Below, in pieces: positions 1-64,000 of a DNA stretch of 64,000 bases. The stretch lies in NCBI GenBank assembly GCA_000611775.1, contig KK106981.1, forward strand, positions 1,304,620 through 1,368,619. Direction: 5' to 3'. This DNA comes from Umbilicaria muhlenbergii. Its lineage: Eukaryota; Ascomycota; Lecanoromycetes; Umbilicariales; Umbilicariaceae. Each line of letters opens with the position of its first letter. Position 1 is the first letter of the stretch. The notes under the pieces were generated by a model. It ran no database searches and was not told the origin of the DNA. It saw nothing but the letters and a program-made list of their open reading frames with translations. Made by a program: the position numbers and the translations under genes.

Positions 1-365
1 ACGTTCCTCGCTGGCAGAGAAGGCAGAGATAAAGCTTGTTGAGGAGCTTCTGGCAGAGGATGCTCGCCCAGGGGTAGGGGGCTCAGAGTCTTGTCTGGCT
101 TGTTCAGCATATTCAGGACTGCTTCTTCCTTGTCAGAAGTTACCATTTTGAGACGGCCAGAACAAGGAGCGTCTGCAACATATTCAGTCAATATTATCTT
201 TGATTTCTCTGGATTGTAGCTTCTCTCTTGAGCAGTCTTCTTCAGGTGATTTACAGAATGTATAGATAAGCCTGTCAAGTCTGCAACAATCTTTGTAGGG
301 GCTTCATACTCTGCTAAGGCAAGGGCTTGAACTCTGATCTCTGAATCATGTGATTTGACTATCAT
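1..365 (-). pseudogene. Tc1/mariner-type transposase, N-terminal part (cut by window edge)
   Basis: An open frame from the ATG at 365 runs to base 1 without a stop. The first ~100 residues look like the paired-type helix-turn-helix region of fungal Tc1/mariner transposases: a stretch of the type EIRVQALALAEYEAPTKIV, then a second helix-turn-helix (LTGLSIHSVNHLKK) and a conserved SGRLKMVTSDKEEAVLN segment. In the family this part binds the terminal repeats. After about residue 95 the sequence becomes Pro/Leu-rich and no longer resembles the family, so this copy may be internally deleted or rearranged. No catalytic DDE/D region is in view. Called a pseudogene with caution, because only the first third can be seen. 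Confidence 0.6.
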
Positions 366-509
366 ATTGCTGGATATTGAGTATTCTAACTGACTACGAA
401 GTCTACTACTAAAGGAAGATATTCAAAGGCTCCCCTTTTCCTCACTGCCTTTTCAGGGTGAGAATCTACCCCCTGCCCTACCCCTGCCCTACTCCCTGCC
501 CTACCCCTG
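1..509 (-). mobile_element. Tc1/mariner-type DNA transposon, partial at window edge
   Basis: The element enters from the left edge and ends near base 509. Its outer end on the minus strand begins CAGGGGTAGGGCAGGG just inside a TA dinucleotide (510-511), as expected for a Tc1/mariner terminal repeat next to its TA target site. The sub-terminal 45 bases repeat the GGGCAGGG/GGGTAGGG words several times. A transposase N-terminus starts at 365 and reads inward. The other end lies outside the window, so neither the full inverted repeat nor the target duplication can be confirmed. Confidence 0.65.
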
Positions 510-511
510 TA

Positions 512-1162
512 TGTGGCGCATGCACGAAAAGGCGCTAGTCATGACTTTTGGTGCACGGTTCCGTATATTCTATTTAATCAACTTCATTTTTTACCCTTCT
601 AATTTTTAAAGTAGAATTACCGTATTTGGAAAAGTCAGGCTTGGAAAAGTCAGGCTTATTAAGCTGTATGGTATTAAATTCTAGCGTGGCTGCAGAATAG
701 AAACTCCCTCCCGCCGCGCCCCCGTACCAACCATTGAAAACTTGTTTCTTCCACATACGTTCCATAATGTACACCACCTCAACATGCAGTCTCTTCGTGT
801 TCAGCATGACCTTATGATTCTATTCGTGTCTGCGTTGGCAACTGCTCTCAATGTTGAGGCGCAGCAATGATGGTGTGCTGGTGGCGCTGGGGCATACCCA
901 GCCCCCTCAATTCTCAACCTACGCGATGCTGCCTAGGCATCGCCGACCTCTTACCAGGCCCCATTCACTGAGGGTCACGCTTTCATGAACGTGAAGTAGG
1001 GTGTAGATGAAACCTGACGGCTCTTGATACCATACTTACTCATTGGCATACTCATGTTCTAGCTGTCCCTTTGGTGTTGTTCCTATTCTCTTTATCCATG
1101 AACCAAGCACTTTCCCATCCATTTAAGGCATCGTCTAGGTGAAACTTACGATTAGGCATCTC
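512..1162. other. Intergenic stretch, no supported gene
   Basis: A 77-codon minus-strand frame (574-807) has an ATG and includes a perfect 15-bp tandem duplication (about 627-656, TTGGAAAAGTCAGGC twice) that gives a repeated KPDFS peptide. It has no recognised domain and no clear splicing context, so it is not called. The rest should hold the upstream region of the gene starting at 1163. Confidence 0.4.
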
Positions 1163-2593
1163 ATGCCGTTCATACTGCATACTCCCGAAGCTCTTCTCCC
1201 CCGATCCGACTCGAAGAACCCAGCAACAACCTGCAAGGGCATCACTTCAAGTGGCCGACCCTGCCGACGCGCCCTCGCCGCGTCACCTCGATCCTCGCCT
1301 CGAACTTCACCAGCAGCCGCTAACGGAGTTCTAGCCGTGATATCTGGTGACAAAAATGAGGAAGGAGCGGCAGCATTCTTCTGCTGGCAACATAAGGAGC
1401 AGGCCGCCAAGCTAACTGGAGGTAGAACGGGCACCAGGAATACAACACTGGTCTCGTTGAACGAGCGGACGAGCATTGATACACTGGTTGATCGGTTGGG
1501 AGTACTGGACGTTAAAGGTGATTCTGGAAAAGCGTCAAAAAAACGGCAAGCAAGAGATGATGGAAGTCCGATACAATGGCAGAAAGTGTCCAAACAAGGG
1601 CAGAAGGTCAATGGTCCACTATTGGCCGTGTCGAAGGAACGTAATCGGAGAAAGACACCTGCCAATGTGGCCCCTGCAAGACCAACGCAAATTCGCCGAT
1701 CGCCAAGAAGAGAGTCAAATCTCCTACTGTCGCTGTTCTGCTGTGTTAGGTCTGATGACGGCGATGATGCGCCTGCGCCACGTATTCGACATCACACTAC
1801 ACCTTCTCCAGACAGCCCAGCAGTGTCTCACAACCCTCCGTTGAGCCACCACTCAACCCGACCAGTCCTATCAACCAAGCCTGCTTCTTTTCCTAATCTC
1901 CCCGTGATGCCACAAGATCCGCCCTTCCAAACGCAAAACCTCCTGACGCTCATTCCGCCGAGTCTCTCACCTCAAACCACATCATCGCTTCTAACCGAGC
2001 TCGCGAAACCTATTTCCGGCTTCGACGAGGAAGGTTTCATCTACATGTTCTGGCTTACCGACGCCTCATCCGCCGCCCCACCCAATTCTCAAACCGCATC
2101 TTCGCTACTATCGCCACCATCCACTCCAAACGCAAGAAGCAGAAGGTCTAGCGATCTAATCCAAGACTTCGCCACTCCCACGTCCAAATCCTCAGCGCAG
2201 AAGACCATCCTTCTAAAAATCGGCCGTGCATCAAACGTCCAACGCCGCATGAACGAATGGATGCGTCAATGCGGCTACAACCTTTCTTTGATCCGCTACT
2301 ACCCCTATCTACCTTCGTTCCCGTCCGCGCCGCCAACCCCCTCAAAGCTTTCGCCATCACAGGCACGAAATCCGCCACTCACACCGCCCTTGACCCCTCG
2401 AAAAGTCCCGCACGCGCATCGCGTAGAGAGGCTCATCCATATCGAGCTGGGCGACAAGAGGGTGAAACGGCTTTGTGAGAGCTGCGGGAAGGAGCATCGG
2501 GAGTGGTTTGAAGTGGAGGCGAGCAGGAAAGGGGTTGCGGCAGTGGATGAGGTGGTTAGGAGATGGGTGGGTTGGGCTGAGGGGAAACGGTGA
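1163..2593 (+). CDS. T5orf172/DUF1766 (GIY-YIG-related) protein, Mug113-like
   Basis: A single-exon gene of 476 residues from the ATG at 1163; the frame is open a little further upstream, but without an ATG. The N-terminal ~90 residues hold a small Cys/His module (TTCKGITSSGRPCRR ... AFFCWQHKEQA) often seen ahead of this domain. A long low-complexity Ser/Pro linker follows. The C-terminal half is the T5orf172 domain: EGFIYMFWLTD, then LLKIGRASNVQRRMNEW, and finally HRVERLIHIELGD with CESCGKEHREWFEV. The domain is related to GIY-YIG nucleases; the fission yeast relative Mug113 is induced in meiosis. Its biochemical role is not established, and nuclease activity is only inferred from the fold. 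Confidence 0.8.
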   Translation: MPFILHTPEALLPRSDSKNPATTCKGITSSGRPCRRALAASPRSSPRTSPAAANGVLAVISGDKNEEGAAAFFCWQHKEQAAKLTGGRTGTRNTTLVSLNERTSIDTLVDRLGVLDVKGDSGKASKKRQARDDGSPIQWQKVSKQGQKVNGPLLAVSKERNRRKTPANVAPARPTQIRRSPRRESNLLLSLFCCVRSDDGDDAPAPRIRHHTTPSPDSPAVSHNPPLSHHSTRPVLSTKPASFPNLPVMPQDPPFQTQNLLTLIPPSLSPQTTSSLLTELAKPISGFDEEGFIYMFWLTDASSAAPPNSQTASSLLSPPSTPNARSRRSSDLIQDFATPTSKSSAQKTILLKIGRASNVQRRMNEWMRQCGYNLSLIRYYPYLPSFPSAPPTPSKLSPSQARNPPLTPPLTPRKVPHAHRVERLIHIELGDKRVKRLCESCGKEHREWFEVEASRKGVAAVDEVVRRWVGWAEGKR

Positions 2594-3239
2594 TGCTTTG
2601 TCGGGAAGACAGGCAGAGAACTAGAGGTCCCACTAATCGATCTGTGCTGGGTGTTCTTTGTTTACAGCTTCGGGCCATGCGCTGCTTATGAGGGTTGGTA
2701 ATTGGGAGAGTGGTTTGGTACCACGGCTACTTGCATGATTTGATACTTATGAAGCCTTTTTTACAAACGCATAGACGAAAGGGTTGGGAAAGCGGCAGCA
2801 GCGGACAAGCAGGATTGGGAGGCCCGGCGTTTTTGGGACTTGCTTTTGCATGTAGATCGTAATCTTCGGAAAAAGGAGAGAGGCACAAGAGCCTGGGCCG
2901 CAGTATGGGGGACTGCATTCCCTCTTCTTAGCTTGACTCCGCAGTTCCTAAGTGTGTCAATGTTTGCAGATATCACGTATCATCAACTTTCATCCAGATA
3001 TAGTGATCATCCAATCATTGCCAAAGGCAAGCCTCCCACCTGAAAACTGCTACAGAGGCCACCTCCTAAAGCCAACGTCGCAAGCACACCCATACTCCAC
3101 CGAACACAACCAACCCCTCCACCCCGAACCTATGATCTAACCCCAGAAGCCCCCAACCCTATACTATACACCCCCAGTACTCCCGTTCCCGACCCCAAAC
3201 TCCCTGCTAAACCGCTCCACAAACCCCCCCCACAAAAAA
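2594..3239. other. Intergenic region between convergent genes
   Basis: This lies between the 3' ends of the T5orf172 gene and the inositol phosphatase gene. The plus strand becomes strongly C-rich from about 3050 to 3240 (runs such as CCCCCCCACAAAAAA). Short open frames here have no start context or recognisable content. I see no RNA gene. Confidence 0.4.
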
Positions 3240-6200
3240 TCACGCCTCCCCCTCGCCCTCCCCCTTCGCCCCTAAGAAAACCTCCACCACCCTCCTCCTC
3301 CTCCCCTCACCCGCCCTCCTCTCCTTCTCCCTCCCCCCCACCACAACCGGCGTTCTAACGACCACCCCCGCAAACACATCCGCCAATTTCCGCTCCACCC
3401 GCCTCCGTCTCCTGACCTTCGCATCCCTGGACGCCGTCCTCGCTCGGCCTCTCGTCGGGCTTTCCGACATATCCATCACGGAGGTGAGAGGCGCGACTTC
3501 ATTCGCCACGTGCGCGAGCATGAGCGCCAAAAAATTAAAGGCGACGCCATGTGGAGGCGAGACGGACAGAAAATCGAGGAGCCAAGCGCGCTCTTCGTCG
3601 GCGGAAAGGCCGGGTGGGGAGTTGGACTTTTCGCGCGCGAGGAGTGCGGCGTCGAGGTCGGACCATAGAGGGGCGGGGATGATGCCGTCTTCCAGACCGT
3701 TCAGAAAGTCCAAGAGCGTCTCGGCCAAAACTTCAACCCGCCAGAGCGAGGGGATTGCCGGGTTCCAGATGCCGCTGAAACGGCGATCGGTGTCCAAGGC
3801 TTCTCGCACCTCCAATTTCAACTCCTCTCTCTGTGCGCCCGCCTCCAACGTCCACGCCTCGCTGACGAACGGCCACCCCTCCCGCTCCTCCCACGGCGGC
3901 CTCTCCTCCCCGTGGCTTTCGAATCGCATACTCCACTCCGCGACCGCGCGCTCCACTAATTCCTCTATCGCCTCCGTCAGCCGGAACACTTCGCGCGGAG
4001 CCGACCACTTTACCGAAACATTCCCACCGCTGCTGCTGCCATCCGGCCTCTGATGCTGCAACTTCCTTACCCCGCCCTCGGGGATACGGATGAGTTTGTC
4101 GATAGAGCGGCCAAAGGACGAAGCCTGCCAGGTACCACGGACGGGGATGAAGTGGTCGCGGCCGTTGGTGACGCGTAGGACGAGCACGTCGTCGAGATGC
4201 TCGTGGGAATCGTTGAGGCGGCGGACTTGGGCCAGGTCTGTGATGTGGAGGGTAAGGTCGACGGTGAGGGCGTCGCCGGGCGAGAGGGTGTGTTGTTGGA
4301 GGGCGTTGGGGTTGGAGTTTTGGTTGTCACTGGGGCGGTCGAAGGAGATAGTGAGCCAAGGGGGGGAAGCTCCGCTGTGGTATTGGCCGACGGATCGGTC
4401 GACGAAGCCGAATGTCGCGGGGACTCGGCCGGTGTTGGCGATGGTGAGGCAGCGGGTTTTCGGCTGGTCGTAGCGTATGTCGCCGAAATTCACGCCTTCG
4501 AAACTTGCGGATGTTTGGTCGGTGTTTGTGCTACCGTCGTGATCTGGGCTGTGGTGATCGACCACTATTGTTACGCCAGGTCGTCCCTCGTTCTCTGCTT
4601 TATCGAGTTCGCGGGCGACCTCCTGGTGTATTTTAGCCTTCAGTTCCGAGTCCACGGCGTCGTAGGTCAGCGTGAAGACAGCATCCAGTGGCTTGTGATC
4701 AGATGAAAGGACCCGCTGATGTGACGTGTAGTAATCAAGATGTAGCTTATCTTCATATCCCGACTTTGTCACCACAACGTCGAGATCCGCATCGTGATTT
4801 TCATCATAATCATTATCAGCACCATCCGTCTCCGGGTCGTAGTCGAATAATACATCCTCATCCTCAGCAATTGCCTTTGCGACCCCACGAGCCTTTAACT
4901 CCTCATCTCGCTTCTTCGCCGCCTCCTCTTCTCTGATCTTCTTTTGGTACTCTAGTAGGTCTTTTCGCGTCCGGTACAATATCCTATCGCACCAACTAGG
5001 CCCTCTTCTCTTCTCGCTGGAATCAAACATGCCCACACTACCAACGTCATATTTGTAGGTAGGCAAGAAATTGATGGGACCCTCGCGCCATCCGTCGTGA
5101 AATGCTTTGCGCGCTCGCATTTGCATATGTAGCTGGTCATGAGGAAGAAGAGACGACAACATAGTCCGGAGTGAAGCTGGGTCGGACTCAGGATCAACTG
5201 GTAACGTGACAGGCGATCGTTCAGAAGATGACGTGAACGCGGTATTGGACGAGAATCCAGAATCCACCGAAGATCGGTCGTCTGATCCGGATATCGTCGC
5301 ATTCGAAGATGTCGAGAGCTCGCTTTCGATCCTTTTCGACGATGCATCGCCAATGTCGTATTCATTACGTGTATGCAACATTAGCAGCCTCCGCACGTCT
5401 TCTTCAGGGAGACCGTCCAGCCTGTAATTGAGATCTCCGAACCAGAATGCGAAATCTTCATCTCCTATTCCCTCACCAAACTCCTCGAGCACCCCGCTTC
5501 CATCATACACAGGCTCGAACTTGGTCCGATTGAGGATCTGTTGCGCATCCCAGTTGCGTCTTTCCACCATATTCTTGTCCGTTCCTGCTGCCAGATGACA
5601 GTTTATGAAGACTAGACGAGTCGTTTCTCCCAGTACGATTCGAGTTGTGACAGCACCCTTATTCCCCATGTATCCCATCACACCGGTACCGACACTCGTA
5701 CTGCTGACCGAGGTTATAGTTGGCGCAATAGTAGGGGAGGCGTAAACGAGCAGTAGGAGACCAATCAGTTGCTGGTCCGCAATCCGGCGGTAGCCGTCTG
5801 GCAAGGCCTCTGTCACCGCTCTCTTCCATTTCTTCGCTGGATAAGGATCAACGAACGGCCGAAGAGCTTCTGTTGCGGAGTTGATATCCACAATCTCTTG
5901 GAGTCCTAGAACGTAGATATCTATGTCATCCCCACCAGGTAAAGACCCAGGGTCATTCCGCGGTAAGGTTGACGCTTTCTTCTTCCGGCGCGCCTCTTGA
6001 TCTGGGACGCTTTCGATATCCTTCAAATCGAGGGCCCTCCCGTCTTCATCTTTCTTAGGGTCATCTTCATCCCTTACTGTCAAACCCGACAGCTTGTCCG
6101 AAACCCCCTTGCCTCCGACGAACCATCCGCCAACATCCTTTTCGGTATCGTGGAGAGAGGCAACATTCCATGTGCCTACTTTGACTCGAACGGTCCGCGA

Positions 6201-6359
6201 CTTGGTAAACTCGGCTCGCCGTGCGTGTACAGCTTGCGACAAAGAGTAGTGGGATGAAATTGTTGGCGAATTATCCTCGGCAGGCGTTGATGGAAATGCT
6301 CCGGGTGTCGCCCTTATCTCTGGACCTGGCGATAAAAACCGCTCAGGGCGGGTCGACAT
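3240..6359 (-). CDS. Type II inositol polyphosphate 5-phosphatase (OCRL/INPP5B-like)
   Basis: A single-exon gene of 1,039 residues. Residues ~60-560 form the 5-phosphatase (endonuclease/exonuclease/phosphatase) domain, with VKVGTWNVASL, GLQEIVD, NCHLAAG, FWFGDLNYRLDG, RGPSWCDRILYR and SSDHKPLDAVF in the right order, covering the metal- and phosphate-binding motifs. An ASH-like beta domain follows (from about residue 635, with the conserved NTGRVPATFGF) and then a region in the place of the OCRL RhoGAP-like domain (TEAIEELVERAV onward). The family removes the 5-phosphate from PI(4,5)P2 and related lipids at Golgi, endosomal or plasma membranes. The C-terminal tail is Arg/Gly-rich. The ATG at 6359 is the only good start upstream of the domain. 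Transcription is divergent from the Dcp1 gene. Confidence 0.93.
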   Translation of the reverse strand: MSTRPERFLSPGPEIRATPGAFPSTPAEDNSPTISSHYSLSQAVHARRAEFTKSRTVRVKVGTWNVASLHDTEKDVGGWFVGGKGVSDKLSGLTVRDEDDPKKDEDGRALDLKDIESVPDQEARRKKKASTLPRNDPGSLPGGDDIDIYVLGLQEIVDINSATEALRPFVDPYPAKKWKRAVTEALPDGYRRIADQQLIGLLLLVYASPTIAPTITSVSSTSVGTGVMGYMGNKGAVTTRIVLGETTRLVFINCHLAAGTDKNMVERRNWDAQQILNRTKFEPVYDGSGVLEEFGEGIGDEDFAFWFGDLNYRLDGLPEEDVRRLLMLHTRNEYDIGDASSKRIESELSTSSNATISGSDDRSSVDSGFSSNTAFTSSSERSPVTLPVDPESDPASLRTMLSSLLPHDQLHMQMRARKAFHDGWREGPINFLPTYKYDVGSVGMFDSSEKRRGPSWCDRILYRTRKDLLEYQKKIREEEAAKKRDEELKARGVAKAIAEDEDVLFDYDPETDGADNDYDENHDADLDVVVTKSGYEDKLHLDYYTSHQRVLSSDHKPLDAVFTLTYDAVDSELKAKIHQEVARELDKAENEGRPGVTIVVDHHSPDHDGSTNTDQTSASFEGVNFGDIRYDQPKTRCLTIANTGRVPATFGFVDRSVGQYHSGASPPWLTISFDRPSDNQNSNPNALQQHTLSPGDALTVDLTLHITDLAQVRRLNDSHEHLDDVLVLRVTNGRDHFIPVRGTWQASSFGRSIDKLIRIPEGGVRKLQHQRPDGSSSGGNVSVKWSAPREVFRLTEAIEELVERAVAEWSMRFESHGEERPPWEEREGWPFVSEAWTLEAGAQREELKLEVREALDTDRRFSGIWNPAIPSLWRVEVLAETLLDFLNGLEDGIIPAPLWSDLDAALLAREKSNSPPGLSADEERAWLLDFLSVSPPHGVAFNFLALMLAHVANEVAPLTSVMDMSESPTRGRARTASRDAKVRRRRRVERKLADVFAGVVVRTPVVVGGREKERRAGEGRRRRVVEVFLGAKGEGEGEA

Positions 6360-6812
6360 TATACGAAGACGACGGAGATTGAGTTAGCTAAGGCGCCATG
6401 GTGAACCTGGGATGGGCCTTCGTGGATGAAAGCCGAAGCGGTGGGGGCGCACGTCAAGATAAATTAACATGCCGAACCTCAGCCGCTGACGTAGGTTGTT
6501 CCGCACCAGGGGGACAGTTGGAGATGGCGGCACTCATTCCTTTGAGCTTATTATTGCTGAGAACGACCGATACCGGTGCAGTCAGAGGCCCACAAGATCG
6601 ACGAAGCTTCTGAGCGCGGACTGGGCAGGAGTCCGGAGGAGGAAGGCGGAAGGCGGAAAGCGGAATTCGAGGCCCCAAGGACGCAGCGCCCTGCGAGGCT
6701 CCGACTTGGAAGCCTCCTCAGCCCTGCTGGCCTGCAGGGTTCACAACCTAAGACAAGGTGGCGAGGTTGGCTTCTCGCTTATCACGCGGCTAAGGCTGAG
6801 CGCGTCACGCCT

Positions 6813-6832
6813 CACGTGTCACGTGTCACGTG
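6813..6832. promoter_or_regulatory. Triple tandem E-box (CACGTG x3) in a divergent promoter
   Basis: Three CACGTG palindromes stand at 6813-6818, 6820-6825 and 6827-6832, spaced exactly 7 bp apart, followed by a fourth degenerate copy (CACGAG). They lie 111 bp upstream of the proposed Dcp1 start and within the 583-bp divergent region shared with the 5-phosphatase gene. CACGTG is the target of bHLH factors such as Cbf1- and Pho4-type proteins. Binding is inferred from the sequence only. Confidence 0.55.
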
Positions 6833-6942
6833 TCACGAGCGTTCCCAGTCGTGCCCGTTCAGTAGAGCGTGTTCCCTCGAATAATAATCCAAGGTGTCCC
6901 ATGCGCCGACACACACGCTGCGGAACAAGCTCCCCCGCCAAC

Positions 6943-7839
6943 ATGACGCCTCGGAAGACGAAACAGCGGTATAGCCAGTCCCATCTGTCCCAGCAAGCGT
7001 TGCAACCTTCCGACTACGAAAGCGACGTCAATTACGTCTCCGATGCACCCCCACCTCCACCCACTCGAACCAACGCCGAGCTCAATCTCTCCGTCATCCG
7101 CAGACACGACCCCGCCGTCGCATCCATCATCTCCATCGCTCCGTATGCAGTGGTGTACATCTTCTCTCCGGCGTCACAACAATGGGAGAAGAGCGGCATT
7201 GAAGGCACCCTGTTTGTTTGCCAGCTACCACCGACCGAGCGAGGTGCCGAACGTTACTCGGTCATCGTGTTGAATAGACGGAGTTTGGACAACTTTCGAG
7301 TGGAGCTATTAGATGGCAGCGACGTGGAGATTACCGAGGACTATGTCATCCTTCAGTCCAATGACGGAAACGGGAATCCCCAGGTCTACGGACTATGGAT
7401 CTTCTCGGAGCCTCCGCCATCGTCAACGGCCAATTCACGAGCTATCAATGCACAGATCATCCAAGAATGTGCCATACAGGCAGAGACAACGAGGAAGATG
7501 GCCGAGCAGAACATTCAAACCGATGAGCAACTTGGGGAGGACTTTGAAATTGCGGAAAGCGAGCCAATGGGGCGACAGCTGTCTCTGAAGGAGTTGTTCG
7601 GCCAGCAACGGGAACAAGACGACGGGTGGAGTGTGAGAAGCCATAGTCCGCGTGTGAGACAGCCACAGTTCGTACCATCAGCGGATACGGACTTCTTTCG
7701 CACTGCGAGGAGGCACGTACAGCCACAGCAGCAGCAGCAACACCCACCAGCGACAAACCCTGTACAGCAGAGTAGCCATGGCAGAGATCTTCTGAATCTG
7801 TTCCGAACAGCGGGACCAGGTTCCCAGCCTGGGACATGA
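6943..7839 (+). CDS. DCP1: Dcp1-like mRNA decapping protein
   Basis: A single-exon gene of 298 residues from the ATG at 6943. An in-frame ATG at 6901 would add 14 residues, but the 6943 start gives an N-terminus (MTPRKTKQRY) like other fungal Dcp1 proteins. Residues ~40-165 form the EVH1/PH-like Dcp1 domain: LNLSVIRRHDPAV, SIAPYAVVYIFSPASQQWEK, GIEGTLFVCQL, YSVIVLNRRSLDNF and QVYGLWIFSE. Dcp1 activates the Dcp2 decapping hydrolase in 5'-to-3' mRNA decay, in the cytoplasm and P-bodies. The tail is Gln/His-rich (a run of Gln near residue 263) and ends HGRDLLNLFRTAG, a hydrophobic patch of the kind used for partner binding. The gene converges on the hydrolase gene that follows. Confidence 0.92.
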   Translation: MTPRKTKQRYSQSHLSQQALQPSDYESDVNYVSDAPPPPPTRTNAELNLSVIRRHDPAVASIISIAPYAVVYIFSPASQQWEKSGIEGTLFVCQLPPTERGAERYSVIVLNRRSLDNFRVELLDGSDVEITEDYVILQSNDGNGNPQVYGLWIFSEPPPSSTANSRAINAQIIQECAIQAETTRKMAEQNIQTDEQLGEDFEIAESEPMGRQLSLKELFGQQREQDDGWSVRSHSPRVRQPQFVPSADTDFFRTARRHVQPQQQQQHPPATNPVQQSSHGRDLLNLFRTAGPGSQPGT

Positions 7840-7960
7840 AATTGTGATGCATGGCTGGGACTAGCAGTTTGGAGGTTTTAGGCGGTTTTGTGTAACGGCG
7901 TTGACGGGGATCCTCTTCATATACCACAAAGACATCCAATGTGCCATAGGGCTCTAGGAA

Positions 7961-9278
7961 TTAAGGCTTATCAGCCCTTATGATTTCATCCACGAAACCT
8001 GCGACTATCTCAGCCACCTGGGCGCCATGTTCTACAACCAGTCAGCCTCAAAACATAATCACATGGAAGAATCACAACTCACTGATTGGAAAGCTATGTG
8101 GAATTCCCCCCTCATCAATCAGCATCTTCGGCTTCCACTCCTCGTCTCCTTCTCGATACGCCCTTGCAGCAATCAATTCGTCCCTCGTATGGTCCGCAAC
8201 CCAATGATCACGTTTCCCAAAATAGAAAATCAGCTTCGGCCTTGGACTGCTAGACTCTGTCGCCGCGCCCCAGATATCCTCGTCCCATCGATCTTCCGTG
8301 ATCTCGTTCATCTCGTCCCTGGCCATGTATCTGCAGTACAAAGTCATAAATCTTCCGAGTCCGGCAGAGACAAACTGGATACCTGCTTAAAAGACTTACA
8401 GCGCCTGCCGCACACCCATTGGACTCTTTATAAACCTCGCCGTCGTCCCCGCCGCATCATCCGGAAATCCCATAACCAGCTTTACCAGCCGAGCCAATAC
8501 TGTTTCCGGGACGAAGAACGTCAAAGCATGCGCCAAGATGCCAACGACGAGGGCAAAGTGCGGGAGTTTCAGTAGCCACTAGTCACCGCAACACTCAGCA
8601 TAAATCCTCTCCTCATACTCCTCAACCCCTGTGCCTCTACCCCAACAACAAGTGTATCTCTCCAAGCGGAGAGATAAACCCCACTGAAAAACTCACCCCC
8701 ATCCTCACCCCGCTCGGACTGCGTGCAATATGCGTAACCGTAGGCCACAAGCCCACCACCCCTACAACCCTCATCCCCTCTCCTCCGCGCTTCCTCCTCT
8801 CCTGAACCCGTCGGAGCGCTTCCAGCGCTACATACGCACCCACCGAATGCCCCACCAAAACAACCTTGACCTCCCTCTCCCCCCTCTTCTTCCCCTCCTG
8901 CGTCCCATTCGCCCCGTCCCACCCCTCCCGCACAGCACCACCATACCGCTCCAACCGCCGCGCAAAAAACTCCACCTGGCCCCGCAGCCCCACCACCACC
9001 GGGCCCCGGCCATCTTCACCATCCGCGCCGCTGTCGAAGTTCGCGCCCGAATGCCCGTAGATGTGTACGGCAGCGGGGGCGAGCGAGGCGAGGTGCGAAG
9101 AGAGGAGGGAGAGGAAGGGGTGGTAGTAGGATATCAAGCCGGGGTTGCCGGGGATGAAGAAGATGTGGTAGGGGGGCCTTGGAGGGGAGGAGTTGGAGGG
9201 GGAGGTGGGGGGGTGGGGAGGGATGTAGAGACTTGATGGGGAGATGTGCGGGGTTAGTGGGGGTTGGGTGGGGGACAT
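7961..9278 (-). CDS. Lipid-droplet-associated hydrolase (LDAH/DUF2305), four exons
   Basis: Exons, high to low: 9278-8697, 8578-8400, 8330-8083 and 8031-7961; spliced length 359 residues, frame kept throughout. The family core is clear: HIFFIPGNPGLISYYHPF (oxyanion region), GHSVGAYVALEAL (nucleophile Ser ~145), LWPTVTHIARSPSGVRMG, a hydrophobic exon 2 (LPHFALVVGILAHALTFF) likely to be the lipid-droplet-anchoring segment, GKRDHWV (acid) and IPHSFPIKHG (catalytic His). Introns use GTGAGT or GTAAGT donors with TAG/CAG acceptors. The family is an alpha/beta hydrolase on lipid droplets linked to sterol or triglyceride turnover; its substrate is debated. The start at 9278 is the first ATG giving a compact N-terminus; an upstream ATG at 9446 would add a low-complexity Pro-rich leader. 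Confidence 0.88.
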
Positions 9279-9955
9279 GCTGGAGGTTGTGAGGGGAGGG
9301 TTTGGAATGGAATGGAGTGGGGTGGGGTGGGAATTGTTCGGGAGGGGTGGAGCGGGGAGTGGGGTTGCGGGATGGGGATTTTCGGAGAAAGCGGAGGCAC
9401 AAGAGTGCAAAGTAAAATTAAGCAAGTAGACAGAATGCAAGTAAGGCATGGAGTTGGTGGTGGGGGAATGGTGCATGATTCATTTTCGGTCACTCTTCAA
9501 TCTATCTTCTTAACAACATATGTCTCTATTTATGACTAATAGTACATAGTCTTACTGATCTGGTACTGCTGTGATATGTTTAGACATGGGCCTAGTTCAT
9601 TTGATGGTGTCCAGGAGGTCTTCGGGCGTGTGTCTGCGTTGGAGATGGCGGAATTTGGTCTATCTTGTGATACTACTACTCGCAGCCCGCTACACACCTC
9701 TTTCTCAGATTTAGCAGATCCTGCAAATTGCCAAAGCAAGGTCTGGCCAAATCTAATTATTTTCTGTTCGTCGATAACAGGTTGCTTGGTTTCTATACGT
9801 GATAATAATATATCATAATTTGGCGACGGAAAGCGCATGATCTCGATAAATAGCAGAGAGTATGCGCTATGAGACAAACCCTTTTTCCCACAGACCGCCT
9901 GTACAGACCGCTCGTGAGGAACACGGGTAAAGAGCAGTCTGGTTCTGAGTCTTGG
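9279..9955. other. Intergenic region between two minus-strand genes
   Basis: The stretch 9279-9480 is G-rich on the plus strand (repeats of GGGTGGGG and GGAATGGAATGG). The remainder is balanced and AT-richer, with no convincing open frame. It holds the promoter of the LDAH gene and the 3' region of the prenyltransferase gene. Confidence 0.35.
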
Positions 9956-11227
9956 TCACGCCGTCCATCTCGCCGGATGATATATCTCAGGGGCAATATA
10001 AGTCGTAAGCGACAGGGTTTCCCTCTCCAGCCCGCACCCAATATATGTCTGAAGCCTACGTCCACCCTCCAAAGATCGATGTGTACACAAGCCTTCGAGC
10101 GCTCGCATATAGTTAACAACGAAGCGTCCTCTGCCCTGGCCTTCCAAATACGTCGCCAGTCCCTTCGCAACGGCAAGGTCGGTCTTGCCGTAATGCTTCG
10201 CGGGGATATAGAGCTTTGCTTCTGGGCGGGCGTTATTCGGTTTGATGTCGAAGTTGTATAGTACACCCCCTGTTTGATGGTGCGTCCGAGGGAGTTCCTC
10301 GCTGGAGGAAAAGTCTCGGTCGAGGCTCAAAACGAGATGCCAAAGCTCGCGCAGGTTCCTCCGAGTGCTTCCCGAGTCGAGATTGGAGAGTTTGCCGCCC
10401 ATAGACAAGACGGCACACACATTGTCCCAGGATGTGGAAGGTGATCTAACGTAGATTCTGAGGCGCGATTTGCTTGGGTCTACGCAATCGACCGCGAGAC
10501 CAACAATCTGAAGCTGAGATCCTTGTGTATCGGTGGACATGAAATCCAGTAGTTCATTGTAGGCGGGAAACCTCAATTCCGGTCGTTCCAAGCTTCGAAT
10601 CGCGTCTGAGACAACGGACAGGCGCATTTGCCCCGTTTGCTCGGCTTTGACTGGAATGAGATAAACCTTCGCTGCGATATTGCCCTTTGTCAGGTCAAAA
10701 GCCATTAAAATAGATGACTGGTCGCTCGGGGACTTGACTATCTGCTCGGTGACGCTGGCTTCGTTACTAGAATTGACGAACGCTTTGGAGAAATGACTGA
10801 ACCACCGATCATCAACTCCAAGCTCCTGAACAAGATCCACGCTCATCACCTGATTGAACGGATCGCTTGTGCTTCCTGCGTCTGGGCCAATGGCCTCGAG
10901 AGTATACCGTACTTTTGGCGATGCTTGTTCATTGTCCCAGCTCCAGCTGTATTCGATGGGAGAGTAATCGTCTGTTACAAAGCTGTTCCAGCCGTTGGGC
11001 AATCCTTCACTTGTGGGACGGGTCCCAAGCCGAGAGATTATATGGTCGAAATGGAACAAGAGGCAATCGTGCTGGCTTTCAAGATCATAGCCGGCTTGCA
11101 GAAGCAGAAGGGCTAAGGAAGGACCTGTCACCTGCCACCAGAAAGCAGCATCTTCATTCCGCGGAACCAGCTGTGCGTCCAGGCTTTTCCATATGTCGAT
11201 TGCGGTTGGCGGTCCGGTTGAGCCCAT
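9956..11227 (-). CDS. DMATS-type aromatic prenyltransferase
   Basis: A single uninterrupted frame of 423 residues. Family marks run in order: FWWQVTGPSLALLLLQAGY near the N-terminus, LLFHFDHIISRLG, SFVTDDYSPIEYSWSWDN (residues ~83-100, the indole-binding region), KVYLIPVK, RLRIYVRSP, LYNFDIKPNNARPEAKLYIPAKHYGKTD (a Lys/Tyr-rich stretch of the diphosphate shield) and a C-terminal TTYIAPEIYHPARW. The family attaches dimethylallyl groups to tryptophan, indoles or other aromatics in secondary metabolism. Length is typical. The acceptor cannot be read from the sequence. No NRPS, PKS or terpene cyclase lies within this window; the nearest possible partner is the broken nitrilase at 13.3 kb. The single-exon structure is unusual compared with the intron-rich neighbours. 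Confidence 0.92.
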   Translation of the reverse strand: MGSTGPPTAIDIWKSLDAQLVPRNEDAAFWWQVTGPSLALLLLQAGYDLESQHDCLLFHFDHIISRLGTRPTSEGLPNGWNSFVTDDYSPIEYSWSWDNEQASPKVRYTLEAIGPDAGSTSDPFNQVMSVDLVQELGVDDRWFSHFSKAFVNSSNEASVTEQIVKSPSDQSSILMAFDLTKGNIAAKVYLIPVKAEQTGQMRLSVVSDAIRSLERPELRFPAYNELLDFMSTDTQGSQLQIVGLAVDCVDPSKSRLRIYVRSPSTSWDNVCAVLSMGGKLSNLDSGSTRRNLRELWHLVLSLDRDFSSSEELPRTHHQTGGVLYNFDIKPNNARPEAKLYIPAKHYGKTDLAVAKGLATYLEGQGRGRFVVNYMRALEGLCTHRSLEGGRRLQTYIGCGLERETLSLTTYIAPEIYHPARWTA

Positions 11228-13279
11228 GTTGCCGATAGAAGGTCAGTGAGGAAACAACGAGGCGGAATACGGTAGACAGGATTTCTCTGCTTAGAGTGTA
11301 TAACGGACTTGAGAAAATGGGGATCTGGAGGACTCGGAGCTCTCTATAGAGAAAGCAGCCGAGAAGGATGGACATGAGAAAAGTTAAGCAGAAGCTATAC
11401 TTCAACAACCCCCTGATTTATGTGTTGCTAAAGGGTCATTATTCGCGAGCAGTCCCATATGACTCCACCACACGTCGGGGGGCGGGCAGGAAAACCCCGT
11501 GCACTCCGTTCAGCAGACAACACTGCCACTGGCAGAAGGTTTATTTGCACATTGATGCTGGACATGTCAGATTGCTGACTAGATGTCCTGGTGAGGCGCA
11601 AGACCCGCCTTGGATAGACTGACAGCGAAATGGTGAGCCCTTTGATACAGTGTTTCGTCGCCTCTGATCTTGAACACATCCCCGTTTTGCAGACACAGAT
11701 ACTTCCACCCGATTGACCACTAATCAAAGAACCAAACGGAAGGACGGTAGAGGAAGCTGTGGCGCGATATGGGTTGCAGCTCACCCGACACTACTCTAAG
11801 AAACGTCACTCATACTCTGCATTTCAATAGGAAACACTCGAGATCCTATCTGCTAGTGCGTCCTCTTGGCTCAAGCTGTGGTCTCTACTGGACAGCTCCC
11901 GCCAAGGTTCAACCAGGTTGAATGCATATGATCGCCACGTCAGACTCGGGCTTTGCAGGAGGATAGGAGCTACTCAGATTGTTAGTGCATGCGAGGGAGC
12001 AGACATGTTCTGAGTGTTTCGCTGACCATGATCCTCCAGCCAATCTACATTTTTCGCTCGAAGGGGCTTTGTGTATACGATTGAGCTTGGAGCCTGAAAT
12101 ATTGGTAGACATCATCGAGCATCAATGTAAATTCTGCTTCCGCCATAAGTTCTAGCGGGAATACTGTGCGTCAAAGGCTGAAATATAAGCCAAAACCGAA
12201 GACTGTGCATTATTCGTTCTTCGTCGAGTCATGTTGAAGCCCTGAGAGGATCCGACAAGCTGTTCGCATTATGCATGCCCAGAACTGGTGCATGTTTGTC
12301 CCGAACCAGCTGCTATTGAAAAGGCGACGTGGAATCGTCGATAGGTGGCTCGAGACAAGTCGTTTACGTGCACTTCGACTAGTCCGACCAAGGCGAGTTC
12401 TTGCTCCTCGTCCAATAATCATACAAGAGTAGTTCCGTGGGCGGATCTGCATCACAATGTCCGACATGCCGTCTATCACCATCGTGCACTTGTACCTTCG
12501 TATCGTGATCACTCATCAGTTGATTGGGTCAAAGATGAAGATGTTACAGACCCCACCTTTCTCTGCATGAAGTCCCTGCATGATTAGAAGCCATGGCTAG
12601 AGGTGCGCTTAGTCGAAGTAAACACGAAGATACACCGACTCTGTACTTCATAGATCTTGCAGCGTATAAAACTCTGTGCATGGCTAGTATCTATTTCTTG
12701 AGTCCTCGTGGCCACAGTTCGAAATCAAAACTGCTCTAGTACGAGGTTCGATTAATCCGAATTCCACCGAGGCAGTCCATTTGAGACATTTGCGTTAGAA
12801 CGAGCATTCAATCCACAAATCTGCCGTCTCTAACACGGATCAACAGCAGAGTGCAGGTAAAGAATTGACGAGCAAGAAGAGAAGCGGCACAGTTTACCAT
12901 TCTATACGGCATCGATGCGCACTGCTATTACACCCTCTTTCACAATACCGGTCACCTCATCTCAAAACATCGACAACGATCTGTTTTCACGCGTTGAAAT
13001 GTCGTAATCGATCATGCCTCGTTTCCGCTCTTGTCTGTGGGGGAGTAATCAGCTGGACCAGTTCCTCTACACTACTTCTCATGGCTTTGTTAGTGTTCGT
13101 TTTGGTTGAGCTCTTCAGTGTGTATAAAGTTGCGAGGTCTGTGGCTGTGTCTCAATTGCCACTCAATTGCCATCAAAGAATTAGTGCAAATCCCGCATTG
13201 CAAGAAAGTCATACCTTATATTTCTAGAGAACAGCAATATCTTGCTCAGTCGGAGCCGCTTTCTTGGAAGGCCACCACG
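11228..13279. other. Two-kilobase gap between prenyltransferase and nitrilase remnant
   Basis: Only short frames, most without an ATG, and no domain that I recognise. The region would contain the prenyltransferase promoter and the upstream part of the nitrilase. It may hold decayed cluster genes, but I could not reconstruct any conserved peptide by splicing. Confidence 0.4.
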
Positions 13280-14577
13280 ATGGGAAAAAATGTTAAAGTT
13301 GCCGCTGTTCAAGCTGAGCCCGTATGGCTGGACCTCCAGGGTTCCGTCAACAAAGTGATCGAGCTCATCCAAGAGGCAGCCAAGAATGGCACAAATGTGT
13401 TGGGATTTCCTCAGCTCTTCGTGCCTGGTTATCCTTGGTAAGTCACGCTTGCCGTGCAGAAACCGAAAGCCAATGTGTGCGTCCTAAGACTGATGCTAGC
13501 AACTGGATGAATAGGAAGATATGGACAGAAGCACCTCTCCAGAACGTGGGTCATAATGTCGAGTTTATGAATAACTCCTTAGTCAGAGAATCCCCTGAGA
13601 TGGATAGGATCAGAAGCGCGGTAAAGGAAGCGGGGATAACTGTGATGTTGGGATACAGTGAACGTGAGGGAAGCAGTTTGTTTCAAGCACAGGTGAGAAA
13701 CCCAAGGTAACTTCGCAAATCTTGCAAGCCAATTCTAACACTTTCGTGGCGTTTTGCAGTCTTTCATTGACCCAAAGGGAGATATCGTTCTTCATCGCCG
13801 TAAAATTAAGCCAACACACGTGGAACGCTCCACATTTGGAGAGGGCCACTCTGAACCTCTGAAGTGTGTCACTAGCACTGAATTTGGCAAGGTCGGCGGA
13901 CTGATATGGTATGCTAGTCTTTTACCGGACCAGCCGTTTCACAACGACGTTACTGGCATGGGCAATATATCTTCCCCGATTGGTTCTCGTGTATTGACGT
14001 GACTGCCTCGCAGCTGGGAGCACTTCAAACCTTTGCTTCGCTACTACGAATACTCGCAGGGCGCCCAGATTCATGTGGCGAACTTTCCTCCAGCGTTTAA
14101 GAAGCCAAAGGACTCTCCGTGGCAATACAGCATGACCGCCGAGGGTTCTCAAGCCGCTTGCCAGTTCATGGCAATGGGAAGGGGCCACTTTTGTGCTACT
14201 TGCCACTTCGGTCGTTAGTGAGGCCAACCGTGAGAAGGCGGGATATGCAAATGCACCTTACGCTAACCTTGTGCGTCGCTGCCCTCCATCCCTTAGCCAT
14301 ATTAACCTCACTCAACTTCTTATGTTCAACTTTGTGTCCTACTGGCTGACACTACAAGCAGCCTGGTGGCGGCTACTCCCAAATCTTCGGCCCTGATGGA
14401 TCTCCGCTGACCACGCCTCTGGGACCTGGTGAAGAAGAAATCTTATACGCCGATGTGAATCTCGGGGACATTGATACCTCCAAGCACTTCATCGACACGG
14501 TGGGTCATCACACAAGGCCAGATTTGTTGAGCCTGAAAGTGAATGCTTCTCCCGTACAACACGTGCACCACGTTTAG
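13280..14577 (+). pseudogene. Nitrilase (C-N hydrolase), frameshifted and with altered catalytic Glu
   Basis: Proposed exons: 13280-13437, 13515-13692, 13760-13908, 14014-14270 and 14362-14577, about 318 residues if the frameshift is ignored. Nitrilase marks are plain: [14 protein letters not shown] at the N-terminus, [43 protein letters not shown] with the catalytic Lys, and GKVGGLICWEHFKPLLRYYE, where the catalytic Cys codon is split TG|C by intron 3. Two lesions are visible. The first catalytic residue, expected as Glu in GFPE, is Gln (GFPQ; codon CAG near 13412). An extra G near 14174-14178 shifts the frame inside exon 4; downstream the peptide LLATSVVSEANREKAGYANAPYANL resumes one frame over. 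The C-terminus (FIDTVGHHTRPDLLSL) is intact. Family members hydrolyse nitriles to acids. Decay is inferred; a sequencing error could explain the frameshift but hardly also the Gln. Confidence 0.8.
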
Positions 14578-14971
14578 TTCCATGAACTTGATGGTTGCCA
14601 TCAGACAGTCTTCCCTTTTGTCCGCAGCTTTTCCACATGCAGGTATGCACTTCAACGTCGCTGCCTTGCTATCATCTTCTATTGGCGTAATTCGAACAGA
14701 CACGTCATTTCAATTTTGAATCTAGGCACATGTAGTCCTTAGCAAAGATGGTGGATAAACAGACGCCTTTGATTGACTGGGAGCCTAAATTGTTTGGATT
14801 GCAACTGCTCGTAGCTTTCCGATGTTATGAAGTGCACCACCAGTTCGGAGTAGTCAAAGATCGGACCACGAGCCAGCCGCAGTAGGGCTGACAGACAGCA
14901 CTGGTGGGGTTCGCGGCCCGCTTCCATAGATAAAACCCCAACCGCTGTAGATTTTATACCAACCAGCTAAG
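14578..14971. other. Intergenic region upstream of the DUF89 gene
   Basis: About 390 bases without a supported gene; 5' region of the DUF89 protein. Nothing further stands out. Confidence 0.35.
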
Positions 14972-16680
14972 ATGGAATTCGACACGAAGACTCGTAAGTG
15001 CTTCGGTCCAATAGTACGCGCAGCAGCTCTAACGCGATGAAGCGCCATACCACACCTCGGACCATAGCTCCTTTGCCTACGTCTCTGCAAGAGATCGTTG
15101 GCCCGTCATTCTTGTGAGTGCGATGATACTTGGTTCCTGGACGCACCCCACAAGGCTGATATATATAGACAGGAGCCATTGACGATGTGCACCGCGCTGT
15201 CGTAGCTTGCGACGATGAAGACAAGCGGAACGAAGGCAAATCCATAGTGGAGGAGCTGGCGAAGCTCAAGTATGAGCTACAGCACAACCGGCAGTTGACG
15301 TAAGGACATGACCTACGTACTATTCAGAAATTATCTAAGGATATTTCAGACCTGTAGTCGACGACGGACAGCGGGATGTGGCAGGCTACAACAAAGAGCT
15401 CAAGGCTTTGGACAAGCCCACATGGTTCAACGTGCCATGGCTATATGCCGAATGTTACCTGTACCGGTATGTCTTTTACATCGCAGGATCGCATACAGAT
15501 GCTGATACGTACAAGATAGACGTATGAACACCTCGTTCGCACTCTCAAAGCATTGGAAGAATTACGACGTATTCGCCCGCCAAAAAATGTCCACTTTCCG
15601 CTCATCGCGGCCCGCAGTCCTCGAGCTCGCGGCCAAGTATAAAGAGCTAGTATCGCAATTAGACAACGACACCACCAGCTCAAAGAGCGCCGAGGAGATG
15701 GAAGCGGCAGAAAAGGCCCTCTTCACCGAGATGTGTGAGATCTGCTTATGGGGCAACGCCACCGATCTCTCGCTCCTCACATCTCTCAGCTACGAAGACA
15801 TCCAAAAACTCCAAGGCTCCGACGCACGAAAGGCGTCAGAGAAAAACATCATAGTCAACGACCTCCCAGCCGCCTACCATGTCCTCAAAACCGCGCAAAC
15901 AACCCGCGCGAAGCAAGAGCGAAGAGTAGACATCGTCCTCGACAACGCCGGCTTCGAGCTCTCCGTCGACCTAATCCTAGCCGGCTATCTCCTCTCCGCC
16001 AACCTCGCCACAACCATCGTCCTCCACCCGAAATCAATCCCGTGGTTCGTCTCAGACGTCCTACCCAGCGATTTTGCAGCGCTACTAAACGCGCTTGCCG
16101 ATCCCCAAACCTTCTACTCGACCCCCTCCGATGACGAGAAACACGCGGGCAAGACGCCCGAAGCGCTGTCCGAGAAGGAAGTAGACGAACTATCGTTTCT
16201 GTTCGAACGCTGGAGCGGCTTCCACGCCGAAGGGCAGCTCGTCCTCCGCCCGAACAGGTTTTGGACGGAAGCGGGGAGTTATTGGCGCCTGCCAAAAACG
16301 GAGTCGCGACTCTATGAAGATCTCAAAGAGAGCGAGTTGGTGGTTTTCAAGGGGGATTTGAATTACCGGAAACTGACTGGCGATGTCTGTTCATCCCTTC
16401 TCTTTTTCCGATAAATTGATACACCACTGACACTGACATCTCGTAGGCGATATGGCCTCCCACCACCCCGTTCACCACGGCCATAGGACCGCTAGGACCC
16501 GGCTCCGGCGTGTGTACGCTGGCGCTGCGGACGTGCAAGGCGGATGTTGTTGTGGGGCTGGCGGAGGGGGAAGATGAGAGGTTGAGGGGCATGGAGGGGG
16601 GAGGAGGGGATAGTGGGGCGAGGAAGTGGGCGTGGAGTGGGAAGTGGGCGGTTGTACAGTTTTGTGATGGGAAGAAGTAG
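14972..16680 (+). CDS. DUF89 / ARMT1-type damage-control phosphatase, six exons
   Basis: Exons: 14972-14993, 15043-15113, 15169-15299, 15350-15466, 15520-16384 and 16447-16680, giving 479 residues with the frame kept. Characteristic pieces: SFAYVSARDRWPVILTGAID near the N-terminus, WFNVPWLYAECYLYRR (the family signature), HWKNYDVFARQK, VDIVLDNAGFELSVDLILA (Asp and Asn are metal-site residues of the fold), LVVFKGDLNYRKLTGD and WPPTTPFTTAIGPL. The family are metal-dependent phosphatases acting on damaged sugar phosphates; the human member was also described as a protein carboxyl methyltransferase (ARMT1). Exon 1 is only 22 nt. The last intron has a weak GTCTGT donor. Convergent with the NAD(H) kinase gene. 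Confidence 0.9.
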
Positions 16681-16941
16681 ATGGTAAATAGTCGATGGGA
16701 TGGATAGATGATAGAGGGTTTAGAATGTAGATGTGTAGAAGACGCGATATAGAGGCACTATGAGATCAAGTCGAATCACTGTGGCGAGGAAACCAGACCC
16801 GAGGAGCACCTCAGTAACGGAGTGGTGATAGATGGGCACTGGATTTCACGACTCCCCAAAGTGCACCTTGCAGAGCCTATCCGTTCCCAGCAACTGCGCC
16901 CCAAGTCCAGAGGCCCCCCACTCGCCTTACCATCCTCCCCG

Positions 16942-18345
16942 CTACCCCTCCTCACCAAACGGGTAATTAAACTTCAACAACCCATTAAGCCCCCCCACCC
17001 ACCCCTCATNNNNNNNNNNNNNNNNNNNNNNNNNNNNNNNNNNNNNNNNNNNNNNNNNNNNNNNNNNNNNNNNNNNNNNNNNNNNNNNNNNNNNTCCATC
17101 CCCACCCCCACCCCCCTCCCCATCCTCACCCCATCAATACTAACCTCGACCTCCCTCCCGCGATTCTTCTCGCTCAGCCGCAGCGTAACCGGCGTATTAG
17201 CAGGCAGCACCAGCGGTCTGAAACTCAAGCTTCTAGGACAGATGGGGGTGAGGAGTAACGACGGGACGAGCGGGTGGATGATGCTGCCGCCGCTGCTGAG
17301 ACTGTATGCGGTGCTGCCCGTGGGGGTAGAGACGATCATGCCGTCGGCGACGGCTTCGGTGAGGAAGCGTCCGCCGACGAAAACTTCGACGATGGCGAGG
17401 TGGGGGGCGCGGCCGCGGTGGATGATCACTTCGTTCATGGCGTGGACGTCGGCGTTGGCGGAGGCGGGGTGGTCGTCGTTGCTGATCCGGGAGCCGGAGG
17501 CGGTGAAGACGCCGACTTTTAGGCGGTTGCGCAGGAGGACTCTGGCGCCTCTGGTTGAGCCTAAGGATTTTCCGCGGACGGATGACCAGCCTGTAGGTCC
17601 CGTTTCCGGCACTTTGGCGTTCTCGTCGGAGGGCAATGCGGTCGAAGGTTCTTCGCCAAGGATGGTACCTCTTTCCCCCACGCCGGCGCCGGACATGTAG
17701 ACTTCCCGGAATGCGCGCTTGTACTCGGTGAATTTCCATTCGCCAAGGAAACCGAGGGTGCCCATGCTGAAAGATAGTATTGGCGGGACGTGGGTGGTGG
17801 TTGCGAAGAGAGAGGAGGCGTGCAGGATTGTGCCGTCGCCGCCAAAGGTGCTGGTCATGTCGACTTTTCGGTTGAGGATGGAATAGGCGGCATCGCGTGT
17901 TTTGGGGTGGGTGTAGATGGGGAACGGGAAAGACGAGTGGACTTCGGAGGCTACGTGGGGTTCGAGGATTAGGGAGATGTTAGGATAGCTGGAATGGGCG
18001 TGTCTGGAGTGTAACAATCAGCTTTTGTGCATAAATTTCATGTCGGTTTAGGGACCTACTTGGCGAATTCTACAACGGCGTCTGTGGCCACTGGAGAGTA
18101 ATTCTTCTTGACTAGAAGTATATTTCGGGGAGGTGACGGCCATCGTAAGGACAGAAGATCATTGTTAGGGGTCTCTGCGAGTGTCAGCCAGGGATGTTTC
18201 ATTGAGAGGGATACAGCAGACCTTTATAGCCCGGGTGTATCCTATCTGGAAGGTCCTCAATGCCCCTAATCTCCCGCCGCTGTGCTGTGGCAGAGAAGCA
18301 TCGGCGGACACTCAGACATTGTATTCTCCTTCTGGGTACCTTCAT
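16942..18345 (-). CDS. Mitochondrial-type NADH/NAD+ kinase (Pos5-like), interrupted by an assembly gap
   Basis: Exons, high to low: 18345-18222, 18174-18060 and 18003-16942. The N-terminus (MKVPRRRIQCLSVRRCFSA) is Arg-rich without acidic residues, as in mitochondrial presequences. Then follow SLRWPSPPRNILLVKKNY (typical of Pos5), the GGDGT loop (STFGGDGTILHAS), LGFLGEW, NEVIIHRG and DGMIVSTPTGSTAYSLSSGGS, the NAD-kinase core. The family makes NADP(H) from NAD(H) and ATP and supplies mitochondrial reducing power. An 85-base run of N (17010-17094) removes part of the C-terminal region; the true C-terminus (NGLLKFNYPFGEEG, stop at 16942-16944) is in another frame from the upstream part if the gap is taken at face value. 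Upstream shares a 436-bp divergent promoter with the acyltransferase gene. Confidence 0.92.
17010..17094. other. Assembly gap (85 N) inside the NAD(H) kinase gene
   Basis: A run of N flanked by C-rich sequence on both sides (TCCATCCCCACCCCCACCCC on the right). Its stated length does not keep the kinase reading frame, so the length is probably an estimate. Confidence 0.98.
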
Positions 18346-18781
18346 GCTGGATGACGATGGGAGAGCATGGGCGCAGGCTTGGAGAAACAAAGCTGAGATC
18401 TGCCAATCGGCCTCGGCTCAATCCGAGCATCAGCCTTATTCACCGTATGACTGCCGTGTCCATGTTCACGCGCAGGCATCCATGCACACAGGCAGCATAC
18501 CTTTGCGTGATCTACACATCATCGATATATCCCTTGTGCCCTCGACTGCGCCAAGCAGAGATGGCAAATCTCAACGTATCCCATTTCTGCACGTAAAGGG
18601 AGCTGAGGACTTGATCAAAGGGCAAGCGTGAGAAGTCGAGAAGTCGAGAAGCCGAGAAGAGTCGCACGCCTCCAGTGCCAAGGTATGCACGCTATCGAAC
18701 CCCAGCATCATCGGTCCGATGCACGGTTTCAGCACCGGAGTCGAATCGAAGCCTCTGTTCTAATAGAAAATACAGAAAGCC
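18346..18781. promoter_or_regulatory. Divergent promoter region of NAD(H) kinase and acyltransferase genes
   Basis: A 436-bp region separates the two head-to-head start codons and must hold both promoters. A short tandem AGAAGTCGAG / AGAAGCCGAG lies at about 18630-18655. No clear known operator was recognised. Confidence 0.4.
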
Positions 18782-20157
18782 ATGTCTTCCGACAGGAGCC
18801 AGCAGCAGTCTTCACAGATAGTACCCGAGCCTCTTCCGGATCTTGGCGCCGGGGCTACAAGAAAGGCGGTGGAACCACATCCAGCAGGCCGAGCCAAGCA
18901 TGGAGGAATCTTTCAGCTTGTTCGGATACTGGCGTTCGCAACATGGGTCAACATGGTCCTCTTCTCCGCACACACCACCCAGATCCTTGGATCTCCGTTG
19001 TACCTCATCAATAGGGACTATTACTATGCGTACATGGCCTTGACCAAGCAGTCCTTTGGCCTCTTGATGATCACATTAACACAATGGTTCAGCCCAACGA
19101 TGATACGAGTCAGTGGAGATAAGAATGTCAGAGGCCAGCTGTTGCAATCCAAGGATGGACTGCTACAGACCCGCTTCCCAGAGAGAATGATAATGATTGC
19201 CAATCACCAGCTATACTCTGACTGGGTATACCTGTGGTGGGTGGCTTATACGAATAAGATGCACGGCCACCTGTATATCATACTGAAAGAGTCCCTCAAG
19301 TATATCCCTATCATCGGCCCTGGGATGATGTACTATGGATTCGTTTTCATGGCTCGGAACTGGACCAAGGACAAACCGCGCCTGCATCATCGGCTACAAA
19401 AGCTGAAGGGGCGGCACAGTGGACCGTTGTCGGGTTCTCACCAACTTGATCCTATGTGGCTCATGATATTTCCCGAGGGAACAAACCTATCGGCAAATAC
19501 CAGGAAAGGAAGCAAGAAGTGGGCGGAGAAGCAGGGGATACCTGACTTGCGCCATCAACTGCTCCCTCGGTCTACAGGATTGCAATTCTGCTTGCAGGAG
19601 TTGAAGGGGACTGTGGACTGGGTGTATGATTGTACGGTGGCATACGAAGGGATACCGTAAGCTCCTTCTGCGACTCCTTTGGTAGTCAGTGTTGACAGAA
19701 TCGTAGACGCAATGGCTACGGTCAAGACTACTTTACTCTTCCTTCAACTTACTTCCAAGGTCGTCCACCAAAATCAGTGAACATGTATTGGCGTCGCTTT
19801 GCAGTTGCATCCATTCCGGTCGATGACACCAAAGGCTTCGAGAAGTGGCTAATGGACAGATGGTTGGAGAAAGAGGATCTGCTCGAGGGGTATGTACAGA
19901 ACGGGCGATTTCCGGCGGACCAAGGGCATGATTCAGACGGTGAAGCTGCCGTTAATGGTGCTACTGGAGCGAAGGTTTTGCAGGGGGCCGGCTTCATTGA
20001 GACAGAAGTGAAGGTGGCGCATTGGTATGAAGTTGGTCGAATCTTTGTGGTGTTGGCTGCTTTTGCCCTTGTAGCAAATGTTCTGGCGAAAGCATGGAAT
20101 CTGGTCATGTACGGATCTCTTGCAGGATGGCCAGGAAAGGGTCACTCTGCGCTCTAG
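18782..20157 (+). CDS. PlsC-type 1-acyl-glycerophosphate/lysophospholipid acyltransferase
   Basis: Exons 18782-19656 and 19707-20157; 441 residues. A hydrophobic segment (residues ~46-70) precedes the PlsC domain. Its motifs are present: IMIANHQLYSDWVYLWW (NHxxxxD, residues 141-147) and MWLMIFPEGTNLS (the EGT motif), followed by GTVDWVYDCTVAYEGIPRNG and STYFQGRPPKSVNMYWRRF, as in the LCLAT1/Cst26 branch. A final hydrophobic segment (VGRIFVVLAAFALVANVLA) suggests a second membrane anchor. The family acylates lysophosphatidic acid or lysophospholipids at the ER; the lysophosphatidylinositol branch is the likeliest by resemblance, but the exact substrate is not readable. Confidence 0.9.
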
Positions 20158-20714
20158 CTCTCTAGCTATGCGCACTGGAGTGTTGGATGCTTGCGCCGTC
20201 TGGCGCTGTGGTTGGGTCGCGCGCATAGGCTCTCACTCTGGCTTCTGCCAGGTGATTTGGAGCATATTCGAGGTTAAGATACCTCGGCCATGATTGATAC
20301 GAAGCGACGACAGTTCTCATGCGATGTAGAGCTTTGAATAATACCTTCAATCATCCATCCAAAGCCTTGTGCAGATGCGGTCAACGGCCGTGGAGGGCGT
20401 GCGTCCGCCGGTGACACTAGCGGCTCAGGTCGGCGCTAGGCACGCGCAAGGGCAACCGTATTCATGATCCGTCACTTGGTCCTGAAAAGTAAGGTAGATA
20501 CCTTTACTGCTCCTCATCTTCCCACTTCGCCGTGGACACCCTTATAACCTCCGTTCTTGATCCACCATGCCCGTTTGATATATGATTACCTGACGGGCTA
20601 ACTTCTCAACACCTCTCCCACATCGCACGTCGCGCAAGCCTCTCCTTTGTCCGGATTCTTCTGAGAGCCTGGCCAATCACCTAGGACCTCGAGCTTCCCA
20701 GAGCCAACGCTACC
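20158..20714. other. Intergenic region upstream of CTR9
   Basis: This 557-bp gap holds the 3' region of the acyltransferase gene and the promoter and 5' UTR of CTR9. A pyrimidine-rich stretch (about 20510-20545, CTGCTCCTCATCTTCCCACTTC) is common near fungal transcription starts. No other gene is seen. Confidence 0.35.
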
Positions 20715-23700
20715 ATGGCTCCTCTCACTAACGGCTACACCAACGGCAATACCCATGCGCTCACTTCTGGTGCCCCGGCAGGAGATGTTCGCTTCTCCGA
20801 CATCCCCTCCGCAATTGACATACCCGTCTCTGGCGGTCAAGATGCCGAAGAAGCAGTGGAAGTCAACCTTGAGGAGCTACTGGACGACCCTACGGAGCTT
20901 TGCACCCTACTCGAGAATGAAGGCGCCGCACGAAACTTTTGGATGGTCATCTCGTTGGCATATGCAAAGCAGCGAAAGGTGGACCATGCCATCGAGATGC
21001 TCCTCAAGGGCCTAGGGGCGCTTTCGAAAGGTGGTCCGAAGGAGAAATTGAGCTTGCTGAGTTGTCTATGCTGGTTATATCTATGGAAAAGTCGGGAAGC
21101 TCCAAGGGTGGTGCCGGAAGGGCAGCTAGTGTCGGAGGCTCGGACGAAGGATTACTATCTACAGGCGGCGACGGGGTCACTCAACGAAGCATCGCGCATC
21201 AATCCTTCGTTTCCGCCGCTTTTCCTGGCTCGTGGGGTGTTGTACCTCCTCCGCGCATCACTACAGCCGCCGTCCAAGCCGCTTGCGCCTGGCTCGGCAG
21301 ATCACTCGGAGAGGGTCGAAACGTTGCGACAAGCGTTGAAATGCTTTGAGGATGCGTCGAGAGTGTCCGGAGGGAGGAATATGATGGCCATACTAGGTAG
21401 ATCAAGGGCACAGTTCTCGCTAGGAAAATACAACGATGCTTTGGATGGCTATCAAGAGGTCCTCATGAAGATGCCAGATCTGAGAGATCCGGATCCTCGA
21501 ATAGGCGTTGGTTGCTGTCTCTGGCAACTTGGCTATAGAGACGAGGCTCGTGATGCTTGGGATAGAGCATTGGAGATTGTAAGCATGGACACCATCATGA
21601 CCCGGCCGTTGGTGCTAATCGCCTTCTTTGCTACAGAATCCGGAGTCGAAAATCGCAAACATCTTGCTAGGTCTCTACTATCTCAACGAGAGCTCTCACT
21701 ACGCTACCACCGACCCTGCCTTCGCACCTATCTATAAAAAAGCTATGACCCAATACACCCAGCGCGCCTTTAAGCTTGACAAGGAGCTGCCATTGACTTG
21801 TGCAACCTTCGGGGGTTACTTCATCCCACGAAAGGCCTGGACAACCGTCGAGAATCTTGCACGCAAAGCCATCGAGCTTACAGATGTCAACGCGATTGCT
21901 AGTGATGGATGGTATCTCCTAGCGCGAAAAGAACATTACCAAGAAGACCCAGATCTGTCAAAGGCTAGTGATTTTTACGGTCGGGCCGATAATGCAAGAG
22001 GCGGCGGCGACAAGGGTTATCTTCCTGCGAGATTCGGCAGCGCGCAGATTCAAATCCTCCTCCAGGATTTCGATGGTGCTAAGTTTAGATTGGAGAAAAT
22101 CATTCAGCACTCTAAGAGTCTCGAAGCGATGATCTTGCTTGGTACTCTGTATGCTGAGGACTTCTTTGCGAATCAAGCTACCGGATCGAAGGAAGACAAG
22201 TCTGGTGAACAGAAAAAAGCAATTGCTTTGCTTGAAGCTGTGCGCATGGCTTGGAAGGACCCAAAGCGGAATCTTACCCCAGATACAGCGGTGCTAGTGT
22301 GCCTTTCCCGCTTGTATGAGGCTGATCAACCCGAAAAAAGCTTGCAATGTTTGCAACAGGTCGAACAGATGGCGATAGACGACATCCCTGAAGAGGAACG
22401 TCCGGACGGTATTGATGACCGAGAAGTCCTAATGGCCAAGTTGAGGGAGCAGTTGCCACCTCAACTCCTCAACAATATCGGCTGCTTTCAGTATCAGTCG
22501 GAAAAGTACGATCTCGCCAAGGACATGTTCCAGACTGCTCTGACCGCTTGCATAAGAGCTGGCGAGAAGAACGAAGCGCTTGATACAGACGCATTAGTGA
22601 CGACAATTAGCTACAACCTTGCACGGACATATGAAGCCGCTGGGTTGCTAGATGAGGCTAAGCAGGTCTATGAAGGCTTACTCGCACGGCATGAAGATTA
22701 CACTGACGCACGCACTCGAGTCGCTTACATTGGGCTCCGTCAAAATCCAACAGAAGATGGTCCAAAGGCTATGGCAGCGCTCTATGAAACAGATTCAACG
22801 AATCTCGAAGTCCGGTCATTGTTCGGATGGTACTTGAGCAGATCGAAGAAACGGACCACGAACATTGCTGAAGATCAGGAGCAGCGGCATTACAAGCATA
22901 CGTTGCAGCATCACGACAAGCACGATCGGTATTCTTTGACTGGTATGGGAAATCTCTATTTGACCACTGCGCGGGAGATGCGGAGGGACTCTGAACAAGA
23001 TAAGGAAAAGCGAAGGAAGACCTACGAGAAGGCTGTTGAATTTTACGACAAAGCATTGCAGCTGGATCCAAGGAACGCTTATGCCACTCAAGGTATAGCC
23101 ATTGCCTTGATCGAAGACAAGAAAGACTTCAAAGAGGCTTTACAAATCTTCTCGAAAATCCGGGATACCCTTCGTGATGCGAGCGTATACATCAACCTCG
23201 GCCATACCTATGCTGAGATCAAGCAATATTCTCGATCTATCGAGAGTGTAAGTGCACCGTGAGCGGCCTAGAGATACAAGATGACTGACATTGGTTTGTA
23301 GTACGAAGCAGCTTTAGTAAAGGACCGAATGAATGACCCGCAGATACTGGCTTGCTTGGGTCGCGTCTGGCTCATGAAGGGCAAACAGGAGCATAGCATT
23401 CAAGCCATGAAGAGTTCATTAGACTACTCGAACCGTGCTCTCGAAATCGCTCCCGACCAGATCCACTTCAAGTTCAACATTGCTTTCGTTCAGATCCAAC
23501 TCGCCTCGCTCGTCTACGGCCTCCCCGAACACCAACGCACTCTTCAAGAAGTCCAATCGGCCTCCGACGGTCTCGACGAGGCCATCGAGTCTCTCACTCT
23601 TATCGCACAATCAAAGAACCCACCGTATCCCAAACACGACATCGAACAAAGAGCGAACATGGGCCGGAACACAATGCGGCGTCAGCTCGAGCGAGCGATT

Positions 23701-24555
23701 CAGAGCCAGAAGGAGTACGAGGAGAAGAACGCCACGAAGCTGCAACAAGCACGCGAAGTGCGAGAAGCCGAGACGCGCAGACGAGAAGAGGAACGGCAAA
23801 AGGCCGAAGAACTGGCCCTGGAGCAGAAGAAGAAGATCGCGGAAGAGCGGCACAAGATGCTCGAAATCAGCAGACAACTAGCGGAGAAGCGGGCGGAAGA
23901 GGAGAGGAGGAAGGAAGAGGCCGAGTATACCGAGGACGAGGAGACTGGGGAGCGAGTCAAGCGGAAGAAGAAGAAGGCGGGTGGGAAGAGAAAGAAGAAG
24001 GGCGAGGACAGCGACACGGACGGTGATGGCGACGGCGACGGCGCCGAAGGGGGCAGGAAGACCAGAGGGAAGAGCACAACGGACAATAGCGCCCTGGCGA
24101 CCAGCGACGAGGAACGAGCGCCCAAGAGGCGACGCAAACTCGCCACGAGGAAGAGCGCGGCCAAAGACTCGGGGAAGATCAAGAGCAGCGAGATCGTCGT
24201 CGACAGCGACGAGAGCGACGGCGACGACGTCGATGCCACCATGGCGAACGGGAAGGGGGATGCTGACGCCGCGGGTGCGGCGGACGCCGACCCGGACACT
24301 GTCATGGAAGATGGCGACGAGGACGAAGAGGCGGTGCAGCGGCCGCGGAAGAAGATTTCGCGTCGGATCGCCGATGATGATGACGATGACGACGAGGAGG
24401 CAGATGTGGCTCCGCCGACACCGAAGGGTGGGGATGGGGAGGAGGAGGAGGAGGAACCCGACACCAACGGCAACATCTTTGCAGACGGCCAAGACGAGCC
24501 AATGGTGGACGCGACCGTGACTGCCGCCGGCGACGAAGATACGGCGGAGTATTGA
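20715..24555 (+). CDS. CTR9: Ctr9, TPR subunit of the Paf1 transcription-elongation complex
   Basis: Exons 20715-21578, 21637-23247 and 23302-24555, all in phase 0; 1,242 residues. The body is a chain of tetratricopeptide repeats (for example NFWMVISLAYAKQRKVDHAIEML, ILGRSRAQFSLGKYNDALDGY, AILGLYYLNESSHY-like helices, FYDKALQLDPRNAYATQGIA and ACLGRVWLMKGKQ). A coiled coil rich in Glu/Arg/Lys (~residues 930-1040) and a very acidic tail with Asp/Glu runs (ADDDDDDDEEADV, EEEEEE) and basic NLS-like patches (APKRRRKLATRK) follow, the known Ctr9 layout. Ctr9 scaffolds Paf1C on RNA polymerase II and supports H2B ubiquitylation and H3K4 methylation. Ends about 25 bases before a long poly-T run (24572-24596). 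Confidence 0.95.
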
Positions 24556-24900
24556 TAGTGCTGGTGACGATGGATTTTTTTTTTTTTTTGTTTTTTTGAT
24601 CTTCGGACGAAAATTACATAGGTGGTGGGTTGGCATGGTTCATGTTCTACAGCGTCATAGCATCGGTAGGCGTTGATTCGAACGCATGTCACTGCGGTGT
24701 GGTCTATTTAGGTGGAAAGGATCTGTCCGAGTAAAACTAATTGGAGTATTTACATTATTACTGGACGTCTGTCTACTCTCTCGCGAGCTATCGTGGCGAG
24801 ATTGGATAGGTGAACTCGGAGCTGAAGGATTTGACGAACCGGTGCTGAGGATTTCTTCAGCAGGCGCTGCGACTGAGTTGGTCGCTGTGCAGGCAGGGAG

Positions 24901-24953
24901 GCAGGTAGGTAGGTAGAGGTAGGTAGAGGTAGGTAAGGTAGGTAGGTAAAGGT
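24901..24953. repeat. GGTA/GGTAGA microsatellite
   Basis: Runs of AGGT, interrupted by AGAGGT, over about 53 bases (GGTAGGTAGGTAGAGGTAGG and on). It lies about 350 bp downstream of the CTR9 stop. Confidence 0.85.
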
Positions 24954-27900
24954 GGGCACCGAGTCCGGCAGGCACACCACATCATGTCAAGTGGAGTGGC
25001 ACCAACAAAGTACCGTGCTGAAGGATGCGGTTGTGCTGTAACGTCGCAGCCACCCAGAGGGTGCAAACGCATTGGAATCCCGGAAACGCTGTGACAGCTG
25101 TTCGTTCATCCAGTGCCGCATGGGTCTGGCGTTTACGCTGGTGGGAGCTTCCCAATCGATCCTGCACGTAATTTTGGCTACCCCGGCTGCGCTGATTCCA
25201 GAGGGTTGTGACTTTCAGATGGTCGATCATAACAAGGTGGAATGATGTTGTTGTTGTTTGCAGCACATCGCCAAAATCACCACATCTCTGTAATCATTAG
25301 ACTATAGATGTACAACGATTCTTTACACAGGCTCCCTACCTTAGTGCCGGACTGCCAAATGGTTTCGGGAGACCATTTACTCAGGCACTCTTGGATTGCG
25401 ACCTGAGAGCAGTGATCAGCAATCCAGCCGAGCCTAAAAACAAACTCGCGTGCAGTGATCGAGTTGACCATTACGATATCCAGCATACGCCGCCGTTAGC
25501 ATGAGGGTGTGCAGAGGGCGCCCCCCCAACCCAAAACAAACCGAGCACCTGCACCAACTCAGTGATCCCAGGGTCACAACAACCAAAACCACACCTCTGC
25601 ATACAGACCGTCCACACAACCTATCCAAAAGCGGACCAGCTGAGCGCCATCGAAGCGTCAACATATGGTAACAGACGGATCCTCCCGGCACCCACCAACC
25701 CAGAAGCAACGACGAGACATGTCAGCTATAAATCCAAATCGCCAACTTTCCCGACAACGAAAAAAAAAAAGTCCCAGTCGAGTGCGCACAGCCCAGCATC
25801 GGCACCGCAATGTCGGGAACGCGAGAGTCGCACGATCGCGCATTAGCAATCGCTCTACTCTCCCTCTGACCCAAGCCCACCCCACACAAAAATCCAGCAA
25901 CTCAAATCAAATAGCCTACACTTTTGCCAGTCCGTGCCCGCCCACACCGAACCACGCGACAGCCACGCCGACCCTCACTCTTGTCCTGCACCCCTAGCCA
26001 CTCGACCGGAATCGCCAGATGTGCAGCCACGACCGCGGACAGGCCGACGAGCCTATGGGCGGAGGGCGGGTATAGGGGACAGCGTGGCAGGGTGGGTAAT
26101 GCATGCAGGTACGGACCGGCGGCAATATGGAAACTCTCGGACGGTGGAAGAGATGTCGAGTGGACTGTGCTGTTGCTTTGGGGGGGAGGCTTAGGGCTTG
26201 TTATTGGGTTTTGGGAGCGAGAGTCGATGAGCCCTCGATTGGGAGATTTGGGATGGGATTGGGGGAGGAGGTGCGGTGCCGAGTTTGGGCCCGGTGGGAG
26301 TGGGAGTGATGGGTAGGTCCGGTCGCGGTTTGGGGGGATTTCTGACGGTCGCTGGATTGGATGTCAGCCTCGTTAATTGACCGCCTCGCTGAACGAATCA
26401 GTTGGGAGGGCTTGTGTATTGCCATGTCCTTTGTTTTGGTCCCGAGGGCTTCATGCCTGCTGGCTCCCCAAAACATCAGGTTCACGACTGCCCAAGTCTT
26501 ATTGTTGTATTACCTTTTGGACCTCCCTCGTATATTCCCCCGTGTTTTCCCTCGTTAATGTCCTCCACCCCAGGTCTCGACTGCATAGCTCGCTTGTTGA
26601 GCTGCATGACTTCGTTCGGGGTTGATATCCTTGTGCATTTGGGCCTGGTCACATGCGCGCAGAGGCGAGCCGTGGACCTTGTTTATGATCTGCAATTATG
26701 CTTGAATCAGGCTGAGAAAGGCGCATGGAGGAGAAAGACAAGGAGAAATCTAGGGTCTTGTGCCAGATCGAGAGCTTAAACCTAAGTTGTTTTTCGGGAG
26801 CATCGTCAAGATTTTCGGGAAAGGTGTTGTTGTTTTTAGAGATCTTCCCCTTGGCCATCTCCAAATCCAGCGAGGATGTTAGATATCCGCAAGGAGGTCG
26901 CTTGTTGTGCTTCGCCGTCAACGAGAACGGGGTCAGCTGTCATACTCGTGACGGCGAATGAAGTGGCGACTCCGCAGCGCCACAGCGCGGCAGATCGACG
27001 AAGACTGGAGAGTCATACCGGCTGATCTACAGAAGAATGGTGGGACGATTGAGATCCCTCGTCGGTTCTGCAGGCTTTCCCTCGACTTCCTATGTGATGA
27101 CCTTCTCGTACCTTGCATCAAAGAGAGAATTGGCTGTGACGCTCCGAGCATGCAAGCAGCCAAGCGAGCAGACGTCCAAGTGCGCGGTGAAAAGGTGGGA
27201 ATTACCTTGGGCTGGGGGGCGGATCCTGGGATACCCGTCCGTCGATCAACGTTGTCTATTTTGGTAGCATGACACCCCTCGGGCCCAGTGTGGGAAGACA
27301 GGCAGAGGGGGGTCAAGCGCCGCAGGGAGCCATCTTGGCCCATGCCATCAGCGGGACCTGGTTCTGCCGTCGCGATGCAAAGATTGGGCCGGATGGAGGG
27401 TGTCAATATTGGGAATGGGGGATCCTTCATCACGCTTATGCGGCAGCCCCTTCGGTTATCGTGTATCGACTTGGGAAAACGTGGACAGGGCTCGGTTGCG
27501 CTTGCAACTCCAAGGGACGCTTGGTGGTGGCGCGGGGCTCGTGGCAATTGGCCGAGGCCATTGGCCCCGCATCCACAGTACACGCTGCTCGCGCCAAAAG
27601 CCAAGCACGACGCGAGTGCGCGACAAGGCCCGAGGATCCCATTCGATGGCGGCCGTTGCCATTCTGATTTCTGACAAGCCCGCAGCCGGGCAGTCCCCAA
27701 ACGGGGCATCGCTTACGCTGGAGACCCGCTGTCCATGCCCTCTGCCCTCGTCGGCGGAGCCAGACATGGGCCGAATGGAGTGCTCGACAGTGCGGATTTG
27801 ACCCATCGGAGGGCCCGAGGGGGCAAAGACCGTCTCCATGTAGCCTATAGGCCCGTAGCCTATGAGGCCCGGAGCCTATCGGCCAGACGTTGCAGCTCAG

Positions 27901-29020
27901 TTGGATGGCCGCGTTATGCACTCCAGCTGTCAAGCAGCAGCAGAGGACAGCAAAGGACAGCGACGACACCGGTCAAACAGTCCTCTTCCCCCACACAAGC
28001 GATCGGCAGGACTTGGAATTGCTGGAAGCGACGTCGCACCTTGCTTTGGACATTGCTTTGGCATCGCTGCAGCAGCAAGCAAGCTTTGTCAGCCGAAGGA
28101 TGCTGTACGACGACCACAGCATGGCGACCACTGGCGAGCGTCAGGGGTCTCCGGACCGTGTTGGAGATTCGATGATGCGGAGGTGCAGACAGCCCCTGGC
28201 CGCGCAATCCAGCTGGGAGCACTGAGACATCGATTCGGAGATCGATCTCGTCTGGAGCAGATTGGGAGAGAGTCCGGTCGAGTCTGTCGTCGTAGGGAGG
28301 AGAGCGGTCAACGGAGTGCCTGTGCTGGAGCTGGGGCTCGTGCTCTCGACACTTGAAGCGAGCATCGTGCCATTTTGGCTCGACCAATCCGGAAGCATGC
28401 CCAGATCCACCGAAGCATGCTCCGCGTGTGGATTGACTTTCTTTCGACCGTCTGTCAACTGTACGTAGTACCACAGCAGGCCGGCCGAGTCGCGGGCAGG
28501 ATCAGCCCTGCACGAAGAGCCCAATGGTGGAAGGTTCCGTACCGCTTCCATGGCCGACTCGACAGTTGCGAGACCCTCTGCGCTGTCTTGCCAATCATGG
28601 GCGGCCGCCTCGGGCAAGCAACCATTGCCGCGGAGTCGGCCTTCCCTGCAAGCGACGCTGGAAAGCCGCAAGCCTTCGCGACACAGAGGGGCCGCCCAGC
28701 ACGATCCATGCCTATTGTGTCCTAACGCGAGCGGACTAGCAGGCATCTGGGTGCACCCCTGTCAGGCACGAAGCGGCCAAGGAGCAGGGGTCATCGAAGC
28801 GGTCCCCGGGACTCGCAGTGGTGGCGGACCATTGGCGGGTGGAGGCACGGAATGCCAATCGATTCCGCTGAGACCCTGGCCCCGGCAGGGAAATGAAAAT
28901 GAACATGAAAATGAACATGGACCTGGGCCTTTTCACTGGAGGAGAGTCCGAGGACGAGGAGAGGAGGAGTACCGCGACCTTTGCAAAGACCCAGCTCGCC
29001 TGTGCGTCAGGACTTTACGC

Positions 29021-29054
29021 TCGCCTGCTCGCCTGCTCGCCTGCTCGCCTGCTC
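29021..29054. repeat. 8-bp tandem repeat (TCGCCTGC x4)
   Basis: The octamer TCGCCTGC is repeated four times in a row within the gene desert. Confidence 0.85.
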
Positions 29055-30133
29055 CACCAGGCTGGAACCCTGGATGATGCTGGACCCCCGGTCGTCCTGG
29101 ATATCCCTGGCAGCGCGCCCGACCCAGTGAACTCTCCCTCTCGCCTCTGTCGCTGCCTCTGCCTCTCCCTTTCCCTGGCCGGCGGGTCGTGAGCGTTGAG
29201 CGAGACAATCGTGCAGGCTGGCAGCTGCTGCGGGCTGCACAATCACGAAAACCCACCCAGCACAGTGTCACAGCTCGCCTGGCCACGATATCCACCCTGC
29301 GCCCGAGAGAATGGGACTCAAAAACCCCCCGAGGCCTCGTCCTTCCAAGGCTCCTCTGGTGCTTGCTCTCTTTTCACCACTTTCGATGCTCCACCGTCAT
29401 TCCCAGCTATTTGCACTCGACTCGTCCTCGACTCGCACGCACTGCCTGTCTGATCGCCCACTGGCCCGCCTTGGTCCCCATTCTGCCGCCGCGGCAATAC
29501 CGACCGTCCCCACGGTTGCAGCACTTGTCGCTGTTCCGTCCCGTCTGGACGAGGTCCGGGCCTGTGTTTCAAGCCCACCCGTCAGGGCCGTTCACCTACT
29601 ACGATCCGACGAGCGGCAATTACTCTGCTGTCGACGAGCATCATCAAATTACGCTCCTACGACGCCGCAGCCTTCCCAACGCTGCGTGTTCCCCAGAAGA
29701 TAGCGAAAGATTAGCAAGACTCGCGTGTCAACCGTGTCAGTGTCCCAACCTTCCTTTAATCTTGACCGTCGCGTTTTGCCGTTGCGGGGCTCTTGCTTTT
29801 ATCTCCACATAACTATTACGACGACCCCACGTCGGCCCGTACGTCGCCTGTCTGTATGGCTTTGTCCGTCGCCTCTCACCCAACAAACGCGTTGCTCCAA
29901 GGCTCAAGGCCCAAGGCCCAGCTCGTTGCCGGCCTCCTAGCTAGATTCGCTCCAAACAGCGTTGGGGAGTCTTGGGGCTTGGGACGGGCCTTCGGGCCAG
30001 GGCCGACGTCAATTGCTCGCCCGGAGCTAGTGGGCGCCACGAGCAATTGGGTGCCTTTGGTCTCGTTGCCGCACGCCCCAAGCAAGCCCCGGGGTCCCCA
30101 AGTCTGCAGTAGCCTCTCGTGTCCTTCCCTGCT

Positions 30134-30177
30134 GGGCTCACGTTGGCCTTGGGCTCACGTTGGCCTTGGGCCCACGG
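30134..30177. repeat. 17-bp tandem repeat upstream of the CRIB gene
   Basis: The unit GGGCTCACGTTGGCCTT occurs twice exactly and then partly a third time, ending about 145 bp before the ATG of the CRIB-domain gene. It may lie in the promoter or 5' leader. Confidence 0.8.
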
Positions 30178-30321
30178 AACACTATCTCATTCACACTTTT
30201 GTCACCCTCCCGCCTCTGCTTCTCGTGGGCTTCATATTCTCCATTGAGTCCATTCTCCTGCAGGAGTATCCGCTCTTTCCAACATCTGCATCCTTTCTGC
30301 AGACGTCTTTCCCCCGCAGCC

Positions 30322-32990
30322 ATGGCGGCGCTCACTCAGCCTGCAACGTCTCCTTATCCTACACCGAGGCTCGCCCGCAAACCAATGCGTACTGACAGAC
30401 CCCAGATGCAGCAAGCAAGTCCTGCCCTGCCCAAAGGTACCGTCGAACGTCCGTATCATACTGCGAGCACGATGCCTAGTTACAGATTGGACTCCCGGTC
30501 AAGGAGCAAGACAACTGGCTCTACCCACCCCACTCTTGACATCGACTCGGTAGCGAGTTTGACCAAAGATGTCTCATCTCGTCGAAGGTCCCAAGATGTT
30601 CGGTCCATTGCCGGAAGCATCCAATCACGTGCGGATCGTTCTGACAGCATGACCAAGTCGCTCTTTTCCCGAGGGACCAAGCTTCTCAAGAGACAGAACA
30701 GCAAGTCCAATCTGACCTCGCTACGAACACTGGATTGGGTAGAGGCATCCTATGAGCGGGACCAGATTCAAGAGCTGGCCGGGTGGAGGCTATTGAAACA
30801 CAGTCGAATAGACTCAACCGGTAGCTGTATGACATTGCAACTCCCGCTCTCATCTGAACTAGCGCTGATGAAATCTGATTAGCCAAGGACATCAAACATA
30901 AGATCTCCGAACCCTACAACTTCCAACACCTGACGCATGCCCATGCTCGGCAATTTCAAGAGCTGGAGCGAACCAGAGACAATGAATTGGTTTCAGAGTT
31001 TTCTGCGATTCGAGCTTCTCAAGCACCACGGCGAGAGCTGCGGGGCATTAAAGCTCAATGTCTTCATTCCAGAAATACCTCCTCCGAAGCATTGGAGCAA
31101 ATTTCACCGCCTAAAACCTATACTGGTCTTATCACACCTCCCACTCTAAGCCCCACGCGGCCTCGCGACCGGTCACGAAATACACCACCGAGTAATAGCA
31201 AAGAAGGAAAGACTGTTCGATCCTCTCCATCCATTGACAACTTCTCGCACCCAAGTCCCAAAGGCATAAAGTTGCCGACCCCTCCCGTTTCACCAGCACC
31301 ACCTAGGGTATCTTCAAAGGCTGCATGCGCCCCGTTTCTCGATCCATCACTATCCTATCAGGCTTCCCCAACCGCTTCAGCGTCTGAACATTCCATTGCC
31401 GGACATAGCTTTGCTACCTCGGATACCACTTCAGCCCTCAACTCGCCAGCAGAAATTACCTCAGCTCAAAGAGATCTTGTACGGGTGGACTCATTGGACA
31501 TAGGGCACGCCATGACAACGCCAGATGACAGTGCACTCACCCTTCGGCCTCTTCCCTTCAACCCACCCGGAATCGAATTGGCCGATTTGCCAGAAGAGGT
31601 CGAGTCTTTCTACTTCAAAAGAACTTTGACGCGACACTCGCGTGTCCCCAGTACTGAATCCGTCATTCGCCATTCCAAGTCATCTCCTTGCAGCCTTCCC
31701 AGGGCCAGTGCCTTCTTGCATCCACCCCTTGGGATTTTGCCGGAGGCGCCCGGCTCCCCTTCGCTCGGCCCCGGTGCAGCTATTGATCCTACATTGCCTA
31801 ACGTGAAGGACACACACGACGAACTAGCGCGGCCGAGCGTGGTGAAAAGAGTATCCGCGCTTCCGAAAGGGTTTGACGAATCTTGGGAAGACGATATCGA
31901 TTGGTGCTATGAGCATGCAGCTGAGGCTGACTGTGAGTTTGAATGGGACTGCCAATCCAGGGATGGTGATGAGGTTGCTGCCTCTAGCACTGTCACCGCC
32001 GGCACTAGCACAGATGCACTCACAAGTCATGGAAGTGGATCGGAAGATAACTCAGACCCTTTCATCAATCGGCGTAACGTTAGCGCACCCGCTTCGGCGG
32101 TCGCAGACGGCTCAAAGTCACGTTTGCTGGCCTCACGAAATACTCCGGATCTCGCCATACCGGAGCTGGAACACTCATCAACTGAGTCAGCACAGTCCTC
32201 AGCTATAAGCCTCCCTAAAGCGGTCACCTACTCGCAGCTACATCTGCCTTCGCACTTTCCTGGCAAACCAGCTTTCAATGCGCCACCATCAAGCATCCTT
32301 ACATCGCCCCACGCCGTTTACCTCCCAACCGATCACGAAACGCGAATGATGGAGGAAGCGCTATACCAGGAAATACTGTCAGAGGAATACTTCTCCGAAC
32401 ATTATTTCCAACTGTACGATGACAGCATCGACGCGTCCAAGGCATTTGACGATTCTCCACGGAGCAGCCACTCTCCGCCCAGCACCTGCCAGTCGCGTGG
32501 TAGCGTCACTTCATCCGCAGTCGAACCCCTTGCAAAGCATCGCATGGGGAATAGCTCCTCCAGCAGCTTACCAGAGCTCGTCCACAGCAAGAGCAGTCGC
32601 GAAAGGTTCGACCTGGTCGCGATCCAGCTTGCCGAGCAGATTGCCGCACTGACGACCACGGAGGCGACATCTAGTGGTCTTGCCAGTGTATCGCCTCAGC
32701 GGAAACGCAGTGCGAGCCTCGCAAAAGAGGTCGCCCACCAGTCGATTCTGAAGAAGGCCAGCAGTTGCGGCAACCTTCTCAGCTGTCAGGAAGCAACTGC
32801 CCCCGCGGCTTATTTGCCAATCCATCATGGCCGAGCCCACTCCGATGGCCCGGCTCAAACACTAGGCAGTACCTCATCGCAATCAACCCACCCCCATAAC
32901 CTGAGAAGGATGCACTCCGCAGGCGCCGGGATCCTCAGCAAACCATCATATACTCTCTTCCCCACCACTGGCGTCAGGAGATCTCCTTGA
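30322..32990 (+). CDS. CRIB-domain protein, putative Cdc42/Rac effector
   Basis: Exons 30322-30820 and 30883-32990; 868 residues. The first exon is Ser/Arg-rich. A CRIB motif sits just after the single intron (DIKHKISEPYNFQHLTHAHA, residues ~168-187), with the ISxPxxFxHxxH pattern that binds GTP-loaded Cdc42 or Rac. The rest is long, Ser/Pro-rich and probably disordered, with TPP and SPS sites that suit kinase regulation, and short acidic helices (MMEEALYQEILSEEYF; WEDDIDWCYEHAAEADCEFE). No kinase or catalytic domain is visible, so it is more like the Gic-type or other adaptor effectors of fungi than a PAK. It probably acts in polarised growth at the cortex; that is inferred from the CRIB motif alone. 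Confidence 0.8.
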
Positions 32991-33746
32991 ACGTCGCCTT
33001 CACCTTTGCTATGCGACCGACTTCACTTCTTACCGACTTCAATTCATGTATTTTTTGGGCCATGTCCCAACCCTCCGAGTCACTACCATCATGGTGTGTT
33101 GGGTGTCTCGCCCGCCGATAAAGTAGGGCAGACTCGGATTTATCACTTAGAGAAAAGCTTTGTTCTTATCACGATGAATTTTGACGAGTTACGAAGCTAA
33201 TGTGCGGATGTGGTGACGTTGTACGTTTTGAAGACGGATGATGGTGTCTGCTTGGGTGTTCTTATGACGACGGATAATGTAAAGATACGGAGTACGCGGC
33301 GAAGGTTTACCAAGGGAAGGAAAGCATTTGGGAGGCGAATTGGGGAGCAACCATTGGCGCGGACTTGTTGATATTAGGCCTAGACTAGAAGACATAGGAA
33401 GAAGACGAGGAGTATATCAATCACGATGACTAGCCACCTACTTGTGTCCAATGTGGCATTCATATGTCCCTTGATATAGAAGCCCTTGTATGTCGTCCCA
33501 CCCCTTTTGGCGGCCTCCACTTCGGTTGCCATGCACAATGCGGAAAGAGCCGTCGTTTGTTGTTCGGCCAAGCTCTCTCCGCAAAGAACAAAAGATATTG
33601 TCGACGAGGCCACGCTATCTGATCGAAGCCGAGCACAAGCATTGATTGCAACTTCATCAGGACCTGCGAATCATAGCTTCTTCATCTGTTTCAATCATCT
33701 GAATTGTAGTTCTGGTGGCTTCGCTGCTTATGCCTCCACGGCCACT
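32991..33746. other. Intergenic region before alpha-actinin
   Basis: This holds the 3' end of the CRIB gene and the promoter and leader of the alpha-actinin gene. An open frame on the plus strand runs into exon 1 from 33486 but has no resemblance to the family, so it is read as leader sequence. Confidence 0.4.
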
Positions 33747-36072
33747 ATGGCCTTGCTGGAACAGCAATGGGTGACGGTACAGCAGAAGACCTTTACCAAA
33801 TGGTGAGTTCTGGAGAGGGATTCTGTTTTGGGGGAAGTTGCTGATTTCGGATGTCTAGGCTGAATGCAAAGGTCAAACCGCGAGATGTGGTTGTAAACGA
33901 CCTGACAACAGATTTATCGGACGGGGTAAGTTTCATAGCCTCCTCACCAACCGCATTACTTTCCCTCTCAAGCAACATTCTGATCCGCAGAGAACAACAG
34001 GTGATACTCATCCATCTCCTCGAAATCCTCGGAAACGAGTCCCTCGGCCGCTATGCCTCGAAACCCAAGCTGCGCGTGCAGCGGTTTGAGAATGTCAATA
34101 AGGCGCTGGATTTCATCAAGGCGCGGGGTATACAGATGACGAATATTGGGGCCGAGGATGTGGTCGATGGGAATAGGAAGATTATACTGGGGCTCATATG
34201 GACGCTGATTCTGCGGTTCACGATCAGCGATATCAACGAGGAGGGAATGACGGCCAAAGAGGGCTTGTTGCTGTGGTGTCAGCGGAAGACGGCTTGCTAT
34301 GAGGAGGTGGAAGTCCGGGACTTCTCGGCGAGTTGGAATGATGGACTTGCTTTGTGGGTGGTGTTGGAATTGGAAAATAGGGCAACGCTGACGGGATCCA
34401 TAGTTGCGCGCTTCTCGATATTCATCGACCCGACCTCATCGACTACGACAGCCTGGACAAGAACGATCACCGTGGGAACATGCAACTTGCCTTTGACATA
34501 GCGTCAAAAGAGATTGGTATACCAGATCTGCTGGACGTCGAGGACGTCTGCGATGTCGCCAAACCAGACGAGCGCTCCCTGATGACCTACATCGCCTACT
34601 GGTTCCACGCATTCTCGCAGATGGAAAGAGTCGAAAACGCCGGGCGGCGAGTGGAGAAGTTTGTCACAAACATGCAAGGAGCCTGGGAGATGCAGAACTC
34701 CTTTGAGCGGCGTATGCGGGACCTTCTTCGGCAGATTGCAGCACAAAGACAGGAATGGGAAGACGCGAAGTTTGAGGGCACTTATACTGATGCGAGAGAG
34801 CAGTTGAACAATTTCACAACATACAAAAAGAGTCAGAAACGGAAGTGGGTGGCTGAGAAGTCAGACCTAGCGGCGTTGCTGGGTAACATCAAGACGAAGA
34901 TGAGCACGTATCGGCTGAGACCGTATGAGCCACCGCCAGAGCTAAGATTGGACGTGCTCGATCACGAGTGGACAGTATTGATGAAAGCCGAAAGAGACAG
35001 AAGTCAAGTCATCAACGAAACAATCCGAGAGTAAGCCATCCGGCCATCTCCCCTCAAATCCCCACCACTAACCACCCCCTCCAGCATCAAAAACGCCCTC
35101 CGCCGCACCTTCGCCGACAAAGCCAACGACTTCGCCCTCACCCTCAACACCCTCACCCTCGCCATCTCCGGCCTCGAAGGCGACATCGACGACCAACTCC
35201 TCCACGTCCAACGCCTCTCCCACACCCTCCCCCCCCTCTCCGCCTACCTCTCCACCATCGCCGCCCTCGACCTCCGCTGCTCCGAAGCCAACATCGAGGA
35301 AAACGACTTCACGACCTACACCTACGACGAGCTCGCCTACGAACTCGGGCTCGTCCAATCCTCCGTCGGCAAAAAACTCGCCTTCCTCGAGAACCAGATC
35401 GTCGCGCGCAACATGACCAATCTGACGCCCATCCAGCTCGAGGAGTTCGAGTCGGTCTTTCGCCACTTCGACCGCGACGGGCGTAACTCGCTGCAGGAGT
35501 GGGAGTTTTCGGCCGCGCTGGCCAGTCTCGGGCTGGTGTACGACGAGGTGGAGATGCACGCGCGGTTCCGGGAGACGAGCGGCGGGGGGGAGGTGGTGGG
35601 GTTTGAGGGGTTTATCCGGTTTATGGTGGGGGTGACGGAGGATCAGAACACGGCGGAGCAGGTGTTTCAGAGTTTCCGGGAGGTGGCGGATGGGAAGGTG
35701 GGTTTGTTATTTTTCTCTTGTCCGAGCTCGGCTCTGCTCTTCTCTTCTTGCTTTTTGTTGGTTTGCCTCTTCGAGAGCTGTGTGAGACGGCCGTGCTGAC
35801 GAACGGGTTTTGTGCTGTGGGGTGTAGCCGTATGTCACGGAGCTGGATCTTCGGCATTCGCTCATTCCGGACGAGATCATTGAGGATTTGCTGCAGACGA
35901 TGCCGCCGCACGGGGGGCCGGATGCCCGGGGGGNNNNNNNNNNNNNGGGGGGGGGGAGGTGAAGAAGTTTGATTATGTGGGGTTTATGGAGAGGATTACG
36001 CGGGGGCAGGGTGGTGGTGAGGAGGAGGGGGGGAAGAATGTGGTTAATGGGACTGGGGCTGGGTCTTATTAG
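33747..36072 (+). CDS. Alpha-actinin, six exons, with a short assembly gap
   Basis: Exons: 33747-33802, 33859-33925, 34001-34353, 34404-35030, 35085-35697 and 35828-36072. The N-terminal actin-binding pair of calponin-homology domains is intact: QWVTVQQKTFTKWLN and VVNDLTTDLSDGVILIHLLE (CH1), then MTAKEGLLLWCQRKTACYEE and ALLDIHRPDLIDYDSLDK (CH2). A short spectrin-like rod follows (fungal alpha-actinins carry about two repeats), then EF-hand-like units (FRHFDRDGRNSLQEWEFSAAL) with weak calcium loops. Alpha-actinin cross-links actin filaments, in fungi mainly at septation and hyphal tips. A 13-N gap (35934-35946) lies in the last exon; as written it breaks the frame by one base, and the C-terminus (KKFDYVGFMERITRG) resumes after it. 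Confidence 0.92.
35934..35946. other. Assembly gap (13 N) in the last alpha-actinin exon
   Basis: The gap lies within a run of G. The frame before it leaves one base over, and the frame after it starts on a codon, so 13 bases cannot be the true length (11 or 14 would fit). Confidence 0.98.
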
Positions 36073-36726
36073 ATGGAGTGTGATGCATGGGGAGCGGGCG
36101 TTTAGATTGCGGGGGGCCTCGTGGGTGCATTGGGGGGTTTTTGTATTGGGGGGAGGAGGTGTACATAGGGGAGATACATATGAATGCAGTACTTAAGTAC
36201 TCTCGATCGCTGATTGTGTGGTGTGGAGTGCTCCAGCAGTAGAGAAGCTGTTGTGGTCTTAGACTAGCTAACCCCACAACTCCGTTTCCTCCTCCCATTC
36301 TACATTAGGGGTGAACATGTTGTAGAGAGAGCTGGTGATTAGGGTATAAATGGTAGCGAGGGAGCCATGCATCATGGGGAAGGTTGCAATCCGGGGTGGG
36401 AAATGGGGGTATACATCACATAGTAACTGCATCCTTACTTCGGATAGTCACATTGCATATCAAAGAGACCCTCCGAGGTGAATGAGGGGTTGTACATAGT
36501 ATAATATATAGTCACTTGATTACAGCATCACATAGTCACACGATCACGATCACATCGTCATATCGAGCTCAGGAGTGCTCCAGCCACAGAACAGGCGCAC
36601 TCAGCGCACTTCCATTGGTAAAACACACAAGCTAAAAACAGCTACACCTCCCGGGGCGTCCCCCAATCCATCCCATCCCATCCCTCCATCCGTCCGTCCG
36701 TGCGCAAGCCCTAGCCCTACAAATCG
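36073..36726. other. Intergenic region between convergent genes
   Basis: No coding signal. It contains CACATAGTCAC-type words repeated near 36415-36560 (ATAGTCACTTGATTACAGCA, ATAGTCACACGATCACGATC). It is the 3' flank of both alpha-actinin and the small membrane-protein gene. Confidence 0.4.
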
Positions 36727-37391
36727 TCAGCCGAACCCGCACACCACGTGACCTTCTAGGGCAGGGCAACTCACATACAAGCCCAACGCCGCCAGCGCCG
36801 CTGGGTCGGCGGTATCGATCGCGCTAGTGGTGGTAGTAACGGGGGGGTGGTCGTCGGTGGAGCTGGAGGGGCGGGCGAGGGAGGCGGAGACGAGGGGAGC
36901 CCGGAGGGGGAGGAGGGGGTCGCTGGCGGAGGGGGCGGGGTCGGTGTCGGGGCCGGGACCGGGACGGGGGCGGGAGAGCGGGACGAGGGGGATGGTGGTG
37001 ATGGCGGGGGGGCGGTTGAGGCCGAGACTGGGGGGGAACAGGTGTTAGTTTGATGGAAGTAGGGAGAGAGGGGGAGGTGGGGGGGCGAGGAGGACGCCAG
37101 GCACGTTTGTGTGACTGCGAATGAGGAAGGGAGGTGTAGGGAGGTTTAAGGGGGTGTAGAGAGCGCCCCAGACGCCCGTATGGACGTCAGAGGGGAGGCA
37201 GGCAGAGGTGGGCAGGCACTTACTGGGCGCCGATGCGCTATCGAGGACGCATTAGCTGCTGGAGGTCGCTAGGAAGGTAGGACAGGGAGGTGGAGACTTA
37301 CCATCACAGCGAGGAAAACGATCCACGCCGTTATGGCGCCGAAGAGCGCCCACGCGAGCACCTGGATCATGGTGATCCACGAGGAAGTCAT
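36727..37391 (-). CDS. Small spliced single-pass membrane protein, family unknown
   Basis: Not seen as one open frame; it was assembled from splice signals. Exon 1 (37391-37302) encodes exactly 30 residues with a strong hydrophobic segment (WITMIQVLAWALFGAITAW, then IVFLAVM) and ends at a GTAAGT donor. Exon 2 is a 14-nt micro-exon (37237-37224), again followed by GTAAGT. Exon 3 starts at 37027 after a C-rich CAG acceptor and encodes a Pro/Ser/Thr-rich tail (AITTIPLVPLSRPRPG and on). Frame is kept across both junctions. The 3' end is unsure: read-through stops at 36727-36729 after 134 residues; a further GTGAGT donor (36774) to a TAG acceptor (36717) would stop at once, with 120 residues. Likely an N-terminally anchored protein with a disordered tail. 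Function unknown. Confidence 0.55.
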
Positions 37392-37463
37392 CTAGCAGGG
37401 CGGCGTTAGCTGGAGATCTCTCTCGTAAAAGCTGCTCTGGAGGCCCTCTGCTTACGGTGTTGT

Positions 37464-37556
37464 AGTGGTGGTGGTGGTGGTATTGGTGTTGGAGATGGAG
37501 ATGGAGCTGGAGATGGAGATGGAGATGGAGCTGGAGCTGGTGGTGGAGATGCAGGA
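37464..37556. repeat. Low-complexity GGTGGT / GGAGATGGAGCTG tract
   Basis: Runs of GGT, then repeats of GGAGAT and GGAGCT. It lies just upstream of the small membrane-protein gene, whose possible 5' leader intron (GTAAGC at about 37455) begins next to it. Confidence 0.8.
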
Positions 37557-37778
37557 GGTGGAAATGGTCGACTTACTTTGTGTGTTCACTAGCGTTCCAG
37601 CCGCCCATTTGTCATTAGGCCTGCAGCGCTGCGCGCCGCAGAGACCGCTGCGGCGATTCTCACCTTACTACGCAAACCAAAGCTCACATCCACCTCCGCA
37701 CATACATCAATCCCACTACATACCCTCTACCATCATTTAATACGACACCGCTCTTCCGCGCTTCCCCCTGGGGTCTTT

Positions 37779-38016
37779 GGCACCCTTTGAGGTCATCGAG
37801 CATCTGGTCGAGTACCACGCTCCTCTTGAGGTCGTTGGCACCTCTTGAGGCCATCGAGCATCTGGTTGAGTACCGCGCTCCTCTTGAGGTCGTTGGCACC
37901 TATTGAAGTCATCGAGCACCTGGTTGAGTACCACGCTCCTCTCGAGGTCGTTGGCACCTTTTGAGGTCATCGGCATCTCGTGGAGTACCAGGCTCCTCTT
38001 GAGGTCGTTGGCACCT
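37779..38016. repeat. 58-bp minisatellite, four copies
   Basis: The motif GGCACC recurs at 37779, 37837, 37895, 37953 and 38010, giving periods of 58, 58, 58 and 57 bp. Each unit reads roughly TTGAGGTCATCGAGCATCTG ... GAGTACCACGCTCCTCTTGA ... GGTCGTT. Copies differ by a few substitutions, and the fourth has lost one base. As 58 is not a multiple of three, the array is not a simple protein repeat. Confidence 0.9.
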
Positions 38017-39189
38017 CGTGCGCTGGTCATGGCTGCGGCAAACCGCTCCGGTTCTTCTTCCGTGAGATCTCGGTCTTTCCGAGCATCTTTTCGACCTCCT
38101 TTGTCGCCCCGCCTTTTCGGCTTCCCTTTTTCGGGTCTCCTTTTGACAGGAGCGGGCGCTCCACCCCCATCTTGAGGGCTTGGAGCGTCCAAGTTCACCC
38201 ACTGGCACTGGTGCTCCTGGGGAACTCGGTTTGTCGAGCGCCTGTTTCGACCTCCGGTTGGCGGATCGCCTTTTCGACTTCGCTTTTTCGGTTCTCCTTT
38301 TCGACAGGAGCTGGTAGCGCTCTCCGGAGCCAACTACCTGGAGGTCACTTCCCCTCCTTTTGGGCAATCTGCCCAGTGCGGCTTCGTCGATCGCCTGCGG
38401 TAGTCGGGTAACTAAAGCGCATTCCCCTACCTCCATGGTTCTTCTTACATCGCTAACAACGACAGGCTCTGACCTCTGGTCCTGGACCTTCGGTCCTTCG
38501 ACTTCGCTTTTTCGACCTTCCTTTTTCGGCTCTCCATCGCCGTTGTCGCGAGCGGTGGCCAGATGACTGCTCGTGACCAGGTCCTCCGCCGCCTTTCTTT
38601 GGTCGGCTCTTCTTTGTCGACTCTCCTTGTTCGCCTCCCCCTTCTTCGCCTTCCTTTCGGCACCCGTGCTCACGGCCAAGAGGTCTCGCGATTGCCCCAA
38701 GCGATCGTGGGCCTCTTGTGCCAATAACAACGCGATGGTCTCTGTTCTCCTTCTGGGCTTTTAGCCCAACGTGGCCTCGTTGCCAACTGGCGGAATACAG
38801 AGGAGGTCATGCGCATTTCCCTCCCTCTCCCTAAAACTTTCCATCGCTAACAGCAACAGGATCTCCACCCCTCAGCTCCTTGGTCCTCCGGGCGTTCTTT
38901 CTCAGTCGTCCTTTTGACTGTTCCTTTTGACAGCAGGGGCAGTAGCCCCATAAGGTGAGTCATTCCCATTCCGACCTCTCCACCGCACCATGGCTAATAG
39001 AACAGCTGACCTCAGGAAACAGGCAGAGAACTTCCCCTGGTACATGCCTGAGGCAGCACCAGGGACGCCTGGGTCACGGAAAGCGGAGAAAGCGCAGCGG
39101 ATGCGAGATGCGAGGAAGAGAATCTCCGAGGATAAAAGAGGAGCTTGAAGGAGACGAGCACCGGCTTGAAGATGGCCAGGTGGGCAACG

Positions 39190-39597
39190 GTAGGTCACCC
39201 ATATTGCTACCTCCCCTGTGCTCCGTCACTAACTACAACAGGCTCCCTGCCGGGATGCTTGGCATTGCGAGACGTGCTCTTTCTGGGCCCTCGGTGCTCC
39301 TGTCTTTTCTCTTCTCGGTCGACCTTTTGGTTGTGCTTCTGGAGAGCAAGGGCAGGAGGTTCGTAAGGTAAGTCGTCCTGCTTCCTACTTCTCTTGTGCT
39401 CCATCACTAACTACAACAGGCTCCCTGCCGGGATGCTTGGCGTTGCGATACGTGCTCTTTCTGGGCCCTCGGTTCTCCTGTCCTTTCTTTTCTCGGTCCA
39501 TCGCTTGTTTGTCCTTTTGGAGAGCAGGGGCAGTAGCCCCATAATGTGAGTCGGTCTCGTTCCTTCCTATCCTGTGCTCCGTTACCAATTACAACAG
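39190..39597 (+). repeat. Tandem exon-intron-like modules, about 178 bp period
   Basis: Three intron-like blocks of exactly 52 nt (39190-39241, 39368-39419 and 39546-39597) have GTAGGT, GTAAGT or GTGAGT at the left, a pyrimidine tract, a CACTAACTACAACAG-type branch point and acceptor at the right. They enclose two near-identical 126-nt blocks (39242-39367 and 39420-39545), each beginning GCTCCCTGCCGGGATGCTTG. Similar but more diverged blocks lie upstream at 38408-38465, 38806-38859 and 38955-39005. The 126-nt length would keep a reading frame, but translation of the chain on the plus strand meets a stop in most frames, so no protein is proposed. Confidence 0.7.
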
Positions 39598-40989
39598 GCT
39601 CCATGCAGGGACAAATGGCGCTGTCACCTGCTCTTTCTCGGGTCAGGCTCCCATAGCTCTCGGCCGACCAAAATCCAGGACAGTGACGACGAAGCTCCAG
39701 GCATCAGTAGCTTCCGTTGGATACGATGCGACATTACCGGCAGCCGTGAAGACAGTCTCCCGGGCACATCACGACGAGAGTGCCACGCGGGATCAACTTT
39801 TACTCTGGAAGTCGAGTTCAACAAGAAGACAGGGGCGCCTCTCCTCGTCGACATTCAAAGCGCGGGCACGGCTGGTGCTCCTCTTCTGGGGTTCTCCTGC
39901 TTCGGTTTCCTCTTACAGCTTCCTTTTCCCGGCTCTCCTTTCGGATGTGCTTCTCGAGGCTCATCTTCAACCGACTACAAGTCGGAGACTTGCGCTCTCC
40001 CAGTCTCCCTGTTCGACACCTTCTCCTGACCTTCTTTGTCGACTTCGTCCCTTTCGCCTTCCTGTTGCGGAGCCCTGTTCTCACCACGGGCCCATTTCCA
40101 GGAGTATCATACTGAAATCGGTTGGTTTTCTTCGGGTCCCTTTTCTTGGCTATCTTTTTCGACTTCCCTTTCCCAGGTTCCCTTGGTCGATTTCCCTTCT
40201 TCGCCTCCGGGCGCGATCGGTCGCTTGGAGAACGAACTAGTAGGACGACAGCAGTAGTCCATGCCATGGAGCAATGGGGGACCTGCGGTCTATTGTAAAT
40301 GCATTGGGGGATCAACTACCTAGGCTATGTAAGTTATTTCATCTCTTCTTTTTCATTCCGTTCGTTCATCCATAACTGCGTCAGAAAAACGAGACGCTAA
40401 TAGCTAAAGAAGATCGCCTGGTATCACAAACGTGGAATGCCATGCCTTTGCCTTCCTTTGGCAAGAAAATCTACACCTCCGAATTCAGTTCACCCGTATT
40501 TCATCATTCCGAAAAGCCGAAGTTGTTAAAGAACGCGGCCTCCTCGCAAGCAAAGTCATCGACGATCGCAGAGGATACGACATACCCACCATCCCATTAC
40601 CGAGTATGCGACCCATATCACGCACCGAGCGCCATTTCCACACATATCAAAGTGACTAAGATTTGCACCCCGTTCGCACACGCTCACAGAGATAGAGAGA
40701 GATCGAGGCGCAAGTGGGAGCAGCACCGAAGGCAGTCGCTTGAACCGGTAGCTGCGCGAGGAGTGTGCAAAAGAAGTGACGCCCACGAAAGAAAATGAGA
40801 CCATTGGAGGAAAAGAGACCAAGGGTGGTACAAAGACGGGAGGAGCTCGACAACAACTACACCAAGATGGCCTAAGGAGGAATCGAAGGTATGTAGGACA
40901 CCTGTGCTAGAAAGTTGTAAGCCACGGAGACACACTTCCCGAGATAGAAAGCTCCGTATGGCGAGTTTCTATCGTGCTCGTGCGATCTC

Positions 40990-43900
40990 CTAATGCCCGC
41001 TCTGCTTGCGGAAACGCAGTAGATCGGCAAGACTCGGAAGCGAACACCCACTCCGCAAGAATTCATGGACCAGCAACTCGCCCGAGCTAGCTCGGCTCTT
41101 AACATCAACACAGAGACAAACGCTGAGGAAGTTCTTAAGCGCCATCCCAAGCTTCTCGGGGTTGCGGAGGCGTGGAGTGCCGTTGGTGGCGATCAGGTAC
41201 AGCGCCTTGAGCGGCTCCTCGTTGAGGTATGGCGGCTCGGACTCGATCATTTCGATAGCCATGATGCCGAGAGACCAGATGTCGACTTTCGGACCGTACT
41301 CTTTTTGCTTCACTACCTCCGGGGCCATCCAGTAGGGAGTGCCGACCATGGTCGCACGCTTGGATTTGGTTTCAGTGAGCTTGGCGCAGAATCCGAAGTC
41401 CGCTATCGCAGTGATTAATACTATCCTTCCGCACCCTAACTTGAGGTAGCACTTACTGATCTTCACATTGCCACGACCGTCTAAAAGGACGTTGTCGCTC
41501 TTGATGTCGCGGTGGATGATATCCTGGCTGTGCAAGTGTGCCAAACCTTTGCAGGTCTTCCACAAAGTCAGTATCACCGTCTATGATATCTATTCAACTT
41601 ACTTACCTCGTGGCAGATGGTCGCAATCTGATCCTCCGTGATGACCGGATTATTGTCGATAACGTCTGTCAACGCGCCTCCCTCCATGAATTCCATCACC
41701 ACCCAAAGCTCATTATTCCCTTCCTGCAGGAACGAGTCTAGGAAGTTCACGATGTTCGGATGGTGGCTCTCCTTCATGACGATGATCTCATTGACGATGA
41801 GCTCCTTCCTAGGCTGATTGCGCAAGTCCATCTGCTTAATGGCAACCTGGCCCTTCGGACCTTGGCTCCGATACACCTGCTTGGCTACTGCCGATGTGGC
41901 GTTCTCTCGAACTCTAGCAACATAGACGGATCCAGAAGCGCCTTGGCCGATCTTCTTCTGCTTGCTGTATGAATCCAGTGGATTGTCCTTAGATACAACC
42001 TGCTTGAGCTTCTCCATAACCTCACCCTCAGTCATGCTAGACATACGAACCTCCTTATGGCGAGCATCGGCCGGAGCCTTCTTCGTAAGAGCAATCTCAG
42101 CTTGTTTGACACCATCGGAAGTAGCACCATTAGGCGTGACTGGAGCACCTGTGGGCTGTTTAGACGCTACATTCAGCGGTTTTGGATGGACTGGTGCCGG
42201 AAGACGAGTTGGAGCCGAGGAGGTGCCGTTGGTTTGGCCACCTGTGGGAGCACGAATTTGAGGCGATTGGAAGCGCTCCTTTCGAACCTGCATATGCTCT
42301 TTCGGAATCGGAATGCGTTCGTGTGAGGCTGGTAATTGACGTGAGGGAGAAGGCTGACGCTGGTACTGCTGTTCTGTCCTTGGTGGCGTACGGAGAGAAC
42401 CTTGACCATTGACCGGAGATGGGTCTCGAGAAGAGGTGTTCTGGACAAATGGAGCACGTGGTGCAGGCTGGGATGTTACGTTTTGACCGCTCGGAGCTGG
42501 AGGAGCCTGCCGTTGCGGTGTCGCCTGCCTTAATGAACCTGGAGGCTGCTGACGGGATCGCTCGACGCCTGGTGCGGGAGGAGCAGTTCTGGTAGGGGTA
42601 AAGCGGCTCGCTGATGCAGGATCTGCAGGGTTGATGTTGCTGAAGGACCCACCAATCTCTTGTTTCGCCGTGGGTGTGCGTGTCTTTGGAAGAGATGCAT
42701 TGTAAGTGTCTTGATCTTTCTTACGCTGCTGCTCCTCTAGATCTTTTGCACGATCGCGCTCGCGTTGCTCACGCATTTGCTGTACTCTACGAGCCTCCTC
42801 ACCCATCTTGCGCCGCATCTCATCGTCCATCGTGATTTTTGACTGATTCGGGTCTTGTATTTGATGTGGCGTCTCCTCTTTCCCCTGCTCTGGCTTCCGG
42901 TCTGGTGCAGACACTTTGCGCTGACCCTGAATAGGTGTACCGTTCTGTGAGCGCGCCGGAGATGACATTGGTTGTGGAACTTCCCACCGGGTCTGACCGT
43001 GCTGGTAACTAGCCACTCGTGCCAATCCGGTTCGTGGTATCTCTCTAGGGCCTGCAATCGACGTGCCGCCTCCGCCGTGGCCGAGTTGCATGTTTTGGTC
43101 AGAGTACACAGGAGGCGTTGGTGTTAAGCTAGGATAAGTCTCCGGCTGCTCCGCTCGTTTCGAGATATCCGAGTAAAACTCAAGAACCTCGATGACGGCT
43201 TGAGGGTTCTTCTGGTAATCTTCCTTGGTGATGGCGGACGCGGTGAGAAGCTTCTCCCATTCAACTGGCAAACCGACGAAAGACCCATTTGTGGGATCGA
43301 ATCCAACGTGTACACGATGGCTAAATTGCGACGGAGCGCTAATACCACCTATACCAGGGCATCGAGAGTAGATATTGTCCACCCAGTCATAGATATCATC
43401 ATCACCCTTTACCTGGCAGATCATACTCTTTTGAGGCAAGTCGCGGGTCGGAACGCCCTCGACAGCATCTTTAGGATTCGCAACACGAATGATCTCGAAA
43501 GCCATTGGCAAGGTCTCGCTTCGGTAGACCGCAGTCACGTCTTTGAGCTTGATGGAGAGAGTGACTTTCCCCTGTTCGCTCTTTTGGAAATCGAGACGAC
43601 ACTCGCGAAGGACGCAGTACTTGTTCTTCCACCTAAAGCCACCAAATCCTTCTTCTTTGCATTTGATATGGCCTTCCTTGATTATCGCCAGACCACCGGA
43701 TCCATCGTCGACTACTGGCTCGCGCGAAAGAGCTGGGCTCACCTGGGGTTTGCCGGTGGGAACTTCGATCCGTGAACGGTACGCAAGCGAGGGTAGATTG
43801 GTTTGTGACGTATTCCCGTGGATATTAGTTGTCGATGGCGTAAGATTGAGACGAGGGCGGTCAGTCGGTGGACGCGGAGCAGGCCCAGGATTCATGAATT

Positions 43901-44136
43901 GCCCAGGGCCATAGATGCTGCGGCACAAGGTACGGATCAGCGCTGGTTGTAAGATAGGTTCTGCCATAAATGGAAGAGGCAAAGACCATTTCAAGGTATC
44001 ATCTACGAGGTCTTGAGGGTCTCAAGCCGTTTGCGTTTAGGGAATCCCATGCAACCTAGCAGTCCCTGGAGGGTATCCAAGGTCACCAAACGAGGAATTA
44101 AAGGGCGACTTACTGCGAAGATTGAGAAGCTGCCAT
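40990..44136 (-). CDS. Cla4-type PAK kinase (PH-CRIB-kinase), four exons
   Basis: Exons, high to low: 44136-44114, 43917-41607, 41556-41457 and 41402-40990; 948 residues, frame kept. Residues ~75-190 form a PH domain ([19 protein letters not shown] ... [17 protein letters not shown]). The CRIB motif follows ([19 protein letters not shown]), then a long Pro/Gln-rich linker with a coiled segment ([17 protein letters not shown]). The C-terminal Ste20-group kinase has [19 protein letters not shown] (catalytic Lys), [20 protein letters not shown] and [12 protein letters not shown]. Cla4 kinases bind Cdc42/Rac and control septum formation and polar growth. Exon 1 (MAASQSSH) is just 23 nt and joins to IYGPGQF, matching other fungal Cla4 N-termini; without it the start would look like an upstream in-frame Met. 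Confidence 0.94.
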
Positions 44137-46047
44137 GACGGCTGAAGTGTTGAAATGTTGGAAAAGTATGCTGTACTGCAGAGAGCGGTCAGGTAATTGT
44201 GGGTTCAAGGTGAACCATATTCGGAGGTACCTAGACCGGCAGGTGGCTTAGATCTGGAAGGGACGCCGTCACAGAGATCCTTTACATACCTACAAGAATT
44301 GTCGGACAGGCTGGACTAGCTCTAACCTGATGATGCTACGGCGGTGGTTAACGTCGTACATCATCTAGTACTTTTGAGGGGGGGTTTCCCACTAAGCGGG
44401 CTCACTCACCAAGAGCGAAAGACGAGATTTCTTCCGTGAAGTACGCGCCAATGACTCCAACGACCGTGGACACCTCCTTGAGGTATGTTATCGTCGATAT
44501 CCTCGAGCTAAATCATTACGAACATCGTGGTGCGGGTTTTGGTGGCCTGGTGGTGGAGATGTACCAAGTATGGTTTGAGCAAAGGATGGAATTCAGCCTC
44601 GAATCAAGTAGCTTCGCCTTACGACAAGGCGGCGCAGGCAATGCGGAATAACGTAAGTCCGGCTGCGGTCGTCTTACATGCATTGGCAGTCAATCGAGTG
44701 TTATGTCTTCGGGGGACGCAGAGGATCGACAGCAGAGGATCGACAGCAGAGCGGCATGTTTCAATCGGTAAATCCACGTTAAGGGGCAAAGTCTTCACCA
44801 GAACTGCCGGGGATAAGGGGACCCTTCTAGGCTGCTGAGCGGAAGGGGTGTTATCTGTCACACGCCGTCTACCCGCTATCTTGCCGCGAGGACGCATGCC
44901 CGAAAGGCCCATGCTGAAACGCTGCACCGACCCTGAAAGTTATTCTCCACCAAGTCGAGTGCTAGAACCGTTGGACAGTCATTCATGCTCCATTTTCGGA
45001 TTACAGCATCACCAAATCCCAAAAAGAAGCATTAAGAGACTCTGCTAGCTGCATCCGAAGACATCACAGTTTGACAGGATTTGTTAGATCGGAGCTTCTA
45101 TTAACCAAGATACTCATTGCATTCCTTGCGTTCTTTTCATCCTTGACATTGGCTGGAATTTCGCAGTTGTATCCTCTTTCTAGACAAAAGGTCCCATGAT
45201 GAATCGTTGAGTGAAAGACTTTTGCCGCGCGATGGTGTTTCAGCAACAGCGGCAAGGCTAGAGGCTATGGTTTTGCATTTCCAATAGAAAAATGCTGCAC
45301 AGTCAGTTGTTTTCTCAAGATGCTTTGGACTTTCACATTAGCGGAAGTGGCTCTATCCAGGATAAAATATTACTAGTGCGGGCGGAAGCCCTTGGCACCA
45401 ACACTCTCCACCCCTTATGAAATTGCCAACAATAGTCAATAACATCGTGGCATCAGCCACCAGTACGGTGAAGTTCGTCCTTGCTGCTGTTGTCAGTATT
45501 CTCTACGAGGAAAAGAAAATCACCACCAAACAGACAAACGCCCATCCTTTCTTCCATCATGGTCTCTGAGATATTAAAAAACATCTTCTGAGCTCCCCGT
45601 CGCAGCTTGACATTCGTATCTGCTGTGATGATGATGGTATGAGGCCTGCTTGAAGCGGGGGTTATTGTTTCGAGTAGGACTATTCTTTGTGCAGCGGTGC
45701 AGTCTAGGGTTATCTCTGTACCAGCTATATGAATGATGCCTGTACATTTACTTCTAAGACTGTAACACTGCAATTCGGCGACAGTTCTAGATACCTCCAC
45801 TGTGGAAGGATATTGAGGGGAACCGCGGCTGCCATGTGGTTTGACGGGGCTGGCGCCGGGTTCCTGCCGTTAAGGTTTCCTTTCGGCAGTGCTTTCGCTG
45901 GCGTTGACGTACTTACTTCATAGCGCTCCGGGGCCCCGCCCTGCCCTTATTGCCGGTACTCGGAGCTCACCCTATATATCTTCCTCTTCACTCAATCGAC
46001 GACCTCATTGCCGCAGTGTCCATTCAGTGACTAAAGTGTTTATCGAA
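44137..46047. other. Intergenic region between divergent Cla4 and esterase genes
   Basis: 1.9 kb with only short, mostly ATG-less frames. A 115-codon frame on the minus strand (45453-45800) reads like protein in part but lacks an ATG and any recognised domain. The direct repeat GAGGATCGACAGCA lies near 44720-44750. Promoters of both flanking genes should be here. Confidence 0.4.
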
Positions 46048-47259
46048 ATGCCTCTTCATAGCGATCTCCGTATTGATGCCTCGAAGTTCAGGCCTGAAGC
46101 GATCAGCCAGTCGGCCTACAAGCTCAACGATCATCTGATACAACTTGGGAAGGAAGCTCCGAAATGGTGGGAGGTGGGAGGTATGACTCTGCTAACCGAG
46201 GCCTCAATGCAGCCTTGCTAAGATCGGGAGAAACACAGCTGAAAAATACCGTATAATGAGGAGAGTACGGTTCCCGCAGTACAACACACGACGAACCCAG
46301 TTGATCGCCACAATAGAACGGTGAAACACCCTTCCCTAAACGCACCGTCATCGAATCTGGAAAAGATGTGTCGATACCGTCACGAGATGGAGGACGGGAC
46401 ATATCATGCCGAGTATTTGCGCCTGAGAATGGCCGACAAGCGAAGGGAGTCTTCATGCATATCCATGGCGGAGGCTGGGTGCTTCAAAGCGAGTTGGAGT
46501 AAGCCTCTCCACATCCACGCTGTTGGAACTATGTGCTCATATTAGTGCAAGTCAGGATTCCCTTCTCAAAGCCATAGCAGACGGCTCCGACCTTGCTGTG
46601 ATCTCCGTCGGCTATCGATTGGCACCTGAGAACCCCTACCCGCAGCCTCTTTATGACTGTTTCGATGTTGCAGAATGGCTTGTAGATAATGCCAAATCGC
46701 TAGTTGGCGCGGAGTTAAAGTTTATTGGGGGCGAGGTTAGCAGTCATCAGCCTGAAGCCTGCCAATGCTGACGCAAGGATAGTCTGCTGGAGGGCATCTC
46801 TCTCTGCTCACAGTCTATCACCTACTCAAGGCCAAGCCGAGTTTTCATTTTGCCGGCACAGTGCTCCACTACGGCGCCTACGACCTGTCCTTTCTACCCT
46901 CAGCGCGCATTTTTTCCAAGCCGCTGATACTGGATTTTACTGTAATGCAACACTTTTGTGATGCCTTTCTACCTGGCACCACACCTGATCAACGCAAAGA
47001 CCCCGCCATATCACCTTTCTACCAAGATCTTACAGGCATGAAGCTTCCTCCGGCGCTGTTCACCTGCGGAACCGAGGACTGCTTGTTGGATGACACGATG
47101 ATGATGGCGGTGAAGTATCAGATGAGTGGGGCGAAAACTGTAGTTAGGATCATTCCGGGGGCGCCTCACGGGTACATTATCTTCCCGCCGGATCAAGTAG
47201 CAAGTGCTAAGGAAGGGCTGGAGGCGATGAGGGAATTTCTGACAGAGAACCTGGGCTGA
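46048..47259 (+). CDS. Alpha/beta-hydrolase-3 (HSL-family) esterase, five exons
   Basis: Exons: 46048-46180, 46239-46264 (26 nt), 46317-46498, 46552-46735 and 46783-47259; 333 residues. The N-terminus includes KWWEVGAEKYRIMRRNGETP, joined from three exons. Then KGVFMHIHGGGWVLQSE gives the HGGGW oxyanion motif, VISVGYRLAPENPYP the family signature, and GGE|SAGGHL the nucleophile motif, with the Ser at the start of exon 5. GTEDCLLDD and PHGYIIF supply the likely acid and His. HSL-type esterases hydrolyse short- to medium-chain esters or lactones. The substrate is unknown. The 26-nt exon and the GESAGG motif split by an intron hide the gene from a plain frame scan. Confidence 0.88.
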
Positions 47260-48681
47260 GGGTCAAGGGAGATGGACATGAACAAGCGACACCGGCAGTA
47301 TATACTGTATTCACATGTTAAATTGGTGTAGGACTTCACTTGAACAATTTCATTAGTAATATCTAAATTGACGAGCTCACTACGAGAGCGGGCCCTAAGC
47401 TTATTGGGGCGCAGACCTATCGGCGTTAAGAGCCGGAGGTGGATCAATTAGAAGCCGAGACAGGCCGATTGGACAGCGCCGCGGGGAAATAGAACTAACA
47501 CCGAATAACCTCATTTTCAACGTCACCTCTTGCTTCCTTAATCCTACTTCGGACAACAATGTGTTAATGCTTTCCTTATTGACATATTGTGGAAAATGTG
47601 TTGCTGGAGATCTTGGGCAGACTTTAGTGATTGGCCTGGTCCTCGCAAAATCTTGCTTCGCTCGGCAGCTTTGGTCCACGGAACACCTTTTTGCCCACTC
47701 TCATGCGCTGAAACATGACACCTTTGCTTCCTGGTCCTCTGGAGGACTTTGGAGATGTGTCCGCTGCTCATTCGACGATTTTCGACAAGGAATAGGGGTT
47801 TTTTGGCGCTTAAGGACAAATGTGACTCATACCTAACAAACTAGCGCAAGGGAGGGAACGATGGAAGCGACATATTCTTGCCTGTTTACAAAGGACCAAG
47901 GACACAGCAGACCTGAAATACAGAGGTTTGTTCTATTTCTCTAGAGGAGAGAATTGGTACAGCAGGACAAACCTGAAGTATCCCACCTGCAGTGTCCCAT
48001 CGACACAGCAAGGACCACGGTGCTTTCAATACAGGCCAGCAAAGTAACGACTATCCTTTATATCTGAAAGCCGTTCAACGACCCCAACGCCTATCTTACG
48101 CAGAACGGTAGTACATGGTCCGGAGAGAAAGATAGAAAGCAAACATGGAGAAATCGCTGAACTGAAAGGAAGACTCGATCCGGTAAAGCGGACCCCGGCA
48201 TGATAAAAACGAGCAACAATAGCTTTTATTATCAGACACCAGCTGGCAGCCGAATGCTGATCAGAGGAAAGGAAATCGTAAGCGCCATCATGTCTGACAA
48301 CGCTCTTGAGGCCAGCCAGCAGATCGGCCCAGCCTACGGCGTATACTTAGCGATGCTGTGCTCGAAGGCGGACATCGAGATAAGCCTTGACCGGAGGCAC
48401 CAGTCCAGAATTTGCTAGGCCATTTAGGCATTTCGACTTATCCTCTTTGGAAGGCTGCTGGAAACCTCACTTATCTTCGAAAAGCCCAGCAGAACCGTGC
48501 AACATTTCCCCCCTTGGTGAGCCTCGGCTTATTCGAAACACCATTTGTGAAGGGACGCCTGCAACAGAAGGCCAAGCGATTGCGACCTTTGAGCATGGCC
48601 GACGAGGGGACCTTTGACAGAGGCGGCAATTCATGGGTCTTTATCCAGCTCCGTTGGCGTACTATCCTGCAGTCCCATTAC
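47260..48681. other. Intergenic region opening the AT-richer right part
   Basis: No supported gene. A 72-codon plus-strand frame from an ATG at 48200 has no recognised content. The words AAGGACCAAGGACACAGCAG and CAGCAGGACAAACCTGAAGT repeat loosely near 47890-48010. Confidence 0.4.
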
Positions 48682-50610
48682 TCAGTCATCGGTCTGGGAG
48701 CTTGCATCATTGGGGTCCGAGTAGATGTCGGGTGCGCTGACGTCAGGCATGCCGAAGGTGGGGAACTCGAGCCCACCGTCTTCAGTAAGACAGGGATTGA
48801 GACTGCTGCGTGCGAACGACAACAGCTCGTCAACTTCACCAAGTGTTTCGCGACTCAGATCTGGATTTCCGAGGTCGAAGCCACGACGGTCATCTAGCGT
48901 GCTGGGATCTTCTGATAACGGCCGGCTGGAAAGCTGTGAACCCCATTCGTACAGCACCGAAGGCATGTGCGGGACTTCATTTGCTGCCGCTTCTTCGAAG
49001 GTAACCTGCGGGTGTTATCTTCGTCGCTGTAGCAAGAGCTCCCACGAAGTCGAAGACTTACCGGCACTCGGTCTGGCAAAGTGGATCGTTTTGGGGTGGC
49101 ATCGTCATCTGAGTCATTTTCCATAGCAGTCCGCTTGCGCTTCTCTCCTGGGTTCGCGAAGTAGTTCGTTTGAGCGATGTCGTTCCGAGGCGAATGCTCT
49201 TCCCTTGGGCTAAATGCGTTATCGAAGTGATCGTTCAATGTTTCATGGGCGTAAGCATCGAAGTGATCACTTGAAGAACCTGCAAGCCTGCCGTTATCGT
49301 AGGCGTTTTCTTCTGTGAACAAGTTGCCCTGTGTCTCTCTACATTAGCATATGTTGTGTCCCCATGTATGATATGCGGTACTCGCATTGCATTGTCGGTT
49401 GCCTGTTAGCTCCGCGCTTTGCTTTCCTTCTGCTTTCTTCCGCTCTTCATCTGTCACGCTTTCAGGGGAGCCTCGGAAGTCGACATAACCGCTGTACAAT
49501 GCGCTCCTGGCTGCGACATGAATGGTTGAATGAAGGCTTGGGTCGCTATGATAATCCTCTTCTGCGATGTCCGACGGGTCTTCACGGTCATCCGACTCTT
49601 GATAGCCAGGAGCACCTACCTCTAGCTCTTCATGTACAAACAGCTCTTTTTCCTCATCAGAACCCAGCTCGTCATCCAATTCGTCCTCGGCATCGTCAGA
49701 CTCCTGCTCGTCTGTATCAACCTGGCTGGTATCATCATCAGACGTTTCATCGCTGCTATCCCACTGCTCCTCGTCGTCCTCGATAGGTGCTTGAGTTGCG
49801 ATGGTTCTGCGGGCACGACCCTCTCCCTGACCAGTCCACAGAACAGGGTGAGGGACTCGGCCGCCAGTCTCGCCAAGGTTGGGATCAATGAGACCAGGGG
49901 TTGTGCCGCGGGTGGTGTTGTTTGCACGCTGTGCTGGCGACAACAAGGCGAGGATGCTTGCCTCTTTAGGGCTCGTTTTCTTTCCGTGCCAAGAGAGGAG
50001 GGAGTACGCTGGCCGCCAGGACCTACACGCTCTCATATTCAGAGCGTTTTCATTGGGCCGGTTCACGCCATCCATCCTCATCGTGATGTCCGCCCAACGC
50101 ATTCGCCCATCGCCACGTCTCCAAGCCTCCAGGATTAGTGCTGACTCGGCGGTGCCGATCACATCAGGCTGCGCGCATATTAGCAACTGTCAATTCGATG
50201 TTGGCTGGGAACTTGCCAGGATTTTGTAATCCAGCAGTGGCCTAGGTGCGGTTCCGGGCTCTGGGTGCTGTTCGAACATTGAGATTCCGTTACCATCAAG
50301 CTTCTGAGGAGGGACCCTGCTGTTCTTGAACGTGTTCCACGCTTCAGATGGTCTCAAATCGTACAAGATTGATGGGAGGTTGTCCCTATCATCCCACAGG
50401 TGCTGGCCTGGATGGTAACTTGTCACGTCGTTCGGACCTCCTCGTCCAATACGACGCGCCACAGCTACGTAAGCGTTAGTTCATTCGCTATGGCTGAGCT
50501 GATCAGGATCCCATCTTACCATAAGTCGTCGGACCACCTGGGGCGATTTGAGTGTTCGTCGCTGCGAGGTAGAACGGTGTCTGGTCCCAAGCCACGGGTG
50601 TAGTCGCCAT
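48682..50610 (-). CDS. Unknown acidic, probably nuclear protein: paralog family copy A (apparently intact)
   Basis: Proposed exons, high to low: 50610-50520, 50464-50217, 50168 to about 49382, about 49335-49062 and 49005-48682; roughly 575 residues. I do not recognise the family. Visible parts: APGGPTTYAVARRIGRGGP near the N-terminus; VTSYHPGQHLW; a central conserved block IGTAES...EAWRR...RWADITMRMD then NMRACRSWRPAYSLLSW; ANNTTRGTTPGLIDPN; a very acidic segment of ~110 residues (DDEEQWDSSDETSDDDTSQ and on); and a basic NLS-like PGEKRKRTAM. Intron 2 (50169-50216, 48 nt) uses a GCAAGT donor, a rare GC-AG intron. No stop or frameshift was found in this reading; the junction near 49340-49380 is the weakest. 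Basic plus acidic composition suggests a nuclear, chromatin-linked or transcriptional role; this is inference only. Confidence 0.65.
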
Positions 50611-52071
50611 CACGTAGGTCACGATTGGCCTTTCGACTGTACGATACAGATCGTTTGTCAGTTACCCGGCAAAGAGTGAGAAACGAGCACAAAGAACGTG
50701 AATTGGAAGGTGGAGTGCAAGAGAGCGTTGTACGGTATGAGGGAACGCTCTTCAACATTCAGTGCGATATGATGTATAAGGATGGTGTGGATACGGTGTG
50801 GATTGTCTCACACAGTATCCCAGTATGCATCGATATAATGGGGTAATGTTGGGGCTCGAGTGAAACAGTCTTGCCACTCGCAGCAGTCATATGGCGCCAT
50901 CTTGTGCCATTGGCATAGCTGATAGTGCTAAGGGACGCTCACGATGAACTTACCTGATTGTATTGGGAAATGAGTTTGTCGTGGAGGTGGCGCAGCGTCG
51001 TTGTTGCCTGAGAATAACCAACACTCAGAAGGCAAGGGGGCCGTCGAAGATTAAGACGACCAAGGTTGATGCAAAATTCTTTTGCATCCACAATTTCGTG
51101 CAGGATGGATTTGCACAAGCTCGATCTGTTGCAACGATGCAGTTCGTAAAGTGCAAGAAGATATGGAAGAGTTTTGGAGTCTTGTCGATGCTGAGTCGTT
51201 GGTTACGATCAAATCAGATGAATAACAAGCGTGACCTTGCAAAAAGTCATCAAATCGGAGCCTTAGATTGGACAACCGTTACCCGGCCTGGAACGAAGAC
51301 ATCAGATTACAAGATGCTAGCCAACCACGAAGCAGTAATTACTCGTCAACCTCAACAACATCATTCGGCCCATACAGTAGTCCGGGCTTCTAAAGCCCTA
51401 ACTAGCGAAAAAGAATACGCGAGTTGGATCTCCGCCACATCAATGACACCACTGTACTTTCAGTCTCATCACTGCTGTCCGATGCAGATTGCTACAGCAA
51501 TATTCTTTATTTCAATGTACTCTGTCAAGAGCTATATAAGCACGATTTGGCGCGGCTTTGACATACAAGCAATAGAGCATTACCCAGTCCACAAGCATAC
51601 GCATGACTGCGAGGCGCTTACAAGGAGGGCTTCGGAGGGATCAATGATCGAAAGGTTGATATATATACAAACGGGTAAAGGATGCCCGGTCAGGAATATT
51701 CGCTACAGTTGCTCCTGTTATTCGATTTGGAAGTGAATGCTTGGATTGATCTGCCTGTGTGAGAGATCGATTGGTATACAACGAGCATGAAACAATGCTG
51801 AGCGTCTAGGAAGTGCTGGAATGGCAGCACGTAGTGCTTTAAGCCATAAGTCGTCTCTAGCGCATAACCTTACGACGCAACCGGTTGGAACTGAATTGGA
51901 TCGAGATCTAAGTGCTTTTGATACTAGGTACAAAGACTGTCTCAAAACTGTTGCCAGAAAGGGAATCGCATGTTTGTAACGCCGTGGTTTAAATCAGTAG
52001 CCAAGGGAAGACCATGTTGCTAAAGGTATGAAGAGTAATAAGAACCAAAGACAGAGCAAGCTTGAGCCGGC
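50611..52071. other. Region between family copies A and B
   Basis: A plus-strand frame of 257 codons (50963-51736) lacks an ATG for its first 58 codons and shows no domain; it is not called. This region must carry the promoter of copy A and the 3' flank of copy B. AT-richer than the left half of the window by eye. Confidence 0.4.
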
Positions 52072-54346
52072 TTAATAGTTCTCCATATTCATCAGTTCTC
52101 TCAAGATGTCAAAGCCCGGGGGATTTGTATCTTCAGGGAAGGCCTCGTCATCAGCAGCCACAGCGTGGTCCGAGGTTGTATGAGTATCGAAGTCGTTTGC
52201 AGTGCTCAAGGGTGGTAGATCTGAGGTACAGGTCGGTGTGCCAAGGGTAGGGAGGTATCCGTGACCAGCTTCTGCAGTGCGCACAGGTGCTCCGGTTTCT
52301 GGTGTGTATCCCAACAGCCTTGAACTGCCGAAACGCTTGAGCGGGTCATCAACGCTTGAAGAATCAAGGGTGGCTTCATTGGAGATGAAGTCAGGCGAGG
52401 CTGCCAGTGTTGCGTAACCGGAGTCATGGCCTGGAGGTCTAATGAGTTGTGACGGCGAAGTTTCTGAGGCTGACAACGTCCTATTCTCTGTCGGAAATCC
52501 AGGCGTGAAGGCATGGTAATTTAAGGAATTTCGCTCCGCGAACGTTGGCAATGCCTGTGTAGACAGTCGGGTCAGCGACAAGCCCCAGAAAAGAGCAACA
52601 GTGACTTACTAAAATATTATCGTCTATCTACCGTACCTTCTTTGACGATAGGTCTTCCCCGTCGTATTCGTTGGAAGCAGCGCGCTTGCGTCCGGCTGTC
52701 AAAGGCAGAGCAATGTTATCATATGGGAATTGATATGGAATGACGGTATCATTTATCAATGAGCCTGCATTAGTGTCAGCTATTGGAGATTGGTAAGTGC
52801 TGAAAGTCCATATGTGGCTGTTGAACATGCTTGAGTCTCCTGTGATTCCAGCGGCAGCAGTTGTTGTGCCTGTATCAAAGATGCTGTTTGTGGCGTCGTC
52901 AATCTGTTGCAACTGTTTCAGCATCTGAGAGCCTGAGCAAGACGTTGAAGTTACTTACCGCATACTGTATATCATCATGGGTTGGAGAAGTTGGAGTACT
53001 AACTGTACTATAGTTGATAAGTCTAGGATATACGTTGCTCATAAGAGACCCAAAGAGCTCCCTGTCAACAACGCGGGGAGAGCTTCCAGTGCGAGGCAGA
53101 AGGGCATGTCCATGGCCCAGCGAGTGATAGTGCTCTAAGATGTCACTCTGAAGATCCTCTTCGCTGTATGGGTTGGTCGCCGTCGTGTTCACCTCACCTT
53201 CATGCGGAGATCCCTCTAATTGTCCAACGTCTCTATCGTCGCTGGCATTGCTACCTTCAGAGCTCTCGTCAATCGCATCGGGTTCGCTACTAGCGCCACT
53301 AATGCTGACACCGTCCATCTCAACCTCACTGTATTCATGTGCTCCATCGTCAGCATCATCCGAGCTGTTCGGCTCCTCATCAACTTCTCCGTTGTTCTCA
53401 AAGACGTCTTCTGAGCCTTCTTCGTCATCATCCTCTGAACCCTCTTCCTGTTCTTCTTCGGAGGTCTCCTCAGAGTCGCTAACCTCGACCACAACCCTTC
53501 GCTGACGTCGAGCTATTCCCTGGCCATGATGAGGGACAGGGACTGGGATTCGCCTACTCCCTGCGCACAGGGTAGCATTGACTAACCCAGGCGTTGACCC
53601 GCGAGTGGTGTTTGCGGCTATCTGCGCACTCGAGAGTCGCGCTAGAACGCTGTTCCTTCTGGAGTTGGTGCGTGAGGATGGACTTTTTGAGTGACATGCA
53701 AGCATGCAAAATGTCGGCCTCCAGTACCGGCATGCTCGCATCTGCAGGGTGTTTGGGGATGGGCGGTTAGGCCTCTCCATCCGCATTATGAAATCAATCC
53801 ATCGAATATCGGGACGTAATCGACGAATCGCCTCATAGAAGAAGAAGTCTTCTGCTGTTCCGATTTTGTCGGCGAGCTTTCAATTTTAGTAATGGTATGT
53901 TGAATGGTTTGGAGTCTTGAGTTGAGGCAACTTACAATCTTCCAATCTAGGATTGCTCGTGGAGGCTGCTCAGGTTCCGGAAAATGCTCCCACATGAGTT
54001 TTTTGTGCAGGTATATGCGGATTGTTCTTCAACACGTACCATGCTCAGCTGTCAGGGTAAAGGTGATACATTATTTCCGGCATTGAATCAACGCTCCACG
54101 TGGCTTGGCCCGGATGGGAGCTCGTGACACCTAAAGAGAAGGCGTTATTTCAAGGGAGACTCTTACGGACAAGAAATCCCTTACCAGTCACTGAGTTTCC
54201 AGTTGGTCGCGGAATGGCTATACCTTAGTTAGCGTCTGGTATGTGTATCTAGGGGTAGCCTGGATAGGAGATTGACTATATCTTGTTGGACCACCAGGAA
54301 CAAGTTGATTGGCCTCTGCTGCTTCAACATCAAACGCTGCTCCCAT
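52072..54346 (-). pseudogene. Paralog family copy B, with stop and frameshift in the N-terminal part
   Basis: The N-terminal exon starts at 54346 (ANQLVPGGPTRY, like copy A), then AIPRPTGNSVTG and VTSSHPGQATW after an intron each. Here copy A reads RPSEAWNTFKN but copy B has a TGA at 54045-54047 (PDS*AWYVLKN), and a run of six T (53999-54004) shifts the frame before WEHFPEPEQPPRAILDWKI. After the next intron everything is open: ADKIGTAED...RWIDFIMRME, NTLQMRACRYWRPTFCMLAC, ANTTRGSTPGLVN, ~130 acidic residues (EETSEEEQEEGSEDDDEEGS and on), an NLS-like AGRKRAAS...SSKKVR, and a C-terminus ending RELMNMENY. Either a pseudogene, or a protein that starts further in. Confidence 0.6.
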
Positions 54347-57275
54347 GGTATGCTTGCGGCGTTGGAAGTCGTCAGCTTGAGTTTGATGAAATCTCTGATA
54401 GATGCGTGAATCTATTGCTTCCCGTCATTAGCTTCGTGTATCGTGTCGGAGTGGTGACAAAACGAGGAATTGCTGGTTATACGTCGTGCGGCAGCATGTG
54501 TCTGACGGGGCTGGGATGACGGAGCGTTTAAGAATGCTCAATGTACAGAGAACCAACTATTTACGGTCAAAAGCCGTGCTCTTGATGCTGGGAAACAGTG
54601 GCAGGGAGGTCGCGGCGAGGCTATCACTGCCGCTGGGCCACAAAGGGTTATGAACAGAGTGGATAAATGATAAGTGGTGTTATGTGATGAGTCGGTGAGC
54701 AGAGACGAATAAGAAGTCCTGCACAGACGCTACTCTCGCAGCCCATATCCAGGAAGGCTGTCAAAGTGCAAAATGAGGGTTACCAGATATTTTTCGACAA
54801 ACCGAGGGGCTTTCCACACCTGATGATGATAGAAGCGTTGAATGGTATGGTTGGGAAACCATTGTGAGCTGCAAGAAGTGTTGCCCTATAATCTGTTAAA
54901 CTGAAAGTTCCAAATGAGTGTTTACCCAGACACGCAATTCCATCAAGCGGTGGGTAACAAGCCGCAAATGCAAGCCCCAAATGGAACAGAGCCGGCCCGA
55001 CTTTACTATATATTGATACATAACGCAAAATAGAAAGAAAGAAAATACTACCCCGTGGCTGGTACACATAGAGTCTGTTTGAGGCTGGAAGACATTACTT
55101 ATCCCTTTGCACAAGAGATAATACGGCCATCATCCTACATGGTGGCTGACACGGTTCAACGACTTGCTTTGGCCTTCCTTAAGTACTTGAGAGGTCGTTG
55201 AACATTTCTCAGAGGAGCATCGTGCGGCCTATTCACATCGATGACCTGGCCTACAAGGTAGGGATATTCACTACGAGCTTTCGACTTAGGCCTACCAGTG
55301 AACGCGAGAAGCTCATGAGCGCTGGATAAAGGTACTATGAGTTTGAGGCTGTGGGTTTTGAGGTGCTAGGCTTTAGGTGCCTGGTGCTGTAGCACACTTT
55401 GACTGGGGAAGGTTGTAAGCTATATCAACATCTCTACGCCTGGTGTTGAATCAATGTTGGCTTCATAGGGCGGCAGATTGATGTTTGAGGTGGATCAGTT
55501 GGAGCATTTTCCAATAACATCTATGTTTGCCTTTCCATCACGGATGCCAAACCAGATGAAGGATCATCGGGCATGAGGCGTGTAGTTGGAACAAAGGACA
55601 GTCAAACAATAGCCTGACAGGAATATTTGTCAACTAGCAAAGCACGAATTGTGCTTTGGGTGGCAGCGTACAGGCACAAGCTGTCACAGCCCCGGAAAAC
55701 TGATAGCACCGCGGTGCAAGCAGACGATTATATTCGCTGCTTCTAGAATACCAAAGCTGTCCCCTGAAGCGACCTCATGATTGAATGCTATCGGGAATGC
55801 TGGGATTGTATGGAAGAGAGAAGGAAGAGAGGGCTGGCAGGCACGAAAGTGAAACAGAAAGTAAGCAAGACATATGTTAAACCTAATAGAGTGGGCTCAA
55901 TGCATGAGTCACATAGGAGGCTGTCCTTCTTGCATGTTTTGCTTTTAGATAGGGAGGCCTTGACAACAGCAAGGAATAATCCAGGGAGCTTCGAAGAAAC
56001 AGACGTTGCGGCACCGTCAGACGAGTAGGTCCTATGCGGGAAGAAATAAGAACATGCAAATGCAATCACTTTCAATGGTGTCGCTGGGCAAATGGACTTT
56101 GCACGGAAGCAAAGGTCTAAGTTCTCAAGAAAAGTTGTGCTTCCTCCTTTACCCGTGCCGCTAAGATGGCAAACAGTGGAGCTGCCTCAACGATACCCGG
56201 CCGCTCATGATTGAGAGCCAGTTGACCATTCCAGCCAAAATTGATATCGTGCCGCTGCTAACAGTTCAGGGATCAAAAGAATCGTTGGCCCTTGGCATCA
56301 AGGCTTGCTGGAGCGTGAAGCTCCTCGTTGTTGTCTTGGCCAGTCGTTCCTGGCTCGATCTTATAGGTCCGGGAGTGTGACCAAGCTCCCGAACCCCGGG
56401 ACTTCGCGTACATCGACAAGCTCGACGTGTATAACAGGGTCAAAGAGTGCTGGGTCACTGTCGTCCATGCCACTGAGGGTTTTCGTCTCGTACTGAACGC
56501 CTGTTCATTGTTGACTTCAGTGTTCCACAGCCGTTCAATATCATGGAGGAGAAATTCGGCTCCGCTGTTCCAGAACCTAGAGATCTATAACCAGTATAGT
56601 CTTACTACTCGCTGCTCTAATGACTAATAGGATAGCCCTAGCCTAGAGTGCATTCGGTTGAACCTGAGGAGCGCCATCAATACAATGATGATAGAATGGT
56701 TCATGGTAAGGCATTATGTATGCGACAACCTACCGAGCAGAAGAGCAGTCACGATACACTCTAGTGTAGTACAATTGCAATTTCAATGTGATTCTATGGT
56801 GACAAGGATATTTTTCAGGGGAAGCTCATCACCGGAGCGATCAGAAAGCAACTCCTCCTAACTTCTGTTGAAGACTAGAGTACACAGTAGCTGTTTTGAA
56901 CACGCTGTTAAAGCACATGAACGAAGCACTGGAGTATATCTGCGAGCAGCAACGGTGATATCCGCCCCGTTTTGAGCTGCAGCATAAGTGAACAATAATA
57001 AATACCTGGAGATGATAAAAGACAAGACGTGCTCGCTGCGTTTTTTGTTGCCAAACGATAACTGTCTTCATGAACGCCAACATACGGTGAAGAAGGTGCT
57101 GGACTGGAAGATTCATTGCAGCCACGCGACAAAAGTATCAAGTCCTTCCCCAAGGATGGAATGTAAATGCTTGGGAACGAAGCTTTGAGTCCTAGGCCAA
57201 TGGGAGGTTGAAAAAGCGTTCGTCCGAACCTTCATCAAGGCCCGATTGTCGCTGGACATCAGCGCCCATGAATAA
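54347..57275. other. 2.9-kb region without a supported gene
   Basis: Between copies B and C. Only short frames on both strands, several without an ATG; AT-rich by eye. I see no transposon open frame, no terminal repeats and no RNA gene. Relics too decayed to read may be present. Confidence 0.4.
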
Positions 57276-58640
57276 TTAGGGATCGAGGCATCCGTGTGCA
57301 AGGTCTCCGTAGTCTGGCGGATTGAAAGCTGGGGCATCTGCGCTGCCTAAAGACTGGTGGACGTCTTGTTGCATATCGTCGCCGCCGAGAGCGTTCGTAG
57401 TTGAGCCGTCATCATGTATGTGATATCCGGAATCGTAAGGAAAGGGAGTGTTGGCTTGCAGACCATACCATATTGAATTTTCTTAATATGAATCGAGTGC
57501 CATCGTTGATTGCGTGGGTCCAAGAGCCTGCTCCAAATCTATCTAGTATCAAGAGCGTTACAGGTAGCGTCGAACTGCCTCACCATTGGGAACTCGAAGT
57601 CATCGGCCGAGAACATCTGGGGACCCTCAAGATTGCCATAGCCGTTGGTATCAAGCATCATCTGGTCGTTCTCCCCATGTTCAATCATGTCACGCCTCAT
57701 CATCCCCTCTTCATACACAGAGGCACGTGCGTTAATCGTAGCTCCAATTTCTTCCGTAATCATTCCAATTTCGCTCTCGCCATTCTCGCGGATTTCGCGG
57801 TTTCTGTCGTCCTGGTAGCCCTCGTCGTCCTGGTGTCTCGTAAACTTGGCTGGCGTCTTCGCCCGCACCAGCCTCTTCGTCGTTGTTGGATTTTTCGTAC
57901 CTAGTAACCTGATCCGCAATGGTAGCCTCTTCACGGCCTTGAGTCTCATCGGTTCCGCCAGCTTCTTCACCATCATTGTCTCTGTTTGCACCTTGCATTG
58001 TGTCTGCCTGCGAGCTACGCGCCCTACCAAACCATGCACAAGGAAGCAGACAAATTGGAAGTTCAATCCAGTGTGAGACATTGTTGACTCTTGCTGGGTC
58101 TTGCAGGCGATGGCTTTCAGCCAGGGCTGCGCTTACATCTGCGAACGGGGTGTGGACTCGACCACCGCCGAGGTAGGTAGTCAGTGGCACAAGCACGTTG
58201 AAGTTTGACCATTGTATGCATTCTGCGTGACATTCCGCGTGGTGTTGAAGAACAGTTGTGGCGGCGACAACCCTTGGACAAGCTCCAATAGAATTCTAGG
58301 ATAATAGCTGCCCTTCTTGGTCCAGAGATGCTTGCCTTGCGCAACCGCATATTGTTCATGTTGTTACACTTAATCCTATGTCATACAGATTCGGGCGGAT
58401 CGACGACATCATTCGCGGGCCACGCACCAAAACGTAAGATGGATTGGATCTGGGCCATGACTTGGAACTGCCTGCATCCTCGATAGAACCCCTGTACTCC
58501 TTGAAATTGCATTCGCTGAAGAGATATCTGAACAAAACGAACAAGCGCCCAACTGGTAACACCCTGCACCTGAATTGTGAACAAACCGATGAAACAATCA
58601 AAAAGGTATGTTGTAATTCGAACGCTGAATACGCTCTAAA
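57276..58640 (-). pseudogene. Paralog family copy C (subtype II), degraded
   Basis: Homology to copy D shows a gene read from about 58640 down to a stop at 57276-57278, but in broken frames. Visible pieces: FQGVQGFYRGCRQFQVMAQI, MNNMRLRKA, FFNTTRNVTQNAY, PLTTYLGGGRVHTPFADV, AALAESHRLQDPARVNNVSH, WIELPICLLPCAWFGRARSS, then an acidic Asp/Glu-rich segment and a tail DDGSTTNALGGDDMQQDVHQ. At least two frame changes are needed, near 58190-58215 and near 57850. The start of the gene is not clear. Called a pseudogene; unseen introns could account for part of the breaks. Confidence 0.5.
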
Positions 58641-58773
58641 AGACAAATACTTGCAGCAACAAAACTGAGAGCGGTTGCGAAGATTCAGCCATCTACAATG
58701 CCTTCCGAAAAGCGTGTGTCAGGTCCTCGGGTCATCCAAGTCATAACTCTCCTGACATTAGCACAACAAGCCC

Positions 58774-60290
58774 CTACGACTGGGCATCGAGATTGTTGGC
58801 GAAATCGGAATAGAAACCTCCATAGGCAGGGTCTTGATATATGATGGGACCGAGTAACCCCATATCTGAAGTATCTAGGAAGTTGTATGAGTTGTCGAAG
58901 AAACTGCCCTCTCCAGGGCCCTCCATCCGTAGTCCACTATATTCTGTAACGTGTCCACTGCTACCCCCTGCAGGGCCATCGGCTGGCTGATGGGACCAAG
59001 AATTGTGCTGGTAAGGGGGTGTTTCCATCGTTGGCAGCGGTTTCTAGAAAGCATCGAAACCATCGTCCTGGCGAAGTATTAGCAGAAAGTACCTTAGAGT
59101 TCTGTAACATCACATACACCTGGATACCCGTTGTAGGCGGCCGGCCTTGCACCTTCCATCCCTAAAATATCGTGACTAGTAGTGTTCTCGAACAACTGGC
59201 CGCCATCCGCATCGTTGGTAGTCGCAGCGCCCATTACATCTTGGAAACCCGAAAGGTGCGTATTTCCTTCAGCGCCGCTGTCATCCTGGTGTAATCCCTC
59301 TTCGTCTTCAGTTATCGCTTCGTCTTCGTAATTCTCCTCTTCTACGCTGTCTTCTTCTTCAGTGCTTTGAACTTCTTCTCCGTTGAAGTGATCGGCTTCA
59401 CTAAGCCCAGATTCAGCTCTCCTATCTTTACCGTTTCTTGACATGCCATTGTCACTCTGTTCGACATCATCATTAGTATTGGTTCGCTCATCCAGGTCTT
59501 CGTTCTCAATGCTGTCATCAGTGGAGTCGATTGCTTTTCGGGCGCTATGAGGCTGTTGGGTACGTGCTCTCCCAAACCACGCATTTGGGAGCAGATGCTT
59601 GGGCAGCTCACTCCAGTGTGCGACGTTGTTGGACCTTGCTAAAGCTTGAAGACGATGGCTCTCTGCTAGAGCTGCACGTACTTCCGCTAAAGGAGTGTAG
59701 GCTGGATATCCGTCAAGGTACATAGTGAGTGGAAGAAGTCGATCTGTACCCGGCTATTGTATAGCACCTAGTGTGACGATCCAGGTAGTATTCAAAAGTA
59801 GCTGGGTCTGCGATAACGTTTCGACGAGCTCCACGAGGATCTTCGGTGGATACTGGGCCTTCTTAGTCCAGCATCTCGCGTTGTAAGGGCGTCTTGCCTT
59901 ACGTAGCCGCATATTGTTCATATTGTTTCGTTCCTTAAGGGGTGGCATGGGTGTGCCAAGCGGCTGTCGCTGCCAGATGTGATAATGCGAAAAATCCTTG
60001 CTCTCCCGGAAGTACGCCTCGACACGGAACCATTCGAGGTTTGACGATAGATATCTTAGAAGAAATGGAAAGTCCGGAACAGGCACTCCATTGGGGTCCA
60101 AGATGGTACGACCGGTCACTGGGTCTTTCATATCTGGCACTCTATCAGACGTGTGCCAGTCATGTGGAGGATCTAAACGACCGAGAGAAGTGGCGGGTGT
60201 TTTGATCGACCATCCGATTTCGTTCAGATGGAAAGTAGTCATATTCTGTGGATTGTTTGGATCGGCCGATACAGCTGGAATAGCTGCCAT
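58774..60290 (-). pseudogene. Paralog family copy D (subtype II), with in-frame stops
   Basis: From an ATG at 60290 an open frame of 178 codons (WSIKTPATSLGRLDPPHDWH, FPFLLRYLSSNLEWFRVEAY, MNNMRLRKARRPYNARCW, LLLNTTWIVTLGAIQ) meets a TAG at 59754-59756. The same frame continues beyond it with PLTMYLDGYPAYTPLAEV, AALAESHRLQALARSNNVAH, WSELPKHLLPNAWFGRAR and about 140 mostly acidic residues. A second possible TAG (59044-59046) stands ahead of the tail (PTMETPPYQHNSWSHQPAD), which ends at 58774. Because homology to copy C runs on either side of the first stop, that stop is most likely a mutation. The second could lie in an intron. Confidence 0.55.
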
Positions 60291-62597
60291 TGCCTGCTAG
60301 AAAATCAGTTGACACTAGTTAGTTATAAAAGTGTTAGCAATCTTTTCAAGAAAAAGAGCGAGTAGCGGCGCTAGGCTTGGTAAGGCAATAGCATCGGAAG
60401 CGCGTATGAAGTCACGCCCTTTGAGAACAAGGTAACGATGAAACTGAAGTGACGCATGCATTTCATGCCTGATAATCCTTCAGAGGGCCGAAGAGAACTA
60501 CATTCCCCAAACGAATACTTCGAGATGATAGCGTCAAAGAATCGAACTGCGATCTAATGACTGCCTCAGTAGAAGATAGATGTCTGTTGCAATGAGCAAA
60601 AACGTGGACAATCTGCTGCACGTGCAGTATGTAAGTAGCATTGTGAGCAAGCAAAATTGTGTGCCATCAAATTCAGATACGCTTTTTAGCGTCGATAACT
60701 GAAATGGCGTGGAGATATGTGAATGAACAGTAACAAAGTCTAAGCGAGCGCTGATATAGGGCATATTTTCGCATATATCTCATAATTCAGTGGGGTTTAC
60801 ATCCACCTCCATTTAGGTTCATTACTCAGGCTTCTTCTTTCAGTTATGAGCTGATGAAAGGATTTCACAGACATAAAGCCATTTCGACCTTTGAGGTATC
60901 CTGCGCGCATGGTGGCAGGCAGGAGGGATCCATAAAACTCGACGACATGAACAGGTAGATAATACATGGCCAGCGAGCTTGTAGCACCGGCTTTGCTGAC
61001 TTTCACCAGAGGATCGTCGCAGCAGCTGGGCCGCGTACTGGTCTAAAATTTTTACTCATATACTAGTGGTAAAGTGGCGTATACCTAGCTTTCGCTCCAT
61101 GGATCTCAAATGCTATGAGCTGTGTATAGATTTGGATGACGATCGTTCGCAGTGCGCCGGAATATATATAGGAAGGAAATAGGAACTTCAGTTAGCTTGA
61201 CGAAAGATCTTAGATGAAAGGGTTGAGGAGATTCACTAGTCTTGTGATGATGCCAGCCTTGATGAAGCAGGTAAGGCACATCTGCACATCGCATTTTCTC
61301 AGTACACCCGATCCATGTTAAGGCAGCATTGATAGTGTATATAGTCTCCAAGTTCTCAACATATAATTAAACGAGCACGACTTAGCTGCTTGTTCACATA
61401 GTATCAAAATGAACAATGTACAATCCAGACTGCAGAAGCCACATAAAGTATGGTTGAAAGAGGCAAAGTGTAGAAATGAATAAGATGCTGTATTAAGGCA
61501 AGTCAGAGTATTTGAGAAGACCTAGTGGCTTTAGGTAAGATAGATACATAGCTCTCTTATATAAAGTAGAAGAGTCAGTCCTGTTGAGTCAAAGAATCAA
61601 AAGGGTCCTCTGCCAGAGCGGAGGTGTGATGTTTGCTTTGTTCACGTGGAAGAGGCTCGTGAAGTTTTAAAAAGAAGCTCAGACATGCACATGATCGATG
61701 CAAAGTGGCACACGTTAATGAATTAGAAATGGTGAAGCTTTGCGCAAAAGGTATATAGTCACACGCTGAGGGAGGGCATGACTTCGACAGAAGCAGCGCC
61801 GACATGAGATAACTAAAGGGAACACAGTACAGATTTCCCTAAAACTGCTGCGGAACTGCCCACGGAGTTGGCGCTGTTGGCTCTGACTGCTGAGACCCAG
61901 ATTGGGCAGTAGCAGGTTGGCCAGGGAGCGTCTTGTCGCGGTTTCGACAGCGCAGCTGGTGTGTATTGGGAGGGCAGGAAGCAAGGTTGGTGCACATTGC
62001 GAGCTCTGCTCAGAAAATTGCATACATATGATACTGCAATAAGAACCGATGCCTTCATATATATATGGAAGCTTTGCGAGTGACAATTTCACAGCATAGG
62101 TTGCATACCCTTGGAAGAAGTGACGAAGCAGGCGCAGCGTTAAGCCCTTTCAAGCGTAGTTCAGCACCAACCTTATCTGAACGTCAAGTCGCTGCGTCCC
62201 GAATACAACCCACCCAATCCGCTCCATGCAAAACCCAAAACCGATTCGGGAATCCTCAGCGTCGCCATGTAAATCGGCCTACGCTTCTTACTATCTCATC
62301 GTCTGGGCTTAGTCCTCGTTATCACGCTGTCCTTTCTTCATCAGCAAACAGCGCAGCCTTCCGAGCGAGGCATTACTTACTTCAGCCTCTTCTCTACCGC
62401 GCCTTACAAGCTCCATCATGCGCACAATACGCTCGTCTCCTGTCCCCCATGCGGGATGTCGTCTTCTTCACTTTTGTTGCCGCCTTGGTTTTCCAGTTGG
62501 CAATCTATAGTGTGATCTGATTCGAAGGGTCCCCCGGGGGTCAAGGGCACGGGCTCATCATTCCGAAACAAAGCCGCTAAAGCCGTAGATGCTAGCT
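60291..62597. other. 2.3-kb AT-rich region without a supported gene
   Basis: No domain-bearing frame. A 151-codon plus-strand frame with an ATG (62065-62520) ends in a hydrophobic stretch (VVFFTFVAALVFQLAIYSVI), but its body is Ser/Arg-rich without recognisable features; it is not called with confidence. Confidence 0.4.
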
Positions 62598-63943
62598 CTA
62601 CATTTCCGACCTCCCTCCCTCCGACTGTTCCTCTACATACTCTTGGTAGTGGGCATCTGCGAGCATGGTTTCCCGTCTTGGGTATGGAAGAGCAGCGATC
62701 TCACTGAGCCCAGTAGCTAGCCGATGCGCTGGCGAGACGTTATCATCTTCAATACACTGCTCTTCCATAGGGCCAAATATCTCAACGCCTAACAATCGTC
62801 AGGAATATGCAGCAATGCTCGTGGTACTTATATCTTGGGTTACTTTTCGACCACGATAATAAGGCGACAGTAGACCTTCGGAGGGCTCCGTGGAACGGAA
62901 GGCGGGTCTGCACCATCTAGTCTTCTGGATCTGTTGTGATTTGCTATTGTATTCCTTGATAAAGCTTCTGGCGCGTTATTTCCCCTTAGTCTTGATTTTG
63001 TTACGGGTCCTCCCAAGGTAGAGCTCCTCAGACTTTGGTGATATCCAGAAATGCTGCCGGGCAAAAGGGTTTTCCGCAACCCGATGAAGACTACCGGCCC
63101 GTCTTATACTTGATCGCAATGGTTGTTCAAAGCTATAATCCAGCGGATCGTACTTCTGTTCTCTCAGTAGAAGTCTTGGCGTTCCTCTACAAAGGTTGTT
63201 ACTCTCAGAACGACCAGATGCTGGTTGTTCTTCCATCATCTCTTCCTTGCTTCTGGGACGTTGCTTCGCTTGAGAACGAAGTCCGTCGGCATTCGCTGCA
63301 CGTTGCGGTCGGGGTCGCAGGCCCCTCTCCTGGATGGGTATCCTTCGACTAGCTGGCCCTCCTTGCGGATCGACCAGGCCGGGCGTCAGCCCGCGAGTCG
63401 TGTTTACGTTGATGTCGATTCCAGCATTTTGCAGTTGCAACTCCAGTGCCTAAATCCGAGCGGCCTACGAATTACCTCGAGTCTGGTCCCAGACGCGGAG
63501 ATGAAGATGTTCCCGGAAGCGGGTACGGTCCATCTAAAGCGTATTCCACCATGGTCTTGTTGCGGGAGGGGTTCTATCTGTAATGTCCTTCCACTGGATG
63601 TTCGAGTTGAGTCAGAACCATGCTTCCAAGAAGTAGGGCTCCACATTGCTCCCAATCCTGTCCAGGACAACCCTTGCAAAATCAAGGTGTCGGCGACCGA
63701 AGATAAGATAGGGCAGCAGTGTTGGCGGTGGGTGGTCTAGCTGTGCCTAAAGGGGCCGAAGTTGGCAGAGAACTGTTGGCAGATCATGAACCGACCACGA
63801 TCGTTGTGCCGGCATGTCGGATGTGAAGTCCTGCAGATTGATCCCCTGAACGCGGTTTGCAGCTGTTGGGTGACACTTAGATTCTTGATCTTTTTGTCTG
63901 CCCATGTTATCATACTTGGAACTAACGGGGTTCCGGTGTTCAT
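62598..63943 (-). pseudogene. Paralog family copy E, degraded
   Basis: Near the right edge a further copy of the A/B type is recognisable on the minus strand: DFTSDMPAQRSWSVHDLPTV (like VTSxHPGQxxW in A and B), DRIGSNVEPYFLEAW then NIQWKDIT (like IGTAES...EAWRR...RWADIT), and NVNTTRGLTPGLVDPQGG with RRIP. The frame is broken by a TAG at 63747-63749, a TGA at 63612-63614 and at least two more stops before the NTTRG motif. A possible last exon ends at 62598 (GVEIFGPMEEQCIEDDNVSP ... YVEEQSEGG). The acidic segment is shorter than in A and B. Judged a pseudogene. Confidence 0.55.
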
Positions 63944-64000
63944 AGCAGCCTGAAGCTGCCGGCGCAGCTGCGCGTTTCGAGGAGCCCTCACACTTGCTTG

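Follow-up and report, generated by a model that had tools for sequence, protein, structure and literature searches.

A tandem family of related genes, all read from the minus strand, occupies C1:1353.3-1373.1 kb, and it is very probably an old family that has evolved by birth and death. The array combines homologous neighbours, an old divergence under constraint, and intact copies mixed with broken ones. The window analysed here is a 64,000-nucleotide stretch, C1:1304620-1368619; the whole genome comprises 34,788,950 bases on 7 contigs and, judged by its genes and introns, is likely that of a filamentous ascomycete. The array extends past the end of the window, and coordinates above 64000 carry the window numbering on beyond that end (Table 1). 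A first-pass annotation of the window had described five related minus-strand copies, A to E. Our comparisons confirm these, and two further copies, F and G, were found. On the left, inside the window, the array is flanked by tryptophan dimethylallyltransferase-like, ARMT1-like, NAD kinase, and PH-PBD-kinase (PAK-type) genes, the first of which is possibly a secondary-metabolite gene. On the right, there are aldo-keto reductase and family-8 glycosyltransferase genes, and two neighbouring frames on that side, read by eye, appear to encode an ABC transporter. The NAD kinase frame is interrupted by a run of unread bases at window position about 17000. Several minisatellites (periods 6-24, 58, and 178 nt) lie at window 37466-39611, and window 38001-40000 has a strong AT skew.

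Table 1 Positions of the array copies and associated features (window numbering unless a contig or locus is given).
Feature	Location	Strand	Description	Basis
Tryptophan dimethylallyltransferase-like gene	9956-11242			Pfam E 4e-102
Copy A	48682..50610	-	574 aa, five exons, no stop; apparently intact	gene model and translation
Copy A exons	50610-50520, 50464-50217, 50168-49382, 49336-49062, 49005-48682	-
Copy A core (exon 3 start)	49854..50168	-	E-A-W...W-A-D-I..R-M...N-x-L-N-M-R-A-C-R...NTTRGTTPGL	alignments
Copy B	52072..54089	-	326 codons open, covering core and acidic segment
Copy C	57280..58600	-	pseudogene; similarity to D spread over three frames, stop between	tblastn of D against the region
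Copy D	58774..60284	-	relative of F, 234 aligned residues from near the N-terminus
Copy E	62979..63683	-	pseudogene; four stops (one TGA, three TAG) in the A/B-matching frame
Copy F	C1:1369602-1371245 (extended window 64983-66626)	-	frame open 548 codons
Remnant G	about C1:1372280-1373070 (extended window about 67660-68450)	-	weak
Contig-4 sliver and island region	L008:4963-5863 and 414-2761 (contig 4, about 145-151 kb)

Copy A is likely a working gene. Three of its four introns start with GT, and intron 2 is of the GC-AG type; the same intron-exon stretch is also present, at 78% identity, in a sliver of the family on contig 4. The least certain intron of the model is intron 3, which is 45 nt long with a weak donor, GTACCG. 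When intron 3 is left out, the frame stops at 49344-49346, past the core and the acidic segment. Copy B has an intron directly before the core, at the same place as in A, which suggests that the duplication probably occurred at the DNA level. Relative to A, the 5′ end of B carries one stop codon and one frameshift, so B is either a pseudogene or a gene that starts at a later ATG. The frame of copy D is interrupted only once, by a TAG at 59754-59756, and D probably has one intron, at 59117-59044. Remains of E may reach to about 62400-64000, beyond the segment in Table 1. C, D, and E are broken, B is damaged at its 5′ end, and A looks intact. The earlier picture of intact copies alongside broken ones is supported.

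Copy F, past the window, is apparently intact and likely a working gene. It has 489 aa when counted from the ATG that is aligned with the start of D, and the chance of an open frame of 548 codons is 8e-10 for one given frame at the local stop rate. Further along, a stretch of G with one stop matches the C-terminus of F (E 2.5e-6; E 0.08 in another search). A second stretch, in another frame, touches the core profile with E 7e-5 when filters are off, and G also carries a strongly acidic, repeat-like stretch. G is probably a seventh copy.

Protein similarity is E 3e-31 between A and B and E 5e-25 between C and D, and E matches A and B with E 4e-5 and 6e-5; all of these are far above shuffled controls. 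The two subtypes proposed earlier, A/B/E and C/D, were borne out. There is no convincing similarity for A-D or B-D when each pair is compared alone, and pairwise protein comparison identifies F as the link that joins the two subtypes. At the DNA level, C and D match with 66% identity over 371 columns. We note that 35 nt within this match (window 58331-58365 and 59893-59927) have 89% identity, above the 66% of the surroundings.

The local nature of the family, also suggested in the first-pass annotation, agrees with our genome searches. With A, the core of B, D (as two halves), and F as queries, no other convincing paralogue was found in the 34.8 Mb genome apart from the contig-4 sliver; the search scores the best candidates only, so the number of relatives is a lower bound. 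Two candidates, C1:8134507 (E 0.04) and C1:8622884 (E 1.1), were rejected as paralogues: with a local profile and stops read as X, the best value was E 10 (L019), and nothing was found at E<=20 (L004). In IMG/VR, the core alignment of four members produced 31 pattern matches, of which not one was confirmed, and a plasmid search with F gave no match. Among the literature consulted, titles and abstract openings contain nothing on this protein family. Similar hypothetical proteins with 'NTTRG.TPGL' presumably occur in other ascomycetes.

The divergence of the copies is old and bears the mark of protein-level constraint. Identity between A and B at the three codon positions is.56/.71/.36. The pN/pS ratio, computed on 69 to 233 codons per pair without stop codons and without most of the acidic tails, from a protein-guided alignment that biases it toward low pN, is 0.43 for A-B (bootstrap 0.33-0.57), 0.36 for C-D (0.24-0.54), 0.65 for D-F (0.56-0.75), 0.72 for A-F (0.52-0.93), 0.54 for A-E, and 0.62 for B-E. 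In four of the six pairs dS is past saturation, and the other two have values of 1.42 (C-D) and 1.81 (A-F); because of this saturation, the ratios understate constraint. Saturated dS with the protein kept indicates that the compared duplications are old and that the losses came later. The same constraint pattern is seen in E despite its four stops, and E therefore probably decayed after a long constrained period. The suggestion that the family keeps duplicating does not fit these values, since the compared array duplications are old and only the contig-4 sliver is younger. Synonymous codon choice in the copies is indistinguishable from that in control frames, and synonymous bias is weak in this genome; codon choice is thus uninformative, and coding status rests on homology and constraint. 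The RIP composite index is -0.54 in the array and -0.56 outside it. RIP was rejected as the cause of decay, as the array index shows no RIP-like bias.

The copies share a core of ~90 residues (aligned length 88 to 94) with the motifs E-A-W, W-x-D-I-x-x-R, and N-x-L-x-M-R-x-x-R, ending at NTT. The core is basic in A, B, and D (K+R against D+E of 14/7, 16/6, and 15/7) and nearly neutral in F (13/11) and E (10/9). An acidic segment follows: the best 80 residues after the core contain 40 acidic residues in A, 35 in B, 33 in D, 20 in F, and 19 in C. Nearer the C-terminus there is a basic cluster, KRKR in A, KRRR in F, and GRKR in B; the scanned part of D showed none. The description of the family as unrecognised agrees with our library searches. 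Pfam gave no family for A, C, or either half of D at E<=10 and none for F at E<=0.1, and for B it gave five matches, all under the cut-off (best E 0.0037). No significant match was found in NCBIfam, which is built for prokaryotes and with which E was scanned in part (for E, the only library), or among PDB sequences (best E 1.1).

By eye, the core resembles a Myb repeat (Myb/SANT, PF00249) in having E-x-L-x(n)-W-x-D-I-x-x-R and, after it, an Arg-rich stretch, and a Myb match at L026 in the same genome reads W-E-D-I-S-K-R, like the array core. However, the core has no Pfam match, and the resemblance failed a profile comparison: the HHalign probability is 2.1% in the expected register, a value exceeded by one of 60 column-shuffled controls. 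The core may be distantly related to Myb/SANT. A weak likeness to DUF7301 (PF23975), with E 0.19 for the B frame and E 0.052 for a single member out of the four in A1, was rejected, as the B frame reached 12.3 bits where the cut-off is 27. A search with DUF7301 gave no match in this genome, but it is uninformative because it gave none in any of 14 control genomes either.

From the conserved Arg-rich block, we infer a putative three-helix fold for the core that would contact DNA or the nucleosome. The layout of core, acidic segment, and basic cluster would suit a nuclear protein. We regard the chance that the family proteins bind DNA or chromatin in the nucleus as evenly balanced. Our leading explanation of the locus as a whole, which we hold tentatively, is an old tandem birth-and-death cluster of nuclear proteins that would probably bind DNA or chromatin. 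At least six and probably seven genes would once have formed a head-to-tail series on the minus strand. Constraint on the proteins would have lasted while the copies drifted apart and most synonymous sites reached saturation; point mutations and small frame changes would later have removed C, D, E, and G, perhaps also B, which would leave A and F as the likely working genes. The proteins would act in the nucleus, where the core would touch DNA or the nucleosome and the acidic low-complexity segment would serve protein contacts. The nearly neutral cores of F and E, the failed Myb/SANT comparison, and the lack of a basic cluster in the scanned part of D speak against this nuclear role. A bolder version, in which an undescribed DNA-binding core defines new fungal nuclear regulators and the tandem cluster turns over, with an action that perhaps depends on dosage or allele (as in recognition of the fungus's own chromatin or of mobile DNA), seems unlikely.

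The same old birth-and-death family may instead bind no nucleic acid, with the core mediating protein interactions and the acidic tail acting like a chaperone or as a scaffold; this is a real possibility that falls short of being probable. It would accommodate the lack of a match to DNA-binding families, the strongly acidic character of A as a whole (110 D+E against 53 K+R), and the nearly neutral core of F. The conserved Arg-rich block, the basic core of A, B, and D, and the basic clusters of A, B, and F argue against it.

A very unlikely explanation is that the family descends from a DNA-binding gene that a transposable element left behind or that was captured from one, as a domesticated host gene or as relics. 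The contig-4 sliver speaks for this idea. It consists of two pieces of copy A (73 bp at 85% and 82 bp at 78% DNA identity) about 750 bp apart. It adjoins a short minisatellite, and some 2 kb away there is an AT-rich island (GC 0.26-0.31) with an inverted repeat of 1.1 kb at 90%, so part of A has moved. The sliver itself is a moved fragment of A and not the source of the family. Several observations do not fit a transposon-linked origin, which the first-pass annotation had offered as an analogy. Apart from the sliver, the family is found at one locus and not as dispersed copies, the frames scanned contain no transposase or reverse transcriptase domain, and introns are retained in A and B. Three array spacers (1.4, 3.1, and 2.6 kb) have no second match in the genome when simple repeats and very frequent words are passed over, and window 46-64 kb yielded no inverted repeats of at least 22 nt (13-base seed).

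Effector and heterokaryon-incompatibility families have paralogues that are clustered, divergent, and partly broken. The array matches that pattern, and the start of F is mildly hydrophobic (12-residue KD 1.78, versus 0.88 and -0.08 in two intracellular neighbours), but such an identity, also put forward earlier as an analogy, is the least probable of the explanations: Pfam gave no match above the cut-off, to HET, NACHT, or any other family, in A, B, C, D, and F; a crude hydropathy test shows no signal-peptide-like start in A and D (12-residue KD 0.62 and 0.57) and only a weak, proline-rich one in F, whose hydrophobic start is interrupted by prolines; and the long acidic segments and basic clusters would fit an intracellular protein.

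Returning to the old tandem family, the locus brings together in one place two probably working genes and several remnants of a fungal protein family for which the domain libraries searched gave no significant match. It is suited to studying the constraint and loss of unnamed genes without RIP. If the core does bind DNA, a new family of regulators would be added. The array looks like an old family, unnamed in the libraries searched, that slowly loses its members. Tandem clusters of paralogues under birth-and-death evolution are a general kind in fungi. The array differs from such clusters in that its protein family has no name in those libraries, and it resembles them in being arranged head to tail, in the divergence of its members, and in the presence of intact and broken copies.
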